64,000 nt of DNA from Rhodobacterales bacterium HKCCE4037. GTDB taxonomy: Bacteria; Pseudomonadota; Alphaproteobacteria; Rhodobacterales; Rhodobacteraceae. Below the pieces are notes generated by a model, which was not told where the DNA came from, searched no databases, and was given only the letters and a program-made list of their open reading frames with translations. Below, piece by piece: positions 1 through 64,000 of this stretch. Both the position numbers and the translations under genes were made by a program. The number at the start of each line of letters is the position of its first letter. Positions within the stretch are counted from its first letter, which is position 1. The stretch lies in the NCBI GenBank assembly GCA_015689645.1, contig WVSM01000002.1, positions 372,001 to 436,000 on the forward strand, written 5' to 3'.

Positions 1-570
1 ACGGGCATGGGCGGACGCGCCTTCGAAAGCCTCGCGGCCGAGGGACGCTTCGCCGCCGTCATGGATTTCGCGCCCCAGGAAGTCGGCAATCACTTGATGG
101 GCTCGAGCATTTCCGCCGGTGCCGACCGGATGACGGCAGCGGGACTGAATGGAACGCCTCAGATGGTGTCGATCGGCTGCTATGATCTGGTCGATTTCGT
201 CGGCTGGCAGGAGGCGCCGTCGAAAGTCGCCGCGCAGGAGATGCATGCACATAACCGGCTTCTGTCATCGGTGATGATGACCGCGGATCAGCGCCGAGAA
301 ATGGCGCGTGAGATGTGTCGGAAGCTGGCGACGGCAAAGGGCCCGACCACGTTTTTTCTGCCCCTCCAGGGCGGTAACGAGTGGGACCGGCCCGGTGGTC
401 CGCTTTCGGATCCGGATGGTCTTGCCGCCTTTATTGACGAGGTCCGCGCGTCCTGTCCGGACAACGTACGGTTGATCGAGCTGGATGCGCATATCAATGA
501 TCCGGCCTTCACCGAGGCCGTGCTCGAGACGTTCGATGCCTGGATCGAGAGCGGCGCACTCACCCGGTGA
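1..570 (+). CDS. UPF0261 / Tm-1-like protein, C-terminal part (5' end outside window)
   Basis: The reading frame is open from the first base, so the true start lies left of the window and only about 189 residues are seen. They match the C-terminal half of the UPF0261 (Tm-1-like) family: a GMGG motif at the start, then SSISAGADR and a conserved IGCYDLVDF segment. Full-length members are about 400 residues with two Rossmann-like domains; the plant Tm-1 protein binds ATP, but bacterial members have no settled function. It converges on the galM end of the sugar operon, with a short inverted repeat (581-601) between them. Its usual neighbour, a PEP-mutase-like TIM-barrel gene, would be outside the window. 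Family assignment is fairly sure, role unknown. Confidence 0.75.
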   Translation, partial: TGMGGRAFESLAAEGRFAAVMDFAPQEVGNHLMGSSISAGADRMTAAGLNGTPQMVSIGCYDLVDFVGWQEAPSKVAAQEMHAHNRLLSSVMMTADQRREMAREMCRKLATAKGPTTFFLPLQGGNEWDRPGGPLSDPDGLAAFIDEVRASCPDNVRLIELDAHINDPAFTEAVLETFDAWIESGALTR

Positions 571-580
571 TGTGTCGATT

Positions 581-601
581 GGTCAGGCTTCGATTCTGAC
601 C
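581..601. terminator. Weak convergent hairpin
   Basis: GGTCAG and CTGACC form a perfect 6-bp stem with a 9-base loop between two convergent genes. Neither strand has a clear T-run after it, so it is at best a weak or Rho-assisted stop. Confidence 0.3.
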
Positions 602-647
602 CCTTGATTCACCCTTCCAATCGGCTCGCGCGCTCCCGACCCCAAGG

Positions 648-1640
648 TCATTTTCTAAACAAACGAAATACGGACGATTGCTCATAGCGTTCACCCGGGT
701 CGAGGCGGATGGACGGGGCTTGCGGGTTGTTCGGGGCATTGGGCCAGCCCTGAGGCTCAAGCGCGAGACCGGCATAAGGCCCGTAGACCCGTCCACAGAT
801 GCCCGGAAAAGGTGAGGTGTCGATCCGTTCGCCGTTATAGGCCTGCAGACCCGTTGCCGTTGTCAGAACGTCAAGGGACAGATCCTCGGTTTCGAGCAAA
901 GCGGCAGGGCGAAGCGCTTCCCCGGGCAGGCAGAAATTGTGGTCCAACTCGCCCGTGCTCGGGATTGGGCATCGTGGTTTGCGGAAGTCGAATTCGCTGC
1001 CGTCGACCGCCGCCGGCTTGCCGACAGGAATTCGGGACACATCGACCGGGAGGTAGGAGTCCGAGTGAATGGTCAACCTGTGACCACCAATATCGGGCTG
1101 ACCATCGAGGCACCAATAGCCGTGATGGGCAAGATTGCAGAGGGTCGGCGCATCCGTCTCAGCGGTCAAAGTGATGTTCAGCGCATTGCCATCAGTGACT
1201 TCAAAATCGGCGGTGATGTCCAGGTTGCCGGGGAAGCCGCCCTGACCATCGGGCAGACGGGTCCGCATACGACAGCTTTTGCCGTCATGGCGGTCGATCC
1301 GCCAATTCACCGACGCACAGCCGTCCGTGCCGCCGTGAAGTGTGGTGCGATCATCTTCGTTACGCTCAAGCCGCAGCTCGCGGCCATCGAGCGAAGCCTG
1401 ACCATTCTCAATCCGATTGGCGACACGACCGACGATCGCCCCGAAATACAGCATGGGTCCGAGATAAGCCCCGAGGTCCGGGCTGCCCAAGACAAGAGAA
1501 TAGGGAAAATCCTGAAAGCGCACGTCCTGGACGGTGGCGCCCCAGGTCAGCACGCTGACTTTGAGATCGCCGGCTTGAATGGTGGCGCGCTGGATCGAGG
1601 TGCCGTCCGGAGCGATCCCGAGTAACTCAATTTCCGCCAC
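648..1640 (-). CDS. galM: Aldose 1-epimerase (mutarotase)
   Basis: Interconverts alpha and beta anomers of aldoses such as galactose or arabinose, feeding the 1-dehydrogenase of the same operon, which normally takes one anomer. The 330-residue length is typical. The catalytic histidine is H173 in AHHGYWCLDG (family pattern NHSYFNLAG) and the catalytic glutamate is E295 in LALEPQGWPNAPN. The start is GTG at 1640, preceded by AGGAG at good spacing; that RBS overlaps the stop codon of the upstream aldehyde dehydrogenase (10-bp gap), so the two are translationally linked. It is the last gene of the leftward sugar operon. No signal peptide, so cytosolic. Confidence 0.9.
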   Translation of the reverse strand: MAEIELLGIAPDGTSIQRATIQAGDLKVSVLTWGATVQDVRFQDFPYSLVLGSPDLGAYLGPMLYFGAIVGRVANRIENGQASLDGRELRLERNEDDRTTLHGGTDGCASVNWRIDRHDGKSCRMRTRLPDGQGGFPGNLDITADFEVTDGNALNITLTAETDAPTLCNLAHHGYWCLDGQPDIGGHRLTIHSDSYLPVDVSRIPVGKPAAVDGSEFDFRKPRCPIPSTGELDHNFCLPGEALRPAALLETEDLSLDVLTTATGLQAYNGERIDTSPFPGICGRVYGPYAGLALEPQGWPNAPNNPQAPSIRLDPGERYEQSSVFRLFRK

Positions 1641-1650
1641 GACCGCACTC

Positions 1651-3162
1651 CTATGTCAGATCGGGCGGTAGAATGGCATTGGGCGCGTTCTGGTAACAGA
1701 CCGGCCTCAGGAAACGCCTGATGGCCAGTGTTCCGACGGAAGTCGCCCCGAAATTCGTCGATGCGGGATACGGGCCGCCGTGAACCATCGCGTCGGCCAC
1801 CTCGACACCCGTCGGAAAGCCGTTGCACAACAGGCGTCCGGCTTTCCGTTCGAGGATCGGCGCAAGACGTGCTGCAAGATCGGTATCGTCCTCGTCCATT
1901 TGCAGCGTTGCGGTCAATTGACCATCGAGTGCGCGGGCAAGTTGCACCATCTCTTCGGCGTTCGAGGCCCGCACGATCAGACCGGCAGGTCCGAAGACCT
2001 CTTCGGCCAGAGATGGTGACTTGATCCACGTGTCGGCGTCGGTCTCGAACAAGGCGGGCGTGCCTTCGCGAGGTCCGGCGCTGCCTTTCATGAGCTCCTG
2101 CACACCGGCGACCTTGCCGATAGCGTCACGCGCCGTTTGGTAACTCGCGGCAATGCGATCGGTCAGCATGGTCTGGCCGCCGACGCCCTGAAGCGCATCG
2201 CGCGCGGCTTCGACAAACGCGTCCCCGTCGGCGCCCTTGAGGACAATCGCGAGGCCAGGGTTGGTGCAGAACTGTCCCGCCCCCATCGTCAGGGATGCAG
2301 CCCATCCCGCGCCGATCTCTGCCCCGCGATGCGCCGCGGCAGCGGGAAGCACGAAGACCGGATTGATCGACCCAAGCTCACCGAAAAACGGGATCGGGTC
2401 GGGGCGCGCGGCGCACGCGTCGAACAGCGCCCGTCCCGCCCCAAGCGAACCGGTGAAACCGACCGCCCGGATCAACGGATGCGTGACCAGCGCGTGCCCT
2501 ACATTGGGCGTAGCGCCCTGCACGAAGGAAAAGATCCCGGCAGGCATTCCCGTTGCCTTTATGGCAGCATGGATCGCTTCGGCCACAAGTTCCCCCGTTG
2601 CGGGATGGGCGGGATGCCCCTTTACGACAACCGGGCAGCCGGCAGCAAAAGCGGCCGCGGTATCGCCACCGGCAACCGAGAAGGCGAGCGGGAAATTGGA
2701 TGCGCCGAACACGGCGACCGGTCCCACGGGGCGCTGCACCATCTTCAGATCCGGGCGCGGCAGGGGCTGGCGGTCCGGCAAAGCGGGATCGTGCCTCCGA
2801 TCAAGGTACGCACCGTCGCGGATGTGCGCGGCAAACAGGCGCCACTGGCCGGTCGTTCTGCCTCGCTCACCTTCCAGGCGCGCTTCCGGCAAGGCCGTCT
2901 CCGCGACGCCGACGCGGGTGAGGTCGGTGCCACGAGCCTCGATTTCGTCGGCGATGGTTTCGAGAAATGCCGCCCGCGCCTCGCGTGTGGAATATCCGAA
3001 GGTCTCGAACGCGGTTTCGGCGGCCCTGCAGGCGCGGTCAACCTCTTCCGCCGTCCCTTCGGATACCTCTCCAAAGGTGCCGGAGAAACGCCCTGACGAC
3101 GACACCCAACGCCCGTCTATCAAGTGGTCGCCGCGCGGTTCGAAAGGTTTTTCACCCGCCAT
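1651..3162 (-). CDS. Alpha-ketoglutarate semialdehyde dehydrogenase (2,5-dioxopentanoate dehydrogenase)
   Basis: Aldehyde dehydrogenase superfamily, 503 residues, with the features of the NADP-preferring KGSADH branch. It oxidises 2-oxoglutarate semialdehyde to 2-oxoglutarate, the last step of the non-phosphorylating pentose pathway. Visible active-site residues: N156 in ASNFPLAF, E262 in FFGELGSINP and the nucleophile C299 in GAGQFCTNPG. The ATG at 3162 has AGGAGG just upstream. It follows the sugar 1-dehydrogenase with a 15-bp gap and precedes galM. The pathway role is inferred from the neighbouring dehydratase, AraD1 and dehydrogenase; the enzyme class itself is clear. Confidence 0.88.
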   Translation of the reverse strand: MAGEKPFEPRGDHLIDGRWVSSSGRFSGTFGEVSEGTAEEVDRACRAAETAFETFGYSTREARAAFLETIADEIEARGTDLTRVGVAETALPEARLEGERGRTTGQWRLFAAHIRDGAYLDRRHDPALPDRQPLPRPDLKMVQRPVGPVAVFGASNFPLAFSVAGGDTAAAFAAGCPVVVKGHPAHPATGELVAEAIHAAIKATGMPAGIFSFVQGATPNVGHALVTHPLIRAVGFTGSLGAGRALFDACAARPDPIPFFGELGSINPVFVLPAAAAHRGAEIGAGWAASLTMGAGQFCTNPGLAIVLKGADGDAFVEAARDALQGVGGQTMLTDRIAASYQTARDAIGKVAGVQELMKGSAGPREGTPALFETDADTWIKSPSLAEEVFGPAGLIVRASNAEEMVQLARALDGQLTATLQMDEDDTDLAARLAPILERKAGRLLCNGFPTGVEVADAMVHGGPYPASTNFGATSVGTLAIRRFLRPVCYQNAPNAILPPDLT

Positions 3163-3177
3163 GGTTTCGCCTCCTGC

Positions 3178-4110
3178 TCAGTCGTCGAAAGGATTGGTGA
3201 TGCTGCGTTTCCCCATAAGGAACGCGTCGGCGACAAGGCGCAACGGCGCCACGTCGACGTCGCTGGCGCGCCGGTCGATCAACTCGGCGAACCGTCGGTA
3301 AAGGCCCGCATATTCGGACTGCAGGGCTTCGGCGGTCGACAAGGTTTCGCCCGCTGCACTGACCCGGGCGCCGCCGTCATTCAGAACCAGGGTGCCCAGA
3401 TCGGTTTCAACCTCGATGCGCCAGATCTGCGGCCCGGTCGTGCACCAGTCGAAGGAAGCGGTGATGCCGACGCCGCCCGGCCCCGAAAGGCCGAGGTCCG
3501 CTGCAATCGGGGTCTGTCGGTTCGACGGAAATTCGAGGTCCGCTGAAACCAGCCGTACCGGGAACGGCAGGATTTCCGTCAGGATGGACAGGGCGTTTAT
3601 TCCCGGATCGAAGACACCCAGTCCACCGGCCTCCCAGATCCACTGCTGGCCGGGGTGCCAGTGACGCACATCCTCATGCCATGTGATCCTGACGCCCTTG
3701 ATGCTCCGGTCTGCCAGCCACGCCTTCGCAGGTGCAACGCCCGCTGCGAACCGGGAATGCCACGTCGCGAACAGGACCTGCCCCCGCGCCCGTGCGAGAT
3801 CCATTAGGATCTCGACCTCGGCTAACGTCGCGCCCGGCGGTTTTTCGAGAAGTACGTCAAGCCCGGCATCCAGCGCTTCCCGCGCGGTATCGAACCGGAC
3901 CTGAGGGGGCACGCAAAGCGCGACGGCGTTCATGTCTGGGTGCTCTGTCAGCATTTCTTCGAGCGTGTGGAAGGAAGGAACACCGTCGAACGTGGCGTTT
4001 CGGCTGACGATGGCGGAGAGCGAAAAGGCGTCCGAGGCTGTAATGGCCGGGACGTGTTCGTCGCGGGCGATCTTGCCCAATCCGACGATCGCGACCTTAG
4101 TGACTGTCAC
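3178..4110 (-). CDS. D-galactose / L-arabinose 1-dehydrogenase (Gfo/Idh/MocA family)
   Basis: N-terminal Rossmann domain with the VGLGKIARDEH nucleotide-binding turn, then the EKPPG motif typical of Gfo/Idh/MocA oxidoreductases, then the C-terminal alpha/beta domain. The segment WHSRFAAGVAPAKAWLA is characteristic of bacterial galactose/L-arabinose 1-dehydrogenases, which oxidise the sugar C1 to a lactone with NAD(P)+. Start is GTG at 4110, preceded by GGAAGGGA; it overlaps the end of the dehydratase gene by 14 bp, so co-translation is likely. The product lactone would need hydrolysis, but no lactonase lies in the cluster. Galactose versus arabinose preference cannot be read from sequence alone; the pathway context favours arabinose or both. 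Confidence 0.82.
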   Translation of the reverse strand: MTVTKVAIVGLGKIARDEHVPAITASDAFSLSAIVSRNATFDGVPSFHTLEEMLTEHPDMNAVALCVPPQVRFDTAREALDAGLDVLLEKPPGATLAEVEILMDLARARGQVLFATWHSRFAAGVAPAKAWLADRSIKGVRITWHEDVRHWHPGQQWIWEAGGLGVFDPGINALSILTEILPFPVRLVSADLEFPSNRQTPIAADLGLSGPGGVGITASFDWCTTGPQIWRIEVETDLGTLVLNDGGARVSAAGETLSTAEALQSEYAGLYRRFAELIDRRASDVDVAPLRLVADAFLMGKRSITNPFDD

Positions 4111-5848
4111 GGGGCACGTCCCTTCCGCGGCAGCCTTTCAGGAAATCGAAATCCGCTCCGGTATGGGCCTGTTCGACGTGGTCGTGGAACAGCTTGGCAT
4201 ATCCGCTATCGGGCGCGACGGCGCGATGCTCGCGCTTGTCCCATTCTGCAAGGCGCGCGCCCAGTTCTTCGTCGGAGATATCCAGATGCAGGCGCCGCGC
4301 GGCGACGTCGAGTTCGATCATGTCGCCAGATCGCACCACGGCCAGCGGCCCGCCGACTGCCGCTTCCGGCGAGGTGTGCAGGATGACCGTGCCGTATGCG
4401 GTGCCGGACATGCGTGCGTCGGAGATCCGGATCATGTCGGTGATGCCCTTGCGCAGGACCTTCGGCGGCAGACCCATGTTTCCGACCTCGGACATGCCGG
4501 GATATCCTTTCGGCCCGCAGTTCTTGAGCACCATGATACAGGTCTCATCAATATCGAGCGCGTCGTCGCCGATGCGAGCCTTGTAATCGTCGATATCCTC
4601 GAAGACCACGGCGCGGCCCCGGTGCTTCATCAAGGCAGGTGTTGCGGCCGACGGTTTCAGGACCGCCCCGTCCGGCGCGAGGTTGCCGCGCAGAACCGCA
4701 ATGCCACCATTGCTTGTCAGCGCGCGATCTGCCGGGCGGATGACATCCTCGTTCCAGTTCCGGGCATCTTTCACCTCGTCCCAGATCGGGCCGCCGGACA
4801 CGGTCAGCGCGTCGCGGTTCAGCATCCCCGCATCGCCCAGATGCTTCAGGACAACCGGAAGCCCGCCCGCGTAGAAGAATTCTTCCATGAGATATTCGCC
4901 GGACGGCATGAGGTTCAGGATCGTCGGCACGTCGCGGCCCAAACGGTCCCAATCATCAAGCGTAAGGTCGATCCCGACACGCCCCGCAAGCGCCAGAAGA
5001 TGCACGACCGCATTCGTGGAGCCGCCGATGGCACCGTTCACACGGATCGCATTCTCGAAAGCCGCGCGCGTCATAACGTCCGAGGGCTTCAGATCATCCT
5101 TGACCATCTGCACGATGCGCCGCCCGGAGAGCTGCGCCATGACCCGGCGGCGGCTGTCCACGGCCGGGATCGCGGCATTGCCCGACAGGGCCATTCCAAG
5201 CGCCTCTGCCATGGAGGCCATGGTGCTGGCCGTGCCCATCGTGTTGCAGGTGCCCGAGGAGCGCGACATCGCCTGCTCGGCCTCAAGGAAATCCGCCTGG
5301 CTGATCTTTCCGGCCTTGATATCCTCGGACATCTGCCAAAGCGCCGTGCCCGACCCGACCCGCTCGCCCCGGAACCAGCCGTTCAGCATCGGGCCGCCGG
5401 TCACGACGATCGACGGGATGTCGGTGGACGCGGCCCCCATCATCAGGCTCGGGGTCGTCTTGTCGCAGCCCACCAGAAGCACCGCGCCGTCGATGGGCTG
5501 CGCGCGCATGGTTTCCTCAACCGCCATGGCCGCGAGGTTGCGATACATCATCGCCGTTGGCCGGAACGTGTTCTCCGAGGCGGAGAACACCGGCACTTCC
5601 AGGGGCACGGCCCCGGCTTCCCAGACGCCTGCCTTCACCTTGTCGGCCAATTCCCGAAGGTGACCATTGCAGGGCGACAGATCCGACCACGTGTTCAGGA
5701 TGCCGATAATCGGGCGGCCGTCGAACAGGTCTTCGGGATAGCCTTGGTTCTTCAGCCAGCCGCGATGGTAAATCGCGTCACGGCTGGTGCCGCCATACCA
5801 TTCCTGCGAGCGGAGCCTGCGGGGCCATTCTGCCGGAGTGAACGCCAT
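4097..5848 (-). CDS. Sugar-acid dehydratase, IlvD/Edd family (probable L-arabinonate dehydratase)
   Basis: 583 residues. Three cysteines sit where the [2Fe-2S] ligands of the pentonate dehydratases are found: C60 (SPCNGH), C128 (GCDKT) and C201 (SGTCNTMG), with K130 as the carbamylated lysine candidate. As I recall them, the Rhizobium leguminosarum L-arabinonate dehydratase residues are C59, C127 and C200, so spacing agrees exactly with a one-residue offset. The enzyme removes water from L-arabinonate (or D-galactonate/D-fuconate) to give the 2-keto-3-deoxy acid used by the AraD1 product. The start at 5848 is three bases past the araD1 stop and has no strong RBS, suggesting translational coupling. 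Substrate within the pentonate/galactonate group is inferred. Confidence 0.87.
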   Translation of the reverse strand: MAFTPAEWPRRLRSQEWYGGTSRDAIYHRGWLKNQGYPEDLFDGRPIIGILNTWSDLSPCNGHLRELADKVKAGVWEAGAVPLEVPVFSASENTFRPTAMMYRNLAAMAVEETMRAQPIDGAVLLVGCDKTTPSLMMGAASTDIPSIVVTGGPMLNGWFRGERVGSGTALWQMSEDIKAGKISQADFLEAEQAMSRSSGTCNTMGTASTMASMAEALGMALSGNAAIPAVDSRRRVMAQLSGRRIVQMVKDDLKPSDVMTRAAFENAIRVNGAIGGSTNAVVHLLALAGRVGIDLTLDDWDRLGRDVPTILNLMPSGEYLMEEFFYAGGLPVVLKHLGDAGMLNRDALTVSGGPIWDEVKDARNWNEDVIRPADRALTSNGGIAVLRGNLAPDGAVLKPSAATPALMKHRGRAVVFEDIDDYKARIGDDALDIDETCIMVLKNCGPKGYPGMSEVGNMGLPPKVLRKGITDMIRISDARMSGTAYGTVILHTSPEAAVGGPLAVVRSGDMIELDVAARRLHLDISDEELGARLAEWDKREHRAVAPDSGYAKLFHDHVEQAHTGADFDFLKGCRGRDVPRDSH

Positions 5849-5851
5849 CTG

Positions 5852-6853
5852 CTACAGCGCAACCACCCGCAGCGCCGCGTCGCGGGCCGGCGGGGTTTCG
5901 ATCTGCAACGGATTGGTCAGCGGCAAGCCGAACTCCGGCGCGTCGATCTCGAACACGTCCCCGGCTCTGGTCGTAATGCCCTGCGCGAACGACAGCGTCG
6001 CGGTGCCGAACATGTGGACGTGTACGTCGCCCGGGCGCCGGAACAGACCGTATTTGAAGTGGTGGTATTCGAGGTTCGCAATCGCGTGGGACATGTTGGC
6101 CTCTCCCGACAGAAATGGAGCCTCGAAAACGATCTTGTCGCCGCGTCGAATACGCGAGGTTCCACGGATGTCGTCCGGCATAGGGCCGACGCGTATCTCG
6201 GGGCCGATGCTGGCCGGGCGCAACTTGGAATGCGCGAGGTAGAGGTAATTCCGCTTCTCCATCACGTGGTCGGAAAACTCGTTGGCCAACGCAAAGCCGA
6301 TGCGGAACGGCGTGCCATCCGGGCCGATGACGTAAATCCCTGCGATTTCCGGCTCTTCCCCAGCGTCTTCCGCGAAGGGCGGTGAGACGAGCGCGCCACC
6401 GGGCGCGACAAGGGCATCGCCGTTGCCTTTGTAGAACCATTCCGGCTGCACACCCGGGCGTCCGTTCGCGGGTTTGCCGCCTTCGAGGCCGAGATTGAAC
6501 ATCCTCATGGAATCGGTAAGCGAAACCTCTTCGTCGTTCGCCTTCGCGTGCATGGCGTCCCGGGTGGAAGCCGATCCAAGATGTGTCAGGCCGGTGCCCG
6601 TCAGGTGCAGATGCGCCGGGTCGGGATGCAGAATCGGCGGCAACATTCGGTTCTTGCGGTGCGCCCGTTCGATATCGACCGCGCGCCCGAAGCCGAGCGC
6701 ATTCACCCTGGTGGCAATGTCTTCTCCACGGGCCGCACATTCCATCGCCAGCTCGTAGATGCTGGCCACACCGGCGATGACAAACGCCTCTGTCCCTTCG
6801 CGGGCGACAGCTTCGACGCCACCGGCCTCGGTCCTTATCTGCGAAAGCAGCAT
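5852..6853 (-). CDS. araD1: AraD1/GguC-type fumarylacetoacetate hydrolase-fold protein (probable 2-keto-3-deoxy-L-arabinonate dehydratase)
   Basis: 333 residues from ATG 6853, which follows a strong GGGGAGGG ribosome site; an upstream in-frame ATG at 6946 lacks one. The C-terminal half has FAH-fold hallmarks: GTGLTHLGS, the E-x-E metal site in GGEEPEIAGIYVIG, and HVHMFGTATLSFA near the end. It closely resembles GguC/AraD1 proteins, which travel with galactose/arabinose transporters (chvE-gguAB of Agrobacterium). Expected reaction: dehydration of 2-keto-3-deoxy-L-arabinonate to 2-oxoglutarate semialdehyde, the substrate of the aldehyde dehydrogenase two genes downstream. First structural gene after the regulator, with a 185-bp leader carrying candidate operators. 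Confidence 0.82.
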   Translation of the reverse strand: MLLSQIRTEAGGVEAVAREGTEAFVIAGVASIYELAMECAARGEDIATRVNALGFGRAVDIERAHRKNRMLPPILHPDPAHLHLTGTGLTHLGSASTRDAMHAKANDEEVSLTDSMRMFNLGLEGGKPANGRPGVQPEWFYKGNGDALVAPGGALVSPPFAEDAGEEPEIAGIYVIGPDGTPFRIGFALANEFSDHVMEKRNYLYLAHSKLRPASIGPEIRVGPMPDDIRGTSRIRRGDKIVFEAPFLSGEANMSHAIANLEYHHFKYGLFRRPGDVHVHMFGTATLSFAQGITTRAGDVFEIDAPEFGLPLTNPLQIETPPARDAALRVVAL

Positions 6854-7023
6854 GTCGCCCTCCCCTGCGCACATCGCACGCGCTTCCATTGCCCGCACCG
6901 CCGGTTTCAGGGGCACAACCGCACCCCTGCTCGATAGCGATTTCAATGAAGTATGTGCGGCGTCTCTTCGGCTCAGACGCTATGGGACCCCGATATGGTT
7001 TACAAATCTGGATTCACAAGCTG

Positions 7024-7045
7024 GATATGCCGAACACGCTATATC
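7024..7045. promoter_or_regulatory. Candidate operator upstream of araD1 (GATAT dyad)
   Basis: GATAT-NN-CG-N4-CG-NN-ATATC is a perfect interrupted dyad that overlaps the end of the gbpR-like gene and lies about 170-190 bp before the araD1 start. A further GATATGG lies at 6992. The same words (GATATGG, GGATATGC) recur just upstream of the regulator gene at 8020-8056, which suggests a shared LysR-type binding site. Confidence 0.45.
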
Positions 7046-8016
7046 TGTTTCGATGTCAGGCCGGCGCGACTCCGGATCGCGGACAGCACCCGTTCGGCCG
7101 CTGCGGTCGGGCTATCCTGTCGGCGTCGGATCAGGGCAAACGGCACCACGACCATATCCTCGGCGATATCGAGCGTCCGGATACGTCCGTCGAGCGCATC
7201 CTCGCCCGAATAGAATTGCGCAACCGATCGGGCGACCGGGGCGATGGCACTGGTCTGGCTGATAATCGCCAATGTCAGCAACAGGGAGGAGGTGCTGAGG
7301 ATGCGGGCCGGCGGCTCGTAGCCGGCCTGCAACAGGTAGGCTTCGACCGTGCGCCGCAACAAACCGCCCCGGTTCTGCATGACCCAGTCATAAGCAAGGC
7401 AATCGTCGAAGCTGAGATTGCTTTTTTCCGTGAGCGGGTGTCCGGCCCGGACAATCAAACGTGCGGGTTCGGGGCCGATTTCCTGCAACTCGACCGCCCG
7501 CGCATCGACCCCATCGGGCAGTCGGCCGAGGTAGAAATCCGATTTGTGCGCCAGCAGGGATTCGGCGAGTTTGTCGCTCGTATCCACGTCGACCGCGATC
7601 TCGATATCGGGATAGGTCACGCGCATCTCTCGGATGACGGGAAGCACGAGTTCCAATGCCGGCCCCGACACCGCGCCGATACGGACCAGGCCGCGCGTGC
7701 CGGTTTCGATCTCGGAAATCTCGGCATGGGACTCGTCGAGAATACGCAGGATCGACTGCGCCTTCTGGGCAAGCCGTTCGCCGCTTTTGGTCAGCGTCAC
7801 GCCGCGCGGATGGCGGTTGTAGAGCTTGGCACCGACCGTCTGCTCCAATTCCGCCAACAGCCGCGATGCCGCGGGCTGGGTCATGGCGATCTGGGCAGCC
7901 GCGCCGGATATCTGGTTAATGTCTTGCAACGCAACGATAAGACGCAGTTGCGAGAACCTCAGCCCTCGCCGGATCAGGTCGTCGCGCGTTCGGCGTTCGA
8001 GATCGTCTTCGTCCAA
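7039..8016 (-). CDS. LysR-family regulator of sugar uptake/catabolism (GbpR-like)
   Basis: N-terminal winged helix-turn-helix (LRFSQLRLIVALQDINQISGAAAQ region; the recognition helix follows at MTQPAASR) and a LysR substrate-binding domain with YDWVMQNRG and LSTSSLLLTLAIISQTSAIAPVA. These match GbpR, the regulator of the galactose-binding protein genes in Agrobacterium and Azospirillum. The frame stays open far upstream, but the family normally begins near residue 57 of that frame, so I choose TTG at 8016 (325 residues); the start is uncertain because no clear RBS precedes it. It sits between the importer operon (divergent) and the catabolic operon (same strand), so it probably controls both in response to arabinose or galactose. 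Confidence 0.8.
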   Translation of the reverse strand: MDEDDLERRTRDDLIRRGLRFSQLRLIVALQDINQISGAAAQIAMTQPAASRLLAELEQTVGAKLYNRHPRGVTLTKSGERLAQKAQSILRILDESHAEISEIETGTRGLVRIGAVSGPALELVLPVIREMRVTYPDIEIAVDVDTSDKLAESLLAHKSDFYLGRLPDGVDARAVELQEIGPEPARLIVRAGHPLTEKSNLSFDDCLAYDWVMQNRGGLLRRTVEAYLLQAGYEPPARILSTSSLLLTLAIISQTSAIAPVARSVAQFYSGEDALDGRIRTLDIAEDMVVVPFALIRRRQDSPTAAAERVLSAIRSRAGLTSKQI

Positions 8017-8020
8017 TGTG

Positions 8021-8040
8021 CATATCCAAAATGGTATATC
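8021..8040. promoter_or_regulatory. Candidate LysR operator at the gbpR-like start
   Basis: ATAT-N-C-N6-G-N-ATAT forms an imperfect dyad directly before the proposed TTG start. On the minus strand three GATAT words follow each other at 13- and 14-bp steps (GATATGG, GATATAC, GATATGC). The location fits autoregulation. Confidence 0.4.
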
Positions 8041-8050
8041 GAAAGGCCAT

Positions 8051-8069
8051 ATCGCAATTTGATTGCGAT
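8051..8069. promoter_or_regulatory. Perfect 7-5-7 inverted repeat in the divergent promoter region
   Basis: ATCGCAA-TTTGA-TTGCGAT is an exact inverted repeat midway between the regulator and the transporter operon. It is unlike the GATAT words beside it, so it may bind a second regulator or a dimer of the same one. Confidence 0.45.
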
Positions 8070-8334
8070 GCCAATGCAGGTCACGGTGCCTCAGGCGACC
8101 GATTGACTTCGGCGCCGACTGACGTCGGGGCTGCAATGCGGCGCGGCGTTGCAAAGGGAGGGAGAAGCGACTGCTAAGCGTCATGCCGGACCGGGTATTG
8201 CCCGATCATGCCGCGCAGGCAAAGCATCCAGAGATCGAGACGACCGGCTCGTTCAGAACGAACCGTGTCGAGAAGGGCAAAGTCCCGGACGCCCAAGGAC
8301 GAACCGGGAGCATTTCCGAATGGGAGGAACAGAC

Positions 8335-9282
8335 ATGAAACGAATACTCACGTTGGCGGCCGCTGCTGTCGCGTTTGGTGCTGCGGCGTCGGCGCAAACG
8401 GTCGGCTTTTCGCAAATCGGCTCGGAATCCGGGTGGCGGGCGGCCGAGACGACGCTGACGCGCCTTCAGGCGGAAGAGCGCGGCATCGACCTGCGGTTCT
8501 CGGACGCGCAGCAGCGTCAGGAAAACCAGATCGCAGCGATCCGCTCGTTCATCGCGCAAGGCGTCGACGCCATCCTGCTCGCGCCGGTAGTTGCAACCGG
8601 CTGGGACTCGGTGCTGGAAGAAGCACAGGAAGCGGAAATTCCCGTCGTCCTGCTCGACCGGATGGTCGACAGCGACCCGTCCCTGTTCCTCACCGCGGTG
8701 GGATCGGACCTCGTGCATGAAGGCTCGGTTGCAGGCCAGTGGCTTGTCGATGCCGTCGCAGGCGAGGAATGCCGCGTCGTGGAGCTTCAGGGTACGACCG
8801 GATCGTCACCGGCGATCGACCGGGCCAATGGGTTCCGGGAGGCTATCGCCGAGCACGGAAATATCGAGATCGTGCGCAGCCAGACCGGCAACTTCACCCG
8901 CACCGAAGGCAAGGAAGTGATGGAAAGCTTCCTGCAGGCCGAAGGTGGCGGTGCCGACATCTGCGCGGTCTATGCCCATAACGACGACATGGCGATCGGC
9001 GCGATCCAGGCCATCGAAGAGGCCGGCCTGAACCCCGGTGAGGACATCCTGATCGTGTCCATCGACGCGGTGCCGGACATCTTCCTTGCCATGGCCGAAG
9101 GCAATGCCAACGCCACGGTCGAATTGACGCCGAACATGGCAGGCCCCGCCTTCGACGCGCTCGAAGCCTACTGGGCGGACGGAACGATCCCGCCGAACTT
9201 CATCCAGACGGAGTCGCGCCTCTATACGCAGGACGACGATCCGATGGCGGAGTATGAAGCGCGCCGCGATCTCGGCTATTGA
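8335..9282 (+). CDS. ytfQ: Sugar ABC transporter periplasmic binding protein, YtfQ-like
   Basis: 315 residues with a classic signal peptide (MKR, hydrophobic core, cleavage near ASA-QT around residue 21). The mature part is a type I periplasmic binding fold (galactofuranose-binding YtfQ subgroup): VGFSQIGSESGWR at the start, ENQIAAIRSFIAQGVDAILLAPV, GTTGSSPAIDRANGF and AHNDDMAIGAIQAIEEAG. It captures a furanose or pentose sugar for the importer encoded by the next three genes. Start at 8335 is set by GGAGG eight bases upstream and by the signal peptide. An intercistronic hairpin follows, as is common for binding-protein genes that need higher expression. Galactofuranose or arabinofuranose is the likely ligand; the catabolic genes next door favour arabinose/galactose. 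Confidence 0.88.
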   Translation: MKRILTLAAAAVAFGAAASAQTVGFSQIGSESGWRAAETTLTRLQAEERGIDLRFSDAQQRQENQIAAIRSFIAQGVDAILLAPVVATGWDSVLEEAQEAEIPVVLLDRMVDSDPSLFLTAVGSDLVHEGSVAGQWLVDAVAGEECRVVELQGTTGSSPAIDRANGFREAIAEHGNIEIVRSQTGNFTRTEGKEVMESFLQAEGGGADICAVYAHNDDMAIGAIQAIEEAGLNPGEDILIVSIDAVPDIFLAMAEGNANATVELTPNMAGPAFDALEAYWADGTIPPNFIQTESRLYTQDDDPMAEYEARRDLGY

Positions 9283-9292
9283 GACCCGGACG

Positions 9293-9316
9293 GTCGGGGC
9301 GGTGCGCCGCCCCGGC
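9293..9316 (+). promoter_or_regulatory. Intercistronic hairpin between ytfQ and ytfR
   Basis: CGGGGCGG-TGCG-CCGCCCCG gives an 8-bp GC stem with a 4-base loop and no T-run after it. It lies 10 bases after the ytfQ stop and probably protects the ytfQ mRNA 3' end and reduces readthrough. Confidence 0.55.
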
Positions 9317-9352
9317 TGTTCCCAAATGCCAGCGTTCTGTTAAGGCTGAACC

Positions 9353-10870
9353 ATGCTTCTTTCGATCACTGGTTTGTCAAAGTCCTTCCCCGGCACACGT
9401 GCTCTGGACAACGTCACGTTCAATCTCGAAGCCGGCGAAGTGCACGCATTGCTCGGCGAGAACGGCGCGGGCAAATCGACCCTCATCAAATGCCTGACAG
9501 GCGCCTATCAGCGCGACGCGGGTGAGATCCTCCTCAACGGCCAGGCGATCCATCCGCGCTCGACGAACGAAGCGCAGGACCTGGGCATCGGGACCGTCTA
9601 CCAGGAGGTGAACCTTCTGCCGAACCTGTCGGTTGCCCAAAACCTGCTGTTCGGGAGGGAGCCGCTGCGCTTCGGCATGACACGCGGCCGCGCCATGCGG
9701 GCCGAAGCCGAGGAAACGCTGAGGACATATGGCCTCGACATCGACGTGACCCGTGATCTGGGCAGCTATTCCGTCGCCGTCCAGCAGATCGTCGCAATCG
9801 CGCGGGCCGTGCAATTGTCGGGCAAGGTACTGATCCTCGACGAACCGACCGCAAGCCTTGACGCGGAAGAAGTCCGGATGATTTTCGAGGTGGTGCGGTC
9901 CCTGCGCGACCGTGGCCTGGGCATCATCTTCGTCTCGCATTTCCTCGATCAGGTTTTCGATCTGACCGACCGGCTGACGGTTCTGCGCAACGGACAGCAT
10001 ATCGTGACCGAACGAACCTCCAGCGTGGACCGCATGCAGCTGATCGAGCACATGCTTGGACACCAGCTCGAAGAGGTTGAGGAAAAGGCGCGCAGCGCCC
10101 GTGGCTCCGAGCCAGATGCACGCCCTGAATTGCTGCGCTTCGAGGGGCTTGGCCGCCGGGGCGACGTGGAACCGTTCGATCTGCGCGTCGGGCAGGGGGA
10201 AGTGATCGGGCTGGCAGGACTGCTCGGCTCGGGCCGCACGGAAAGCGCCGAGATCATGTTTGGCGCCCGCGCGGCGCAGAGTGGCACGGCACGGGATGCG
10301 GACGGCGCCATTGCAATCGACACCCCGCGCAATGCCATCGCAGCAGGGTTCGGCTTCGCGCCCGAGGACCGGAAGACTGACGGGATCGTCGCCGATCTGT
10401 CGGTGCGTGAGAACATCATCCTGGCCCTTCAAGCCAGCCGGGGATGGGCGCGCCCGATCCCCCGGAGTGAACAGAAGCGCCTGGCCGACATGTTCATCTA
10501 CCGATTGGATATCCGTACTTCAGACGCCGAGAAGGCGGTCGGCGCCCTGTCGGGCGGAAACCAGCAGAAGGTCGTGCTGGCCCGCTGGCTCGCGATGAAC
10601 CCGCGATTCCTGATCCTCGACGAACCCACGCGCGGCATCGACGTCGGCGCGCATGCCGAAATTCTGCTCCTGATCCAGGAAATGACCGCCGAGGGCATGT
10701 CGATCCTCGTGATTTCATCGGAACTCGACGAGCTGATCGCGATCAGTGACCGGGTGATCGTCGTCCGCGACCGTCGCCATGTTGCCGAACTGACCGGCGC
10801 GGATATTGACCGCGACACGATCGTGCGCAGCATCGCCGCCCCCGATGCAGCCGACGGGAAGGCTGCGTGA
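9353..10870 (+). CDS. ytfR: Sugar ABC transporter ATP-binding protein, YtfR-like (two fused ABC domains)
   Basis: 505 residues made of two nucleotide-binding domains, as in RbsA/MglA-type importers. Domain 1: Walker A GENGAGKST near residue 37, a degenerate signature (YSVAVQQIVAIARA) and Walker B VLILDEPTASLD. Domain 2: degenerate Walker A (GLLGSGRTES), intact signature LSGGNQQKV and Walker B FLILDEPTRGIDVG. This asymmetry is usual in the family. It powers the two permeases that follow. The end overlaps the start of ytfT (TGATG), so the genes are coupled. Confidence 0.9.
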   Translation: MLLSITGLSKSFPGTRALDNVTFNLEAGEVHALLGENGAGKSTLIKCLTGAYQRDAGEILLNGQAIHPRSTNEAQDLGIGTVYQEVNLLPNLSVAQNLLFGREPLRFGMTRGRAMRAEAEETLRTYGLDIDVTRDLGSYSVAVQQIVAIARAVQLSGKVLILDEPTASLDAEEVRMIFEVVRSLRDRGLGIIFVSHFLDQVFDLTDRLTVLRNGQHIVTERTSSVDRMQLIEHMLGHQLEEVEEKARSARGSEPDARPELLRFEGLGRRGDVEPFDLRVGQGEVIGLAGLLGSGRTESAEIMFGARAAQSGTARDADGAIAIDTPRNAIAAGFGFAPEDRKTDGIVADLSVRENIILALQASRGWARPIPRSEQKRLADMFIYRLDIRTSDAEKAVGALSGGNQQKVVLARWLAMNPRFLILDEPTRGIDVGAHAEILLLIQEMTAEGMSILVISSELDELIAISDRVIVVRDRRHVAELTGADIDRDTIVRSIAAPDAADGKAA

Positions 10871-11901
10871 TGTCGAGAACCCTGCTCCGCATCGCGCCAC
10901 AGGCAATCACCTTGGTTGTCCTCGTCGCGCTTATCAGCGTCGTCTTTCCGGGCTTTCTGGACATCAGCATCTCGGATGGGCGCCTGGTCGGGCCGGCCAT
11001 CGACATTCTGAAACGTGGCGCCTCCGTCGCCCTCCTCGCAGTGGGCATGACCCTCGTGATCGCAACGCGCGGCATCGACCTTTCCGTGGGCGCGATCATT
11101 GCAATCTGCGGCGCGATTGCGGCATGGGGGATCACCAACGATTACAGCCTCGGCACAACGCTGATGATGGCGGTTGCTGCCGGGCTGCTTGCGGGGCTTT
11201 GGAATGGCACCCTCGTGGCGGTCATCGGCATCCAGCCCATCGTCGCGACCCTGATCCTCATGACCGCCGGACGGGGAGTGGCGCAGCTCATCACCGAAGG
11301 CCGCATCCTGACCTTCAGCAACGATCAATTTGCCTACCTCGGGTCGGGCGATCTGTTCGGCATACCTGTGCCGGCGCTGCTTTGGCCCGTGACAGGGGTT
11401 CTCTTCGCGATTGCGATGCGGCGCACCGCCCTTGGTTTGCTGATCGAAGCCGTCGGCATCAACCGCCGTGCCAGTGCGCTTGCGGGGATCAATGCAACCT
11501 TGCTTCTGATCGCCGTCTACATGGCGTCGGGCTTTTGCGCCGCGTTGGCGGGCATCATCACGACTGCCGACATCCGCGGTGCAGATGCCAACAACGCAGG
11601 GCTGTGGCTCGAGCTTGACGCCATCCTTGCCGTGGTCATCGGTGGAAACTCCCTGATGGGTGGGCGCTTTTCCATCGCGGCGTCGCTGCTTGGTGCGATG
11701 ATCATCCAGACCATCGACACCGGCATTCTCCTGGCGGGCTTCCCGTCCGAATACAACCTCGTGATCAAGGCCGGCCTCGTCATCGCCATCCTGATCCTCC
11801 AGTCGCCACGGCTCGGCGCAACATGGACGTATTGGCGGTATGCCTTGTTCTCGCGGCAACGAGGCGGGGCAACCCAAGCCGTTCGGGAGGGGCAGGAATG
11901 A
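10870..11901 (+). CDS. ytfT: Sugar ABC transporter permease, YtfT-like
   Basis: 343 residues, strongly hydrophobic with about eight to ten membrane segments. The family motif AVGMTLVIATRGIDLSVGAIIAI is near residue 60 and the EAA-like loop (GINRRASALAGIN) near residue 200. ATG 10870 overlaps the ytfR stop; a GTG at 10867 is one codon earlier and equally in frame. It forms the channel together with YjfF; such four-gene operons with two different permeases distinguish the YtfQRT-YjfF type from simpler Rbs-type importers. Confidence 0.88.
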   Translation: MSRTLLRIAPQAITLVVLVALISVVFPGFLDISISDGRLVGPAIDILKRGASVALLAVGMTLVIATRGIDLSVGAIIAICGAIAAWGITNDYSLGTTLMMAVAAGLLAGLWNGTLVAVIGIQPIVATLILMTAGRGVAQLITEGRILTFSNDQFAYLGSGDLFGIPVPALLWPVTGVLFAIAMRRTALGLLIEAVGINRRASALAGINATLLLIAVYMASGFCAALAGIITTADIRGADANNAGLWLELDAILAVVIGGNSLMGGRFSIAASLLGAMIIQTIDTGILLAGFPSEYNLVIKAGLVIAILILQSPRLGATWTYWRYALFSRQRGGATQAVREGQE

Positions 11902-12878
11902 ACGCGCGCACCTATCCGCTGCTGGCGACGATTGCCATTTTCCTGATCGCCTACGCGGTTTGCTACACGCAATACCCGACCATGTTGTCCACGCGGGTGA
12001 TCGGCAACCTTCTGACCGACAACGCTTACCTCGGGATCGTTGCCGTCGGCATGACCGTCGTGATCCTTTCGGGCGGAATCGACTTGTCCGTCGGTTCGGT
12101 CATCGCGTTCTCAGGCGTGTTCATCGCGGTGATCCTGCGGGACACGGGATTGCATCCCTTGATCGTGTTCGCGGCCCTGCTTTTCATTTCGACGGCATTC
12201 GGGGCGGCGATGGGCGGTCTGATCCATTCGCTCGCCATGCCCGCGTTCATCGTGACGCTCGCCGGCATGTTCCTGGCGCGTGGGGCTGGATACATGCTCA
12301 CCATCGACTCGGTGCCGATCGACCACCCGTTCTATGAAGCGATCGACGATGCCTACTGGCTGATGCCGGGACGTGGCCGTTTCACGCTGATCGGCGGGAT
12401 CATGTTGCTGTCGGTTCTTGTCGGCATGATCGTCGCCCATCGGACGCGGTTCGGGGCGAGCGTGTTCGCCTTGGGCGGCGGTGAGCAGACAGCGCGCCTA
12501 ATGGGCGTGAAAACGGGCCGGACGACGGTACTCATCTACGCCTTCTCAGGGTTCATGGCGGGCCTCTCGGGGATCGTCTTCTCGATCTACACCGGGTCCG
12601 GATATCCACTCGCCACGGTTGGGACGGAACTCACCGCGATCGCGGCGGTGGTGATCGGGGGAACCCTGCTGACCGGTGGCGCGGGGTATGTCTTCGGCAC
12701 GCTCGTGGGCGTCATGACCATGGGATTGATCCAGACCTACATCGTCTTCGACGGCAGCCTTTCGAGCTGGTGGACCAAGATCGTCATCGGGGCCCTGCTG
12801 CTGTTCTTCATCGTGCTCCAGAAGGGGATCCTGCACATCAGCCAGACCGGCGGCGCTCGACCGGCCGAGTCCCGCTAG
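11898..12878 (+). CDS. yjfF: Sugar ABC transporter permease, YjfF-like
   Basis: 326 residues, second membrane subunit of the importer. Motifs AVGMTVVILSGGIDLSVGSV near residue 50 and the coupling loop around LGGGEQTARLMGVKTGRT are as expected. ATG 11898 overlaps the ytfT stop by four bases (ATGA) with GGGAGGGGCAGGA upstream; the frame is open further left but that would run deep into ytfT. It is the last gene of the importer operon and converges on the ThDP-enzyme gene with about 60 bp between; I see no hairpin terminator there. Confidence 0.88.
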   Translation: MNARTYPLLATIAIFLIAYAVCYTQYPTMLSTRVIGNLLTDNAYLGIVAVGMTVVILSGGIDLSVGSVIAFSGVFIAVILRDTGLHPLIVFAALLFISTAFGAAMGGLIHSLAMPAFIVTLAGMFLARGAGYMLTIDSVPIDHPFYEAIDDAYWLMPGRGRFTLIGGIMLLSVLVGMIVAHRTRFGASVFALGGGEQTARLMGVKTGRTTVLIYAFSGFMAGLSGIVFSIYTGSGYPLATVGTELTAIAAVVIGGTLLTGGAGYVFGTLVGVMTMGLIQTYIVFDGSLSSWWTKIVIGALLLFFIVLQKGILHISQTGGARPAESR

Positions 12879-12938
12879 ACAGGACCTTCAGCGATCCAGG
12901 GCAAGAGCAACCATTCCCAGCACTATTCCACCCTGCGA

Positions 12939-14552
12939 TCAGATCCGCATGCGCGGTACATCGTTCGGGTCCAGTCGCAGTTCGATGAGCAAGGGCTTGT
13001 CCCGACTTTCGATGGCGGCGATGGCGCGGTCCAGGTCGTCGTTGGTTTCGACCAGGATACCCTGCCCCCCCAGTGCCGTTCCCACCTGCGCAAAGGACGG
13101 CCAGTCGAACGTCGACAGGCCCGGGTCCATCTTGCGGTCGAGAAACTGGATATGCTCGGCCCCGTAGGCGGAGTCATTCGCCACGATGACGATCAGGTCC
13201 TGTTTCATCCGCACAGCGGTGTTGAACTCGTTGATGCCGCCCATCATGAAACCGCCGTCACCGGTGAACAGAACAACCGGCCGGTTCGGCACTGCGTAGC
13301 CTGCGCCGATAGCCACCTGGAGCCCCAAACCGATGGACCCGAAATTGGTGGTGGCGATGAAACTCTCGGCGTTGGGGCAAGAAATCCGGCACCAGACCTC
13401 GGTCATGAAGCGCCCGCCGTCCGTGGTCAGGAATCGATCCTTGGGAAGGGCCTCCTCCAGCCGATCCAAAGCGTATTCGAAATTCACGAAGCCCGGCGCG
13501 GCCTTGTCCGGATCGCCCTTGGGATGGGCGGTGAGCGCCGCGATATCCAGCTCGGCCGTAAACCCGCTACCGGGGATCTCGGCCTCATCCAGCCACCAGA
13601 TGATATTGTCGGCGGTCAGGCCCGCATCGGCAACGAGCGCCGCGTCAGGGTGATAGTTCTTCGCCACCTCGGTCACGGTATTGTTGATCTGCACGACGCG
13701 TTTGCCCTTCATCAAGGCGCCCTTGTCGGTGGTGAAATGGTGCAGCGAGGTGCCGAACGCGACGATGCAATCGGCCTTGCCGATCGCCTCGTAGGCAGCC
13801 GGTGTCGAGAGTGTTCCGAATATGTCGATGTTGTAGGGGTGGCCATTGAACATGCCCTTCGCCTTCAACGTGGTGGCAAGCGGCGCTTCCAGCCGATCGG
13901 CCAGGGCCTTGATCTGCGGCACGGCATCCTTGGCTCCGATCCCGGCAAGGATCACGGGGCGTTTCGCACTCGCGATCATGCCGATGGCTTCGTCCAGATC
14001 ATCGCCTTCCGGCACGTAGGACGGCGTCGTGAAGCCGGGGAAGACATGGCGGGCATGCTCGACTTCCTGCCACATGAAATCGACCGGCATGTTCAGGACG
14101 ATGGGCCGCCGTTCCACCTGCGCCCGATAGATGGCATGCGCGACATCGTACGAGGCGGTCTCGGGCGACCGCAACTGCTCGAACCCGGCGCCTGTTATCT
14201 TGACCGTTTCGCGCTGGTCGATGTTCTGCAGGTTCTGCGGGTTGGAAACGGCGGTATCGCCGGCCAGCAGAACCATCGGAACATGGCCGCGCGCCCCCTC
14301 GGTCAGGGCGGTCACGCAATTCGTCAATGCCGGGCCGTGAGTGACCGTGGCGATGCCGACCCGGCCCGCGACACGGCCATGGGCCAGTGCCATCAGAACG
14401 GCGCTGCCCTCGTAGGCCACGGGGACGAAAGTCCCGCCGACAGACCGGACGAAATGGTCGACGATGAAAAGGTTGGCATCTCCCATCAGCCCGAACATCG
14501 TCTTGTGATCATGATCGGCAAGGGCTTGGGCGATGGATTGATAGACGTACAA
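12939..14552 (-). CDS. Thiamine diphosphate-dependent enzyme of unknown substrate (acetolactate-synthase-like)
   Basis: 537 residues with the three-domain layout of the ThDP enzyme superfamily. The N-terminal Pyr domain has the activating glutamate E48 in AYEGSAVLMA, the middle domain spans about 195-330, and the C-terminal PP domain carries the metal/ThDP motif beginning GDGGFMMGG and ending NDSAYG. No membrane segment. Start is TTG at 14552, preceded by AGAGAGAGGG. The gene stands alone between the importer operon (convergent) and a gene-poor stretch, so context gives no substrate. Acetohydroxyacid synthase proper is less likely, because there is no ilvH-like small subunit nearby. Confidence 0.7.
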   Translation of the reverse strand: MYVYQSIAQALADHDHKTMFGLMGDANLFIVDHFVRSVGGTFVPVAYEGSAVLMALAHGRVAGRVGIATVTHGPALTNCVTALTEGARGHVPMVLLAGDTAVSNPQNLQNIDQRETVKITGAGFEQLRSPETASYDVAHAIYRAQVERRPIVLNMPVDFMWQEVEHARHVFPGFTTPSYVPEGDDLDEAIGMIASAKRPVILAGIGAKDAVPQIKALADRLEAPLATTLKAKGMFNGHPYNIDIFGTLSTPAAYEAIGKADCIVAFGTSLHHFTTDKGALMKGKRVVQINNTVTEVAKNYHPDAALVADAGLTADNIIWWLDEAEIPGSGFTAELDIAALTAHPKGDPDKAAPGFVNFEYALDRLEEALPKDRFLTTDGGRFMTEVWCRISCPNAESFIATTNFGSIGLGLQVAIGAGYAVPNRPVVLFTGDGGFMMGGINEFNTAVRMKQDLIVIVANDSAYGAEHIQFLDRKMDPGLSTFDWPSFAQVGTALGGQGILVETNDDLDRAIAAIESRDKPLLIELRLDPNDVPRMRI

Positions 14553-15010
14553 TTGGGTGCCCTCTCTCTGGCCAGACCTACCTGTATGGTTCAGACCGAG
14601 TGTTAGTGCATGACCGAACCTTGGTCCATCAACGGCACGCGGTCCGCTGCCGGTTTGCGTCCGTCAACACGAGTTGATCTGCCACGGTGGTTACCCGTGT
14701 GCGCGGATCGCTTCAACTCTCATCCAGGGAACAGGGCTGCGTTCATCGGGGACAGACCTTCGTTCAGCTGCCCTGCGAGCACATGCTCCGTGTCGAACAG
14801 TCCGACATAGCCGCGTTGGCCACACATCGCGGTGAAAATCCCGAAAACCCCTTTGAAAAAAGGAAATCGAAGGGAAACCGTCAATCGAACCGGTCGACGA
14901 CCCGTCGTCGCAAGTTCGATCACTTCCGATCCGAAAAGGGGGTTTCAAGCCTGAGGAAACCACGTTTCCTTTCAAGCTCTTACGAGGATTATAACGGGTC
15001 GAATAAAAAG
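14553..15010. other. Gene-poor stretch between the ThDP gene and tRNA-Thr
   Basis: About 460 bp with short open frames on both strands, none with a convincing RBS or family resemblance. The right half is richer in A/T than its surroundings and contains an exact 7-3-7 inverted repeat, AGGAAAC-CAC-GTTTCCT (14954-14970). A T-run on the minus strand directly after the tRNA (15004-15010) could end its transcript. No integrase, attachment-site duplicate or IS is visible. Confidence 0.5.
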
Positions 15011-15086
15011 TGGTGCCGCTGAAGGGACTCGAACCCCCGACCCCATCATTACGAATGACGTGCTCTACCAGCTGAGCTACAGCGGC
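15011..15086 (-). tRNA. tRNA-Thr (anticodon CGU)
   Basis: The minus strand folds into a complete cloverleaf of 76 bases including an encoded CCA end (15011-15013). The acceptor stem is GCCGCTG paired with CAGCGGC (7/7). The D arm is GCTCAGCTGGTAGAGC, the anticodon stem is CGTCA/TGATG with loop TTCGTAA, and the T arm is GGGGGTTCGAGTCCC. Anticodon CGT at 15051-15053 reads the ACG threonine codon. It lies 44 bp after hemY on the same strand. Confidence 0.97.
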
Positions 15087-15130
15087 TTACCGGCGGCGCT
15101 CTTAGCAAGGCGCGCGCCGGATGAATAGAC

Positions 15131-16663
15131 CTAATTTCGTGTTTCCGACGTGACCTCGGCATCCTCGGCCGTGACGGTTTCCGGATCGGTCGCCTCCGGC
15201 GCGACCGTCTCTTCCACGGTCACGTCCGTCGGTTCCTCCTCTACGTCCACCACTTCGGCTTCCTCTGCCGGATCGCGCCTGTCTTCCAGCACGCCGACGA
15301 TCAGGGGCAACATCTGGGCGGGCCCTGCAAGGGCAGCTTGGGATTGGCGCACCTCGGACCACTCCAGCGTATCGAAGCTCTCGCAATTGGCACAGACCGG
15401 GCGCCAGTCCTCGTGGACGTGGCCGCACTTGCCGCAGACCCACTGGTTCCCGCGCGAGGCGGTGACGGCGCGCGCCAGCCAGCCGCGTACGACACGATCC
15501 TCGGCCCCTTCGCCGCGCTCGATCGCCGCCATCAGCGTCAGCGAGCGGGCGGTGGGGTTGGTTTCGGCCAAGTTGCCAAGCGCCTTGCGGGCGGCCGGGA
15601 AATCCTCGGCTGCGATCTGCAATTCGGCTTCCAGCATCCGCACCTCGGGATGGCCGGGGTGCTTGCCCAGAAGCGGGCGGAAGCGGCGCAGCCGCAGGGC
15701 AGGGGTCTCGTCCGGTTCGATGTCCGCGAAGGCCGCGGCAAGGTCGGGATGCGGGGCCTGGTCCCAGGCCTTGCGGATGGTCTTGGCCGCCTGCCGCTTG
15801 TTCCCGGCTTCGGTCGACAGGCGCGCCGACATGACCGATGCGGGCACAAGGCCAGGCGCAAGGCGGCTCGCCTCGTCCACGTCGCGCGTGGCGGTCACGA
15901 TCTGACCCTCGGCCATAGCGTCGCGGGCATGGGCCAGCGCCAGAACCGCGTCACGGCGGCGGTGCAGGTCACGCGGCACGTTGCCGGATTTCAGCGCCTG
16001 CGCCAGCGTGCCCCGCGCGCCTTGCCAATCCTCGTGCCGCGATTGCAGCTGCATCAGCGTCGTCTGTACCTCGGCGTTCTTGGGCCGCAGCGCCATCGCC
16101 TTCTCACCCAGTTTCAGCGCCGTCTCCGTGTCGCCCTCTTCCAGCTTCTGTTTCATCAGCCCGCGCACACCGACAAACCGCGTGCGGTCGTCCTGCACCA
16201 GCGCCTTGAACGTCTCGGTCGCCAAGGCCCGGTCGCCGACCATCTCGGCGCCTTGCGCTTTCACGAGGTTGGTCAGTTCCGGCCGGTTCAGGTAGCTGCT
16301 CGCGCGGTCCGCCTTCCGGATCGCCAGACGGCCTTCGCCGGCGGCCAGCGCCATCATGCTGTCGCCCAATGCCTCGTAACCCTTCCGTTCCGAGCGGCGG
16401 TCGAAGTAGCGGCTGACGGCGGTCTCGTCGCCGTTGAGAAACCGCAGCGTGGCGACCAGAAGACCCACGATCTTGAACAGAAGCCAAACGGCCAGAAGCA
16501 GCACCAGCGCGCCGATCACGGCCAGAAGCGGCGTGATGATGTACTCGCGCCCCAGCAGTTCGAGGCGTCCGAGATTGTCCATTTCCCAAAGCGTGGTGAC
16601 GCCCAGGGTCAGGCCCACGACGATCAGGATGAACAGGGTGATCTTCAGTAGCGACCAAAGCAT
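15131..16663 (-). CDS. hemY: HemY-family inner-membrane TPR protein with C-terminal zinc ribbon
   Basis: 510 residues. Two membrane segments (about 4-24 and 43-72) flank a short loop, as in the HemY N-terminal domain. TPR-like helical repeats run to about residue 385. The end carries four cysteines in a CxxC-x10-CxxC arrangement (C410, C413, C424, C427) within QWVCGKCG and PVCANCESFDTLEW, which looks like the rubredoxin-type ribbon of LapB/YciM. An acidic Glu/Val/Thr tail closes the protein. The RBS AAGGGGA overlaps the stop of the Mic60-like gene 12 bp upstream. The name is historical: no enzymatic step is proven, and a scaffold or regulatory role in haem or envelope biogenesis is possible. 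Confidence 0.82.
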   Translation of the reverse strand: MLWSLLKITLFILIVVGLTLGVTTLWEMDNLGRLELLGREYIITPLLAVIGALVLLLAVWLLFKIVGLLVATLRFLNGDETAVSRYFDRRSERKGYEALGDSMMALAAGEGRLAIRKADRASSYLNRPELTNLVKAQGAEMVGDRALATETFKALVQDDRTRFVGVRGLMKQKLEEGDTETALKLGEKAMALRPKNAEVQTTLMQLQSRHEDWQGARGTLAQALKSGNVPRDLHRRRDAVLALAHARDAMAEGQIVTATRDVDEASRLAPGLVPASVMSARLSTEAGNKRQAAKTIRKAWDQAPHPDLAAAFADIEPDETPALRLRRFRPLLGKHPGHPEVRMLEAELQIAAEDFPAARKALGNLAETNPTARSLTLMAAIERGEGAEDRVVRGWLARAVTASRGNQWVCGKCGHVHEDWRPVCANCESFDTLEWSEVRQSQAALAGPAQMLPLIVGVLEDRRDPAEEAEVVDVEEEPTDVTVEETVAPEATDPETVTAEDAEVTSETRN

Positions 16664-16675
16664 GTATCGGTCCCC

Positions 16676-18094
16676 TTAATTTTCGAGCGAGGCGGCAAGA
16701 TCCGCCATGGCGGCTTCGGCGGCAGCGCGGGTTTCGACCTGCGCAACCCAGCCGTCCATCTCGGCGCGTGCGCCCGGGGGCAGCGCCTCGACCTCGGTCA
16801 GGGCGGTGGACAGGTCTCCGGCTTCCACGGCCGCTCCGACGCGGCTCAGAACAGCATCCGGATCGTCCCCTTCGCGCGGCTCGATGGATCGCCCGCCAAG
16901 CTGGTTCTGAAGGAAGGCTCCAAGCCCGCCGATCACCCCATCCTCGGCGGTTTCGCGGTTCGCCTCTGCCAATGCGGCGCGGGCGGCATCGGGGAACGCG
17001 GCCTGCAGTTCCTCCAGCGTCGGCACGCCGGTTTCGGCGGCGGCTTGCAGGGCATCTGGAACGTCCGCGTTCATCGCGGCCAGCGCCTCGGCAAAGGGCT
17101 CACCGGTGGCCATCGCCACCTGCAGCTCTCCCATCGCGGCGCGCGCTGCCGTGGCGGCTGCGGTGGCTTCGGCCTCCGCCTGCGCCTCTGCAATCGCGGC
17201 CTCGGCCGCTTCGGCAGCGGCCTGCGCCTCGGCAGTTGCTTCGGCCCGTGCGGCTTCGGCAGCGGCGACGGCTTCCTCTGCGGCAGTGCGTTCCTCGTTC
17301 AGCCGCGTTTCCAGGGCTTCGACCGCCTCGACGATCGCGGCGTTGTCGGCAGCGATCTCGCCGGTGAAGACCGGCCGTTCTTCCAGTGCTGCGACCCGAC
17401 CACTCAGCGCCTCCAGCGCACTGGACACCCCGGCCACATCCTCGGCAACGCCTGCAATCGACGTTTCGACGCCGGAAAAGTCGACCTCGGGCGCGGCGGG
17501 CGGCTCGGCACCGGCCAGCGCGGCGACCTGTTCCTCAAGCCCGGCGATGGTGCCTTGCTGCGCCTCGATCTGTTCCAGCGCGGCGGTCAGGGCAGGGTCC
17601 GTTTCGACCGTGTCGTTCGAAAGCATGCCGAAATATGCCGCGGCATAGCCAAGCGCGGCGGCAATCACGCCACCCAGCAGCAACGCGCCTAAGCCGGGGC
17701 CCCGCCGTTCGACCCGGGTCTCCACCGGAACCGGAGTGGGCGCCGGATCGGGCGTCTCGGAAGACGGCGTGGACTCGTCGACGATTTCGGTCTGGGTCGG
17801 ACCTTCCGACGTCGTGGTATCGCCGGGTTCGATCGTCACCCGATCCCCGGCGTCCGGCTCTGCGGCAACCGCATCCTCGCCCAACGTGTCGTCACCGACC
17901 AGGACCGTGTCGCCGCCAAGCTCACCTGCGTCTGGTGTGTCATCAGAAGTCGGCTCGACGCTGTCGGCGTCGGAAGCAGGCTCGACCGTTTCCGCATCGG
18001 TCACGGTGTCGACCGTGTCCGGCGAAACACTTTCTTCTTTGTTCGATTTGCGCGTGTTCCGGCTTCCCGAACGGGAGGAAGATTGCTTCGCCAT
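16676..18094 (-). CDS. Mic60/mitofilin-like inner-membrane coiled-coil protein (COG4223)
   Basis: 472 residues. A low-complexity acidic Asp/Glu/Thr/Ser region (20-115) is followed by one membrane segment (about 134-157, GALLLGGVIAAALGYAAAYF), long Ala/Glu-rich coiled coil (165-330), and a helical C-terminal part (about 340-472) resembling the mitofilin domain. Position between hemD and hemY is the hallmark of alphaproteobacterial Mic60 homologues, thought to shape intracytoplasmic membranes as their mitochondrial relative shapes cristae. Predicted to be anchored in the inner membrane with the coiled coil in the periplasm. The hemD stop lies 101 bp upstream, so the three genes probably form one operon. 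Confidence 0.78.
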   Translation of the reverse strand: MAKQSSSRSGSRNTRKSNKEESVSPDTVDTVTDAETVEPASDADSVEPTSDDTPDAGELGGDTVLVGDDTLGEDAVAAEPDAGDRVTIEPGDTTTSEGPTQTEIVDESTPSSETPDPAPTPVPVETRVERRGPGLGALLLGGVIAAALGYAAAYFGMLSNDTVETDPALTAALEQIEAQQGTIAGLEEQVAALAGAEPPAAPEVDFSGVETSIAGVAEDVAGVSSALEALSGRVAALEERPVFTGEIAADNAAIVEAVEALETRLNEERTAAEEAVAAAEAARAEATAEAQAAAEAAEAAIAEAQAEAEATAAATAARAAMGELQVAMATGEPFAEALAAMNADVPDALQAAAETGVPTLEELQAAFPDAARAALAEANRETAEDGVIGGLGAFLQNQLGGRSIEPREGDDPDAVLSRVGAAVEAGDLSTALTEVEALPPGARAEMDGWVAQVETRAAAEAAMADLAASLEN

Positions 18095-18195
18095 CTATTG
18101 CAGCCCTCATCTGTCGTCGTGTTCAAGGCGTCAACGTAGCGCGACGCAGGCTCCGAGTCAGCCCGGTTCAGCGTGTCATGACGGGGCATCGTCTA

Positions 18196-18891
18196 CTAGG
18201 TGCAATTCCGCCGCAATCCAAACGGTTCCAATGCTTTGCGCATTTCTGCGCCGGTCGGACGCGCAAGGACGGTCGTCCTCGGCTGCAATTGCGCCGGCAA
18301 GGCATCCCTGACAGCGTCGCTCATCGCGATGAGTGTCGCAGCGTCGAGGGGGCATGACACCGCCTCCGCGAACAACATCGCGCTGCGGGGTGAAAACAGG
18401 GGAACGATGACCTGTGGCTGCCGCATCGCCTCATGGAACGCGTCGTCGGGCGGCACGGCACGCTGGTCGTAAACCGCGATGCCGTGCGCTTCCAGGCCCG
18501 CCTTGCGCAACCGGCCTTCCACCTCGCCGCGGGTATGGCGGCCGTGCACGTGCAAAAGCGGACCGCGTGGCGCGCGCCGGGACAACTCCGCCACAAGGCC
18601 ATCGGCGTCCGGCCCCAGGACGTCCGCGTCGAAGCCGGCCGCGCGGGCCGCGTCTGCCGTGCGTGGGCCGACACAATAGGCTGGCAAGGCAGCCCGTGGC
18701 AGGAATGGCACCGCGTTTTCCGATGTCAGGATCACGCCAGCAATGCCGTCCAGCGTGATCGGCTCCCCTGTGCCGACGATCTCCATCAGCGGGGCGATCA
18801 CCACGTCGAACCCGTCCAGACCTTCCGCGAAGCGCTCGGACGCGGCGCGTGGGCGGGTCAGCAGAAGGGTGGGGCGCGAGTGGACAGACAT
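18196..18891 (-). CDS. hemD: Uroporphyrinogen-III synthase
   Basis: 231 residues from ATG 18891 ([14 protein letters not shown]). The LLLTRP opening, the ILTSENAV segment (usually SxNAV), a central VYDQRAV and the VPLFSPRSA region are typical of this poorly conserved family. It cyclises hydroxymethylbilane to uroporphyrinogen III in haem/cobalamin/bacteriochlorophyll biosynthesis. The frame stays open far upstream into tsaD territory, but the family start and the 52-bp divergent spacing to tsaD favour 18891. No hemC is in the window. Confidence 0.82.
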
Positions 18892-18943
18892 GGGGCGGAG
18901 TGATACCTCGCTGAGGCTTGGCAGACAATCGCGGCCCGCTCCC

Positions 18944-20008
18944 ATGAAACTCACCATCCTCGGCATCGAAAGCTCCTGCGATGACACCGCCGCCGCCGTT
19001 CTGCGCGGGACGGGGGAGGCCCCCGTGATCCTGTCGAATGCCGTGCGGTCCCAGACCGACCTGCACGCGGCCTTCGGCGGTGTCGTGCCCGAGATCGCCG
19101 CCCGCGCCCATGCCGAGGCGCTTGACCTGATGGTCGAGCAGGCACTGGCCGAGGCAGGCGTCTCGCTGGCGCAGGTGGACGCCATCGCGGTGACGGCGGG
19201 TCCCGGCCTGATCGGGGGCGTTCTCTCCGGCGTCATGGCCGCGAAAGGATTGGCCATGGGCCTCGGCAAGCCTCTGATCGGGGTGAACCACCTTGCCGGC
19301 CACGCCCTGACGCCGCGCCTGACCGATGGGATCGGGTTTCCCTACCTCCTGCTGCTCGTCTCCGGCGGGCATTGCCAGTTTCTCCGTGTCGAGGGGCCGG
19401 ACAGGTTCGTCCGCCTTGGCGGCACCATCGACGATGCGCCGGGTGAGGCGTTCGACAAGGTCGCCCGCCTTCTGGGCCTGCCGCAGCCCGGCGGGCCTTC
19501 GGTCGAACGTGCCGCGCTCGATGGCGACGCGACCCGCTTCAAGCTGCCGCGCCCGTTGCTGGACCGACCCGGATGCGACCTCAGCTTTTCCGGCCTCAAG
19601 ACCGCCGTCCTGCGCGCGCGCGATGATCTTGTCGCCGCGAAGGGAGGCATGACCGAACAGGACCGCGCCGACCTTTGCGCCAGCTTCCAGATGGCCGTGG
19701 CCGATGTCCTGGCCGAGAAATCCCGCCGGGCGCTCGCCGACGCGGATGTCACCGCCTTCGCCGTCGCCGGTGGGGTTGCAGCCAACAAGACCCTGCGCGG
19801 GCGGTTGGAGTCTGTCACCGACCTGCCCTTCGTCGCGCCGCCCTTGGCGCTCTGCACCGATAACGCCGCGATGATCGCCTACGCCGGCCTGCTGGCGTTC
19901 GAGGCCGGACGAACTGACGACATGACCCTCAAGGCCCGCCCCCGCTGGCCCTTGGACGAAACAGCCGCGCCGATGATCGGATCCGGCAAGAAGGGAGCGA
20001 AGGCATGA
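18944..20008 (+). CDS. tsaD: tRNA N6-adenosine threonylcarbamoyltransferase
   Basis: 354 residues. N-terminal [15 protein letters not shown] and the metal-binding histidines H116 and H120 in NHLAGH identify the Kae1/TsaD family. It transfers threonylcarbamoyl to A37 of ANN-reading tRNAs together with TsaB and TsaE; tsaE lies in this window at 40.6-41.1 kb. The start at 18944 is chosen by the conserved N-terminus. gpsA overlaps its end by four bases. Confidence 0.95.
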
Positions 20009-20928
20009 AACTCGACGTGATCGGCGGCGGCGCCTTCGGGACGGCACTTGCCATCGCTTTCGCCGACGCCGGAATCGAGGTGTCCCTCTGGGCCCGCGAC
20101 ATCGGCGGTTTCGCAAACGGGGAAAGCCCGCGCCTGCCCGGCCACAAGCTGCCCGAAAGCATCCGCGTGACCGATGATCTTTCGGCCTGCACGTCCGATA
20201 CGGCGCTGTTCGCCTTGCCGACACAGACCATCGGCCCGTTCCTGTCCGAGAACCGCGTCACGGCGGACGTGGCGATCTCCTGCGCCAAGGGCATCGACCG
20301 CGCCACCGGCCTTGGCCCCGCAACGCTCATCTCCGCGCACATCCCGCAGGTGGCGCAACTCACCGGCCCAAGCTTCGCCGCCGATATCGCGAAGGGCCTG
20401 CCCACGGCCCTCACCATCGCTTGCGCGGACGAGCCGGTCGGTGCGCATCTGCAACAGGTTCTCAGCACGCCGGTCCTCAGGCTCTACCGCACGACCGACG
20501 TGGTCGGCGCGGAACTTGGGGGCGCGCTCAAGAATGTCATCGCAATCGCCGCCGGGGCCGTGATCGGCGCGGGGCTTGGCGAGTCCGCCCGTGCCGCCCT
20601 GATTGCACGCGGCTTTGCGGAGATGACGCGCTACGCCACGACACAGGGCGCGCAGGCCGAAACGCTGACCGGCCTGTCCGGCCTCGGCGACCTCATCCTG
20701 ACCTGCGGGTCCGAGCAATCGCGCAACTTCCGTTTCGGCTACGCGCTCGCCCGGGGCGAGACGCTGCCCGAAGGCACCACCGTCGAAGGCCTGCACACCG
20801 CGCGCCAGCTCAGCGACAGTGACGCCGATACCCCTATCGCCGACGTGGTGGCGGCACTGGCGGACGGCAGGCTCGACATAGCGGGCGCACTGGACCACCT
20901 TCTCAATCGGCCCCTGAAACCGGAGTAA
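20005..20928 (+). CDS. gpsA: NAD(P)-dependent glycerol-3-phosphate dehydrogenase
   Basis: 307 residues, a little short for the family. The Rossmann loop [12 protein letters not shown] opens the protein. The substrate/catalytic segments are [16 protein letters not shown] (with CAKGID before it) and [15 protein letters not shown], containing the catalytic lysine. It reduces dihydroxyacetone phosphate to sn-glycerol-3-phosphate for phospholipid synthesis. ATG overlaps the tsaD stop (ATGA); the next gene starts five bases after its stop, so tsaD-gpsA-yciI-EVE is one transcription unit. Confidence 0.95.
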
Positions 20929-20933
20929 GCCCC

Positions 20934-21206
20934 ATGCACGTTGCCATCATCGCCACCGACAAACCGGGCCACCTGCAAACCCGTCTCGACAATCGCGACG
21001 CGCATCTCGCCTACGGGCGCGACAGCGGCAAGCTGGTGATGGCGGGCCCGTTCCTGAACGAGGCCGGCGAGATGTGCGGCTCTCTCCTCATCATCGAGGT
21101 CGAGACCATGCAGGAAGCGCACGACTTTGCCGAAAGCGATCCCTACGCCAAGGCCGGCCTGTTCGAGAACGTGCGGATCGAGCAATGGAAGAAGGTGATC
21201 GGCTGA
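20934..21206 (+). CDS. YciI family protein
   Basis: 90 residues with the ferredoxin-like YciI/DUF1330-type fold. It has an R-x-x-H motif (NRDAHLAYG), a conserved GPFLNEAGEMCGSLLIIE strand-loop, and the FAESDPYAKAGLFENVRIEQW ending that is cut here to its function: SDPYAKAGL is the conserved catalytic-pocket signature. YciI proteins are small dimeric enzymes of mostly unknown reaction. Overlaps the EVE gene (TGATG). Confidence 0.85.
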   Translation: MHVAIIATDKPGHLQTRLDNRDAHLAYGRDSGKLVMAGPFLNEAGEMCGSLLIIEVETMQEAHDFAESDPYAKAGLFENVRIEQWKKVIG

Positions 21207-21628
21207 TGAACTACTGGCTTTTCAAATCCGAACCCTCGACGTGGAGCTGGGACGACCAGGTTGCCAAGGGCGACGCAGGCGAAGAATGGGACGGCGTCCG
21301 CAACTACCAGGCCCGCAATTTCATGCGCGAGATGGCGGTCGGCGACCGGGGCTTCTTCTACCATTCGCAATCGGAAAAGGCCGTCGTGGGGATCGTCGAA
21401 GTCTGTGCCGAGGCGCATCCCGACAGCACCACGGATGACGAGCGGTGGGACTGCGTGGACATCAAGGCCGTGCGCCCGTTCGCAACCCAGGTGATGCTCG
21501 ACCAGATCAAGGCAGACGAGCGGCTTGCCGAGATGGTGCTGGTCAAGAACTCCCGCCTGTCGGTTCAGCCGGTGACGCCCGAGGAATGGAAGAGGGTCTG
21601 CGAATTGGGTGAGACAGACGCCAACTGA
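21206..21628 (+). CDS. EVE (thymocyte nuclear protein 1-like) domain protein
   Basis: 140 residues consisting of one EVE domain: MNYWLFKSEPSTWSWDDQ at the start, WDGVRNYQARNFMREM, GFFYHS and the LVKNSRLSVQPVTPEEW ending. EVE domains belong to the PUA-like group that reads modified bases in DNA or RNA; the bacterial stand-alone form is conserved but its ligand is not settled. ATG 21206 overlaps the yciI stop. Last gene of the tsaD operon. Confidence 0.9.
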   Translation: MNYWLFKSEPSTWSWDDQVAKGDAGEEWDGVRNYQARNFMREMAVGDRGFFYHSQSEKAVVGIVEVCAEAHPDSTTDDERWDCVDIKAVRPFATQVMLDQIKADERLAEMVLVKNSRLSVQPVTPEEWKRVCELGETDAN

Positions 21629-21664
21629 TCTGGCATCCTCCGCGCGACAACGTCGGAGGATACC

Positions 21665-22057
21665 ATGACCCTTCTCAACGTCATCGCCGCTGCGGCCGGT
21701 TCGTGGATTTTCGGTGCGATCTGGTACATGAGTCTGTCGAAGCCTTGGATGGCTGCTGCGGGGATCGAATACGACGAGCATGGCAGGCCCAAGAACAGCA
21801 GCGCCACACCCTTTATCCTCTCGGCGATCGCCATGCTGATCGTGGCGGGCATGATGCGTCACATCTTCGGCATGTCCGGGATCGAAACCATCGGGGCGGG
21901 CCTCGTCTCGGGCCTCGGCATCGGGCTGTTCTTCATCGCGCCGTGGATCATGATCAACAACGCCTACGGGCAGAAGCCCTACATGCTCACGCTGATCGAC
22001 GGCGGCTACGCAACCTTCGGCTGCGCGATCATCGGGACGATCCTGACGGCGTTCTAG
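21665..22057 (+). CDS. DUF1761 small membrane protein
   Basis: 130 residues with four predicted membrane segments (about 5-22, 50-65, 75-97, 110-129). The family signature W-x-Y-M-x-L-x-K-P-W (WYMSLSKPW) follows the first one. Preceded by a GGAGG site. Function unknown. Its TAG stop shares the bases CTAG with the stop of the convergent DM13 gene, so there is no intergenic space between them. Confidence 0.8.
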   Translation: MTLLNVIAAAAGSWIFGAIWYMSLSKPWMAAAGIEYDEHGRPKNSSATPFILSAIAMLIVAGMMRHIFGMSGIETIGAGLVSGLGIGLFFIAPWIMINNAYGQKPYMLTLIDGGYATFGCAIIGTILTAF

Positions 22058-22488
22058 CTGTCCGTCGCGGGCGTGAAGGTCGCGACCGAGAACAGCACGC
22101 TGAAATCCTCGCACCAGATCACGACGCTGCCGTAATCGGACGCGATCACGCTCGACGGCACCTCGTAGGTCTGGGCGCCTTCGGGCGATTGCAGCGGCCC
22201 GAGCGACAGGTATTCGCTTTCCAGAACGGCGGCGCTGGTCGCGGGGGCGTCATCGACCACCAGCCAGACTTCGAGGTCGGGGCCGGGCGTCACGGCGAAA
22301 TCTTCGACGAATTGCAGGAACGTGCGACCATCGTCGCTCTGCGCCAGGGTGGCGGTGCCTGCGCCCTGGTGGCGCTGGTCGGCATCGACGAACTGGCCGG
22401 TGGCGATCGGCGTGGCGACGGTATCCGCCACAACGGGCAGGGTCAGCGCAGCTGCGCTCATGGCGATGAAAAGGGCAAACGGGCGCAT
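22054..22488 (-). CDS. DM13-domain periplasmic protein
   Basis: 144 residues with a signal peptide (MRPFALFIAMSAAALTLPVVA-D). The single domain resembles DM13: GAGTATLAQSDDGRTFLQF, then DLEVWLVVD, SLGPLQSPEGAQTYEVP and VVIWCEDFSVLFSVATF with the conserved cysteine. DM13 is proposed to be a redox or electron-transfer module related to the DOMON fold. GGAGG upstream of ATG 22488 fixes the start; an in-frame ATG further up (22515) lacks it. Confidence 0.75.
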   Translation of the reverse strand: MRPFALFIAMSAAALTLPVVADTVATPIATGQFVDADQRHQGAGTATLAQSDDGRTFLQFVEDFAVTPGPDLEVWLVVDDAPATSAAVLESEYLSLGPLQSPEGAQTYEVPSSVIASDYGSVVIWCEDFSVLFSVATFTPATDS

Positions 22489-22803
22489 AATGAGGCCTCC
22501 GGCACGGGTGAACATGCGCGGATGATAGGGCGTCAAAGGGCGTTTTGGGAAGTCACGTGCACAACAGGCGCGCGTGAGGTCTTGGACCGTTTCAATAGAA
22601 ATGGGGGGTTCCGACCCCTTGGAACCCCCCATCCACCCACGCGCGGCCTCGCTCCGCTCGTGTCACTGAATATCGGGTCCGCCGTGCTGGCCGGACACGA
22701 AAACCCATAGCCGAGCCTCGCGCCCTGCGCAAAGAAATTGCCCGGTGCATTTGACGTAAATGCGACAGCTGGGACGGGGTCGGGTCCGCACGTCGTGGCA
22801 CCC
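22489..22803. other. Gene-free stretch between DM13 and PAP2 genes
   Basis: About 315 bp. The main structure is the 12-bp perfect hairpin at 22601-22632. I see no gene, tRNA or recognisable promoter element. Confidence 0.5.
22601..22632 (-). terminator. Long perfect hairpin downstream of the PAP2 gene
   Basis: ATGGGGGGTTCC and GGAACCCCCCAT pair over 12 bp around an 8-base loop. On the minus strand it is followed by TTCTATTG, only moderately T-rich. It lies about 170 bases after the PAP2 stop and could end or stabilise that transcript. Confidence 0.45.
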
Positions 22804-23523
22804 CTAAACCATGCTGGTTTCGATGAAGCCTCGGTGCGCCAGGTAGCGCGCCACGACAAGGCAGATCATCGCCCAGGCCGCGCCCCCCATCCAACCCGCC
22901 AGCACATCGGTCGGCCAATGGACGCCAAGATAGACCCGGCTGACACCCACGAGGATCGTGATCAGCAGCGCGATACTCATCACGTAGGCCTTCAGACGGT
23001 TCTGCGGCAGGATGCGCGCGATCAGCACGCCAAGCGTGAGGTAGGCCGTCGCCGCCATCATCGAATGGCCGGAGGGAAAGCTCGAGGTATAGACGAGCGA
23101 ATCGTAGGGCACCAACTCGGGCCGGGCACGCTCGAAGAACCCTTTGGCAAGGCTCGACAGGACAATCCCGCCCCCGACCGCGGCCAACAGGTACAGCATG
23201 GAGGCATACTGCCGCCGCAACAGGAAGAACCCGCTGGTCAGAAGGGTGATGCCGGTAATCATGATGGCCCCGCCGAACGCCGTCAGGTCGCGGCCGGCTT
23301 CTTCCACCCACGGCGCTCCAATGGGATCGGACAGGTCGGCGGGATTGCGCAGGAGCAACAGGATCGCGCGGTCGAACGTGGTCGTATCGCCCTCCACTAC
23401 TTCCGATACCAATTCGGCGAGGCCCCAGATCGTCCCGACGACAAGCGCCAGGAACACCAGCACCTTCACCTCGACGTTGCGGCGGACCAGATCGGGCAAA
23501 GTGGCAAGGAACGATCCGTTCAT
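22804..23523 (-). CDS. PAP2-family membrane phosphatase
   Basis: 239 residues with about six membrane segments and the three-part acid phosphatase signature: KGFFERARP, then PSGHSM, then SRVYLGVHWPTDV. These supply the phosphate-binding Arg/Ser/His residues and the nucleophilic histidine. Likely dephosphorylates a lipid phosphate (phosphatidate, phosphatidylglycerophosphate or undecaprenyl pyrophosphate) on the periplasmic face. No neighbouring gene narrows the substrate. Confidence 0.88.
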   Translation of the reverse strand: MNGSFLATLPDLVRRNVEVKVLVFLALVVGTIWGLAELVSEVVEGDTTTFDRAILLLLRNPADLSDPIGAPWVEEAGRDLTAFGGAIMITGITLLTSGFFLLRRQYASMLYLLAAVGGGIVLSSLAKGFFERARPELVPYDSLVYTSSFPSGHSMMAATAYLTLGVLIARILPQNRLKAYVMSIALLITILVGVSRVYLGVHWPTDVLAGWMGGAAWAMICLVVARYLAHRGFIETSMV

Positions 23524-23692
23524 GTCATCCGGGCTTTTAATAGGGGCAAGTACGCGACGCTTTGAAGTAGAGATAACGTGCCCTTCCGCCTGCGCAAAGA
23601 CATCGCCCTGGGCAGCCGACCTGGATGCTAGCGCTCCGGGGGCGGACTATCCGCCAGCCGCGTGACCTTCTCGGCAACCTCCGCCGGCTATG

Positions 23693-23720
23693 AAAAAGGC
23701 CCACCCGAGGGGGCAGGCCT
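23693..23720 (-). terminator. Rho-independent terminator of the DUF2853 gene
   Basis: On the minus strand AGGCC...GGCCT with an inner CCC/GGG pairing is followed directly by a run of five T. It lies 25 bases after the stop codon at 23745. Confidence 0.75.
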
Positions 23721-23744
23721 GCAATATTCGTGATACGCCCGGCC

Positions 23745-24086
23745 TCAGCCGTAGACGCTCTCTTTCCCGAAATGCTTGGTCAGCATGTAATAGACCACCG
23801 CGCGGTATTTGTTCCGCTCGGACCGGCCGTAGGTCTCGATGACGGAATGGATCGCGTTCATCAGGTCGGGGCTGTCGGGCAGGCCCAGTTTCTTCATCAG
23901 GAAGTTCTTCTTGACCGTTTCCAGCTCGCCTTCCTGCGTCGCTGCGACGGTCGAGGCATCGGCATCGTAGATCGCCGGGCCGCAGCCGATGGTGACCTTG
24001 GTCAGCAAGGCCATGTCAGGCTCCATACCGCATTTGTTGCGCAGATCGTCTGCATATTGCGCGATCAGATCGTCACGTTTGCCCAT
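23745..24086 (-). CDS. DUF2853 family protein
   Basis: 113 residues, all helical, without signal peptide or membrane segment. Matches the DUF2853 family (start MGKRDDLIAQYADDLRNKCG; centre LLTKVTIGCGPAIYDADASTVA; end YYMLTKHFGKESVYG). Function unknown; a small conserved cytosolic protein in Rhodobacterales. Has its own terminator, so it is probably monocistronic. Confidence 0.8.
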   Translation of the reverse strand: MGKRDDLIAQYADDLRNKCGMEPDMALLTKVTIGCGPAIYDADASTVAATQEGELETVKKNFLMKKLGLPDSPDLMNAIHSVIETYGRSERNKYRAVVYYMLTKHFGKESVYG

Positions 24087-24199
24087 GGGTCAGTTTCTCC
24101 CCCGTTTGTATTTGCACAGCAGCGCCCGGCCCTTCTAAGCCAAGCTTGACGTGAAGCCTAAACGCCGTGCCCGCGTTTAAGAAAGGAAAACTTGCCGGG

Positions 24200-24227
24200 A
24201 AAAAGACTCAGGCGCTCCCCTGCGCCT
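24200..24227 (-). terminator. Terminator of the HD-domain gene
   Basis: AGGCGC-N6-GCGCCT starts at the stop codon itself and is followed on the minus strand by GAGTCTTTTTC. Confidence 0.7.
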
Positions 24228-24828
24228 AAGCGGCAACAAGCGGTGTGACCTCGCCCTCCCGGATCACGGCCGGGTCATAGGCCTTGCGGGCAAACACCTC
24301 GCGCACCATCGGTTCGAAATGCGAGAGCGGCCGACTGTCGTAGTCCGGGTCGAAGCTCGCCTGGTCCCAGCGTTCGCAGAACGTGGCGCAGCTGTCGAAA
24401 CAGGGATGCCCGCGATAGCGGTCGCGCTCGTTGCGGTCCCAGTTGTAATGGTGGGCGTAGTAAAGCATCTGGAAAATGCCGTGATGCTCGACAACCCAGG
24501 CCACGTCCCAGCGCACGAAGGGGCGGACGACCTCGGCAGACATGCGGTCATGGTTCTGCGGCGCAAGCCCGTCACCGATATCATGCAAAAGCGCGCCGAC
24601 GATCCAGTCGATATCCGCCCCGTCACGCTCGGCCCGCGTGGCCGATTGCAGGCCATGCTCCAGCCGCGTGATCCTGTAGCCCTCCAGTGTCACGTGCTCC
24701 TGCCGACGCAATTCGTCCAGCACCCGGTCAGCCGTGAGCGCGAGGAACGGTTTTTCCAGCTCGTGAAGGAGCTCGTATTCCTCCTTCGTGCCGTCCTTCA
24801 TCTGGGTGAAGCTGACTGTGTTCGCCAT
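24226..24828 (-). CDS. HD-domain protein resembling PhnZ/TmpB-type oxygenases
   Basis: 200 residues. Metal-ligand pattern: H58 (RLEHGLQ), H82-D83 (LLHDIGD), H93, H115/H116 (VEHHG) and an Asp in CERWDQ. The 24-residue gap between the first His and the HD pair equals that of PhnZ, the mixed-valent di-iron 2-amino-1-hydroxyethylphosphonate oxygenase, and LEHGLQSATRAERDGAD is close to the PhnZ segment LEHSLQ...RSGAD. The protein could therefore be an HD oxygenase (phosphonate or myo-inositol type) rather than a phosphohydrolase. No phosphonate genes lie nearby, so substrate is open. Confidence 0.68.
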   Translation of the reverse strand: MANTVSFTQMKDGTKEEYELLHELEKPFLALTADRVLDELRRQEHVTLEGYRITRLEHGLQSATRAERDGADIDWIVGALLHDIGDGLAPQNHDRMSAEVVRPFVRWDVAWVVEHHGIFQMLYYAHHYNWDRNERDRYRGHPCFDSCATFCERWDQASFDPDYDSRPLSHFEPMVREVFARKAYDPAVIREGEVTPLVAA

Positions 24829-24956
24829 TGGGCCCTCGCTGGTTCATGCGAACGCCAGATTGCGCCTCCGCGCGCTGTTCGGCAAGCGGCACGGCGCACA
24901 GCAGAACGCCCGGGGACGAGGGGCCCCGGGCGCAGCACTGGTCAGGTGTGCTCAGA

Positions 24957-25721
24957 TCATTCGGAAATGACGTGGTCACCTTCCAGGGCTTCAAGCGCGC
25001 TTTCGTCGATCTCCGGCATCGCTTCCAGCTCTTCCTCGGTATAGCCGCGGACGACCAGCATCTCGGGTTCGCCGTTGTCGTCCATCGTCAGCGTGTACTC
25101 GCTGAGCGGCAGGGCCACGGTGTACTCACCAAGGCCAAGCAGGCCGCCGATGCCGATGACGGCCTCATAGCCGGACGCGCCTTGGATCACGTAGTCGATT
25201 TCGCCGACGTCGTTGTTCAGCTCGTTATGAACGTCGAGGCCAACGATATCGGCAACGGTCATGCCGACAAACGCGGAGATGTCGTTCTCCATGCCCATGT
25301 CGCCGTCCATGTCGGTTTCCGCCATGGCACCGTCAGTTTCGGTCTCCATGTCCGTTTCCATGTCGGTCTCGGCCATGTCGCCTTCGTCGGTCTCCATGTC
25401 CGTTTCCATATCGGTCTCAGCCATGGCACCGTCGTCGGTCTCCATATCGGTCCCGGCTTCGGCGTCGGCGGTCATCTCGTCTTCGCCGTCCATGTCGGTC
25501 TCGCCCATGTCCTCGGCCATATCGGCGGCGGTGCCTTCGGTGGCGAGGTCGGCGTCGGCTGCGGCGTCACCTTCGGCTTCGCAACCCTCGGGCAGCGGCG
25601 TGCCTTCTTCGACGGCACAATCGAGGTCGGCCGTCACTTCGGCGTCGGTTTCCTGGGCGAATGCGGGGCCCGACAGGATCAGGGCGGCGGCAGACGTCAT
25701 GAGGATGTTTTTCAGGGTCAT
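24957..25721 (-). CDS. Secreted PRC-barrel protein with acidic Met/Glu/Thr/Asp repeats
   Basis: 254 residues from ATG 25721 (GGAGG upstream). A signal peptide ends near AFA-QE (residue 22), followed by one Cys-containing segment and then about 100 extremely acidic residues built from short units such as MAETDMETDMETDE. The PRC-barrel domain (about 150-225: ISAFVGMTVADIVGLDVHN and VALPLSEYTL) follows. PRC-barrel proteins of this type are periplasmic and often stress-induced; a consensus EcfG promoter lies 52-77 bp upstream. The acidic repeat could bind cations. Exact role unknown. Confidence 0.8.
   Translation of the reverse strand: MTLKNILMTSAAALILSGPAFAQETDAEVTADLDCAVEEGTPLPEGCEAEGDAAADADLATEGTAADMAEDMGETDMDGEDEMTADAEAGTDMETDDGAMAETDMETDMETDEGDMAETDMETDMETETDGAMAETDMDGDMGMENDISAFVGMTVADIVGLDVHNELNNDVGEIDYVIQGASGYEAVIGIGGLLGLGEYTVALPLSEYTLTMDDNGEPEMLVVRGYTEEELEAMPEIDESALEALEGDHVISE
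25305..25455. repeat. Intragenic tandem repeat encoding the acidic ETDM units
   Basis: On the plus strand, words like CCATGTCGGT, TCCATGTCCGTTTCCAT and GGTCTC...GCCATG recur six to eight times with small changes. The repeat preserves the reading frame of the PRC-barrel gene; copy number may vary between strains. Confidence 0.65.
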
Positions 25722-25772
25722 CTCAAATTCCTCCATAAGGTCGATGAATATTTCGTCATCGGATGCAGAGAG

Positions 25773-25798
25773 AACGACCATGCAGCGCCACAGGTTCC
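25773..25798 (-). promoter_or_regulatory. EcfG-type general stress promoter (PRC-barrel gene)
   Basis: On the minus strand GGAAC-N17-CGTT, an exact match to the alphaproteobacterial EcfG/general stress response consensus. Transcription would start near 25766, giving a leader of about 45 bases to ATG 25721. Confidence 0.75.
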
Positions 25799-26233
25799 CC
25801 GGCGGATTCAATTAATTTTGGGAAAACAGGGGCTTATTGGACTCTATAGAACGCGCGCGCGAAAACGCATGGCAGCGCGAACGGTTCCCTGCCCCTCGCA
25901 TTTCGGCGGGTCTTCGCCCTTTCCGGGGCGGCCGCCGGCAGCTTCACGCCAATGGTCAAAAAGCGGCCGGATTTGACCCTTCCCAATAGCCCACTGTCGA
26001 ATTTTTCGAACCGTTAACCGGATCGTAACCCCGCCACAGGACAAACTCCCCGATGCATCACTCGCGGGACACCCGGAAACGGGGTCTCGACACCGACGAC
26101 GGTTTGTCGATCCGGCTGAAGACAGCCCCCTCATCGGGCCAAGGTCAGGTCGAACGGACGCGCATATTCCGCCCCGCCATCAACGGGGATCAGACCGCCG
26201 CACCTGCGCGGCGCCGCGTATCTTATTCGCATA

Positions 26234-26340
26234 CCGGAAAACCGCGTTTTCCGGGCGGATTTCCGCGAAATCCCGGCGCAAACGACAGCAGTCGTGCCCA
26301 AGGAAAACGCGGTTTTCCCTACGGATTTCGCGGAAATCCG
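26234..26340. repeat. Cluster of five short hairpins (paired palindromic units)
   Basis: Units in order: A, GGAAAAC-CGC-GTTTTCC (26236-26252, stem extends to 9 bp); B, GGATTTC-CGC-GAAATCC (26257-26273); E, ACGAC-AGCA-GTCGT (26282-26295); C, GGAAAAC-GCG-GTTTTCC (26302-26318); D, GGATTTC-GCG-GAAATCC (26323-26339). C is the exact reverse complement of A, and D that of B. It lies beyond the ahcY terminator. Confidence 0.85.
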
Positions 26341-26370
26341 GCTCCCTCCCGAGACGCTGCGCAAACGCAA

Positions 26371-26394
26371 ATGGCCGCCCAAGCGGACGGCCAT
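26371..26394 (-). terminator. Probable ahcY terminator
   Basis: ATGGCCGYCC pairs with its complement over 10 bp (one mismatch) around a 4-base loop, 22 bases after the ahcY stop. The minus strand then reads TTTGCGTTTG, a moderate T-rich tail. Confidence 0.55.
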
Positions 26395-26416
26395 CGCGAA
26401 GGCATGTCTGCCCCGC

Positions 26417-27802
26417 TCAATACCGGTAGTGCTCGGGCTTGAACGGGCCGTCCTGCGGCACGCCGATGTAGTCCGCCTGTTCCTTGTTCAGCTCGGTCAG
26501 CTTCACGCCGATCTTCGCCAAGTGCAGGCGCGCGACCTTCTCGTCCAGCTTCTTGGGCAGGATGTAGACCTGGTTCTGGTATTCGTCACCGCGCTGCCAC
26601 AGCTCCATCTGCGCCAGCACCTGGTTGGTGAACGACGCGCTCATCACGAAGGACGGGTGGCCGGTCGCATTGCCGAGGTTCAGAAGGCGACCTTCGGACA
26701 GCAGGATCAGACGGTTGCCCGAGGGCATCTCGATCATGTCCACCTGTTCCTTGATGTTGGTCCACTTGTGGTTGCGCAGCGCCGCGACCTGGATCTCGTT
26801 GTCGAAGTGGCCGATGTTGCCGACAATCGCCATGTCCTTCATCTCGCGCATGTGCTCGATGCGGATCACGTCCCTGTTGCCGGTGGTGGTGATAAAGATA
26901 TCGGCGTCCGCCACGACGTCTTCCAGCAGCACCACCTCGTAGCCGTCCATCGCCGCCTGCAGGGCGCAGATCGGGTCGGCCTCGGTCACCTTCACGCGGG
27001 CGCCCGCACCGCGCAGGCTCGCGGCAGAGCCCTTGCCCACGTCCCCGTAGCCCATCACCACGGCGACCTTGCCTGCCATCATCGTGTCGGTGGCGCGGCG
27101 GATACCGTCGACCAGCGATTCCTTGCAACCGTACTTGTTGTCGAACTTCGACTTGGTGACGCTGTCGTTCACGTTGATCGCGGGGAAGGGCAGCTGGCCC
27201 TTCTTCTGCAGGTCATAGAGGCGATGCACGCCGGTGGTGGTTTCCTCCGACACGCCGACGATCTGGTCGCGCATCTTGGTGAACCAGCCGGGCGAGGCTT
27301 CCATGCGCTTCTTGATCTGCGCCTTGATGACTTCTTCTTCCTCGCTTTGCGGGACGGGAATGATCTCTTCCCCCGCTTCCGCCCGCGCACCCAGCAGCAC
27401 GTAAAGCGTCGCGTCGCCGCCATCGTCGAGGATCAGGTTCGGGCCGTCCGGGAACTGGAACGACGCATCGAGGTAATCCCAATGCTCCTCCAGCGACTGG
27501 CCCTTCACCGCGAAAACCGGAATGCCCGCCTTGGCGATCGCCGCCGCCGCGTGATCCTGGGTGGAGAAGATGTTGCACGAGGCCCAACGCACGTCCGCCC
27601 CAAGCTCCACCAGCGTTTCGATCAGGACGGCGGTCTGGATCGTCATGTGCAGGGAGCCGACGATCCGCGCGCCATTCAGCGGCTTCTCAGCGCCGTATTC
27701 CTCGCGCAGGGCCATCAGGCCCGGCATTTCGGTTTCGGCGATGTCGAGTTCCTTGCGGCCATACTCGGCCAGCGCGATGTCCTTGACGATGTAATCACTC
27801 AT
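26417..27802 (-). CDS. ahcY: S-adenosyl-L-homocysteine hydrolase
   Basis: 461 residues from ATG 27802 ([15 protein letters not shown]), preceded by GGAGG; the frame is open 17 codons further but without RBS. Hallmarks: [46 protein letters not shown] with the catalytic Lys/Asp, the NAD-binding [15 protein letters not shown], and the C-terminal KPEHYRY. It splits SAH into adenosine and homocysteine, relieving methyltransferase inhibition. The long insert (about 150-190) is typical of the bacterial form. I looked for an SAH riboswitch in the leader and did not recognise one. Confidence 0.96.
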
Positions 27803-27908
27803 ATGTCCTGCCTCCTGCGGGCCGCGTCCAATTCGGAAAGTTGGCGTCGCCATACCAGCCCGATCTTATCTGGGCAATGCGACCCGATTATGCGTGGTGA
27901 AAGCAATG

Positions 27909-27939
27909 TAAAAAGGGCCGCCCTGCCGGGGCGACCCTT
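27909..27939 (-). terminator. Rho-independent terminator of the 40-residue gene
   Basis: On the minus strand a GC-rich stem of about 11 bp with one mismatch (AAGGGTCGCCC paired with GGGCGGCCCTT, 5-base loop) is followed by TTTTTA. It lies 26 bases after the stop at 27965. Confidence 0.8.
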
Positions 27940-27964
27940 CGTCATTTGTTGTTCCGGCAGCGCG

Positions 27965-28087
27965 TCACTTGTCGGGCGCGGGGCCTTCCTGCGTGTTGGG
28001 GCCCTTGGGGCCGCCAGCGCCCGGGGGCGGTGTCGTCGTTGGGGTCTGGCCCGGACCTTCTGCGGGGCCTTTTCCATCTTTGCTCAT
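27965..28087 (-). CDS. Small Gly/Pro-rich hypothetical protein (40 residues)
   Basis: 40 residues from ATG 28087, with a strong AAGGAGG at ideal spacing and its own terminator, which argue that this tiny frame is real. Composition is Gly, Pro, Thr and Lys; no hydrophobic segment, probably disordered and cytosolic. A near-consensus EcfG promoter (TGAAC-N17-CGTT) lies about 60-85 bp upstream, so it may be a general stress protein. I do not recognise a family. Confidence 0.65.
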   Translation of the reverse strand: MSKDGKGPAEGPGQTPTTTPPPGAGGPKGPNTQEGPAPDK

Positions 28088-28145
28088 GCTGAAATTCCTC
28101 CTTTGAAATTGCGGATGCCCGCGCAGGCTAAACCGAAAACCCGTC

Positions 28146-28171
28146 AACGACCTAGGGGTTTCGACCGTTCA
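28146..28171 (-). promoter_or_regulatory. EcfG-like promoter, one mismatch (40-residue gene)
   Basis: On the minus strand TGAAC-N17-CGTT; only the first base differs from GGAAC. It is correctly oriented for the gene ending at 27965. Confidence 0.5.
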
Positions 28172-28225
28172 CCCGCGAGAGACCCGGGTTTGACCAAGAC
28201 GAATTCGGGGATCTCGGCAAATGCA

Positions 28226-28250
28226 GGAACACTGTCCGGTCGGCAGCGTT
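28226..28250 (+). promoter_or_regulatory. EcfG-type general stress promoter (small membrane protein)
   Basis: GGAAC-N16-CGTT, exact consensus. The -10 end is 23 bp before the start codon at 28274, giving a short leader carrying AGGAGGG. Confidence 0.78.
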
Positions 28251-28273
28251 GGTTCCCCATAGGAGGGAAATCC

Positions 28274-28495
28274 ATGAGTGAACTGCATAGCGAAACCCAA
28301 CCCCATACCCGTGCTTCGGTCACCGGTGACGTCAAGCGGCGCGTCGGGCCCGGCGATGCCGGCCGTCAGGACCGCCCCGAAACCTTGCCCGAAACGGAAC
28401 AGGATCTTGCGCGCACCCGCGGCGTGGGGTCCTTCACAATCAGTGTGATCCTTGTGGGCGTGGTCGTGCTGGTTCTGCTCTGGCTGCTGATCTGA
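28274..28495 (+). CDS. Small single-pass membrane protein (73 residues)
   Basis: 73 residues; the first 50 are polar and the last 22 form one hydrophobic helix (FTISVILVGVVVLVLLWLLI) ending at the C-terminus, so it is a tail-anchored or C-terminally anchored membrane protein. AGGAGGG lies eight bases before ATG 28274. The exact EcfG promoter just upstream suggests a general stress role. Family not recognised beyond similar small Rhodobacteraceae proteins. Confidence 0.72.
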   Translation: MSELHSETQPHTRASVTGDVKRRVGPGDAGRQDRPETLPETEQDLARTRGVGSFTISVILVGVVVLVLLWLLI

Positions 28496-28573
28496 CCTGA
28501 ATCTGCCATGTCCCGCGCCTTGTGCCCTTCCGCTTGCCGGGGCATGACAGGGCAACGTCGAACGGAGCAGATC

Positions 28574-29161
28574 ATGGCGGCACGGGCATGGCAGCGGATG
28601 TTATCGGGACGCAGGCTCGACCTGCTGGACCCGACACCGATGGATATCGAGATCGAGGATATTGCCCACGGCCTCGCCTTCGTGGCGCGCTGGAACGGTC
28701 AGACACGCGGCGACTACGCCTATTCGGTGGCCGAGCATTCCATCCTCGTCACCGATATCCACGCCCGGCTGGCACCGAATGCCCCGGTAAGATGGCGCTT
28801 GGCTGCCCTGCTGCATGATGCGCCGGAATACGTCATCGGGGACATGATCTCGCCGGTGAAGGCCGCTGTCGGTCCCGGCTACGGCGCGCTTGACGATCGG
28901 CTCAGCGCTGCAATCCACCTCCGCTTCGGTCTGCCCGCATCGCTGCCCAAGACTGTGAAGGCGATGATCAAACGCGCCGACAAGGTCTCCGCCTGGCTGG
29001 AGGCCACGCAGCTTGCTGGTTTTACAGAGGCGGAGGCCGACAGGTTCTTCGGCAAGCCCGACGCTGCTGTGACTGACGGCCTCACCCTGCGCCTGCGCCC
29101 GCCCGCCGAGGTGCGCGCCGACTTTACGTCTCGACATGCAGAACTGATGGCCGCGTTATGA
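28574..29161 (+). CDS. HD-domain hydrolase, YfbR-like
   Basis: 195 residues from ATG 28574 (GGAG six bases upstream); in-frame ATGs at 28508 and 28544 are weaker choices. HD pattern: AEHS, LLHDAPEYVIGD and KRADK, as in YfbR-type nucleotidases/phosphohydrolases. Likely acts on nucleotides (5'-deoxynucleotidase-like), although substrate is unproven. Its stop overlaps the next ATG (ATGA), so it is coupled to the acetyltransferase. Confidence 0.78.
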   Translation: MAARAWQRMLSGRRLDLLDPTPMDIEIEDIAHGLAFVARWNGQTRGDYAYSVAEHSILVTDIHARLAPNAPVRWRLAALLHDAPEYVIGDMISPVKAAVGPGYGALDDRLSAAIHLRFGLPASLPKTVKAMIKRADKVSAWLEATQLAGFTEAEADRFFGKPDAAVTDGLTLRLRPPAEVRADFTSRHAELMAAL

Positions 29162-29646
29162 TCCACGTCCGCCCCGCCCATGACCTCGATGCGCGCCAAA
29201 TGGCGGAGCTTCTGAACGAGGTGATCGCAATCGGTGGCACCACCGCAATGACCGGTCAGGTGGATGCGCAGTATTTCATCGACCGGATGCAACAACATCC
29301 GGAGGCGTCATCTTGGATCGTGGCCGAGATGCCGGACGGTGAAATCATAGGATTCCAGTACATCACGCGCGGCGGCGACTACCTGCCGCCAGAGGCCGCC
29401 GAGATCGCCACCTTCGCCAAGCCCGGGCAGCAGGGCCTGGGTATCGGCTCGGAGCTGATGGAGGCGACGAAGGCGGCGGCCAGGCGGTTGGGTTACGCGT
29501 GGATCAACGCCAACATCCGCGCCGACAACGAAAGCGGGCTGACCTACTACCAGTCCCGCGGGTTCGAGGATTACGGAAGGATCGAAGGCTATCGAATGGC
29601 CGACGGGCGCGTGGTCGACAAGATCCTCAAGCGCTTCGATCTCTGA
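29158..29646 (+). CDS. GNAT-family N-acetyltransferase
   Basis: 162 residues. GNAT fold: IHVRPAHDLDARQMAELLNEV at the start, ATFAKPGQQGLGIGSELMEA with the acetyl-CoA pyrophosphate loop (Q/R-x-x-G-x-G/A type), and NESGLTYYQSRGFEDYGRIEGYRMADGR. Resembles phosphinothricin/L-amino-acid acetyltransferases. Acceptor unknown. Overlaps the upstream HD gene by four bases. Confidence 0.85.
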   Translation: MIHVRPAHDLDARQMAELLNEVIAIGGTTAMTGQVDAQYFIDRMQQHPEASSWIVAEMPDGEIIGFQYITRGGDYLPPEAAEIATFAKPGQQGLGIGSELMEATKAAARRLGYAWINANIRADNESGLTYYQSRGFEDYGRIEGYRMADGRVVDKILKRFDL

Positions 29647-29655
29647 TACCCTGCT

Positions 29656-29817
29656 TCACAGGATGCCGGTCATCCGAAGCCAACGGCGGCGCTCTTCCTC
29701 GTCGCGCCGACGCTCGGCGCGGGTGCGGTGGTCGTAGGTCGTCCAATGGTCCGGGGCGTCCCAGTTGCGCTCTTGACGCGTAGCGGTCTTGAAGGTGCTG
29801 GCAAGAATTCCGAACAT
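29656..29817 (-). CDS. Small arginine-rich hypothetical protein (53 residues)
   Basis: 53 residues from ATG 29817, preceded by AAGGAGA. Starts MFGILASTFKTATRQERNWDAP, and the second half is highly basic (RTRAERRRDEEERRRWLRM). The good RBS and the gap it fills between the GNAT gene and the LysR gene support it. No known family assigned; it could be a nucleic-acid-binding or DUF1127-like small protein. Confidence 0.55.
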   Translation of the reverse strand: MFGILASTFKTATRQERNWDAPDHWTTYDHRTRAERRRDEEERRRWLRMTGIL

Positions 29818-29884
29818 GTCATTCTCCTTTCGTTTTCCTGCCCTCTGGATACCCCCTTGCGCGGCGTCTGCCGAATCTGCAATC

Positions 29885-29899
29885 CTGACAACATGTCAG
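29885..29899. promoter_or_regulatory. Inverted repeat upstream of the LysR gene
   Basis: CTGACA-ACA-TGTCAG is an exact 6-3-6 repeat 13 bp before the LysR start, between it and the divergent 53-residue gene. A plausible autoregulatory operator. Confidence 0.4.
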
Positions 29900-29911
29900 T
29901 TGGGTTAACAT

Positions 29912-30814
29912 ATGGATTGGCGTGACATCCCATCGCTCGCGGCGCTGAGGGCGTTCGAGGCGGCGGCAAGGCTCGGGTCGTTGTCCGAGGCCGCGCGCAC
30001 GCTGAACGTGACCCACGCCGCCATTGCGGCCCACGTTCGCGCATTGGAGACGGAGTTCGGCCAGCCGCTGCTGACCCGGTCGGGCCGGGGCATGGTGCCC
30101 ACGCAGGCCGGCGCCGAACTGGCGCGCGACCTCGGCACCGGCTTTGCCGAGATCGCGGCAGGCGTGCGCGCGATGCGGCAGGGGCGCGAGGATCGGCCGG
30201 TGATCCTGACCACGACGCCCAGTTTCGCCGAAAGCTGGCTGATGCCACGCCTGCCCGCGTTCTGGAGCGCGCATCCCGACGTGCCCCTGACCGTGCAGAC
30301 CGATCAGGCGGTCGCGGACCTGCGCCGCGACGGTGTGGACCTCGCCATTCGCCACGGACAAGGCCCATGGCCGGGGTTGGAGGGCCATGTGCTGACCCAT
30401 GCGACGATGGTGGTCGTGGGCCAGCCCGCCCGGTTCGAGGTGCTGCACGACCCGACCTCGCCCGAAGCCTGGGCCCATGTGAAGGGATTGCCGTGGTTGC
30501 TCGATGCCTCGCACGCGGAATTCAACCGGCGACTGGAGCGGCTTGGAATAGACCCGTCCGAGTTGAACGCGACCGAGTTGCCGTCCAACGCGCTGCTTCT
30601 GCCGTCCTGTCGGGCCGGAGGCGGCGTCTCGGCGCAGCCGCTTGCGCTGGTGGAACAGGACGTGGCCGACGGCCGCCTCAACATCCTCGCGCAGGAGCAG
30701 GACAGCGCCATGGCGTATCACCTGCTGCATCTGCCGGGGCCGCTCAGCCGCCGGGCACAGACCTTCGTCACCTGGCTGAAACGCGACTTGCAGCGGGCTG
30801 CCAAAACGGGCTGA
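29912..30814 (+). CDS. LysR-family regulator, GcvA-like
   Basis: 300 residues. N-terminal helix-turn-helix (IPSLAALRAFEAAARLGSLSEAARTLNVTHAAIAAHVRALE) with the Thr-His-Ala recognition helix typical of GcvA-type members, then a LysR substrate-binding domain (about 95-295) with SFAESWLMPRLPAF and DGVDLAIRHGQGPWPG. Target genes unknown; the DUF2007-like gene follows in the same direction 22 bp on. Confidence 0.82.
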   Translation: MDWRDIPSLAALRAFEAAARLGSLSEAARTLNVTHAAIAAHVRALETEFGQPLLTRSGRGMVPTQAGAELARDLGTGFAEIAAGVRAMRQGREDRPVILTTTPSFAESWLMPRLPAFWSAHPDVPLTVQTDQAVADLRRDGVDLAIRHGQGPWPGLEGHVLTHATMVVVGQPARFEVLHDPTSPEAWAHVKGLPWLLDASHAEFNRRLERLGIDPSELNATELPSNALLLPSCRAGGGVSAQPLALVEQDVADGRLNILAQEQDSAMAYHLLHLPGPLSRRAQTFVTWLKRDLQRAAKTG

Positions 30815-30836
30815 TTGCCATCAACGGAGGATCGCA

Positions 30837-31235
30837 ATGGCACGTTTCAAGGGCTTCGTCCGCGTCGCGTCGAGCTACGACCTGATGGACATCCGCATGG
30901 CGGTTGCCGCGCTGGAAGGCGCGGACATCATGGCCATCACGCCGGGTGTGGAGCTTGGCAACACGATGCCGTACGCGAGCCTCGCCTTGGGGGCGATGGA
31001 GATCCATGTGCCCGAGGCGCAGGCGGACGAGGCGGCGGCGCTTCTGAATGCCATCGCGGCGGGCACGGTGATCCCCCACGACCAGCGCGACCTGATCGAC
31101 GATGATCCGGCGCCCTTGCAGCGCGAGACGACCATTGGCGACAAGCTACGGAACCTGTTCGGTTTTCTGGTAGGTGGCGTGTCCCAACCGCTCAAAGGCG
31201 TGCTGGTCGAGAAACGACGGCGCGACGACGATTAG
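30837..31235 (+). CDS. DUF2007-like small protein
   Basis: 132 residues. The first 75 resemble the DUF2007 (putative signal-transducing protein) ferredoxin-like fold: VRVASSYDLMDIRMAVAALEGADIMAIT and AMEIHVPEAQADEAAALLNAI. The remainder is polar with a basic end (EKRRRDDD). GGAGG upstream. Converges on the lipoprotein gene with a 4-bp overlap of the ends. Function unknown. Confidence 0.65.
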   Translation: MARFKGFVRVASSYDLMDIRMAVAALEGADIMAITPGVELGNTMPYASLALGAMEIHVPEAQADEAAALLNAIAAGTVIPHDQRDLIDDDPAPLQRETTIGDKLRNLFGFLVGGVSQPLKGVLVEKRRRDDD

Positions 31236-31582
31236 TTGATTGCCAGCGGCGCGCAGGTATCGCCCATGTCGCCGCTCTCCGTGCGCCAGCCGGTGAAACT
31301 GCCATTGCGGAACACGAGGATCGGCCCGTCTGACCAGCTTGCACCTGTCAGGCTTGCATTGTCGCATTGAAGGATTGCGGGGCGGTCGCCCTGAAGGCGG
31401 CTCATCGTGTCGATAACGCCCGCCTGCGCGCGCCCGAAGTCGATGCGCTGCCCGGAGCCGACCACGTCGATCCCGCGCGCATCGTAGGCCACCGGAAACA
31501 CCGGTCCATCGGCCACCGGGGCAGCGCCACGCCCGCCAACGCAGGCGGCCAGCACCAGCGGCAGAAGCAGCGCGCCCCTCAC
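31232..31582 (-). CDS. Hypothetical lipoprotein downstream of regA
   Basis: 116 residues starting at GTG 31582, which overlaps the regA stop (GTGA). The N-terminus RGALLLPLVLAAC-V has a good lipobox (LAAC), so the mature protein is attached to a membrane at Cys near residue 15. The remainder has one Cys pair (C in LQCDN and DTCAPL). The longer open frame upstream lies inside regA and is not used. Family not recognised. Confidence 0.6.
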   Translation of the reverse strand: MRGALLLPLVLAACVGGRGAAPVADGPVFPVAYDARGIDVVGSGQRIDFGRAQAGVIDTMSRLQGDRPAILQCDNASLTGASWSDGPILVFRNGSFTGWRTESGDMGDTCAPLAIN

Positions 31583-32139
31583 CGGGGGGAGCGCTTGGCG
31601 AGGATGCGTTGCAAGGTCCGGCGGTGCATGTTCAGCCGTCGTGCGGTCTCGCTGACGTTGCGGTCGCACAGCTCGTAGACCCGCTGGATATGCTCCCACC
31701 GCACGCGATCCGCGCTCATCGGGTTCTCGGGCGGCGGCGGCATCTCTTCCTCTTCGGCCAGCAGGGCCGAGGTGATGTCATTCGCGTCGGCGGGCTTCGA
31801 CAGGTAATCCGTGGCCCCCATCTTCACCGCCGCAACCGCCGTGGCAATCGCGCCGTAGCCGGTCAGAACGACGATCCTCGCGTCGGGCCGCTTCTCGCGC
31901 AGGCGCTCCACCACGTCGAGGCCGTTGCCGTCCTCCAGCCGCAGGTCGATTACCGCGTAGGCGGGCGGACGGGCGGTCGCGATGGCCGATCCGGCGGCGA
32001 CGGATCCCGCGGCTTCGACCTCGAAACCGCGCTTCTCCATCGCCCGTTCGAGGCGGCGCAGGAACGGCTCGTCATCGTCGACGATCAGAAGCGACTTGTC
32101 GGGGCCGATGTCCCGAAGGCTGCGGTCGGTCGGTGCCAT
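31579..32139 (-). CDS. regA: Global redox response regulator RegA/PrrA/ActR
   Basis: 186 residues from ATG 32139 (GAGAGAGGA upstream). Receiver domain 15-130 with the phospho-acceptor D65 in YAVIDLRLEDG and LTGYGAIATAV, a proline stretch (PPPPENP), then the Fis-type helix-turn-helix NVSETARRLNMHRRTLQRIL, virtually invariant in this family. It controls respiration, carbon and nitrogen fixation and, where present, photosynthesis genes according to redox state, phosphorylated by RegB. The cognate regB and senC lie about 11 kb to the right, an unusual separation. The upstream region has a plausible promoter and a 14-bp palindrome. Confidence 0.95.
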   Translation of the reverse strand: MAPTDRSLRDIGPDKSLLIVDDDEPFLRRLERAMEKRGFEVEAAGSVAAGSAIATARPPAYAVIDLRLEDGNGLDVVERLREKRPDARIVVLTGYGAIATAVAAVKMGATDYLSKPADANDITSALLAEEEEMPPPPENPMSADRVRWEHIQRVYELCDRNVSETARRLNMHRRTLQRILAKRSPR

Positions 32140-32170
32140 GCGCTGCGTCCTCTCTCTTCCCTTGCCATAA

Positions 32171-32198
32171 GGTATAGGAATGTTTGGGAAATGGTCAA
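32171..32198 (-). promoter_or_regulatory. Candidate regA promoter
   Basis: On the minus strand TTGACC, 16 bases, TATACC, ending 31 bp before the regA start codon. A reasonable sigma-70 match. Confidence 0.5.
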
Positions 32199-32218
32199 AC
32201 GGTCGCAGGTTGTCCATC

Positions 32219-32232
32219 TGTTTGCGCAAACA
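32219..32232. promoter_or_regulatory. 14-bp perfect palindrome upstream of regA
   Basis: TGTTTGCGCAAACA, self-complementary, between the trxA terminator and the regA promoter. The core TTTGCGCAAA recurs in another 14-bp palindrome at 47547-47560. Confidence 0.5.
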
Positions 32233-32259
32233 AGAAAGGGCGCCGCGATGGGCGCCCTT
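32231..32259 (-). terminator. Rho-independent terminator of trxA
   Basis: AAGGGCGCC-N6-GGCGCCCTT, a 9-bp perfect stem, followed on the minus strand by TCTTGTTTG. It begins 22 bases after the trxA stop and separates the long operon from regA. Confidence 0.75.
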
Positions 32260-32280
32260 CCGATGCGATGATGCGGGGCC

Positions 32281-32601
32281 TCAGACGGCCTCGTCGATCC
32301 ATTTCTGAAGCGCGGCCTTGGGCGCTGCGCCAACCTTGTTCGAGACGACCTCGCCACCGTTGAACATGAACAGCGCCGGGATGCCGCGCACGCCAAGCTG
32401 CATCGGCGCGTTCGGGTTCTCGTCCACGTTGACCTTCACGATCTTGACGCGGCCTGCATATTCCTCGGACAGCTCTTCCAGAGCCGGGCCGATCTGTTTG
32501 CAGGGGCCGCACCACTCGGCCCAGAAATCGACAACGACAGGAACGTCGGCCTGACGCACCTCGGCATCGAAGGTTGCGTCGGTGACAGCGGTGGTAGCCA
32601 T
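32281..32601 (-). CDS. trxA: Thioredoxin
   Basis: 106 residues from ATG 32601 (GGAGGG upstream). Active site W-C31-G-P-C34 in [13 protein letters not shown]; the cis-proline lies in RGIPALFMF. Standard cytosolic thioredoxin reducing ribonucleotide reductase and other disulfides. Last gene of the regB-to-trxA run, 63 bp after addA, closed by its own terminator. Confidence 0.96.
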
Positions 32602-32663
32602 GGTTTGCCCTCCAGGCACGTTAGAAATCCAGAACGGGAAGCTATGGTCGCACCGGGCAGGGG

Positions 32664-35600
32664 TCAAGCACCCCTAGCGTTTTTAAGGGCACTCGACACG
32701 AGATCGTGTGGCAGTTCCATCAGCTGTCCGGTGCGCGACCAGAGCACGGCCGTGGCGATTTCCCGATCCGGATAAACGGCTTGCAGCAATTCGGCATAGG
32801 CGCCCATCTGGCGCAGGATGCCGTCGGGCGTGTCCTCGGGGCGGGCCGGAACATTGGCGTTGGTCTTGAAATCGACGGCCAGAACACGGTCGGGCGTCAC
32901 GACCAGACGGTCGATGATTCCCAGCATCGGCGCGTCGAGCGTCGCGGAATGGCCGGTGATCTCGACCTCCGCCAACGTCTCGGGCGCGAAGATCGCGGCA
33001 TGGGCCGGGTCAGTCAGGACACGCGTTGCTTCCTCCAGCATCGGGGCAAGCTCGGCCCCGGTCACATCCCCGGGATGCAGTGCCGCGATGCCCGGTGCGG
33101 CGGCGGGCCATGCGGGCGCGGGCAGGCGCGGCAGGTGTTCCAGCAACAAATGCGTGATCGAACCGCGCCGCATCGCAACCTCGGTATCGTCGCCAAGCCC
33201 CGGCAGCGCCTTGGCTCCGCCGAGGTCGGAGGGGGATCGCGCCTGCTGATCCTTCAGCGGGGCGCCGACGGCTGTGACCGCCCAACCCGGCAACGCGGCG
33301 CGTCTATCGCCGGTGTCCGCCGGCTTGGACGTTGCGGTCCAGTCGCCGGTCTCGATCCGCAGACCTTCGCCCTCCAACTCGGGCACTTGCAACGGCTGCG
33401 GCCCGGCGCCTTCCATCGCGTCCTTGACGATCTTGTACCAGCTCGAGTCGGCCTTGTCCTTGCCACCCAGATCGCCCGCCGCCGCCACGATCAGCCAGCT
33501 TTCCGCCCGCGTCAGCGCCACGTAGAGCAGGCGGTTCGCCTCCTCCGCCTCGCGCTCCTTCGCGAGGTCCTTGGCCAGGGAGACGCCCCCGGTTTCCTCG
33601 CCCGATCTCGGCGGCCAGACCACCGGCCCGCCCTCCGGCTCATACAGTCGCAGCCGGGCACCGCCGCCCGAATGGGACCCGCAATCGGGCAGGATCACCA
33701 CCGGCGCTTCCAGCCCCTTGGCGCCATGCACCGTCATCACGCGGATCTGCCCCGCCGCCTGGCTGAGGTCGCGTTTGACCTGCACGTCGCCGGATTCCAG
33801 CCAGCCGACGAAACCGGTCAGCGACGGCACTTCGGTTGCCTCGTAGCTCAACGCCTGCGCCAGCATCGCGTCGATGGCATCCTCCGCCTCCGGTCCCAGC
33901 CGCGCGATCAGGCGACGGCGCCCGTCATGTCGGATCAGGGCCCGTTCCAGCAGGTCGTAGGGCCGCAGGAAATCGGTCTGGTTGCGCAGGTCGCGCAGCA
34001 TGGCGTGGGCGTCGGTGTAATCGGCCTTGCGGGCCCGCAATTCGGACCAGAGGTATCCGGGCCGCCCGTGGGCGAGGTCGTAAAGCTGCGCCTCGTCGAA
34101 TCCGACGAGGGGCGAGCGCAAGACGCAGGCCAGCGACAGGTCATCTTCCGGCGTGGCGAGGAACCGGCACAGCGCCAGCAGGTCCTTCACCGCCAGCGGC
34201 GAGGTCAGCTGCGACCGGTCCACCCCCGCGACGGGCAGGTTCCGCGCCTTCAACTCAGCGATGATCTTGTGGAAGATGCGCGACCGCCCCCGCACTAGGA
34301 TCAGGATATCGCCCGCGGTCACCGGCTTTCCGGGCGCGTATTCCACCGGGTTTTCGATCATGTCCTCGATCCGCGCGCCGAGTGCCTTGGCAAGAACCGA
34401 GGTATGGTGATCCTCGCTCACGAGGTCCTGCGGGTCGTCCCATTCGGGTTCTTCCATCTTCTCGGGCTTGGGCACATGCGGCCAGAGGTCGACCCGCCCC
34501 GGCTTGTCGAAAAAGGCCCTGTGTTCAACGCCTTCCCCCAATCCCGGCGCGCCGAGGCCGGTCGCCACGCGGTCCACGAGGTCAAGGATCGGCGCGGCGG
34601 AGCGGAAGGAATGCACAAGCTGCGCGAAGGGCTGGAACGGCGCTTCGATCGCGGTCAGGCGTTCGTTGAAGTAATCGCGCATCCGGTCGAATTCGTCGGG
34701 GTCCGCCCCCTGGAAGGAATAGATCGACTGTTTCTTGTCACCCACGACGAAGATGGTGCGCCGCACATCCGCCCGCGCGCCTTCCCCGGCGGCGAAATCC
34801 TCGGCCAGCCGTTTGACGATGTCCCATTGCCGGGGCGAGGTGTCCTGCGCTTCATCTACAAGAATGTGGTCGATCCCGCCGTCGAGCCGGAACAGCACCC
34901 ATTGCGCGACGCTGCTATCGGACAGAAGCAACCGGGTCTTGTCGATCAGGTCATCGAAGTCGAGCCAGCCGCGCGCCTGCTTGGCCTCGGCATAGGCGGG
35001 CAGGAAGGCATCGGCGAAGCGGTGGAGCGCGTTGATGCGCCGCGCGGTCAGGAGACCGGTGCGGAGGGGGCGGGCGTCGGCTACTCGCCACATGAACTCT
35101 TCAAGCAAGGCGAGTTCATTTTCCATCGCCGCCTTGACGCCCTTGTTGTTAAGGATCGTTGAGCGAGGTTCGTTTGGAGACTTCTTTGCGTCCGCACCAT
35201 TGAGGAAGGACGATTCAAGGTTAGCAATGTCCGCAAGTGTCGGCTTTTCCCAAGGGAATTCTGGCAACACCCGACAGGCCGTACTGTGCATACTGTAAGC
35301 AGGATTCATCCCCGGAAGAAGCTTATGAGCCAGATCGGCCTCGCCCCCGGTCAGAACGCCTGCGATGATTTGCTCTTCCGTCAGGTCCGGCGCGATGCCG
35401 CACCAGTCGCAGATCTCCTCCCACGTCGCGGTGGGTGTCAGAGCCTCGGCCTTGCCCGCCACCGCGCGGGCGAGCGTGATCGCGCCCTCGTCATCGGACA
35501 GATGCGCGGCGATCAGACTGATGGCGTCGCGGCCGGCCGGGTCCTCGGCCATGTCGTCGAGCAGGTCGGTCAGAAGCCGCGTCTGCACGCGTTCGTCGAT

Positions 35601-36029
35601 CTCGGTGAAGGCGGGGCTGACCTGTGCCTCCAGCGGGAAACGGCGCAGGACGGAGGAGCAGAACGAATGGATCGTCTGGATCTTCAGCCCGCCCGGCGCT
35701 TCGATGGCGCGGGCAAACAGCGTGCGGGCCTCGTTCAGCCGCGTATCGCTCAGCCCGCCGACGCCGATCTCGGACAGCGTGTTACGCAAAGCCGCGTCGT
35801 CCTTCATCGCCCATGCGCCGAGACGCTGGAACAGGCGGTTCTGCATCTCCATCGCGGCAGCCTTGGTGTAGGTCAGGCAGAGGATGCGTTCCGGCCGGAC
35901 GCCCTCCAGCAACAGCCGCGCGACGCGGTCGGTCAGGACGCGGGTCTTGCCCGAGCCCGCGTTCGCGCCAAGCCACGTCGACGTATCGGGGCGGGCGGCA
36001 TCGTTCTGGGCGCGGGTTGCATCATCCAT
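32664..36029 (-). CDS. addA: Double-strand break repair helicase-nuclease subunit AddA
   Basis: 1121 residues. UvrD-like helicase: Walker A at 21-29 (GANAGSGKT), the [15 protein letters not shown] motif, [15 protein letters not shown] (motif II), [18 protein letters not shown], and [15 protein letters not shown] (motif V/VI). C-terminal RecB-type nuclease with [10 protein letters not shown]. Works with AddB as the alphaproteobacterial RecBCD equivalent, resecting broken ends up to Chi-like sites. Overlaps the end of addB by eight bases. Confidence 0.95.
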
Positions 36030-38982
36030 CGCGCGACCCTCCGACCGGGATCACCACGGCGTCCTGCGTTTCGTCCCATTCGCCGAGCCGCGCGAGGTGG
36101 TCGTAATCGCCATCGAAGCGCGTGTCCTTCACCGACCGGCGAGAGGGAAAGCCCACCTGCCGCAGCCGGTAATGGGTCACCAGTGTCTTCAGCCCGGCGA
36201 GGGTCTGGTCGAAAGTCTCCTCATCCACCGGCTGCTCGCGCAGTTCCGGGGTACTGCCGAGGCCGATGTACGCCAGCCGCGCAACGTCCAGCGGGCGTTC
36301 GGCAAAAGCCCCGCCGCGTGCCATCAGCCCCTCGATCAGAAGCTGCTTGGTGTAGGCGATTTCCTGTTTGTTCGTCGGCAGGTTGCCGGTCTTGTAATCG
36401 TAGATCGCGACGGAATTGTCGGGCAGGCGGTCGATACGGTCGGCCATGCCGGTCAGCGTCAGCGAGAGGCCGGGAACCTCCCAATGCTTCTTCTGTTCCA
36501 GCATCCACGGCTCGGCACGCTCCCGCAGCCCGGCTTCGGTTTCGAGGAGCCATGGCAGGACGCGTTGCAAACGCGCTTGCCAGAACTGCCTCGCGGCGGG
36601 CCAGGGCGCTTCGTCGGCCAGGATGCGGGCGGCGATTTCGGTGAAGATCTCGGCGGCGTTCGGGGGCAACCCCTCATCCGTGGCCTTCACGAAATCCTCA
36701 AGGATTGCATGCACCATCGTGCCCCTCAGCCGCGCGTCCGGCCCGGCGCGCAACGGGTCGATGGGTTTGAGGCCGAGAATGCGCTTGGCGTAGATCGCGT
36801 AGGGGTCGCGGATCAGTTTTTCGACCTCGGTCACGGACAGTTCGGTCAGCCTTTGCCCCGTCTGAGGCGCGGGTGCAGGGCGCGGGGCGGGGTCGACAGA
36901 TGTCTCGGGCTGGGTCAACGCGGCGGCTTTCCAGAGCCAATCCGCCCCCCGCGCCCGCATGCCTTCAAGTGCGGCCTTGGACGCCTCGCTCGCCCCGTCG
37001 AGCAGGTTGACCAGCCGGTTCAGCCAGCGCGCCGGGACCGTGTCGGTTTCGTCGTCTCGCTTTGCTCGGCTCAGCCAGACCTCGCCGCCGGCGATGCCCT
37101 GCTGGAAATCGTGGGCGCTGAGCCCGATGACCCGGTCGGGCAGGCGCAGCCCGGCCTCGGCGCGCAGCGGACGGTTCAGCCACGGGTCGGCGTCGGGCGC
37201 GCCTGGCCACGTGCCCTCGTTCAGACCGGCGAGGATCGTCACATCCGCGCCCTGAACGCGGGCCTCCTGCGTGCCCCAGATCAGCACGTCGGCATGGGGG
37301 CGCAGGGCAAAGCGCACTTCGCGGTCGCGCGACAGGGCCGCGAAGAAATCGGCGTAATCGCGGGCCGACATCGCGCCGCCATGGGGGGCGTCGGCCGTGA
37401 GGTCGGTCAGAAGCCTCAGCGCCTCGCGGCCCGGTTCCTTGTCGTAAAGCTCTCCGGTGCCTTCGGTGCCGGGCGCGGCGGCGAGGTGGTTGGCCAGGGC
37501 AATGTGGGCCGCCACGTGATCGGCGATGGGGCGCGCGCCCTGCGCTGGCTGCTGCGCCAGAAGCGGCGCCAGCCACTCGGCCCATACAACTGCGCCTTCG
37601 TCGCCCTCCTGCTCTCGCGCCCAATCAAGAACGGCTTCCGGGGTCGGAAAGGCGAGGCCGCGCCGCAGCTTCTTCAGCTCGAGGTTGTTGACGCGCAAGG
37701 TGTGATCCCTGCGATCCGCCCCGCTGTGGCAGAGCGGGTGCTTGAGCAGCGCAACCAGCTGTTCCGCCGTGACCGTCCCGGTCCGCGCCTCGGCCACTTG
37801 CCGCAGGAACCGGCCCGGGGCGGTCTGGGCAAGGACCTGCCCCGCGCTGTCATCGGGGATGATGGTCCAGCGGTCGAGCTGCGCCGTGACCTTCCGCGCA
37901 AGGCTGCGGTCTGGCGTGACGAGGGCGGCGCGTTTCCCGTCCGCGATGGCGGCCCGCAGGCGCAGCGCGATGGCGGTGGCCTCCGCTTGCGGCGAGGGCG
38001 CCTCCAGCAGCGTGACCCCTTCCATGGCGCCGGCGATGTCGGGCAGGTTCGGCCCCTCGCGCCGCCATTGGTCGGTGACGGGCGCGGGCCGAAGGGCGAG
38101 CGAAACGGCGGCGTTCCGCGCCGGGTTTGCGGGCGTCGCCTGCCCCCAGGTCGCCACGTCGGCGGGGTCCAGCCCTGCCGCATCCAGCACCTTGGCAAGG
38201 CGGAACTGCGGATGATCCTCTCCGGCCAGCTCGCGCCGCCGCTCCTCCAGCAGGCGTTGCCAGAGCGCGCGCGGCATGTCGGTGTCGAGCCCCGGAAGGA
38301 TCACCGCGCCCTGCGGCAGCGTGGCCACGGCCTGCATCAGCCTGAAGGTCGCTCGCCGCGACCCGGTGGAGCCCGCGACGATGATTGGATGCGCGGGCGG
38401 GCTGCGGTGCCACTGAGCGATCAACCGGTCCACCACCTGCGCCTGCCGCGCCTCTGGGATCAGCCGGTCGTCCTGCGCCAGAAGGCTTGCAGCGATCCCG
38501 AGGAAATCGCGCGCCCGGCTCCAGTGGCCCGAATGCACCCCCATGTCGAGCGCCGCGATCGCCTCGGGCGCGACCCCTTCCTCGACCATTTCGCCCAGGA
38601 AATCGGCGAGGCTGTCGGCCAGGTCGTAAAGCGCGCTGCGCGGGGCGAGGTTCGGGTTGGCCTCGATCAGTTGCGCGATGAGTTGCGACAGCTCCAGCCG
38701 CACTTCCAGCGGGGAGCGCGCAGGGGGCATCCCCTCCATGTCGGCGGTTTCAGACAGGGTCAGCACGGGCCGGATTCGCGGCAGCAGCCCCGGTCCGCGC
38801 TGCATGTAGAGCGTCTGCATCCGGCGTTGCATCCGGGCGTTGGCGACAAGGATCTCCACCCGCGCCAGCGCCTCAGGCCCCTGATTCTGCAAACGGCTGT
38901 CGATGCCGTCGATCAGGCTCGCGCAGAAATCAACGCCGAGGGGCGTGGCGAAGATGCGCGGTGTGGAGGAGGGCTCAAACAT
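36022..38982 (-). CDS. addB: Double-strand break repair protein AddB
   Basis: 986 residues from ATG 38982 (GGAGG upstream; the N-terminus MFEPSSTPRIFATPLGVDF is conserved). N-terminal inactive helicase-like part, AIYDYKTGNLPTNKQ nuclease motif near the C-terminus. In the alphaproteobacterial AddB the nuclease (here DYKTG) cuts the complementary strand. Overlaps murU by eight bases upstream and addA downstream. Confidence 0.93.
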   Translation of the reverse strand: MFEPSSTPRIFATPLGVDFCASLIDGIDSRLQNQGPEALARVEILVANARMQRRMQTLYMQRGPGLLPRIRPVLTLSETADMEGMPPARSPLEVRLELSQLIAQLIEANPNLAPRSALYDLADSLADFLGEMVEEGVAPEAIAALDMGVHSGHWSRARDFLGIAASLLAQDDRLIPEARQAQVVDRLIAQWHRSPPAHPIIVAGSTGSRRATFRLMQAVATLPQGAVILPGLDTDMPRALWQRLLEERRRELAGEDHPQFRLAKVLDAAGLDPADVATWGQATPANPARNAAVSLALRPAPVTDQWRREGPNLPDIAGAMEGVTLLEAPSPQAEATAIALRLRAAIADGKRAALVTPDRSLARKVTAQLDRWTIIPDDSAGQVLAQTAPGRFLRQVAEARTGTVTAEQLVALLKHPLCHSGADRRDHTLRVNNLELKKLRRGLAFPTPEAVLDWAREQEGDEGAVVWAEWLAPLLAQQPAQGARPIADHVAAHIALANHLAAAPGTEGTGELYDKEPGREALRLLTDLTADAPHGGAMSARDYADFFAALSRDREVRFALRPHADVLIWGTQEARVQGADVTILAGLNEGTWPGAPDADPWLNRPLRAEAGLRLPDRVIGLSAHDFQQGIAGGEVWLSRAKRDDETDTVPARWLNRLVNLLDGASEASKAALEGMRARGADWLWKAAALTQPETSVDPAPRPAPAPQTGQRLTELSVTEVEKLIRDPYAIYAKRILGLKPIDPLRAGPDARLRGTMVHAILEDFVKATDEGLPPNAAEIFTEIAARILADEAPWPAARQFWQARLQRVLPWLLETEAGLRERAEPWMLEQKKHWEVPGLSLTLTGMADRIDRLPDNSVAIYDYKTGNLPTNKQEIAYTKQLLIEGLMARGGAFAERPLDVARLAYIGLGSTPELREQPVDEETFDQTLAGLKTLVTHYRLRQVGFPSRRSVKDTRFDGDYDHLARLGEWDETQDAVVIPVGGSRDG

Positions 38983-39670
38983 CGGCAGCCTCCAGCATGG
39001 CTTCGGCCTGCGCAATGCCCGCAGGGTGGCCGATATCGGTCCAATCGCCTTGGTGAACCAGACCGAAAAGGCGGCCCTCGCCCTGTAAGGACGTCCAGGA
39101 GTCGAGCAGCGAAAAAACAGCCTCCTCCCGCGCGTAGCAAATCGTCGGATCAAGCATTTGCGCGCCGAGATAGACGTAGCTGTCGTCGCGTTTATCGAGC
39201 GTCAGACGACCGTCCGGGTCCATCCTGAAATCTCCGGGGCCTTCGCGGCCCACCGCCCTGTCCCGCGGCGCAAGTAGCAGGAGCGCACCCATACGGGTCG
39301 GATCGAAGGCGGCGGCAAGTGCGGCAAGGGGGTTGGGCCCGGCCCAGGCATTGTCGGAGTTCAGCGTCAGGATCGGGCCGGCGCCCAGGACATCACGGGC
39401 GTTCTTCACAGCGCCACCGGAATCGAGAACGGCGGGCGTTTCGATCAGAAGGGTCACGTCGTCAGCCCCGGCCAGGTGCGCCGCGATCTGGTCGGCGCGG
39501 TAATGGGCGTTCACGGCAATGGGTGCGCAGCCGGCGTCGCGCGCGACGTCAAGTGCGCGGTCCAGAAGGCATCGGCCGGCGACCTCGATCAGCGGCTTGG
39601 GCCGATCGGCGGTCAGGGCGCCCATACGGGTGCCGAAGCCTGCAGCGAGGATGAGGCACGGCCGGGTCAT
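38975..39670 (-). CDS. murU: N-acetylmuramate-1-phosphate uridylyltransferase (MurU-like)
   Basis: 231 residues from ATG 39670. Nucleotidyltransferase signature LILAAGFGTRMGALTADRPKPLIEVAG at the start (G-x-G-T-R and K-P). Metal-binding NSDNAW and the DWTDIGHPAG ending follow. With the kinase encoded just upstream it forms the AmgK/MurU route that recycles MurNAc directly to UDP-MurNAc, bypassing de novo MurA/B synthesis. Overlaps amgK by four bases (ATGA). Confidence 0.85.
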   Translation of the reverse strand: MTRPCLILAAGFGTRMGALTADRPKPLIEVAGRCLLDRALDVARDAGCAPIAVNAHYRADQIAAHLAGADDVTLLIETPAVLDSGGAVKNARDVLGAGPILTLNSDNAWAGPNPLAALAAAFDPTRMGALLLLAPRDRAVGREGPGDFRMDPDGRLTLDKRDDSYVYLGAQMLDPTICYAREEAVFSLLDSWTSLQGEGRLFGLVHQGDWTDIGHPAGIAQAEAMLEAADV

Positions 39671-40566
39671 GCGGCACCCCAAAACGCCGTGCTGTCGAGC
39701 AACTCGGTGACCGGGTCGCGCAAGCTGGGGAACGTTTTCGCCGCGCGCGCGATCAGGACACGCGTGCGCGGCAAGAAGGCCCGGTAGGCGGGCTTGCCGC
39801 AAGCACTGGAGAGGCGATGGAAGATGCCCAGGATCCGCAGATTGCGCTGCAGTGAGAGGATGTCGATGCGTTTCCGATCCTCTACAAGATCCTTTCGCCA
39901 TTCCGCGGGCACCTCGCGACGCGGGTCGTCCAGCAACGAGGCAAGGTCGTAACCGTCCGGCAGGAGCATCGCGTCCTGGTAATCGAGCAGACCGATCCGT
40001 GCCGGACCATCACGATCGGGCAGCCAGATCAGGTTCTCGGCGTGGACGTCGCGCAGGGACAGGATTGCGGGGCCGGGGGCATGGCGGTCCAGCGCTTCGG
40101 CGAGAGCGGGCAGAAGGGTGGCCCGCAGATCGTCGCTGCCGGGCAGGAGGTCGAAGGTCAGGCCGGTCATCTCGGCCATACCCACGGGACCGGGCGTGAC
40201 AACATCGTCGGGTGGCGGGGCGGACAGGAGGGGAAGCAGCCGGGCTGTCGCGCGATAGGCCCTCTCCGCCGTGGTCGGGTCGTCGGATAGAAGGCGCGCC
40301 AACGTCAGGTCGCCGAAATCCTCCAGCAATGCGAAACCCGCCTCCGCATCCACCGCCAACGTCTCGGGCGCGGAAAGGCCGAGGCCACGCAGATGCGCGC
40401 CGATGTGACGGAACCGGGCGAGGTTGGCCATGTCCGGATCCTGCATCAGGACCGCCGTTCGCGAGCCGTCCCGCAGGCGCGTGTAAATGCGCACCGACGC
40501 GTCGCTGGCCAAGGGGCTGCGCGCGGCCTTGCCCCAGCCGGACGCCGTGAGGAAGGCGTCGATCAT
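39667..40566 (-). CDS. amgK: Anomeric MurNAc/GlcNAc kinase (AmgK-like)
   Basis: 299 residues from ATG 40566. APH/choline-kinase fold with the catalytic loop LSLRDVHAENLIW (AmgK form) and the metal motif IGLLDYQDAM. Phosphorylates C1 of MurNAc or GlcNAc; the product is the substrate of MurU. Sits between tsaE and murU with 4-bp overlaps on both sides, a conserved alphaproteobacterial order. Confidence 0.85.
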   Translation of the reverse strand: MIDAFLTASGWGKAARSPLASDASVRIYTRLRDGSRTAVLMQDPDMANLARFRHIGAHLRGLGLSAPETLAVDAEAGFALLEDFGDLTLARLLSDDPTTAERAYRATARLLPLLSAPPPDDVVTPGPVGMAEMTGLTFDLLPGSDDLRATLLPALAEALDRHAPGPAILSLRDVHAENLIWLPDRDGPARIGLLDYQDAMLLPDGYDLASLLDDPRREVPAEWRKDLVEDRKRIDILSLQRNLRILGIFHRLSSACGKPAYRAFLPRTRVLIARAAKTFPSLRDPVTELLDSTAFWGAA

Positions 40567-41093
40567 TCCGCAAAAGCCCTGGTCAGCCGGTCCACCGCCG
40601 GGTGCTCGGGAAGGATGCGCAGCGTCGCTTGGCGGGTGTCGCCGGGCGTTAGGTCCAGGTGAAGTAGGGCGGCGTCCGGCCAGTCCGGGGCCATGCGGTC
40701 CGGCCATTCGATCAGGCAGACGGCAGTGCCAAGCGCCTCGTCGAGGCCCAGTTCGGTCAGTTCCTGCGCATCGGACAGGCGGTAGAGGTCGGCGTGCCAA
40801 ACCTCGCCGCGCGGGCTGTCGTAACATTGCACCAGCGTGAAGGTCGGGCTGGGGACCGAGGCGCCGGGATCGCTCAGCCATGCACGGATCAGCGCGCGGG
40901 CGATGTGGGTCTTCCCCGCCCCGAGCGCGCCGGACAGGAGCAGGGTGTCGCCGGGGTGCAGATGCTCGGCCAGACGCTGTGCAAGGGCGATTGTTGCGGC
41001 TTCGTCCGGTAAGTCTGCACGGGCGACGACCGGCCAATCCGGCAGGATCGGGGCATCGTCGGCAGGCAGGGAAACGGGCTCAGCGGAAGTCAT
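40563..41093 (-). CDS. tsaE: tRNA threonylcarbamoyladenosine biosynthesis ATPase TsaE
   Basis: 176 residues from ATG 41093. P-loop GALGAGKTHIARAL, then SPTFTLVQCY and the HADLYRL and IEWPDRM motifs. Switches the TsaB-TsaD complex through ATP hydrolysis in t6A synthesis. The tsaD gene of the same pathway is 20 kb to the left. The frame is open 37 codons further upstream without support. Confidence 0.93.
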   Translation of the reverse strand: MTSAEPVSLPADDAPILPDWPVVARADLPDEAATIALAQRLAEHLHPGDTLLLSGALGAGKTHIARALIRAWLSDPGASVPSPTFTLVQCYDSPRGEVWHADLYRLSDAQELTELGLDEALGTAVCLIEWPDRMAPDWPDAALLHLDLTPGDTRQATLRILPEHPAVDRLTRAFAE

Positions 41094-41154
41094 GGTCCGC
41101 CGGAGTCTAGTGCAGTTTTCCAGCGATCTGAATCGGAAAACGATGCAGTTGCCG

Positions 41155-42894
41155 TCAGGCCCGTTTCGCGGATTTGGCGGATCGGCCGGCGTCCCGGGCG
41201 GCATCCAGAAGCGGCGTTGCCGCGGTGTCGGCCACGGCCAGTAACGGATCTGTCATGCTGTCATCGAGAGGGATGAACTGCACGACAGTGGCGCGTCTGC
41301 GGGCCGGTTCCATCCGGACGGCCAAACGCAGGCCTTCGCGGGTGCAGACTTCCTCCACCCAGGATCCGCGTTCGACCTCGTGCGCGACGAACTGGCGGAT
41401 CTCGCCCCAGACGCCGGACGGTTCGCAATTTGCCGACCAGAGCGCCGAAGCCTCCCCCAGAGAGGGCAGCTTTCCCCCGCTGACAGCATCGCGCCCCCAG
41501 AGCTGCGCATAGCCTTCGTTGCAGCCGAGCATCCGGCCATCAGCCTCGAAAACGGCCAGGCCGACCGGCAGGGTGTCCAGCACGGCCTGGAACATCGACA
41601 GGTCGGCATGAAACTTGCGGGTCAGCGACATCTCGGCGCTGATGTCCTCGAACATGAAGGCAATCGCCCCGTCCGGATGCGGACGACCCAGAACGCGGAA
41701 ACTCTTGCCGTCGGGAAGCTCCCACAATTCCTGATAGGTGCCGGTTTCGGCGCCCTCCTCCAGCCGGGTGATCTCGTCGCGCCATGTCTTGTAGTTCCGT
41801 GGCTCGGGGATTCGCTGCCGCTCCCGGAGGGCGTCGAGGAAGCGCGACAGGTCGGGCCGGGTCGACAGGAAATCGAAGGGCAGATCGGTCAGGCCCAGAA
41901 GGGCCGGATTGAAGGTTACAAGCTCGCGCCGCCGGTCGAACACGGCGAGCCCGATAGGCAGGGCGGCGAAGGTCTTGGTGGAGGTCTGGAGGAAGGTGCG
42001 CAGAGCGTTTTCCGCACCGACAAGGCGGTCGATACCCTGCGCGGTGTACAGCGCCGCGCCACCGGGCAGGTGTTCGCGGCTGATTTCGAACCAGGATGGC
42101 TCCTCCCGGTCGGGCAGGGTCAATTCGCATCGGCGCAGGGTGCCATCTGTGGGGGCGTTCTCCAGTTTGTCACGGAACAGGTTGGGGAGCGGGAAACCGG
42201 GCATCTCGCCGCTGCGCATGCGTTGCACCGTGGCGACATAGGCGGCATTCGCCCAGGTCACGCGCTGACGTTCGTCTTCGCGCCACATCAGCGTGGCCCT
42301 TCCGTCGATCGTCGCGCGGAGATCGGCCAATTCGGTGCGCAGACTTTCAAGTGTATCGGCCTCGACCAGCCGGCGACCGGCCGCGTCACCGGCTGGGCCG
42401 ACGGTCAGAACAATTTCGCCCTCCTCCCGCCGACCGCCGACCGAGATACGATCCGTGCCGAACTGCGCGTCCAGCAGGAACGCCTGCCCGCGGTCCTGAA
42501 GTGCCGCCAAGCTGTCCGGCAGGTCCGGACAGAGCGGCCTGAGCGCCGTTACAAGTTGACGGAGCGCCATGGCGCGGTCGGTCTCGGGCCCGAGGTAGGC
42601 ATCGTCGGCGGAGATGTCCGACACGAGATAGCCGTCGCTGAAGCGATAGTGGTGAAGGATGTCCGTGGAGCGACCTGTCGTGGGCGGCGCCCTGTGATCC
42701 GCTCCGAGCCGCCGCAAAATATGCGTCGTCAGGCCCACGGCAAGAGCGGCCGTGCACAATACGATCGCCAAAAACAGGAGTGTCTGCGCGTGTCCCAAAG
42801 CCAGATTCGTTCGTGTTACCCGGCTTCGAGCATGTGGAAAAACGGTTAATCGCTCGTTAACGCCAGACGCGGTCTTCGGGGCAGTTGTTTCCAA
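41155..42894 (-). CDS. Membrane-anchored PAS-domain protein without kinase domain
   Basis: 579 residues if the TTG at 42894 is used. One membrane segment near residues 37-58 (TLLFLAIVLCTAALAVGL), then about three PAS-like domains: around 190-300 (WANAAYV), 305-430 (GLAVFDRRRELVTFNPALLGL) and 440-545 (GLAVFEADGRMLGCNEGYAQLWG). No histidine-kinase, GGDEF or other output domain follows. It lies 22 bp after regB in the same direction, so it may be a redox or ligand-sensing partner of RegB. The start is doubtful: there is no ATG near the N-terminus and no clear RBS. Confidence 0.72.
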   Translation of the reverse strand: METTAPKTASGVNERLTVFPHARSRVTRTNLALGHAQTLLFLAIVLCTAALAVGLTTHILRRLGADHRAPPTTGRSTDILHHYRFSDGYLVSDISADDAYLGPETDRAMALRQLVTALRPLCPDLPDSLAALQDRGQAFLLDAQFGTDRISVGGRREEGEIVLTVGPAGDAAGRRLVEADTLESLRTELADLRATIDGRATLMWREDERQRVTWANAAYVATVQRMRSGEMPGFPLPNLFRDKLENAPTDGTLRRCELTLPDREEPSWFEISREHLPGGAALYTAQGIDRLVGAENALRTFLQTSTKTFAALPIGLAVFDRRRELVTFNPALLGLTDLPFDFLSTRPDLSRFLDALRERQRIPEPRNYKTWRDEITRLEEGAETGTYQELWELPDGKSFRVLGRPHPDGAIAFMFEDISAEMSLTRKFHADLSMFQAVLDTLPVGLAVFEADGRMLGCNEGYAQLWGRDAVSGGKLPSLGEASALWSANCEPSGVWGEIRQFVAHEVERGSWVEEVCTREGLRLAVRMEPARRRATVVQFIPLDDSMTDPLLAVADTAATPLLDAARDAGRSAKSAKRA

Positions 42895-42916
42895 TTTGGA
42901 AATTATGATGTCTTTT

Positions 42917-44344
42917 CTAGCTGATTATCTGCTCGTTGGGGCCAAGTGCACCACCCGGACGGTCCAGCCCGAGCGCCGTTTCCGGCCATGTGACCTCGAC
43001 GCGCGCGCCGGCAAGACCGACGGTGTCTTCTGCGGTCAGAAACGGATCACCGGCATTGAGAAAGCGCACCTTGGCCCCGGAGCGTTCCAGGAGCGTCTTG
43101 GCAATGAACAGGCCAAGCCCCATCCCCTCGTATCCCGGACGAGCGCTGTCGGGCGCTGTCTCGCGCCGCCTGAGAAACGGGTCACCCAGACGGCCAAGTA
43201 GGTCAGGGGGAAAGCCCTTGCCGTCGTCGGTGATCCGCAGGCTGAGTGATCCATTGCCCCATTCCCCTTCGATCCAGACCTGTTCGCTGGCGAAATCCAC
43301 GGCGTTCTGGATCAGGTTGCGCACGCCGTGAATCACCTCGGGCCGGCGCAGGATATAGGGTTGCGGTTCGGGCTCGGGGCCGCCGCCGGTGTCATCCGCT
43401 CCGGTAGGATGGAAATCGAAATGCAATTCGATCCCGCGGTCGGCATGGGGGTCGGCCGCCTCCTTGATGACGGCGCCGAACGGGGCGTGGCGCAGGTGCA
43501 GGTCGTCTTTCCCCGCCCGCCCCATGGACCGCAGGATGTCGCGGCACCGGTCGGCCTGGTCACGGATCAGCGCGGCATCCTCGGCCAGCTCAGGCTGGTC
43601 GGCAAGTTCGTCGAGCAGCTCGGACGACACCAGCTTGATCGTGGCGAGTGGCGTGCCGAGTTCATGGGCCGCCGCGGCCACGACACCGCCGAGGTCGGTC
43701 AGCTTCTGTTCCCGGGCCAGCGCCATCTGCGTCGCCAGCAACGCCTGGCTCATCCGGTGACTTTCAAGCGCCACGCGCCGGGCATAGACCGACAGGAAGA
43801 GGATGCCGATCACGATCGCGAACCAGAACCCGAGAATGAATAGGCCCGGCAATTCCAGCACGATCCCGTCCTGCGAGGTCAGGGGCACGTTCCAAAGCGC
43901 AAGGCAGGTGATCAGGAAAACCGCCAGAACCCCAAGGATCAGGGTCGAGCGCAGCGTCAGCGCGGTGGCCGAGATCGTCACCGGGGCCAGGATCAGCAGC
44001 GCGAAGGGGTTGTTCAGACCACCGGTCAGGAACAGCAGGAACGCCAATTGCGACAGGTCGAACAGCAGGGTCAGCATCGCGTCGCGGTCGCTGAGGCGCT
44101 GGTTCTCGGGGAAGATCGACATGGCGATGAGGTTCGAGACGACCGATGCGCCGATCGCCATGACGCACAGGCCCAGTTCGACGCGCAGCCCGAGGTAGAA
44201 GGCCGCGAAGACAACGGCGACGGTCTGGCCGAGGATCGCGAGCCAGCGCAGCACCAGCAATGTCCGCAGGCGCACCCAGTCGACGCGGCTTTCGCGCTGC
44301 ACCAGCGACAGCACGGGATCGTTCAGCGGCTCGGTCACGGCCAT
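42917..44344 (-). CDS. regB: Redox-sensing histidine kinase RegB/PrrB/ActS
   Basis: 475 residues from ATG 44344; an ATG three codons earlier (44353) has its RBS too close. Six membrane segments in the first 190 residues with the quinone-binding motif GGLNNPFALLILAP. Then the phospho-histidine region AAAAHELGTPLATIK, the redox cysteine in DRCRDILRSMGRAGKDD (C265 of Rhodobacter), and the ATPase domain (NLIQNAVDFA, DDGKGFP, GYEGMGLGLFI). It phosphorylates RegA when the quinone pool or thiols are reduced. Divergent from senC, as in Rhodobacter, but regA is not adjacent. Confidence 0.95.
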   Translation of the reverse strand: MAVTEPLNDPVLSLVQRESRVDWVRLRTLLVLRWLAILGQTVAVVFAAFYLGLRVELGLCVMAIGASVVSNLIAMSIFPENQRLSDRDAMLTLLFDLSQLAFLLFLTGGLNNPFALLILAPVTISATALTLRSTLILGVLAVFLITCLALWNVPLTSQDGIVLELPGLFILGFWFAIVIGILFLSVYARRVALESHRMSQALLATQMALAREQKLTDLGGVVAAAAHELGTPLATIKLVSSELLDELADQPELAEDAALIRDQADRCRDILRSMGRAGKDDLHLRHAPFGAVIKEAADPHADRGIELHFDFHPTGADDTGGGPEPEPQPYILRRPEVIHGVRNLIQNAVDFASEQVWIEGEWGNGSLSLRITDDGKGFPPDLLGRLGDPFLRRRETAPDSARPGYEGMGLGLFIAKTLLERSGAKVRFLNAGDPFLTAEDTVGLAGARVEVTWPETALGLDRPGGALGPNEQIIS

Positions 44345-44438
44345 GCGGGGCATCCTGTCACATCAACGCACTCGTGAATTGATAGTGCCGCGTACCTAGG
44401 TATTCAACGAAGCACCTTATCCAGCGCCGGAGCCACCC

Positions 44439-45074
44439 ATGATGACCCGCACCTATGCCCTTGCCTCCGCGGCGCTGATCGGGACGCTTGTGGTGGGCAC
44501 GGGCGTGGCCGTTTACCTGGGGCGCGCCGATGACGGTGACCCGTTCGGGCAATGCCGCGAAGGTGTCGTGGCCGGTGGCGGCGGCTCCATCGGCGGACCC
44601 TTCACGCTGGTCAGCGAAACCGGCGAGACGGTGACGGACGAGGATGTCATCACCGGGCCGACGCTGATGTATTTCGGCTATACCTTCTGCCCCGACGTTT
44701 GCCCGCTCGACACCGTCCGGAACGCCGAGGCGGTGGATATCCTGGCCGAGCAGGGGATCGAGGTTCTGCCGACCTTCGTATCGGTCGATCCGAACCGTGA
44801 CACGCCCGAGGTCATGGCGGCCTTTACCGCGAACGTGCACGAGAACATGCTGGGTCTGACCGGCACGCCGGAGCAGACAGATGCCGCCGCCGATGCCTAC
44901 CGCGTGTTCTACCAGAGCCACGATGACGGCACCGATCCCTATTACCTCGTCGATCACACGGCGTTCACCTACCTGATGCTGCCCGAATTCGGCTTTGCCG
45001 AGTTCTTCGGCCGCGACGTGACGCCCTCCGAAATGGCCGCGCGCACCGCGTGTTTCGTGAACGCGGCGGGGTAG
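44439..45074 (+). CDS. senC: SCO-family copper protein SenC/PrrC
   Basis: 211 residues. N-terminal membrane anchor (about 7-27), then a thioredoxin-like SCO domain with the copper ligands C84 and C88 in FCPDVCP and H173 in VDHTAFTYLM. Periplasmic copper chaperone for cytochrome oxidase CuA/CuB and coupled genetically to the RegB/RegA system; it faces regB across 94 bp. A second ATG three bases on (44442) is equally possible as the start. Confidence 0.93.
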   Translation: MMTRTYALASAALIGTLVVGTGVAVYLGRADDGDPFGQCREGVVAGGGGSIGGPFTLVSETGETVTDEDVITGPTLMYFGYTFCPDVCPLDTVRNAEAVDILAEQGIEVLPTFVSVDPNRDTPEVMAAFTANVHENMLGLTGTPEQTDAAADAYRVFYQSHDDGTDPYYLVDHTAFTYLMLPEFGFAEFFGRDVTPSEMAARTACFVNAAG

Positions 45075-45180
45075 AGGGATACCCGGCGCGGGAAGCTCTA
45101 CCGCCGTTTGCGCGCCCTGACGGAGGTAGAACGCCGTTGCGCCATGCGGCAATCGCTCATCAGGGCAATATGCTGGCATG

Positions 45181-45214
45181 AAAAAAGCGACCCGGCTGTC
45201 GGGCCGGATCGCTT
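45181..45214 (-). terminator. Rho-independent terminator of the CsbD gene
   Basis: Stem AAGCGA-x-CCGG with its complement (10 of 11 pairs, 8-base loop) followed on the minus strand by TTTT. It starts 26 bases after the stop at 45241. Confidence 0.8.
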
Positions 45215-45240
45215 GACGATCACTGAATGTATCGCGGCGG

Positions 45241-45420
45241 TCACTTGCCCTTCACGGCACCTTTGACCTCGCCCTTGGCTTGCTGTGCTTCGCCCTTCAG
45301 CTGCTGCTTCTTGCCTTCGGCTTTCAGCTTTTCGTTGTCGGTGGCTTTGCCGACCGCTTCCTTGGCGGACCCGGCGGCCTTGTTGACGGCACCTTTGGCC
45401 TTGTCTGCGAATTCACTCAT
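45241..45420 (-). CDS. CsbD-family stress protein (59 residues)
   Basis: 59 residues, Lys/Ala/Glu/Gly-rich and hydrophilic, with the CsbD repeats D-K-A-K-G-A-V-N-K-A-A-G and KGEAQQAKGEVKGAVKGK. GGAGGAG before ATG 45420. CsbD proteins are general stress proteins of unclear mechanism. An exact EcfG promoter lies about 137-161 bp upstream and a strong terminator follows, so the gene is monocistronic and stress controlled. Confidence 0.85.
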   Translation of the reverse strand: MSEFADKAKGAVNKAAGSAKEAVGKATDNEKLKAEGKKQQLKGEAQQAKGEVKGAVKGK

Positions 45421-45556
45421 GGCTTTCTCCTCCAGAATATATGGGGTTCACGGTATCTCCAGCGCCTGACGCAGGCGCAGTCCGACATGCGGATCGGTGG
45501 TCGTTACCGTCCTTCGGTCGCGGAATGTCGGGGTCACGTCTTGTCGGCAGATTTTT

Positions 45557-45581
45557 AACGCGGATGATCCGGCCTGGTTCC
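45557..45581 (-). promoter_or_regulatory. EcfG-type general stress promoter (CsbD gene)
   Basis: On the minus strand GGAAC-N16-CGTT, exact consensus, oriented towards the CsbD gene with a leader of about 130 bases. It begins about 18 bp past the amt terminator. Confidence 0.75.
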
Positions 45582-45598
45582 TTCGACCCCGAGGGAAA

Positions 45599-45627
45599 AG
45601 AAAAGGGCGCCCGCTGGGGGCGCCCTT
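45599..45627 (-). terminator. Rho-independent terminator of amt
   Basis: AAGGGCGCCC-N5-GGGCGCCCTT, a perfect 10-bp stem, followed on the minus strand by TTCTTTTCCC. It lies 25 bases after the amt stop. The stem is almost the same as that of the trxA terminator. Confidence 0.85.
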
Positions 45628-45651
45628 CGTGTTTCAGGATCGTGGGGGCGA

Positions 45652-47004
45652 TCAGCCCTTGGTGAAGTCCGGGTAGGCTTCCATGCCAAGCTCGGCCACG
45701 TCGAGACCGGTGATCTCGGCTTCCTCGTCCACGCGGATGCCCACGGTGGCCTTGAGGATGAACCAGACGACCAGCGAGGTCACGAAGACGAAGATGCCGA
45801 TGGCCGCGATGCCGAGGATCTGCGCGCCCCAGTTGCCGGTGTAGAAGGCAACCGCCAGCGTGCCCCAGATCCCTGCGATCAGGTGGACCGGGATGGCGCC
45901 GACGACGTCGTCAATCTTCATCTTGTCGAGCATCGGAACCGTCAGGACCACGATCACGCCACCGATTGCACCGGTCACCAGCGCCATGAAGAGCGACGGG
46001 GCAAGCGGTTCTGCGGTGATCGACACGAGTCCGGCCAGCGCACCGTTGAGGACCATGGTCAGGTCGACCTTGCCATACATCACCTGCGTCAGGATCAGCG
46101 CGGCGACGGCGCCGGATGCTGCGGCCATGTTGGTGTTGGCGAAGATGCGCGACACGTCGGCGACGTCACCGATGGTGCCCATGGCAAGCTGCGAGCCGCC
46201 GTTGAAGCCGAACCAGCCGAGCCACAGGATGAACGTACCCAGAGTGGCCAGCGCGAGGTTCGAGCCGGGCATCGGGTTGGTGCGGCCGTCCTTGTACTTG
46301 CCCAGACGGGGCCCGAGGACGATGGCACCGGCCAGCGCTGCGAAGCCGCCGCCTGCGTGCACGAGGGTAGAACCTGCGAAGTCGGAGAAGCCCGCAGCGG
46401 ACAACCAGCCGCCGCCCCACTGCCAGGACGCTTCGATCGGATAGATGAAGCCGGTCAGCACAACGACGAAGATCAGGAAGGGCCACAGCTTGATGCGCTC
46501 GGCCAGGGTGCCGGACACGATGGAGGCGGTGGTGGCGCAGAACATCAACTGAAAGAAGAAGTCCGAGCCGACTGATGCGTAATCGAGCGCGGTTTCGGTG
46601 TCGGCAAGGCCAACGGGCTCCAGCGAGGTGATCGAGAAGAAAGGTCCCAACCAGCCGTCGATCAACCACTTGCTGACCTCACCATCGGCCAGATCCGCGC
46701 CATAGGCCCCCGGATACATGATATTGAAACCAACCAGCCAGTACATGATCGCCGCGATCGAGAAGAGCGCGATGTTCTTGGTCAGCTGCATGGTGACGTT
46801 CTTGGACCGCACGAGGCCCGCTTCGAGCATCGCGAAGCCTGCCGCCATCCAGAACACGAGGAAGCCGCCGATCAGGAACAGCAGCGTGGTGAAGATATAG
46901 CCGGTGTGCGTCGCCGCTTCGACGCCCGCCTCTTGTGCGAAACCCATCGACGGCAGGGCCGTCAGGGCCACCGCAGCGAGGGGAAGGAGATACTTGGTTT
47001 TCAT
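45652..47004 (-). CDS. amt: Ammonium transporter
   Basis: 450 residues with a signal peptide (MKTKYLLPLAAVALTALPSMGFA) and about eleven membrane helices. Pore twin histidines in TLVHAGGG and IPVHLIAG, and AGFSDFAGS with the conserved Asp. Imports ammonium when nitrogen is limiting, blocked by the GlnK encoded 39 bp upstream. The pair glnK-amt is a standard nitrogen-regulated operon. Confidence 0.95.
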   Translation of the reverse strand: MKTKYLLPLAAVALTALPSMGFAQEAGVEAATHTGYIFTTLLFLIGGFLVFWMAAGFAMLEAGLVRSKNVTMQLTKNIALFSIAAIMYWLVGFNIMYPGAYGADLADGEVSKWLIDGWLGPFFSITSLEPVGLADTETALDYASVGSDFFFQLMFCATTASIVSGTLAERIKLWPFLIFVVVLTGFIYPIEASWQWGGGWLSAAGFSDFAGSTLVHAGGGFAALAGAIVLGPRLGKYKDGRTNPMPGSNLALATLGTFILWLGWFGFNGGSQLAMGTIGDVADVSRIFANTNMAAASGAVAALILTQVMYGKVDLTMVLNGALAGLVSITAEPLAPSLFMALVTGAIGGVIVVLTVPMLDKMKIDDVVGAIPVHLIAGIWGTLAVAFYTGNWGAQILGIAAIGIFVFVTSLVVWFILKATVGIRVDEEAEITGLDVAELGMEAYPDFTKG

Positions 47005-47043
47005 TGTCTCTCTCTAACCTTTGAATTGCAGGAACGAGGGCGA

Positions 47044-47382
47044 TCAGATCGCGTCGTCGTTTGTTTCGCCGGTGCGCACACGCACCGCGCTCTGAACGTC
47101 GAGGACGAAGATCTTGCCGTCGCCGATCTTGTCGGTCTTCGCGGTGGTCTGGATGGTCTCGACGACCTGGTCGGCCATGGAGGCCGATACGACGATTTCC
47201 AGCTTCACCTTCGGCACGAAGTTCACGGCGTATTCCGCGCCGCGATAGATCTCGGTGTGGCCGGACTGGGAGCCGAAGCCCTTGATCTCGGTCACCATCA
47301 TGCCGCGCACGCCGATTGCGGTCAGCGCCTCGCGGACCTCCTCGAGCTTGAACGGTTTGATTGCTGCAATGATGAGTTTCAC
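47044..47382 (-). CDS. glnK: Nitrogen regulatory protein PII (GlnK)
   Basis: 112 residues. T-loop tyrosine Y51 in GAEYAVNF is the uridylylation site; GKIFVLDVQSAVRVRTGE is the C-terminal PII signature. Start codon is GTG at 47382 with AAGGGGTG upstream. Senses ATP/ADP and 2-oxoglutarate and regulates Amt. I found no convincing sigma-54 (GG-N10-GC) site upstream. Confidence 0.95.
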   Translation of the reverse strand: MKLIIAAIKPFKLEEVREALTAIGVRGMMVTEIKGFGSQSGHTEIYRGAEYAVNFVPKVKLEIVVSASMADQVVETIQTTAKTDKIGDGKIFVLDVQSAVRVRTGETNDDAI

Positions 47383-47440
47383 CTTTTGTCACCCCTTGCG
47401 GTTGCTAACTGTCCCCACGACCACATGGCCGGGCCTTACC

Positions 47441-47495
47441 AGCGACCCGTGAGCGGGCCGGATACGCCGCTAAAACAGGCCGAGCGACCCGTGAG
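47441..47495. repeat. 13-bp direct repeat with a 42-bp period
   Basis: AGCGACCCGTGAG occurs at 47441-47453 and exactly again at 47483-47495. A 42-bp step is four helical turns, so both copies face the same side of the DNA, as expected for a regulator binding twice upstream of glnK. Confidence 0.55.
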
Positions 47496-47546
47496 AGCAA
47501 CGAAGCGCCCCCTAATTCGCTGGCGCATTTCGGGGCATTTGCAAAA

Positions 47547-47560
47547 TTTTTGCGCAAAAA
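47547..47560. promoter_or_regulatory. 14-bp perfect palindrome TTTTTGCGCAAAAA
   Basis: Self-complementary with a CG centre, as LacI-type operators often are. Shares the core TTTGCGCAAA with the palindrome upstream of regA. Confidence 0.45.
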
Positions 47561-47711
47561 CGACCGGATGCATAAATTTTAGTCGATAGGTTGATCGGTC
47601 AGATTGGTCTGACCCCTTCGCAATCGACTCGAATTTGCCTATCTTGATCCTCAAATGAGGTTGGTCCGGGCTTGTGCCGAAATGGACCCCCGGCAGAGGC
47701 AAGAGACGGAT

Positions 47712-49997
47712 ATGAGCCCATCTGGAAATGGTAACCGACGGCTGGTGGCCGACCGGCGCGGGACGCAGAGCCCGACGCGCACAACGAAGTCGCGCGCGTC
47801 CTCAGGCGGCGGGACCGGCGGTGGCGGGCGCGGCTCAGGCAGCGGGGGCGGCAGACGTCGCAGCCGTCAGCCCCGGCGCAGGGCGCCGCAGCGCAAGGGC
47901 GTCCTCGGGTTTCTCGCGCGCGTCATCAGCTTCTTCTTCCGCCTGATCTGGGGTGTGATGTGGCGGGGCGTCGCCGTTGTGGCCCTCCTGGTCGCGCTGG
48001 GAGCGGGCTATTTCTATAGCCAGCTTCCCGAGGTGGACGCCCTTCTGGACGCCCGCGCGCGGGGTTCGGTCACAATGCTGGACCGGCATGGTGAAATCTT
48101 CGCGTGGCGGGGTGAGCAGTTCGGCGGTGCAATCACGCCCGACACGACCTCGGAGCATCTGGTGAACGCGATCGTGGCAACCGAAGACAGGCGCTACTGG
48201 TGGCACCTTGGCGTCAGCCCGCGCGGCATCGCCAGCGCCATGATGATCAACATGCGCGAGGGGCGCAGCCCGTTGCAGGGCCACGGCGGGTCCACCCTGA
48301 CCCAGCAGACCGCGAAACTCCTCTGTCTGGGTCGCGAATACGACCAGGACGAATGGGACAGCGAGGCCGCCTACGAGGCGGACTGCCGCCGCACGACCCT
48401 GTGGCGCAAGGTGCAGGAGATGGTCTTCGCCTTCGCGATGGAGCTGCGCTACTCGAAGGACGAGATCCTGTCGATCTACCTCAACCGCGCTTACCTGGGC
48501 GCAGGGGCGCGTGGGTTCGAAGCGGCGTCACAGCGCTATTTCGGCATTTCATCGAGCGATCTGAACCCGCAGCAATCGGCGATGCTTGCGGGGCTGCTGG
48601 TGGCGCCGACGCGCTTCGCGCCCACCAACAACCTGCAGCGCTCGCAAGAGCGGGCGAACCTGGTTTTGGGTCTGATGGAGCGGGAAGGTTACCTGACCGC
48701 CGAGGCCGCCGACCGCGCACGCGCCAACCCGGCCACGTTGTCGGATGCCGCGGGACAGGACACCGGCGGGTATTTCGCCGACTGGATCATGCGGGCCGGG
48801 CCTGACTTCCTGACCAATGAAACGACCGAGGATGTCATCATCCGCACCACGTTCGACCCTGCCATCCAGGCGGCGGCGGAGGCGGCGATTCAGAACGTGT
48901 TCGCCGACCAGGTGCGCGAAGGCTCCGAAGCGGAGGCGGCCATTGTCGTGATGAGCGCCGACGGGGCCGTCCGTGCGATGGTGGGCGGGCGCGACCTGGA
49001 AGGCGGTGGCGTGTTCAACCGAGCCGACCAGGCGTTGCGGCAGACCGGATCGGCCTTCAAGCCCTTCGTTTATGCCACCGCGCTCGACCTCGGGTTCCGT
49101 TTCGACGACCTCGTTCTGGACGCGCCGCTGACGATCAACGTGCCCGGCTCAGGCCCCTACAGCCCCGAAAACTACGACGGCCAGTATCGTGGCGAGGTCA
49201 CGCTGACGGATGCGCTGCGGCATTCGCTGAACACGCCCGCGGTGCGCCTGTCGGAAGAGGTGGGCCGCGACCTCGTGCGCACCGTCGCCGCGCAATTCGG
49301 CATCGAAAGCGACCTGGCCGCCGGTCCGGCCCTGGCGCTCGGCGCGTCGGAGTCGACGCTGATCGAGATGACGGGCGCTTATGCCGGTATCCTCAATGGC
49401 GGCAGCGCGGTGCGCCCCTACGGCATGACCGAGCTGCGCCTGATGGGTGAAAGCGAGCCGATGTTCGAACAGGACACCGGCATCCAGGAACGCGTGATCT
49501 CGGAATTCTCGGCGCAGCAGCTCACCTACATGATGAGCCAGGTGACGACGGCGGGCACCGGCACCCGCGCGGCGCTTGCCGACCGGCCAACGGCGGGCAA
49601 GACCGGCACGACCAACAGCGCGCGGGATGCGTGGTTCGTTGGGTTCACCGCCGACTACGTCGCGGGCGTGTGGATGGGCTACGACGACAACCGCCCGCTT
49701 GCCGGCGTGACCGGAGGCGGATTGCCCGCGGAAATCTGGCGGCAGGCGATGGAGCGTATTCATGCCGACCTTCCGCCGCGTCCGTTGCCGATGATCGACC
49801 CGGTTGCCGAGGCTCGCCCGGCCAACCAGCCGCAGGCGCTGAACGCCGACGGGCTCGTGCGTGACGGGACCGGCCAATTGACCGGGCCGGTGACACCGCG
49901 CGGCACGCGCATTCCCATCGGAAACGGGAATGGCGGCGGCAACCTCGGCAACGCGATCAACGATGTGCTGAACCAGATCTTCGGGCCCCGCAACTGA
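47712..49997 (+). CDS. Penicillin-binding protein 1A family (bifunctional transglycosylase/transpeptidase)
   Basis: 761 residues from ATG 47712; an ATG at 47682 is possible. A Gly/Arg/Ser-rich disordered N-terminus (about 25-70) precedes one membrane anchor (about 72-105). The glycosyltransferase-51 domain has EDRRYWWHLGVSPRG and GGSTLTQQTAKLL. The transpeptidase has SxxK in GSAFKPF, SxN in HSLNTPA and KTG in GKTGTTNSA. It polymerises and cross-links peptidoglycan in the periplasm. The Gly-rich tail ends FGPRN. Divergent from glnK. Confidence 0.93.
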   Translation: MSPSGNGNRRLVADRRGTQSPTRTTKSRASSGGGTGGGGRGSGSGGGRRRSRQPRRRAPQRKGVLGFLARVISFFFRLIWGVMWRGVAVVALLVALGAGYFYSQLPEVDALLDARARGSVTMLDRHGEIFAWRGEQFGGAITPDTTSEHLVNAIVATEDRRYWWHLGVSPRGIASAMMINMREGRSPLQGHGGSTLTQQTAKLLCLGREYDQDEWDSEAAYEADCRRTTLWRKVQEMVFAFAMELRYSKDEILSIYLNRAYLGAGARGFEAASQRYFGISSSDLNPQQSAMLAGLLVAPTRFAPTNNLQRSQERANLVLGLMEREGYLTAEAADRARANPATLSDAAGQDTGGYFADWIMRAGPDFLTNETTEDVIIRTTFDPAIQAAAEAAIQNVFADQVREGSEAEAAIVVMSADGAVRAMVGGRDLEGGGVFNRADQALRQTGSAFKPFVYATALDLGFRFDDLVLDAPLTINVPGSGPYSPENYDGQYRGEVTLTDALRHSLNTPAVRLSEEVGRDLVRTVAAQFGIESDLAAGPALALGASESTLIEMTGAYAGILNGGSAVRPYGMTELRLMGESEPMFEQDTGIQERVISEFSAQQLTYMMSQVTTAGTGTRAALADRPTAGKTGTTNSARDAWFVGFTADYVAGVWMGYDDNRPLAGVTGGGLPAEIWRQAMERIHADLPPRPLPMIDPVAEARPANQPQALNADGLVRDGTGQLTGPVTPRGTRIPIGNGNGGGNLGNAINDVLNQIFGPRN

Positions 49998-50013
49998 CGC
50001 CGGGGCCTGTGGT

Positions 50014-51582
50014 TCAGTACCCCAGCGCGATCCCGTCCTTGCGCGGGTCGCTGCCGGCCTCCAGCACGCCGTCGGGCCGGATACGGATCGCCTGTGCGCC
50101 GCCGACGGCGGTGACGGGAACCTGCACGTCATGGCCCTTCGCGGCGAGCCCTTCGTGCACCTCCGCCGCGTAGCCGCGTTCGACCTTCAGATGCCCCGCC
50201 TCGGCAAAGCTGCGCGGTGCGTCAATCGCCGCCTGCGGGCCCATGCCGTAGTCGACGACGTTCGACACGAAGCGCGCGTGGCCGGTGGATTGGTAGGCGC
50301 CGCCCATCACGCCGAAGGGCATCAGGCTGCCGTCTCCCAGCTTCAGCATTCCGGGGATGATCGTGTGCATCGGGCGCTTGCCGGGGCCGACCTCGTTCGG
50401 GTGCCCCTTCTCCAGCGTGAAGCCACCGCCCCGGTTCTGGAACAGAACGCCGAACTTGTCCGAGGCGATGCCGGAGCCGAAGGAGTGGAAGATGGAATAG
50501 ATCAGGCTAACGGCCTGGCGGTTCTTGTCGACCACGGTGATGTAGACCGTGTCCTTGTGGATGTTGTCCGAAGCCTTGCGCGCGTCTGGCATGGCGCGGT
50601 CGGGGTCGATCAACCCTGCGAGGGATCTTGCGGTGTCCTTCGACAGCATGTGGTCCAGCCGCGTGACGTGATCCATGTCGGCGATGAACCGGTCCCGCGC
50701 GTCGTAGCCGAGCTTGGTCGCCTCGGCCTCCAGGTGGGCGCGCATCGTGCCGAAGGCGTCCTCCTGCGGGTCCATCGTCTCGAGCATGTTGAGGATCAGC
50801 ATCGCTGTTGCGCCTTGGCCGTTCGGCGGGATCTCCAGCAATTCGGCATCTCGGTAGGTTGAGCGCAGAGGATCGACGTAGTCGCAGGCCGTGGCGGCGA
50901 AATCGTCGAGCGTGTGGGTGCCGCCGAGCGCGCGGAGGGAGGCGACCATATCCTCGGCCACCTCGCCCTCGTAGAAGCCGGCGCGCCCCTCGGCGGCGAC
51001 ACGGCGCAGGACCTCGGCCTGACCCGGCGCGGCAAAGCGGGCGCCAAGGGGCAAGGGCGCATCATCTTTCAGAAACAGTTCACGGGCGCGGCCCGTCAGC
51101 ACGTTGCCGCTTTGCTCGTAGTCGAAGGCCACGCGGGGCGCGACGGGAATGCCGGCATCGGCGTATTGGATCGCGGGCCCGAGAACCTGGTCGAGCGGCA
51201 GATGGCCGTGGTCGCCATGCAACCGGCAGAAGCCATCGACCGCGCCCGGTATGGTCACGGCGGCCACATCATAGAGCGGCATGACCTCGTGCTTTGCCCG
51301 AATCGCATCGCCATCGGTACCGGCCGGGGCGCGGCCCGAGGCATTCAGCCCGATGATCCGACTGTCCGGCTGGGACACGATTGCGAACATGTCACCGCCT
51401 AGGCCGGTGCTCTGCGGCTCGCAGAAGCCAAGCAGGATCGCCGCGCCGATGGCCGCGTCCACGGCATTGCCACCAGCCTGCAGCAAGGCGATGGCGGTCT
51501 GGGTGGCCAGCGGATGTGAGGTGGCGCACATCCCCTGATCGGCGAAGACGGCGGATCGGCCCGGTTTCTGGAAATCGCGCAT
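50014..51582 (-). CDS. Gamma-glutamyltransferase-family Ntn hydrolase
   Basis: 522 residues. Family landmarks: ATSHPLATQTAIALLQAGGNAVDAAIGAA near the start, STGLGGDMF, and the self-cleavage/nucleophile threonine in KDTVYITVVD (family TTHxSVVD). GGGAYQSTGH in the small subunit replaces the usual GSPGG loop, and there is no signal peptide, so it is probably a cytosolic GGT-like acylase rather than a classic periplasmic GGT. Converges on the penicillin-binding protein gene 16 bp away. Confidence 0.85.
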   Translation of the reverse strand: MRDFQKPGRSAVFADQGMCATSHPLATQTAIALLQAGGNAVDAAIGAAILLGFCEPQSTGLGGDMFAIVSQPDSRIIGLNASGRAPAGTDGDAIRAKHEVMPLYDVAAVTIPGAVDGFCRLHGDHGHLPLDQVLGPAIQYADAGIPVAPRVAFDYEQSGNVLTGRARELFLKDDAPLPLGARFAAPGQAEVLRRVAAEGRAGFYEGEVAEDMVASLRALGGTHTLDDFAATACDYVDPLRSTYRDAELLEIPPNGQGATAMLILNMLETMDPQEDAFGTMRAHLEAEATKLGYDARDRFIADMDHVTRLDHMLSKDTARSLAGLIDPDRAMPDARKASDNIHKDTVYITVVDKNRQAVSLIYSIFHSFGSGIASDKFGVLFQNRGGGFTLEKGHPNEVGPGKRPMHTIIPGMLKLGDGSLMPFGVMGGAYQSTGHARFVSNVVDYGMGPQAAIDAPRSFAEAGHLKVERGYAAEVHEGLAAKGHDVQVPVTAVGGAQAIRIRPDGVLEAGSDPRKDGIALGY

Positions 51583-52029
51583 GGGGAACTCCCTTCCTGA
51601 GTTGCGTGCAGCCTAGGCGCGGGCGCGCTGAGGACAAGGCCAATCGTTCCGCTGCCGGCGTTGCGGACCCGGAGTCATGTTGTGTTTTCGGGGAAGGCTT
51701 CTTGCCACAGGGGACCTCGACGTCGCGCACTGGGTGGGGGCTTTGACACGCGACGCCGAGGGAAGCCTCTGCAGCTACAGTTTCGTTATCCCCCCGTTTC
51801 GGGGCGTGCGTTTGATCGGAAAAAGGCAATCTCGTGGCTGACCTGCACGTATTTGAAACAATCGCCAAGGAATATGCGGATTGGACGCGCGGTCTGGGGC
51901 AATGGCGGCGACGCGGGACCAGGTAGCGAGGGATTCGGGGTACCAGGCCGGGGAGAACGCGCTATAGCGAGCAGGTCAGGCAGCAATGCCGACTGTCGAG
52001 GTCCGAGTGCGGTCCGCTGGTCGTGCGAT
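51583..52029. other. Gene-free stretch between GGT-like and RsbW-like genes
   Basis: About 450 bp with no convincing gene, hairpin or repeat. Short open frames on the minus strand have no RBS and no family resemblance. It contains the downstream end of the RsbW-like transcript and the promoter of the GGT-like gene. Confidence 0.45.
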
Positions 52030-52512
52030 TCAGGCAGCGATGACCGGGATCGAAAAGGAAAGCAGGTTGCGATCCTTCTCACGGCGATAGGACAGGCCAA
52101 CCGTCATTGCGTGGATCATGGCCCATCCGAACCCGCCTTCAGGCAGTGTGTCCCGTTGGCCGACCGTGACGCTTGGCATCTCCATCTTCGGAGGTGTCCC
52201 GCCCGGCATTGCGATGCCTTCATCCTCGATCCGGCATTCCAACGCGTCGGGGCAGAACCGGAGGCTCAGGTAGATCGGGCGGCTGGGGTCGCAATCGTAG
52301 GCGTGTTCCACGATGTTGTTGAGAGCTTCGCCCAGAACGATCTGAGCGGTATCGGCGATGTCTTCGAATCCCGGGGACCCGAGCAGGTGCTGTCGGACGC
52401 GTTCGAGGACGCGGCGCACCTCTTCGGCCCGAGAGGTCAATGTTTCCTCAAGCTCAGGCAGGGCCAAACCCGATCCCTCCCCCGGAGTTCGAAATTCAAT
52501 CTCGCCAATCAC
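52030..52512 (-). CDS. RsbW-like anti-sigma ATPase/serine kinase
   Basis: 160 residues of the HATPase_c_2 type. N-box GEALNNIVEHAYDCD, G1 box IEDEGIAMPG and GGFGWAMIHAMT supply the ATP pocket of the RsbW/SpoIIAB family. It would bind or phosphorylate the STAS protein encoded immediately upstream (4-bp overlap). No sigma factor or PP2C phosphatase is adjacent, so the third partner is encoded elsewhere. Confidence 0.82.
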   Translation of the reverse strand: MIGEIEFRTPGEGSGLALPELEETLTSRAEEVRRVLERVRQHLLGSPGFEDIADTAQIVLGEALNNIVEHAYDCDPSRPIYLSLRFCPDALECRIEDEGIAMPGGTPPKMEMPSVTVGQRDTLPEGGFGWAMIHAMTVGLSYRREKDRNLLSFSIPVIAA

Positions 52513-52859
52513 TCCGCCGCGTGGGGCGCAGCCGCAGCGGCCAGCGCATCCTCCAGCGTGGGGAAGATCGCGAAAACCGTGTTCATGCGCGTCAGCGCCA
52601 TCACCTTTTCCACCGCCGGTTGCAGGCCGGCGAGGGCCATGGTGCGATCCGGCCCCAGCCCCTTGAAGACGGCGACGATGGAGCCGAGTCCGCTGGAATC
52701 GAGGAATTCGACCTGCGACATCTCGAGGATGACATCTCCGCCTCCTGCCGTCAGGCTACGGAAGTCTTCCTTGAACTGGATGGCGATGCTGGCGTCGAGC
52801 CTGCTGTCCTCTACATGGACAATCTGCGCATATTCAGAATCACTGGACGTGAGGGGCAT
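52509..52859 (-). CDS. STAS-domain anti-sigma-factor antagonist (RsbV-like)
   Basis: 116 residues, a single STAS domain. The phospho-acceptor serine is S55 or S56 in EFLDSSGLGSIVAVF; the N-terminal strand is HVEDSRLDASIAIQFKEDF. It is the partner of the kinase encoded next. Divergent from the thiolase gene across 90 bp. The signal it relays is unknown. Confidence 0.85.
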   Translation of the reverse strand: MPLTSSDSEYAQIVHVEDSRLDASIAIQFKEDFRSLTAGGGDVILEMSQVEFLDSSGLGSIVAVFKGLGPDRTMALAGLQPAVEKVMALTRMNTVFAIFPTLEDALAAAAAPHAAE

Positions 52860-52949
52860 GTCGTGGTCTCCAACAAAGCGATTTGCCGGGAAGCCTAGGG
52901 GCCAAGTCTTACAAAACAGTTTTCAAGCGGCGCGACGCGGGAGGAAATC

Positions 52950-54122
52950 ATGGATCAGGTTGTCATTTGTGGGGCGGCACGCACGCCGATGGGCGGGTTC
53001 CAGGGCAGCCTGTCACCGCTGACGGCGGCGGAACTTGGCGGCACCGCGATCCGGGCGGCGCTGGACGGGGCAGGAGTGGCAAGCGTCGACGAGGTTCTGA
53101 TGGGCTGCGTGCTGCCCGCCGGCCAGGGCCAGGCCCCGGCGCGGCAGGCGGGTTTTCACGCGGGCCTCGATGACAGTGTCCCGGCCACGACGCTCAACAA
53201 GATGTGCGGGTCGGGCATGAAAGCCGCGATGATGGCCCATGACGCGCTGGCGCTGGGACAGGCCGAGGTGATCGTGGCGGGCGGCATGGAATCGATGACC
53301 AACGCGCCCTACCTGCTGCCCGCGATGCGCGGCGGCGCGCGGATCGGGCACCAGAAGACTCTGGACCACATGTTCCTCGACGGGCTGGAAGACGCCTACG
53401 ACAAGGGCCGCCTGATGGGCACTTTCGCCGAGGATTGCGCGCAGGCCTTCCAGTTCACCCGCGAAGCGCAGGACGCATACGCGCTCGGCTCGCTGGAGAA
53501 CGCGCTGGCTGCGATCGAAAGCGGCGCCTTCGATGGCGAGGTCACGCCGGTCACGGTGAAAAGCCGCAAGGGCGCGGCCGAGGTCACCACCGATGAACAG
53601 CCCGGCAATGCGCGCCCCGACAAGATCCCGCAGCTCAAGCCCGCCTTCCGCGAGGGCGGCACGGTGACGGCGGCGAATTCCTCCTCCATCTCCGACGGCG
53701 CCGCGGCGCTTGTGCTTGCCAGTGCCAGCGCGGCGGAGGCGCAGGGCCTGCCCGTCCGCGCCCGCATCCTCGGCCACGCCTCCCACGCCCATGCGCCCGC
53801 GCTGTTCCCCACGGCCCCGGTGCCCGCTGCACAGAAACTGCTCGCGAAACTCGGATGGAGCGTCGATGACGTTGACCTCTGGGAGGTGAACGAAGCCTTC
53901 GCGGTCGTGCCCATGGCCTTCATGCACGAGATGAACATCCCGCGCGAAAAGGTGAACGTGAACGGCGGTGCCTGCGCCCTGGGTCATCCCATCGGCGCCT
54001 CCGGCGCGCGGATCATGGTGACTCTTCTCAACGCGCTGGAAAAGCGTGGCCTCAAGCGCGGCATCGCGGCGATCTGCATCGGTGGCGGTGAGGGCACGGC
54101 CATCGCGATCGAGCGTGACTGA
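52950..54122 (+). CDS. Acetyl-CoA C-acetyltransferase (thiolase)
   Basis: 390 residues. Nucleophile C86 in LNKMCGSGMKA, NEAFAV and GGACALGHPIGASGAR with the second catalytic cysteine and histidine. Condenses or cleaves acetoacetyl-CoA (phaA/atoB type) in polyhydroxybutyrate synthesis, ketone-body or fatty-acid use. GGGAGGAAATC before ATG 52950. No phaB/phaC or other beta-oxidation gene is next to it, so the pathway is open. Confidence 0.93.
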   Translation: MDQVVICGAARTPMGGFQGSLSPLTAAELGGTAIRAALDGAGVASVDEVLMGCVLPAGQGQAPARQAGFHAGLDDSVPATTLNKMCGSGMKAAMMAHDALALGQAEVIVAGGMESMTNAPYLLPAMRGGARIGHQKTLDHMFLDGLEDAYDKGRLMGTFAEDCAQAFQFTREAQDAYALGSLENALAAIESGAFDGEVTPVTVKSRKGAAEVTTDEQPGNARPDKIPQLKPAFREGGTVTAANSSSISDGAAALVLASASAAEAQGLPVRARILGHASHAHAPALFPTAPVPAAQKLLAKLGWSVDDVDLWEVNEAFAVVPMAFMHEMNIPREKVNVNGGACALGHPIGASGARIMVTLLNALEKRGLKRGIAAICIGGGEGTAIAIERD

Positions 54123-54135
54123 CCATCGTTGTTCC

Positions 54136-54606
54136 ATGAAAATGCAAAATCCGATGACTGCCGACTACGCAACGCTCAAGAAGACAATCGCCTCGCTAAC
54201 CGAGGGCGAAACTGACCCGGTTGCCCTGATGGCGACGCTGGCCTGCGAACTTCACCACGCCGACGACCGCTTCGACTGGACGGGCTTCTACCGCGTTACC
54301 GAACCGGGCCTCCTGAAGATCGGGCCCTACCAGGGTGGGCACGGCTGCCTGCAGATCCCGTTCGACAAGGGCGTCTGCGGGGCGGCGGCGCGCACGGGCG
54401 AGGTGCAGCTTGTGCCCGACGTCGACGCCTTCCCCGGCCACATCGCCTGCGCGTCCTCCACACGGTCGGAGATCGTCTTGCCGGTGCGGGATGCGTCCGG
54501 AGAGATTATCGCGGTGCTGGATATCGACAGCGACCAGCCCGATGCCTTCACGGAAGAGGATGCAGCGCAGCTCGAGGCGATCCTGACCGCCACCTTCGCG
54601 CGTTAA
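54136..54606 (+). CDS. msrC: Free methionine-(R)-sulfoxide reductase (GAF-type, fRMsr)
   Basis: 156 residues from ATG 54136; an ATG at 54154 is possible, and neither has a strong RBS. A single GAF domain with the three fRMsr cysteines C71 (HGCLQIPFDKGV), C81 (GVCGAAA) and C105 (HIACASSTRSEIV). Spacing 10 and 24 is the same as C84/C94/C118 of the E. coli enzyme. It reduces free Met-R-sulfoxide with thioredoxin. Follows the thiolase gene by 13 bp. Confidence 0.88.
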   Translation: MKMQNPMTADYATLKKTIASLTEGETDPVALMATLACELHHADDRFDWTGFYRVTEPGLLKIGPYQGGHGCLQIPFDKGVCGAAARTGEVQLVPDVDAFPGHIACASSTRSEIVLPVRDASGEIIAVLDIDSDQPDAFTEEDAAQLEAILTATFAR

Positions 54607-54618
54607 ACCGGAAACGCT

Positions 54619-56103
54619 CTAATCGTCCTCGTTCACGACGGTCAGTTCGGGTGCTGTCAACGTGCGCGGCACGGCCTCGACCCGCGGCGCGTCCTTCAGA
54701 TCGTCGGAGGCTTCCTGCACCACCTGCATCGCTTCCAGCTTGCGGGCGGAGGGAAGGACCCGCGCCTCCAGCGAACCCATCGCCTTGTTGTAGCTGTCGA
54801 CCGAGCGATTGAGCGCCGTGCCGACCTTTTGGAGATTGCCCGCGAAGGTGGCGAGGCGGCTGTAAAGCTCCTTCGCCTCGCGGTGGATGGTGATGGCGTT
54901 CTCCGCCACCGCCTCCTGCTGCCAGCCGAAGGCGATGGTGCGCAGGAGGGCGATCAAGGTGGAGGGCGTGGCGATCACGACGCGCGATTCCATTGCCCGT
55001 TCGATCAGGCCGGGATCGGCCTCCACCGCCGCCGAGAGGAACACGTCGCCGGGGATGAACATCACCACGAAATCGGGCGTGTTCTGCAACAGGTCATGGT
55101 AGCGCTTGGATGAGAGCGCGCGGACATGGTCGGCCACCTGCCGCGCGTGGCGGGTGATGGCGATGTCGCGGGCATCGGGTGTCTCTGCCTCTAGCGCATC
55201 GAGGTAGCCGTCGAGAGAGGTCTTGGCGTCGATCACGAGGGATCGCCCGCCCGGCATCCGGACGATGGCATCGGGGCGCTGCAAACCTTCGTCGGTGCGG
55301 TGGCTGACCTCGGTGTGGAAATCGACGTGCTCGGACATGCCGGCCATTTCGCAGACCTGCCGAAGCTGCATCTCGCCCCAGCGGCCCCGCGTCTTTGGCG
55401 CACGAAGCGCCTGCACCAGTTTGCGGGTCTCGCCGGTCAGGGCCGATTGCCCGAGCTTCAGCTCATCGACCTGCGTCTTTATCGCGGAATAGGCGTCGGT
55501 CCGCGATTTCTCCATCTCGCGCAGCACGTTGTCGAATGCGCCGAGTTTCTCGTTCAGCGGTTTGACCATGCCGTCGATGGCCTTCTGGCGCGCGTCCAGT
55601 TCGGCCTTCGCGGTCTCCGAATGGGTGGCGAAGCGTTCGGTCACGCGGTCGAGGAAGGCCTTGGAATTGCCCTCCAGCACCTCGCTGGCGAGGTTGCGGA
55701 ACTGCGATTTCAGCGCCTCGTTGAGGCCCTGAAGTTCTTCTAGCCGCGCCTTGTGGGTCGCCTGTTCCGTCTCCAGCCGCGCTTCGGCCTGGTTCAAGGC
55801 GCCGAGCAGGTGGTCGCGTTCCTCCCGCGTGTCGGCAAGCGTTTGTTCCAGTTGCGGCAGACGCTCTGCCCGGGCCTCCATCGCGGCCATCTGGCGGCGG
55901 GTGTCTTCCAACCCGGCAAGGTCACGATTGGCCCGGCGCAGGCGGGTGCCGCGCAGGATGAGGGCGACCAGCAGGCCGAGGCCGATCAGCACGGCCAGCA
56001 GGAAATAGGCGGGCAGCGGGTCGATGTCTGGCCCGAACGGGCTGGTCGCGCGCAGGCTGGCGGCAATCGACTCGAGAAAGGCGAAGAAGGGCGCGTTTTC
56101 CAT
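54619..56103 (-). CDS. rmuC: DNA recombination protein RmuC
   Basis: 494 residues. N-terminal membrane anchor (about 30-48, FLLAVLIGLGLLVALIL), coiled coil (50-200), and the RmuC domain (about 200-420) with ALRAPKTRGRWGEMQL, SLVIDAKTSLDGYLDAL and ARQVADHVRALSSKRY. A putative nuclease-like protein that limits inversions at short repeats. Three bases separate its start from the mutL stop, so rmuC is coupled to mutL. Confidence 0.92.
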   Translation of the reverse strand: MENAPFFAFLESIAASLRATSPFGPDIDPLPAYFLLAVLIGLGLLVALILRGTRLRRANRDLAGLEDTRRQMAAMEARAERLPQLEQTLADTREERDHLLGALNQAEARLETEQATHKARLEELQGLNEALKSQFRNLASEVLEGNSKAFLDRVTERFATHSETAKAELDARQKAIDGMVKPLNEKLGAFDNVLREMEKSRTDAYSAIKTQVDELKLGQSALTGETRKLVQALRAPKTRGRWGEMQLRQVCEMAGMSEHVDFHTEVSHRTDEGLQRPDAIVRMPGGRSLVIDAKTSLDGYLDALEAETPDARDIAITRHARQVADHVRALSSKRYHDLLQNTPDFVVMFIPGDVFLSAAVEADPGLIERAMESRVVIATPSTLIALLRTIAFGWQQEAVAENAITIHREAKELYSRLATFAGNLQKVGTALNRSVDSYNKAMGSLEARVLPSARKLEAMQVVQEASDDLKDAPRVEAVPRTLTAPELTVVNEDD

Positions 56104-56106
56104 GGC

Positions 56107-57936
56107 TCAGGTCCGCCCGAACAGGCGTTCGATATCAGTGAGTTTCAGCTCCACGTAGGTGGGCCGCCCGTGGTTGCACTGGCCCGACATCGGCGTCGCC
56201 TCCATCTCGCGCAGGAGCGCGTTCATCTCGTCGGCGCGCATCTGCCGGCCCGAGCGGATCGAGCCGTGGCAGGCGACGCGGCTCAGGACAGCTTCGACGC
56301 GGGCCTGCAATGTCTGGCTGTCGCCCAGGTCATCGAGTTCATCGAGGATGTCACGCAACAGCGCCTCCGCGTTGATTTCCCCGAGGATCGCCGGGGTTTC
56401 GCGCACGGCGACGGTGCCGGGGCCGAAGGCTTCGATCAGCAGGCCGAACCGTTCCAGCTCTGCCGCGTGATCGAGCAGGCGGTCGGCATCGTTGCCCAAG
56501 GTGATGATCTCGGGGATCAGCAGCGCCTGCCGCGCAACGCCATGTTCGGCCATCTGGGTCTTCAGTTTCTCGTAGACCAGCCGCTCATGCGCGGCGTGCT
56601 GATCGACGAGCACGATGCCGTTGGGGGTCTGGGCGATGATGTAATTCTCGTGCACCTGTGCGCGTGCGGCACCCAAGGGGCCGTCGCTTTCGATAACCGG
56701 CTCGTCCACGCGGGCGGAGGGCGCGCTGCCCCAACCGGGGGCGGCTTCGGCGAAGCCGCGCGGGGCGGGGCGGTCCATCTGGTAGATGCGGGGTTCGGGA
56801 TGCGAGGAGGGGGGCGCTCCGAGAGGGAGCGACTCCCGAGGCGCGGCGGAGAAGGCGCGCAGCGTCGCGTCGCCCACGGTCGAAGACGCGCGGTGCCCGG
56901 CCTCGGCCAGCGCATGCCGCAGGCCCGAGACGATCAGGCCGCGCGCCACTCCGGGTTCGCGGAACCGCACCTCGGATTTCGCCGGGTGCACGTTGACGTC
57001 CACACGCTCCGGCGGGCAGTCGATGAACAGAACCGCCGCCGGGTGCCGGTCGCGGGACAGCACGTCCATGTAGGCCGCGCGCAGGGCGCCGATCAGCAGC
57101 TTGTCGCGGACCGGACGGCCATTGACGAACAGGAACTGCGCCACCGCCGAGCCGCGCGAATAGGTCGGCAGGCCCGCGTAGCCGGTCAGTCGGAGGCCCT
57201 CGCGCTCCGCGTCGATGGGCAGGGCGTTCTCGGTGAACTCGCGGCCGAGGATCGTGGTCAGCCGTCCGCGCAGCGCATCGAACAGGTCGCCGGTTTCCGG
57301 GTCGGCGCGGAAGATCACGCGCTCGCCGTCCGTCACTTCCTTCAAAGTGAAGCCCACTGCCGGTTCGGCCATGGCCAACCGCTTCACGACGTCGGTGATC
57401 GCCTGCATTTCCGCCCGGTCGGAGCGGAGGAATTTCAGGCGCGCGGGCGTGGCAAAGAACAGGTCGCGCAATTCGACAACCGTGCCACGGTTCAGCGCGG
57501 CGGGTTTCACCGCTTCGGGCGCGCCGCCGGAGACGCGGATCACGTGGCCCGCATCGGACGCGCGCGAGGTGATCGACAGCCGTCCGACCGAGCCGAGCGA
57601 GGGCAGAGCCTCCCCCCGGAAGCCGAAGGAATGGATGTTCAGGAGGTCGCTGCCGTCAATCTTGGACGTCGCGTGGCGCGACAGGGCGAGCGGCAGATCC
57701 TCGGCCTCCATCCCGCATCCATCGTCGGTCACGCGGATCAGGGTCTTGCCGCCATGGGCGACCTCGATCACCACCCGCCGGGCCTCGGCATCGATGGCAT
57801 TCTCGACCAGTTCCTTCACCGCCGAAGCGGGGCGTTCCACGACCTCACCCGCCGCGATCCGGTTGATTGCAGCTTCGTCGAGTTGACGGATCACGGGGCG
57901 CTGATTTGCGCTTATATTGGGGTTGGTGGCGGCCAT
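56107..57936 (-). CDS. mutL: DNA mismatch repair protein MutL
   Basis: 609 residues. GHKL ATPase motifs [22 protein letters not shown] and [11 protein letters not shown] in the N-terminal half. The C-terminal half contains [13 protein letters not shown], which fits the MutL endonuclease signature DQHA(X)2E(X)4E. That suggests a nicking MutL, as in bacteria without MutH, rather than an E. coli-like MutL. Transcribed with rmuC. Confidence 0.95.
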
Positions 57937-57984
57937 GCCCCTAGGGATAGCATGGCCACCGGTCTCTTGGAACCGATTCGAGGA

Positions 57985-59364
57985 TCAGTTCGAGGGTTCA
58001 AGCCCCTCGGGCCGGCCGACCACCACGAATTGCAGGGTCTCGGGGTCGATGATCCGCTCGGCGACCCGCTGGATATCCTCCAGCGTCACCTCCATCACCC
58101 GCTCGTTCCGGCCGTTGATGTAGTCGATGGGCATGTCATCGGCCTGCATCGCCGCCATGGTTCCGGCGATGGAACTATTGCCGCTGAACCGCAGCGGATA
58201 GGCGCCGGTCATGTACCGCTGCGCGGCCTCCAGCTCTTCCTCCGTCACGCCGTTCTCGGCCAGATCGGCCCATTCGGCGAGCACGACGTCGATGGCTTCC
58301 GCCACGAGGTCGTTGGAGGAACTGAACCCGCCCTGGTGCATGGCGATGTAATCGGACAAGGCCGTCCATGTGCTGATCCCGTAGGTCAGGCCACGTTCCT
58401 CGCGCACTTCCTGGTTGAGGCGCGAGCGGTAGCCGCCACCGCCGAGGATCTCGTTCATCACGAAATAGGGGAAGAAATCCGGGTCCGTGCGCTCGATCCC
58501 TTCGTTGCCGAAGATCACCGAGGATTGCGGGACGGGGAAGTCGATCAGTTCGATGCCACCGGGGGCACTGTATTCGGCCGGTTCCGGCAGAGGAACGTCC
58601 GCAACGGGCAGATCGCCGAGCAGGTCGTCCAGCAACACGCCCAGTTCCTCGGGCGTGATGTCGCCCGCCACGCCGACCGACACGCGGTCACGCACCAGCG
58701 CGCTGCGATGGGCCGCGACGATATCCTCGCGCGTCAGGGCGGAGACACTTTCAACGGTGCCATCGAGGCTGGTGGCGTAGGGATGGTCGCCAAAGGCCAA
58801 GGCGTTGAAAGTCTGGCCCGCGATCGTGTCGGGGTCGGTCAGGTCATATTCGATGCCGGAGATCACCTGCTGACGGACGCGTTCGATCGCTGTCGGGTCG
58901 AAAGCGGGATCCACAAGCGCACCGCGCAGGAGCGCCATCGCCTCATCGCGGTTCTGCGTCAGCACCTGGGCGCTGACGACGACCTCGTCGCGGTAGGTGT
59001 CGAAGCCGAAACTCGCGGCAAGCCCTTCCTGCGCGGCGGCGAATTCCTGCGAGTCCAACTCGCTGGTGCCTTCTTCCAGAAGCGCCATCATCAGGTTTGT
59101 GGCCCCGCGTGCGCCCGGCCGGTCGATTGAGCCGCCGCCGTCGAACCACATTTCGATGGCCATGAAGGGAATTGAATTGTCCTGCACCAGCCAGGCTTCG
59201 ATGCCGCCGGGCGAGGTGACAAGCTGGATGTCGATGATCGCATCGACCGGCTCCATCTCGTCCTCGGCAAGTTGGGCCTGCGCCCAGAGCGGCGCGGGAA
59301 GCGTGACCGGCGCGGCGAGCATCGTGGCCGCGAGAAGCGGCGAGAGGTAACGGGCGAAGGTCAT
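57985..59364 (-). CDS. M16-family peptidase homologue, inactive partner subunit
   Basis: 459 residues with a signal peptide (cleavage about residue 28, LWA-QA). Where M16 enzymes have HxxEH it reads GATNLMMALLEEG, so no zinc site. The C-terminal half keeps the Arg/Tyr pair (GGYRSRLNQEVREERGLTYGI) that binds substrate in the non-catalytic subunit. It should pair with the catalytic M16 protein encoded immediately upstream (4-bp overlap) as a periplasmic heterodimer. Confidence 0.88.
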   Translation of the reverse strand: MTFARYLSPLLAATMLAAPVTLPAPLWAQAQLAEDEMEPVDAIIDIQLVTSPGGIEAWLVQDNSIPFMAIEMWFDGGGSIDRPGARGATNLMMALLEEGTSELDSQEFAAAQEGLAASFGFDTYRDEVVVSAQVLTQNRDEAMALLRGALVDPAFDPTAIERVRQQVISGIEYDLTDPDTIAGQTFNALAFGDHPYATSLDGTVESVSALTREDIVAAHRSALVRDRVSVGVAGDITPEELGVLLDDLLGDLPVADVPLPEPAEYSAPGGIELIDFPVPQSSVIFGNEGIERTDPDFFPYFVMNEILGGGGYRSRLNQEVREERGLTYGISTWTALSDYIAMHQGGFSSSNDLVAEAIDVVLAEWADLAENGVTEEELEAAQRYMTGAYPLRFSGNSSIAGTMAAMQADDMPIDYINGRNERVMEVTLEDIQRVAERIIDPETLQFVVVGRPEGLEPSN

Positions 59365-60728
59365 TGCGACACCTCTTCGGTTTCGTCTGCGTCAGGGGCG
59401 GGGCGGTCGAGGTAGCCGATCACGGCGGGATCCTGCGCGAACAGGGCGCGGGCCATCTCCATCACCTCGTCGGTCGTGATCGTGGCCGTGATGTCGAGCC
59501 AGTTCTCCCAATCCTCCACGGTGAAGCCGGTGGTCAGCGTGGCGCCGAGGCTTTGCGCCTGTCCCGCCGCGTCGTCCTGCGCGTAGATCTGGCTGGCTTC
59601 CCACTGAAACAGAATGCGGTTGAACGCCTCCTCGTCGATGCCGTCTTCTAGGAATTCATCGATCACGGCGAGGATGTCGTCCTCGGCTTGCTCAAGGGAG
59701 CGTCCGGGAACAGGCATGTTCAGCAGCGTGAAGGGCCGATGGTCGAGGCTGGTGGCGCTGTAATAGGCCGCCGCGAACAGGGAGAGTTCATTCTCGATCT
59801 GCAATTCACGGGCGAAGACGGAGGTGAAATCGCTGTCGCTCAGCACGGCGCGCAAAAGCTCCATCGTCGCGGCGGAGCGGACGTCGTCGACGAGCGTGTC
59901 GTCGACTGGAAACAGGATCGAGACGTAGGGGTTCGCAACCCGATCATCCTCGTAATACACGCGCCTAAGGGCGTTCTGCGGCGGCTCCACCGGCCGCATG
60001 CGAGATTCGACCGATGCGATGTCGGGGCTCGCAGGGATCGGGCCGTAATGTTCTTCGGCGAGGGCGCGAACCTCCTCGGGCGTCACGTCGCCGGCGACCA
60101 CGAGAATCGCGTTGTTGGGATGGTAATGCAGGTCATACCAATCCTGCAGCATCTCGATGGTCAGGTTCTGAATCTCGTGCCGCCAGCCGATGATCGGCCG
60201 TCCATAGGCGTGATTGCGGAAATAGGTCGCCGACATCTGTTCGTTGAACAGCGCCCCGGGGGACCCGTCGGTGCGCTGCGCACGTTCTTCCAGGACCACG
60301 GAAATCTCGGTTTCGACCTCCTCGGGCACCAGCACGAGGTCGCGCATGCGGTCGGCTTCCATCTGCATCATCAGCCCCAGCCGGTCGGCCGAGACGGTCT
60401 GGTGATACGCGGTGTAATCCCAGGAGGTGAAAGCGTTGTCGGACCCGCCGTTGGCTTCGACCGTGGCCGAAAACTCTCCGGCTTCCATATCGTCGGTGCT
60501 GTTGAACATCAGGTGCTCGAGCAGGTGGGCGACACCGCCCTGACCGGGCAATTCATCGGCAGCCCCGGCGCGATACCAGATCATGTGCGTGACGGAGGGG
60601 GAGCGGTGATCCTCGACCACCACGACCTGAAGGCCGTTCTCGAGGGTGAAGTCACTGACCTGCCCGGTGGCCTGCGCAGCCAGTGGAGCAAGGGCCAGGC
60701 CTACAATCAGGCCAAGGCGTCGGAACAT
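59361..60728 (-). CDS. M16-family zinc metallopeptidase, catalytic subunit
   Basis: 455 residues from ATG 60728 (signal peptide to about ATG-Q, residue 22). Zinc motif HxxEH as H68-L-L-E71-H72 in GGVAHLLEHLMF, followed by the distal glutamate in the EVETEISVVLEER region. Degrades peptides in the periplasm together with the inactive partner. The upstream frame extension is unsupported. It lies 136 bp after the BamF-like lipoprotein gene; the lspA-DUF3035-M16-M16 order is conserved in Rhodobacterales. Confidence 0.9.
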   Translation of the reverse strand: MFRRLGLIVGLALAPLAAQATGQVSDFTLENGLQVVVVEDHRSPSVTHMIWYRAGAADELPGQGGVAHLLEHLMFNSTDDMEAGEFSATVEANGGSDNAFTSWDYTAYHQTVSADRLGLMMQMEADRMRDLVLVPEEVETEISVVLEERAQRTDGSPGALFNEQMSATYFRNHAYGRPIIGWRHEIQNLTIEMLQDWYDLHYHPNNAILVVAGDVTPEEVRALAEEHYGPIPASPDIASVESRMRPVEPPQNALRRVYYEDDRVANPYVSILFPVDDTLVDDVRSAATMELLRAVLSDSDFTSVFARELQIENELSLFAAAYYSATSLDHRPFTLLNMPVPGRSLEQAEDDILAVIDEFLEDGIDEEAFNRILFQWEASQIYAQDDAAGQAQSLGATLTTGFTVEDWENWLDITATITTDEVMEMARALFAQDPAVIGYLDRPAPDADETEEVSQ

Positions 60729-60864
60729 GGAAGGGATCTCCGGCAAGAACTGTCTGCCGGTGAATGTATGGAAAAGCGGGGGTGCATCAACCGTTCTGAC
60801 GCAGTCGTGACGCGGGCGCGGGGTCAGGTTTCCCGCACTGGTCAGATGGACCGGCCGTCGAACC

Positions 60865-61365
60865 TCACTCCGCCGGTGGCGCGGACGGCGTCTGCACGCC
60901 CATGCGGCGCAGGCGGTCAAGCTCGGCGTAACGGTCCAGCGACTGCCCGCTGTAGGCGTCGAAATAGACGTTGTTGCGGAACAGCCGCTCGAGTATGCGC
61001 CCGTCATTCTGACGACGGAATTGCTCGTCCTCGGCGGCCAGGACCGCGCGGATGTTGGCGTCGACACCGAAACGTGACGCGTAGGAGACCATGCCCCCAG
61101 CCGACGGTGCCGCGTTGACGTTGCCGCCGAGCGCCGCGATGGCATCGGCTTCGGGGTTGGGATCGGCGCGGTTGATCCCGCCGGGCGTGGGGGTCGGCAA
61201 TGCGGCGGTCGTGGGCAATTCCAGTTCCCGCGTGGGGACCACGCTGAATTCGTCGGGCCCGCTTTCCGTGTTGCGTAGGTTCATCAGCGTCGGCGTGCCG
61301 CCATCGCAGGCTGCCAAAGCCATGACCGCCACAGTCAAACCCAGAATTGTAACGCGCATCTGCAT
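60865..61365 (-). CDS. DUF3035 lipoprotein (BamF-like)
   Basis: 166 residues from ATG 61365 (GGAGAGG upstream); two in-frame ATGs lie close together (61365 and 61359). Lipobox LAAC near residue 20. The mature protein contains DEFSVVPTRELELP and a helical C-terminus. DUF3035 corresponds, as I recall, to BamF, an accessory subunit of the outer-membrane beta-barrel assembly machine described in Caulobacter. Fits an outer-membrane lipoprotein whose processing needs the lspA gene just upstream. Confidence 0.75.
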   Translation of the reverse strand: MQMRVTILGLTVAVMALAACDGGTPTLMNLRNTESGPDEFSVVPTRELELPTTAALPTPTPGGINRADPNPEADAIAALGGNVNAAPSAGGMVSYASRFGVDANIRAVLAAEDEQFRRQNDGRILERLFRNNVYFDAYSGQSLDRYAELDRLRRMGVQTPSAPPAE

Positions 61366-61431
61366 CCCAACCTCTCCTTGCTTCGCCGGTCTAACGCATC
61401 TTCTGCGGGGCGTCACGGGGTTACGAGGGAT

Positions 61432-61905
61432 TTAGGCGTCCCTGTTGCGGGAATCCGCAAAGAAGATCAGCCCGAAGGCGCCCGCAAAGATGCCCACATC
61501 GGCGATGTTGAAGGCGAACGGGTTGTCGATTCCGCAGCAGGACATGTTCAGGAAGTCGATCACCGCGCCGTGGATGATCCGGTCGATCGAGTTTCCGAGC
61601 GCCCCGCCGATCACCGATCCGGCCGCGATCAGCGCGATGGGACGGGTCAGCCCGGTCTTCGCCCAGTAAAGCAGCCAGGCGACGATGACAGCGGCGACGC
61701 CCACCAGCACCCAGCGCATCACCTCCGGGCCTCCGCCGAAGAGGCCGAAGTTGATGCCCGTGTTCCAGCCGAGGTGGAAGTTCAGCAATGGCGGAAGGAC
61801 TTCGATATGCCAAAGCTCGATCAGGTTGAGGCCATAAAGCACGCCGTATTTCGACCCCTGGTCGAGGGCGAACCAGATCAGGGCGCTGTAGAAGACGAGC
61901 CGCAT
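61432..61905 (-). CDS. lspA: Lipoprotein signal peptidase (signal peptidase II)
   Basis: 157 residues, four membrane helices. The catalytic aspartates lie in GGALGNSIDRIIHGAVIDFL and FNIADVGI; N-terminal LDQGSKYGV is the conserved start (LDQxSK). Removes signal peptides from prolipoproteins at the inner membrane. The start follows the purH stop by 11 bp. Confidence 0.93.
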   Translation of the reverse strand: MRLVFYSALIWFALDQGSKYGVLYGLNLIELWHIEVLPPLLNFHLGWNTGINFGLFGGGPEVMRWVLVGVAAVIVAWLLYWAKTGLTRPIALIAAGSVIGGALGNSIDRIIHGAVIDFLNMSCCGIDNPFAFNIADVGIFAGAFGLIFFADSRNRDA

Positions 61906-61916
61906 GAAGATGTTCC

Positions 61917-63503
61917 TCAGTGACGGAAGTGACGCATGCCGGTGAAGACCATGGCAAGGCCGGCCTCGTCGGCCGCCGCGATCACCTCGTCATCGCGCAT
62001 GGAGCCCCCGGGCTGGATCACCGCCGTCGCGCCCGCCTCGGCCGCGGCCAGAAGGCCATCGGCGAAGGGGAAGAACGCGTCGGAGGCGACAACGGAGCCT
62101 TTGGCCGGTGTCTCGGGCAGGCCCAGTTCCTCACCCATGCGCGCGGCCTTGAGTGCTGCGATGGTCGAACTGTCCACGCGGCTCATCTGGCCTGCGCCGA
62201 TGCCGACGGTCGCCGCGTTCCTGGCGTAGATGATCGCGTTCGATTTCACGTGCTTGGCCACGGTCCATGCGAAGCGGAGGTCCAGCATCTCCTGCCCCGT
62301 GGGTTCGCGTTTAGTCACGATCCTCAGCGCATCCGGCTCGATCCGCCCGGTGTCCTTGTCCTGCACCAGAAGCCCGCCCGCGACCTGCTTGAACGCGGTC
62401 ACGCGGGTTTTCGGGTTCGGCAGACCGCCGGTCGTGAGAAGCCGCAGGTTCTTCTTCGCAGCGAAGATCGCCTTGGCGTCGTCATCGGCTTCGGGCGCGA
62501 TGACCACCTCGGTGAAGATCTTGACGATCTCCTCCGCCGTCGCACCGTCGAGCGGCTGGTTCAGCGCGACGATGCCGCCGAAGGCGCTGGTGCGGTCGCA
62601 GTCGAACGCGGCGCGGTAGGCGTCAAGCACCGTGTCACCGCGCGCCACGCCGCAGGGGTTGGCGTGCTTGATGATCGCCACGGCAGGACCGTCCGAAGGC
62701 GGGAATTCCGCCACCAGCTCGAACGCCGCGTCGGTGTCGTTGATGTTGTTGTAACTCAGCGCCTTGCCCTGGTGCTGGGTGGCCGTCGCAACGCCGGGGC
62801 GGTTCGAGCCATCGGTGTAGAATGCCGCCTTCTGGTGCGGGTTCTCGCCGTAGCGCATTTCCTGCGCCAGCGTTCCGGCAAATGCGCGGTAGGGCGGTGT
62901 GTCGATTTCGGCGGCATTGGCCATCCAGCTTGAAACCGCCGCGTCATAGGCCGCCGTGCGCGCGTAAGCGGCCTGCGCCATGCGCTGCCGGAAGGCGAAG
63001 GTGGTGCCGCCGTGTTTGCCAAGCTCTTCAAGCAGGGCGGGGTATTGGCCGGGCGTCGTCAGAACCGTGACCGCACCGTGGTTCTTCGCCGCCGCGCGGA
63101 TCATCGCGGGGCCGCCGATGTCGATATTCTCGATGCAGGTCTCGTAATCCGCGCCGGCCGCGACGGTGGCCTCGAACGGGTAGAGGTTCACGCACAGCAG
63201 GTCGATCGGGCCGATGCCGTGTTCTTCCATTGCCGCGACGTGCTCGGGGTTGTCGCGCAAGGCCAGAAGCCCGCCGTGGATCATCGGGTGCAGCGTCTTC
63301 ACGCGGCCATCCATCATCTCGGGGAACCCGGTGACCTCCGAGACGTCCTTAACTTCCAGGCCCGCATCGCGCAGCGCCTTTGCCGTGCCGCCTGTGCTCA
63401 GCAATTCCACGCCTTGCGCCGCAAGCGTCCTGGCGAAATCCAGAAGGCCGGTCTTGTCGGAAACGGACAGCAGCGCGCGGGTCAGAGGGGCGGGGTCTTG
63501 CAT
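61917..63503 (-). CDS. purH: Bifunctional AICAR formyltransferase / IMP cyclohydrolase
   Basis: 528 residues from ATG 63503 (AAGGA upstream); the frame is open further but lacks support. N-terminal IMP cyclohydrolase with [24 protein letters not shown] and [11 protein letters not shown]-terminal formyltransferase with [30 protein letters not shown] (catalytic Lys-His) and [11 protein letters not shown]. Catalyses the last two steps of purine synthesis. Confidence 0.97.
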
Positions 63504-63528
63504 GGGCAATCCTTCGGTCTCGGGCCGC

Positions 63529-64000
63529 TCAGAACGGCAGGTCAGGGGCGGGCAGAAGCGCGGCAGGGCGCGCGATGGACCACGATACGGCTGCCCCATA
63601 CCCCCGGACGCGGCTGGATAAAACGATCTGTTTTGTCGCGCGTGGGGTCAGCCGGTCTGCGTCGAAGTAAACCGAGGGCTGGATGGAGAGCTGCCCTTCG
63701 CCGCCATGGCGGAAGACCCAGACCTCTTCGTTCTCCAGCGTCAGGGAAACCGCCGCGCCGCCCATATCGAGTTCAACAATCACATCCGGGTGCAAATGGA
63801 ATCGCGCCGCAAACCGCAAGCCCACGTCCGACGGCAGGTTGCGATTGATCGCGAGGAATTTTTCCCGGTCGTGGCCGTCGAGCGCGGCAAGCCCATCCTC
63901 ACCGCGCAACAGGTTGCCGTGATCCTCCAGGGTAAGGGACCGCAGGTGCACCAGGCCATGGGTCCGCCGCCAGCCGTCGTGGGACAGGATCAACCCCTCG
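63529..64000 (-). CDS. Heparinase II/III-like protein, C-terminal part (5' end outside window)
   Basis: The frame runs off the right edge; 157 codons are visible (63529 to 64000). The visible part is the C-terminal beta-sandwich of the heparinase II/III family: [47 protein letters not shown] and [24 protein letters not shown]. Members usually precede purH in Rhodobacterales and are polysaccharide lyase-like, but the substrate is unknown. Its start and catalytic domain cannot be assessed here. Confidence 0.75.

Follow-up and report, generated by a model that had tools for sequence, protein, structure and literature searches.

Published REPs are numerous intergenic palindromes located behind gene ends; those between convergent genes lie mostly less than 20 bp from both ORFs, and heterodimers belong to their description (PMC3733652). 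Their usual number is given as more than 100 per genome (PMC2817692). REPINs and RAYTs (PMC2817692, PMC3116915) have palindromic units round a spacer and are apparently non-autonomous and lineage-specific, while MITEPye1 of Paracoccus yeei, a member of the same order as the organism studied here, is a short non-coding intergenic element that can be folded (PMC11578231). Repeated intergenic stem-loops which possibly act as RNA were collected as 92 families in 40 bacterial genomes (PMC2267715), and intrinsic terminators with compensatory evolution carry stems compensated on both sides at gene ends (PMC5381666).

The hairpin array described below is similar to REP/BIME elements in its placement and in its heterodimer and spacer habits (PMC3733652). 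It shares the features listed above with REPINs, with MITEPye1, with the intrinsic terminators and with the 92 stem-loop families, the latter set beside it by description only. A literature text search with four of the palindrome sequences gave no match among the papers covered, and no words beginning with 'Rhodobacter' occur in the main texts of PMC3733652 and PMC12306157.

Layout of the array behind ahcY

In the window (the whole stretch of 64,000 nucleotides that was analysed), direct reading revealed the order A-B-spacer-A'-B' at positions 26236-26339, which confirmed the original prediction of two palindromes followed by their exact reverse complements in the same order. Palindromes A (GGAAAACCGCGTTTTCC, 26236-26252) and B (GGATTTCCGCGAAATCC, 26257-26273) have the loop CGC, and A' (GGAAAACGCGGTTTTCC, 26302-26318) and B' (GGATTTCGCGGAAATCC, 26323-26339) have the loop GCG. 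Complementarity is 100% over 17 nt for A and A', and 100% over 18 nt, including one flanking base, for B and B'. The corresponding hairpins, to which no strand was assigned, are H1 (A, CGC loop, 26234-26254) with a 9-bp stem including flanking CC/GG, H2 (B, CGC loop, 26257-26273) with a 7-bp stem, H3 (A', GCG loop, 26302-26318) with a 7-bp stem and H4 (B', GCG loop, 26322-26340) with an 8-bp stem. The 28-nt spacer (26274-26301) contains a small ACGAC/GTCGT hairpin at 26282-26295, which had been counted as the fifth of five hairpins. Because this central hairpin sits in a spacer that is not conserved between copies, the shared unit consists of the four hairpins common to them, and not of five.

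The neighbouring gene at 26417-27853 (minus strand) is presumably ahcY, a name taken from the first reading of the sequence; its 3' end points at the array from a distance of 76 bp, and every one of 13 genomes compared within the genus gave one strong match to it. Outside the array and behind this gene, a GC-rich inverted repeat (26371-26394, no strand assigned) is 90% complementary and terminator-like by eye. It fits the ahcY terminator that had been placed between gene and array, but it was not called in a consensus terminator scan of 25700-26500, where the sole call was another hairpin (26205-26220), no more than shuffled sequences yield. No Rfam match was obtained for the same region at E up to 1.

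Two other features of the window were recorded. A single hairpin (AGGAAACCACGTTTCCT, 14954-14970), similar to H1 in style, is situated near a putative tRNA, and the minus strand at 24957-25811 encodes a protein in which D, E, T and M occur in runs (AETDMETDMETDE...). No Pfam match was found for this protein, and its NCBIfam matches were weak and of low complexity only.

Copies, placement and empty sites

The pattern GGAWWWCSSSGWWWTCC, with up to two mismatches, was found at five places in the window against a mean of 1.13 in shuffled sequences; four of the five were exact, and all four lie inside the array. With up to one mismatch, 48 places were found in the source genome (G000) in the forward reading, compared to one for the reversed control. 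The array pattern is thus far above chance, in agreement with the earlier impression that the arrangement is not random. Of 29 exact places in the genome, 28 group into ten clusters and one is a lone stray (C23:248842). These ten clusters, which include the window copy (L024), and a further copy detected by covariance model at C1:433973 (L066) give at least 11 copies of what is called class I below, a lower bound since no more than 150 of the 5205 first-look candidates from this genome were scored in the model search. The further copies in the genome for which a search had been suggested were therefore found, and the units are not absent elsewhere in it. L023, which has other hairpins, L067-L072, L075 and the remaining arrays outside class I are excluded from the 11-copy counts, L066 is included in the placement counts and left out of the 10-copy pair counts, and model matches without an intact array (L073, L074, L076, L079) were dropped.

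Flanking genes were called by script and verified with Pfam. Convergent junctions hold six of the 11 copies (L016, L017, L021, L022, L025, L026), at distances that range, on either side, from 9 bp within the gene to 17 bp beyond its stop codon. The other five (L018, L019, L020, the window copy and L066) are at co-directional junctions, 257, 103, 11, 76 and 6 bp, respectively, downstream of the nearer gene end, and no copy is at a divergent junction. In this count L018 is co-directional and L021 convergent, since Pfam identified the right neighbour of L018 as a transporter gene on the plus strand (the gene caller had this copy convergent) and that of L021 as an M20 peptidase gene on the minus strand (plus strand in the gene caller). 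The binomial probability of six or more convergent copies was 0.006 by the intergenic base pairs of a 400-kb stretch and 0.011 by junction number, and that of zero divergent copies was 0.02, under a null that rests on a gene caller wrong at two flanks and in which the misassigned L018 junction and the arrays' own base pairs are still counted. No transposase was present among 20 flanking proteins scanned. No regular target-site duplication was seen in the 11 flanks; the longest common words were 4-8 nt at irregular positions.

Comparison with other genomes of the genus (among them G002, G004, G008, G009 and G012) showed that most sister species carry no array at the same junctions. The array behind ahcY is found in the source genome alone among 13 genomes; GC-rich hairpins with T after them occur at this place in several relatives, and the neighbouring genes differ among species. 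At the junction of two aminotransferase genes, compared in G000, G004, G009 and G012, the array is present in the source genome, the convergent genes meet without a gap in G009 and G012, and G004 has a short gap. The RlmH/ABC-2 junction holds an array in the source genome and 3 bp between the stop codons in G002 and G012, while G009 carries a two-hairpin relative of the array. The 260 nt behind rlmH are free of arrays in the other eleven genomes, with a seemingly different neighbour in G004. At the inositol-phosphatase junction, with a class I array in the source genome, different and partly decayed hairpins were found in G009 and G012, and no array in the other ten genomes. Within 200 nt behind the M20 peptidase, A/B hairpins are again confined to the source genome among the 13; the MATE partner gene is present in 9 of the 13, the gap in G012 is about 15 bp, and another hairpin with a GATTTCC arm occurs in G002 and G009. 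At the LysR/ABC junction the species compared, G009, has two hairpins of a broader type. Because the same junctions are empty in sister species, with 0-3 bp in two cases, the class I copies are insertions, and these data show that class I arrays were inserted at gene ends.

Related arrays of the source genome differ from class I in loops and order. Class II arrays have a central GC hairpin (L068 and L069, partial in L070, L071 and L075), and three-hairpin arrays are located at C1:26692, 263286 and 323001. A contiguous 400-kb stretch of C1 contained 10 array pieces at seven loci against 0-2 in five Markov shuffles, showing that arrays exceed chance in this stretch. In 400-kb stretches elsewhere, five pieces (one of the A/B type) were counted in G009 and one each in G012 and G004, with 0-1 in shuffles. 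The stretches of G000, G009 and G004 were placed at known arrays and that of G012 contains none of its known A hairpins, and since they are not random, these counts give no genome-wide estimate.

Arrays or hairpins of yet other kinds were also observed. In a member of the genus without A hairpins, L208 6000-6091 (G004:C2:3665999-3666091) holds an array of four hairpins whose stems, GGGCTTTCGAAAGCCC among them, are unrelated to those above; the gene caller places it inside a gene. At L197 9392-9443 (G000:C1:349392-349443), two strong hairpins with a common TTCGTACGAA sit between the genes of an Rrf2 regulator and a class-V aminotransferase, an iscR-iscS-like pair.

A check of the Rhodobacteraceae had been proposed with the original prediction. 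With up to three mismatches allowed, the 38-mer covering H3-H4 was found neither in the genus outside the source genome (12 genomes) nor in 197 further genera of the family, and a looser pattern of A plus half of B was absent from 119 other genera. Of the two findings named beforehand as speaking against the prediction, absence from the rest of the genome thus does not hold, whereas absence from relatives does for this 38-mer. Looser relatives do, however, occur in sister species: A hairpins with a 2-6-nt loop numbered 29 in G000, seven in G009, four in G002 and two in G012, and zero in the other nine genomes, and the reversed control pattern occurred once, in G008. A pattern scan of the genome collection returned 34 stretches, of which 17 were inspected; the titles of the other 17 name further bacterial groups. 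Hairpins of the A type and of the B type occur together in ten of the inspected stretches (L106, L108, L116, L119, L125, L126, L127, L128, L136, L138) and do not in the other seven (L112, L115, L117, L120, L123, L135, L139). The pairs belong to HLUCCO18 (four), Leisingera (two), Nioella, Rhodophyticola, a Roseicyclus record and a record titled Maritalea mobilis. According to a gene caller trained on G000, four are convergent, five co-directional and one (Nioella, L126) inside a gene; the Roseicyclus pair (L128), whose neighbours lie at distances of 1119 and 108 bp, is thus not tight to a gene end. Plasmid and phage collections gave no match to the array, and one single hairpin without partner in viral contigs was taken as chance.

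Conservation of local pairing

Pairs were counted per copy in an alignment of ten class I copies. In the four local hairpins, all 300 base-pair cells are paired and none is broken; both sides were changed in 16 cells, and G-U was found in one. None of 500 shuffles reached any of five covariation measures, and pairing fell to 19-68% when the partners were shifted by 1-3 columns. In the H1 helix, five of eight pairs show changes on both sides among the copies, and pairing is kept at an arm identity of 75.8%. H3 is identical in all ten aligned copies and is changed on both sides in the eleventh, L066. Nine hairpins have both-side changes, four of them in runs of 2-3 adjacent changes; some of the changes are possibly common by descent, as those of H4 in L025 and L026.

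The loops are CGC in H1 and H2 or GCG in H3 and H4 in 38 of the 40 hairpins of the ten copies, the exceptions being CAC in H1 of L020 and CGA in H2 of L022. In L066 the loops of H1 and H2 differ, H3 and H4 carry paired changes and the spacer is 16 nt long; with this copy included, the count is 40 of 44 hairpins in 11 copies. The spacer measures 28-31 nt in eight of the ten aligned copies, L018 (44 nt) and L022 (1 nt) being the exceptions, with a pairwise identity of 41.5% over alignment columns. Since its alignment score (-1.9) is above that of shuffled spacers (mean -3.9, maximum -2.8), a weak resemblance remains; apart from this, the spacer is kept in length and near-random in sequence.

Long-range pairing of A with A' and B with B' was considered as a conserved fold and rejected by the counts, although it is part of the minimum-energy fold: 90.0% of its cells are paired, both-side changes are absent, and it does no better than shuffles. 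RNA folding of the window copy gave z values of -5.58 (plus strand) and -4.02 (minus strand), with none of 200 shuffles as good on either strand, and a fold with a long H2:H4 stem is preferred to one in which every hairpin is local (-58.5 versus -33.6 kcal/mol). As the copies do not maintain the long-range pairing, it is the local hairpins that persist, and the alignment shows them to be preserved through paired changes. The hairpin folding of its strands is the probable reason why the array is retained. Beyond either array end, at most three T were found in 10 nt in the 11 copies, and neither strand has a T-tract.

Relation to REP systems and proposed role

The suggestion that the array is a REP/BIME element is partly supported, and right in kind: its dispersed intergenic copies lie behind 3' ends, often convergent ones, and contain paired palindromes round a variable spacer. 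It can be called REP-like and not a proven REP, as the tags are missing, the palindrome of the RAYT in the genome differs, and only 11 class I copies were found, so that class I alone falls short of the usual REP number (PMC2817692). Neither GTAG nor CGTC was present in any of the 11 copies, within the outer 8 nt and 6 flanking nt at either end; of their complements, CTAC and GACG were each seen in one copy of 11. Array stems start with G-C pairs, whereas those of CGTC REPs start with A-T pairs (PMC3733652). The array further differs from REP/BIME elements in its tandem A-B units with 4 nt between 7-bp stems, its two halves with complementary loops and its one G-T pair in 300 cells. Its order is A-B-A'-B' and not the A-B-B'-A' of REPINs, in addition to the lack of maintained long-range pairing. 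MITEPye1, an IS1182-related element of 159 bp, is described with 18-bp terminal inverted repeats and 4-bp direct repeats, neither of which is shown by the arrays (PMC11578231).

A search for a REP-associated transposase, also proposed earlier, was successful in part. One RAYT was found in the source genome (NF047646, E 1.5e-54; L035 1357-1833, minus strand, around G000:C11:14147-14395). Its two flanks carry inverted GGTGCACATTCATTGTGCACC palindromes (GGTGCAC), accompanied by GTAG at one flank and by GTAA at the opposite one, and a further copy of GGTGCACATTCATTGTGCACC is located at G000:C1:3334. This is a REP/RAYT system of known kind, but its palindromes are unlike the array, and the 20 scanned proteins flanking the arrays include no transposase. 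In G002, G009 and G012, all of which have A hairpins, nothing matched PF01797 at E 0.001; this is weak evidence, since the RAYT of G000 itself scored only 7.5e-4, below the Pfam cut-off, and the search is near its sensitivity limit. That the array is a RAYT-mobilised REPIN of the known GTAG class, for which the mere presence of a RAYT in the genome speaks, is therefore very improbable. The mismatch with the RAYT does not bear on the CGTC class, as CGTC REPs are described as having no known dedicated transposase (PMC3733652). In summary, the placement, spacer and dimer habits of the array match those of published REPs, and the tag and the transposase do not.

Beside the insertion, placement and pairing observed in the copies, we infer a function for the array. 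With a probability of roughly 50%, it is a short, dispersed, non-coding REP/BIME-like element that gives both converging transcripts hairpin-rich 3' ends. The element would be copied by some process. As either strand entering the array meets two CGC-loop hairpins first, it would work alike in both directions, and the hairpin block at the 3' ends of both converging transcripts could hinder 3'-exonucleases and read-through. The alternation of A and B stems might prevent pairing between adjacent hairpins, and a stem order that is not mirrored would avoid one long palindrome; Di Nocera and colleagues propose that REP heterodimers may be shielded from SbcCD-type removal (PMC3733652). Against a role at 3' ends, none of the copies is followed by a T-tract, most sister species lack the array at the corresponding junctions, L066 departs in its loops, paired changes can also arise by template switching (PMC8794818), and the window copy prefers the H2:H4 stem in its fold and lies beyond the separate GC-rich inverted repeat of ahcY, so that ahcY transcripts may not reach it.

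The same insertions, with their empty sites in sister species, could also be those of a selfish miniature element without host function, spread by a hairpin-recognising mechanism and persisting only behind gene ends, where it would be harmless, as in convergent gaps; this is possible, though we hold it for somewhat doubtful. Its symmetry would come from a mobilising enzyme or from template switching, by which paired changes can arise and which predicts adjacent runs as found in four of nine changed hairpins (PMC8794818). The single G-U in 300 cells is likewise unlike selection on one-strand RNA, where G-U is the most frequent intermediate (PMC5381666). However, the kept loops (38 of 40) and the kept length of a spacer free in sequence point to more than symmetry repair, and the absence of a transposase among the 20 flanking proteins also speaks against it. 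An array of DNA sites for a nucleoid or supercoiling protein at supercoil-prone gene ends, as proposed for BIMEs, would account for the regular tandem palindromes and the kept spacing, and the near-absence of G-U is consistent with constraint at the DNA level; it is unlikely, as a duplex-binding protein would not explain the variation of the H1 stem with pairing kept. The related earlier idea of a multi-site binding array meets the same point, paired stem changes fitting structure better than a fixed duplex sequence. A canonical bidirectional intrinsic terminator, suggested by hairpins in convergent gaps of a few bp, can hardly be upheld given the missing T-tracts in all 11 copies, the scan result for 25700-26500 and the GC-rich hairpins followed by T which several relatives carry behind ahcY instead. 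The terminators with compensatory evolution (PMC5381666) differ from the array in these T-tracts, in its several stems per element and in its near-lack of G-U.

A two-way 3'-end structure acting on RNA is thus favoured, although the scarce G-U and the adjacent paired runs also fit a process at the DNA level. More speculatively, and improbable as a whole, the arrays could form a class of mobile hairpin arrays that needs no RAYT and has relatives in several genera near Roseicyclus, Leisingera and Nioella; it would insert where convergent stop codons leave the smallest gaps and insulate in both directions, the mirrored CGC/GCG loops and unmirrored stem order letting both strands fold locally and never as one long palindrome.

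The results point to REP-like arrays that carry no tag and have no matching RAYT, in a bacterial group for which the matches listed in literature searches contain no description of REP-like arrays. They pose the question of how perfect hairpins persist through paired changes with almost no G-U intermediate. Together with the empty sites of the sister species, the arrays offer a clean case for asking if repeats of the REP-like kind act as two-way structures at 3' ends or are passengers.
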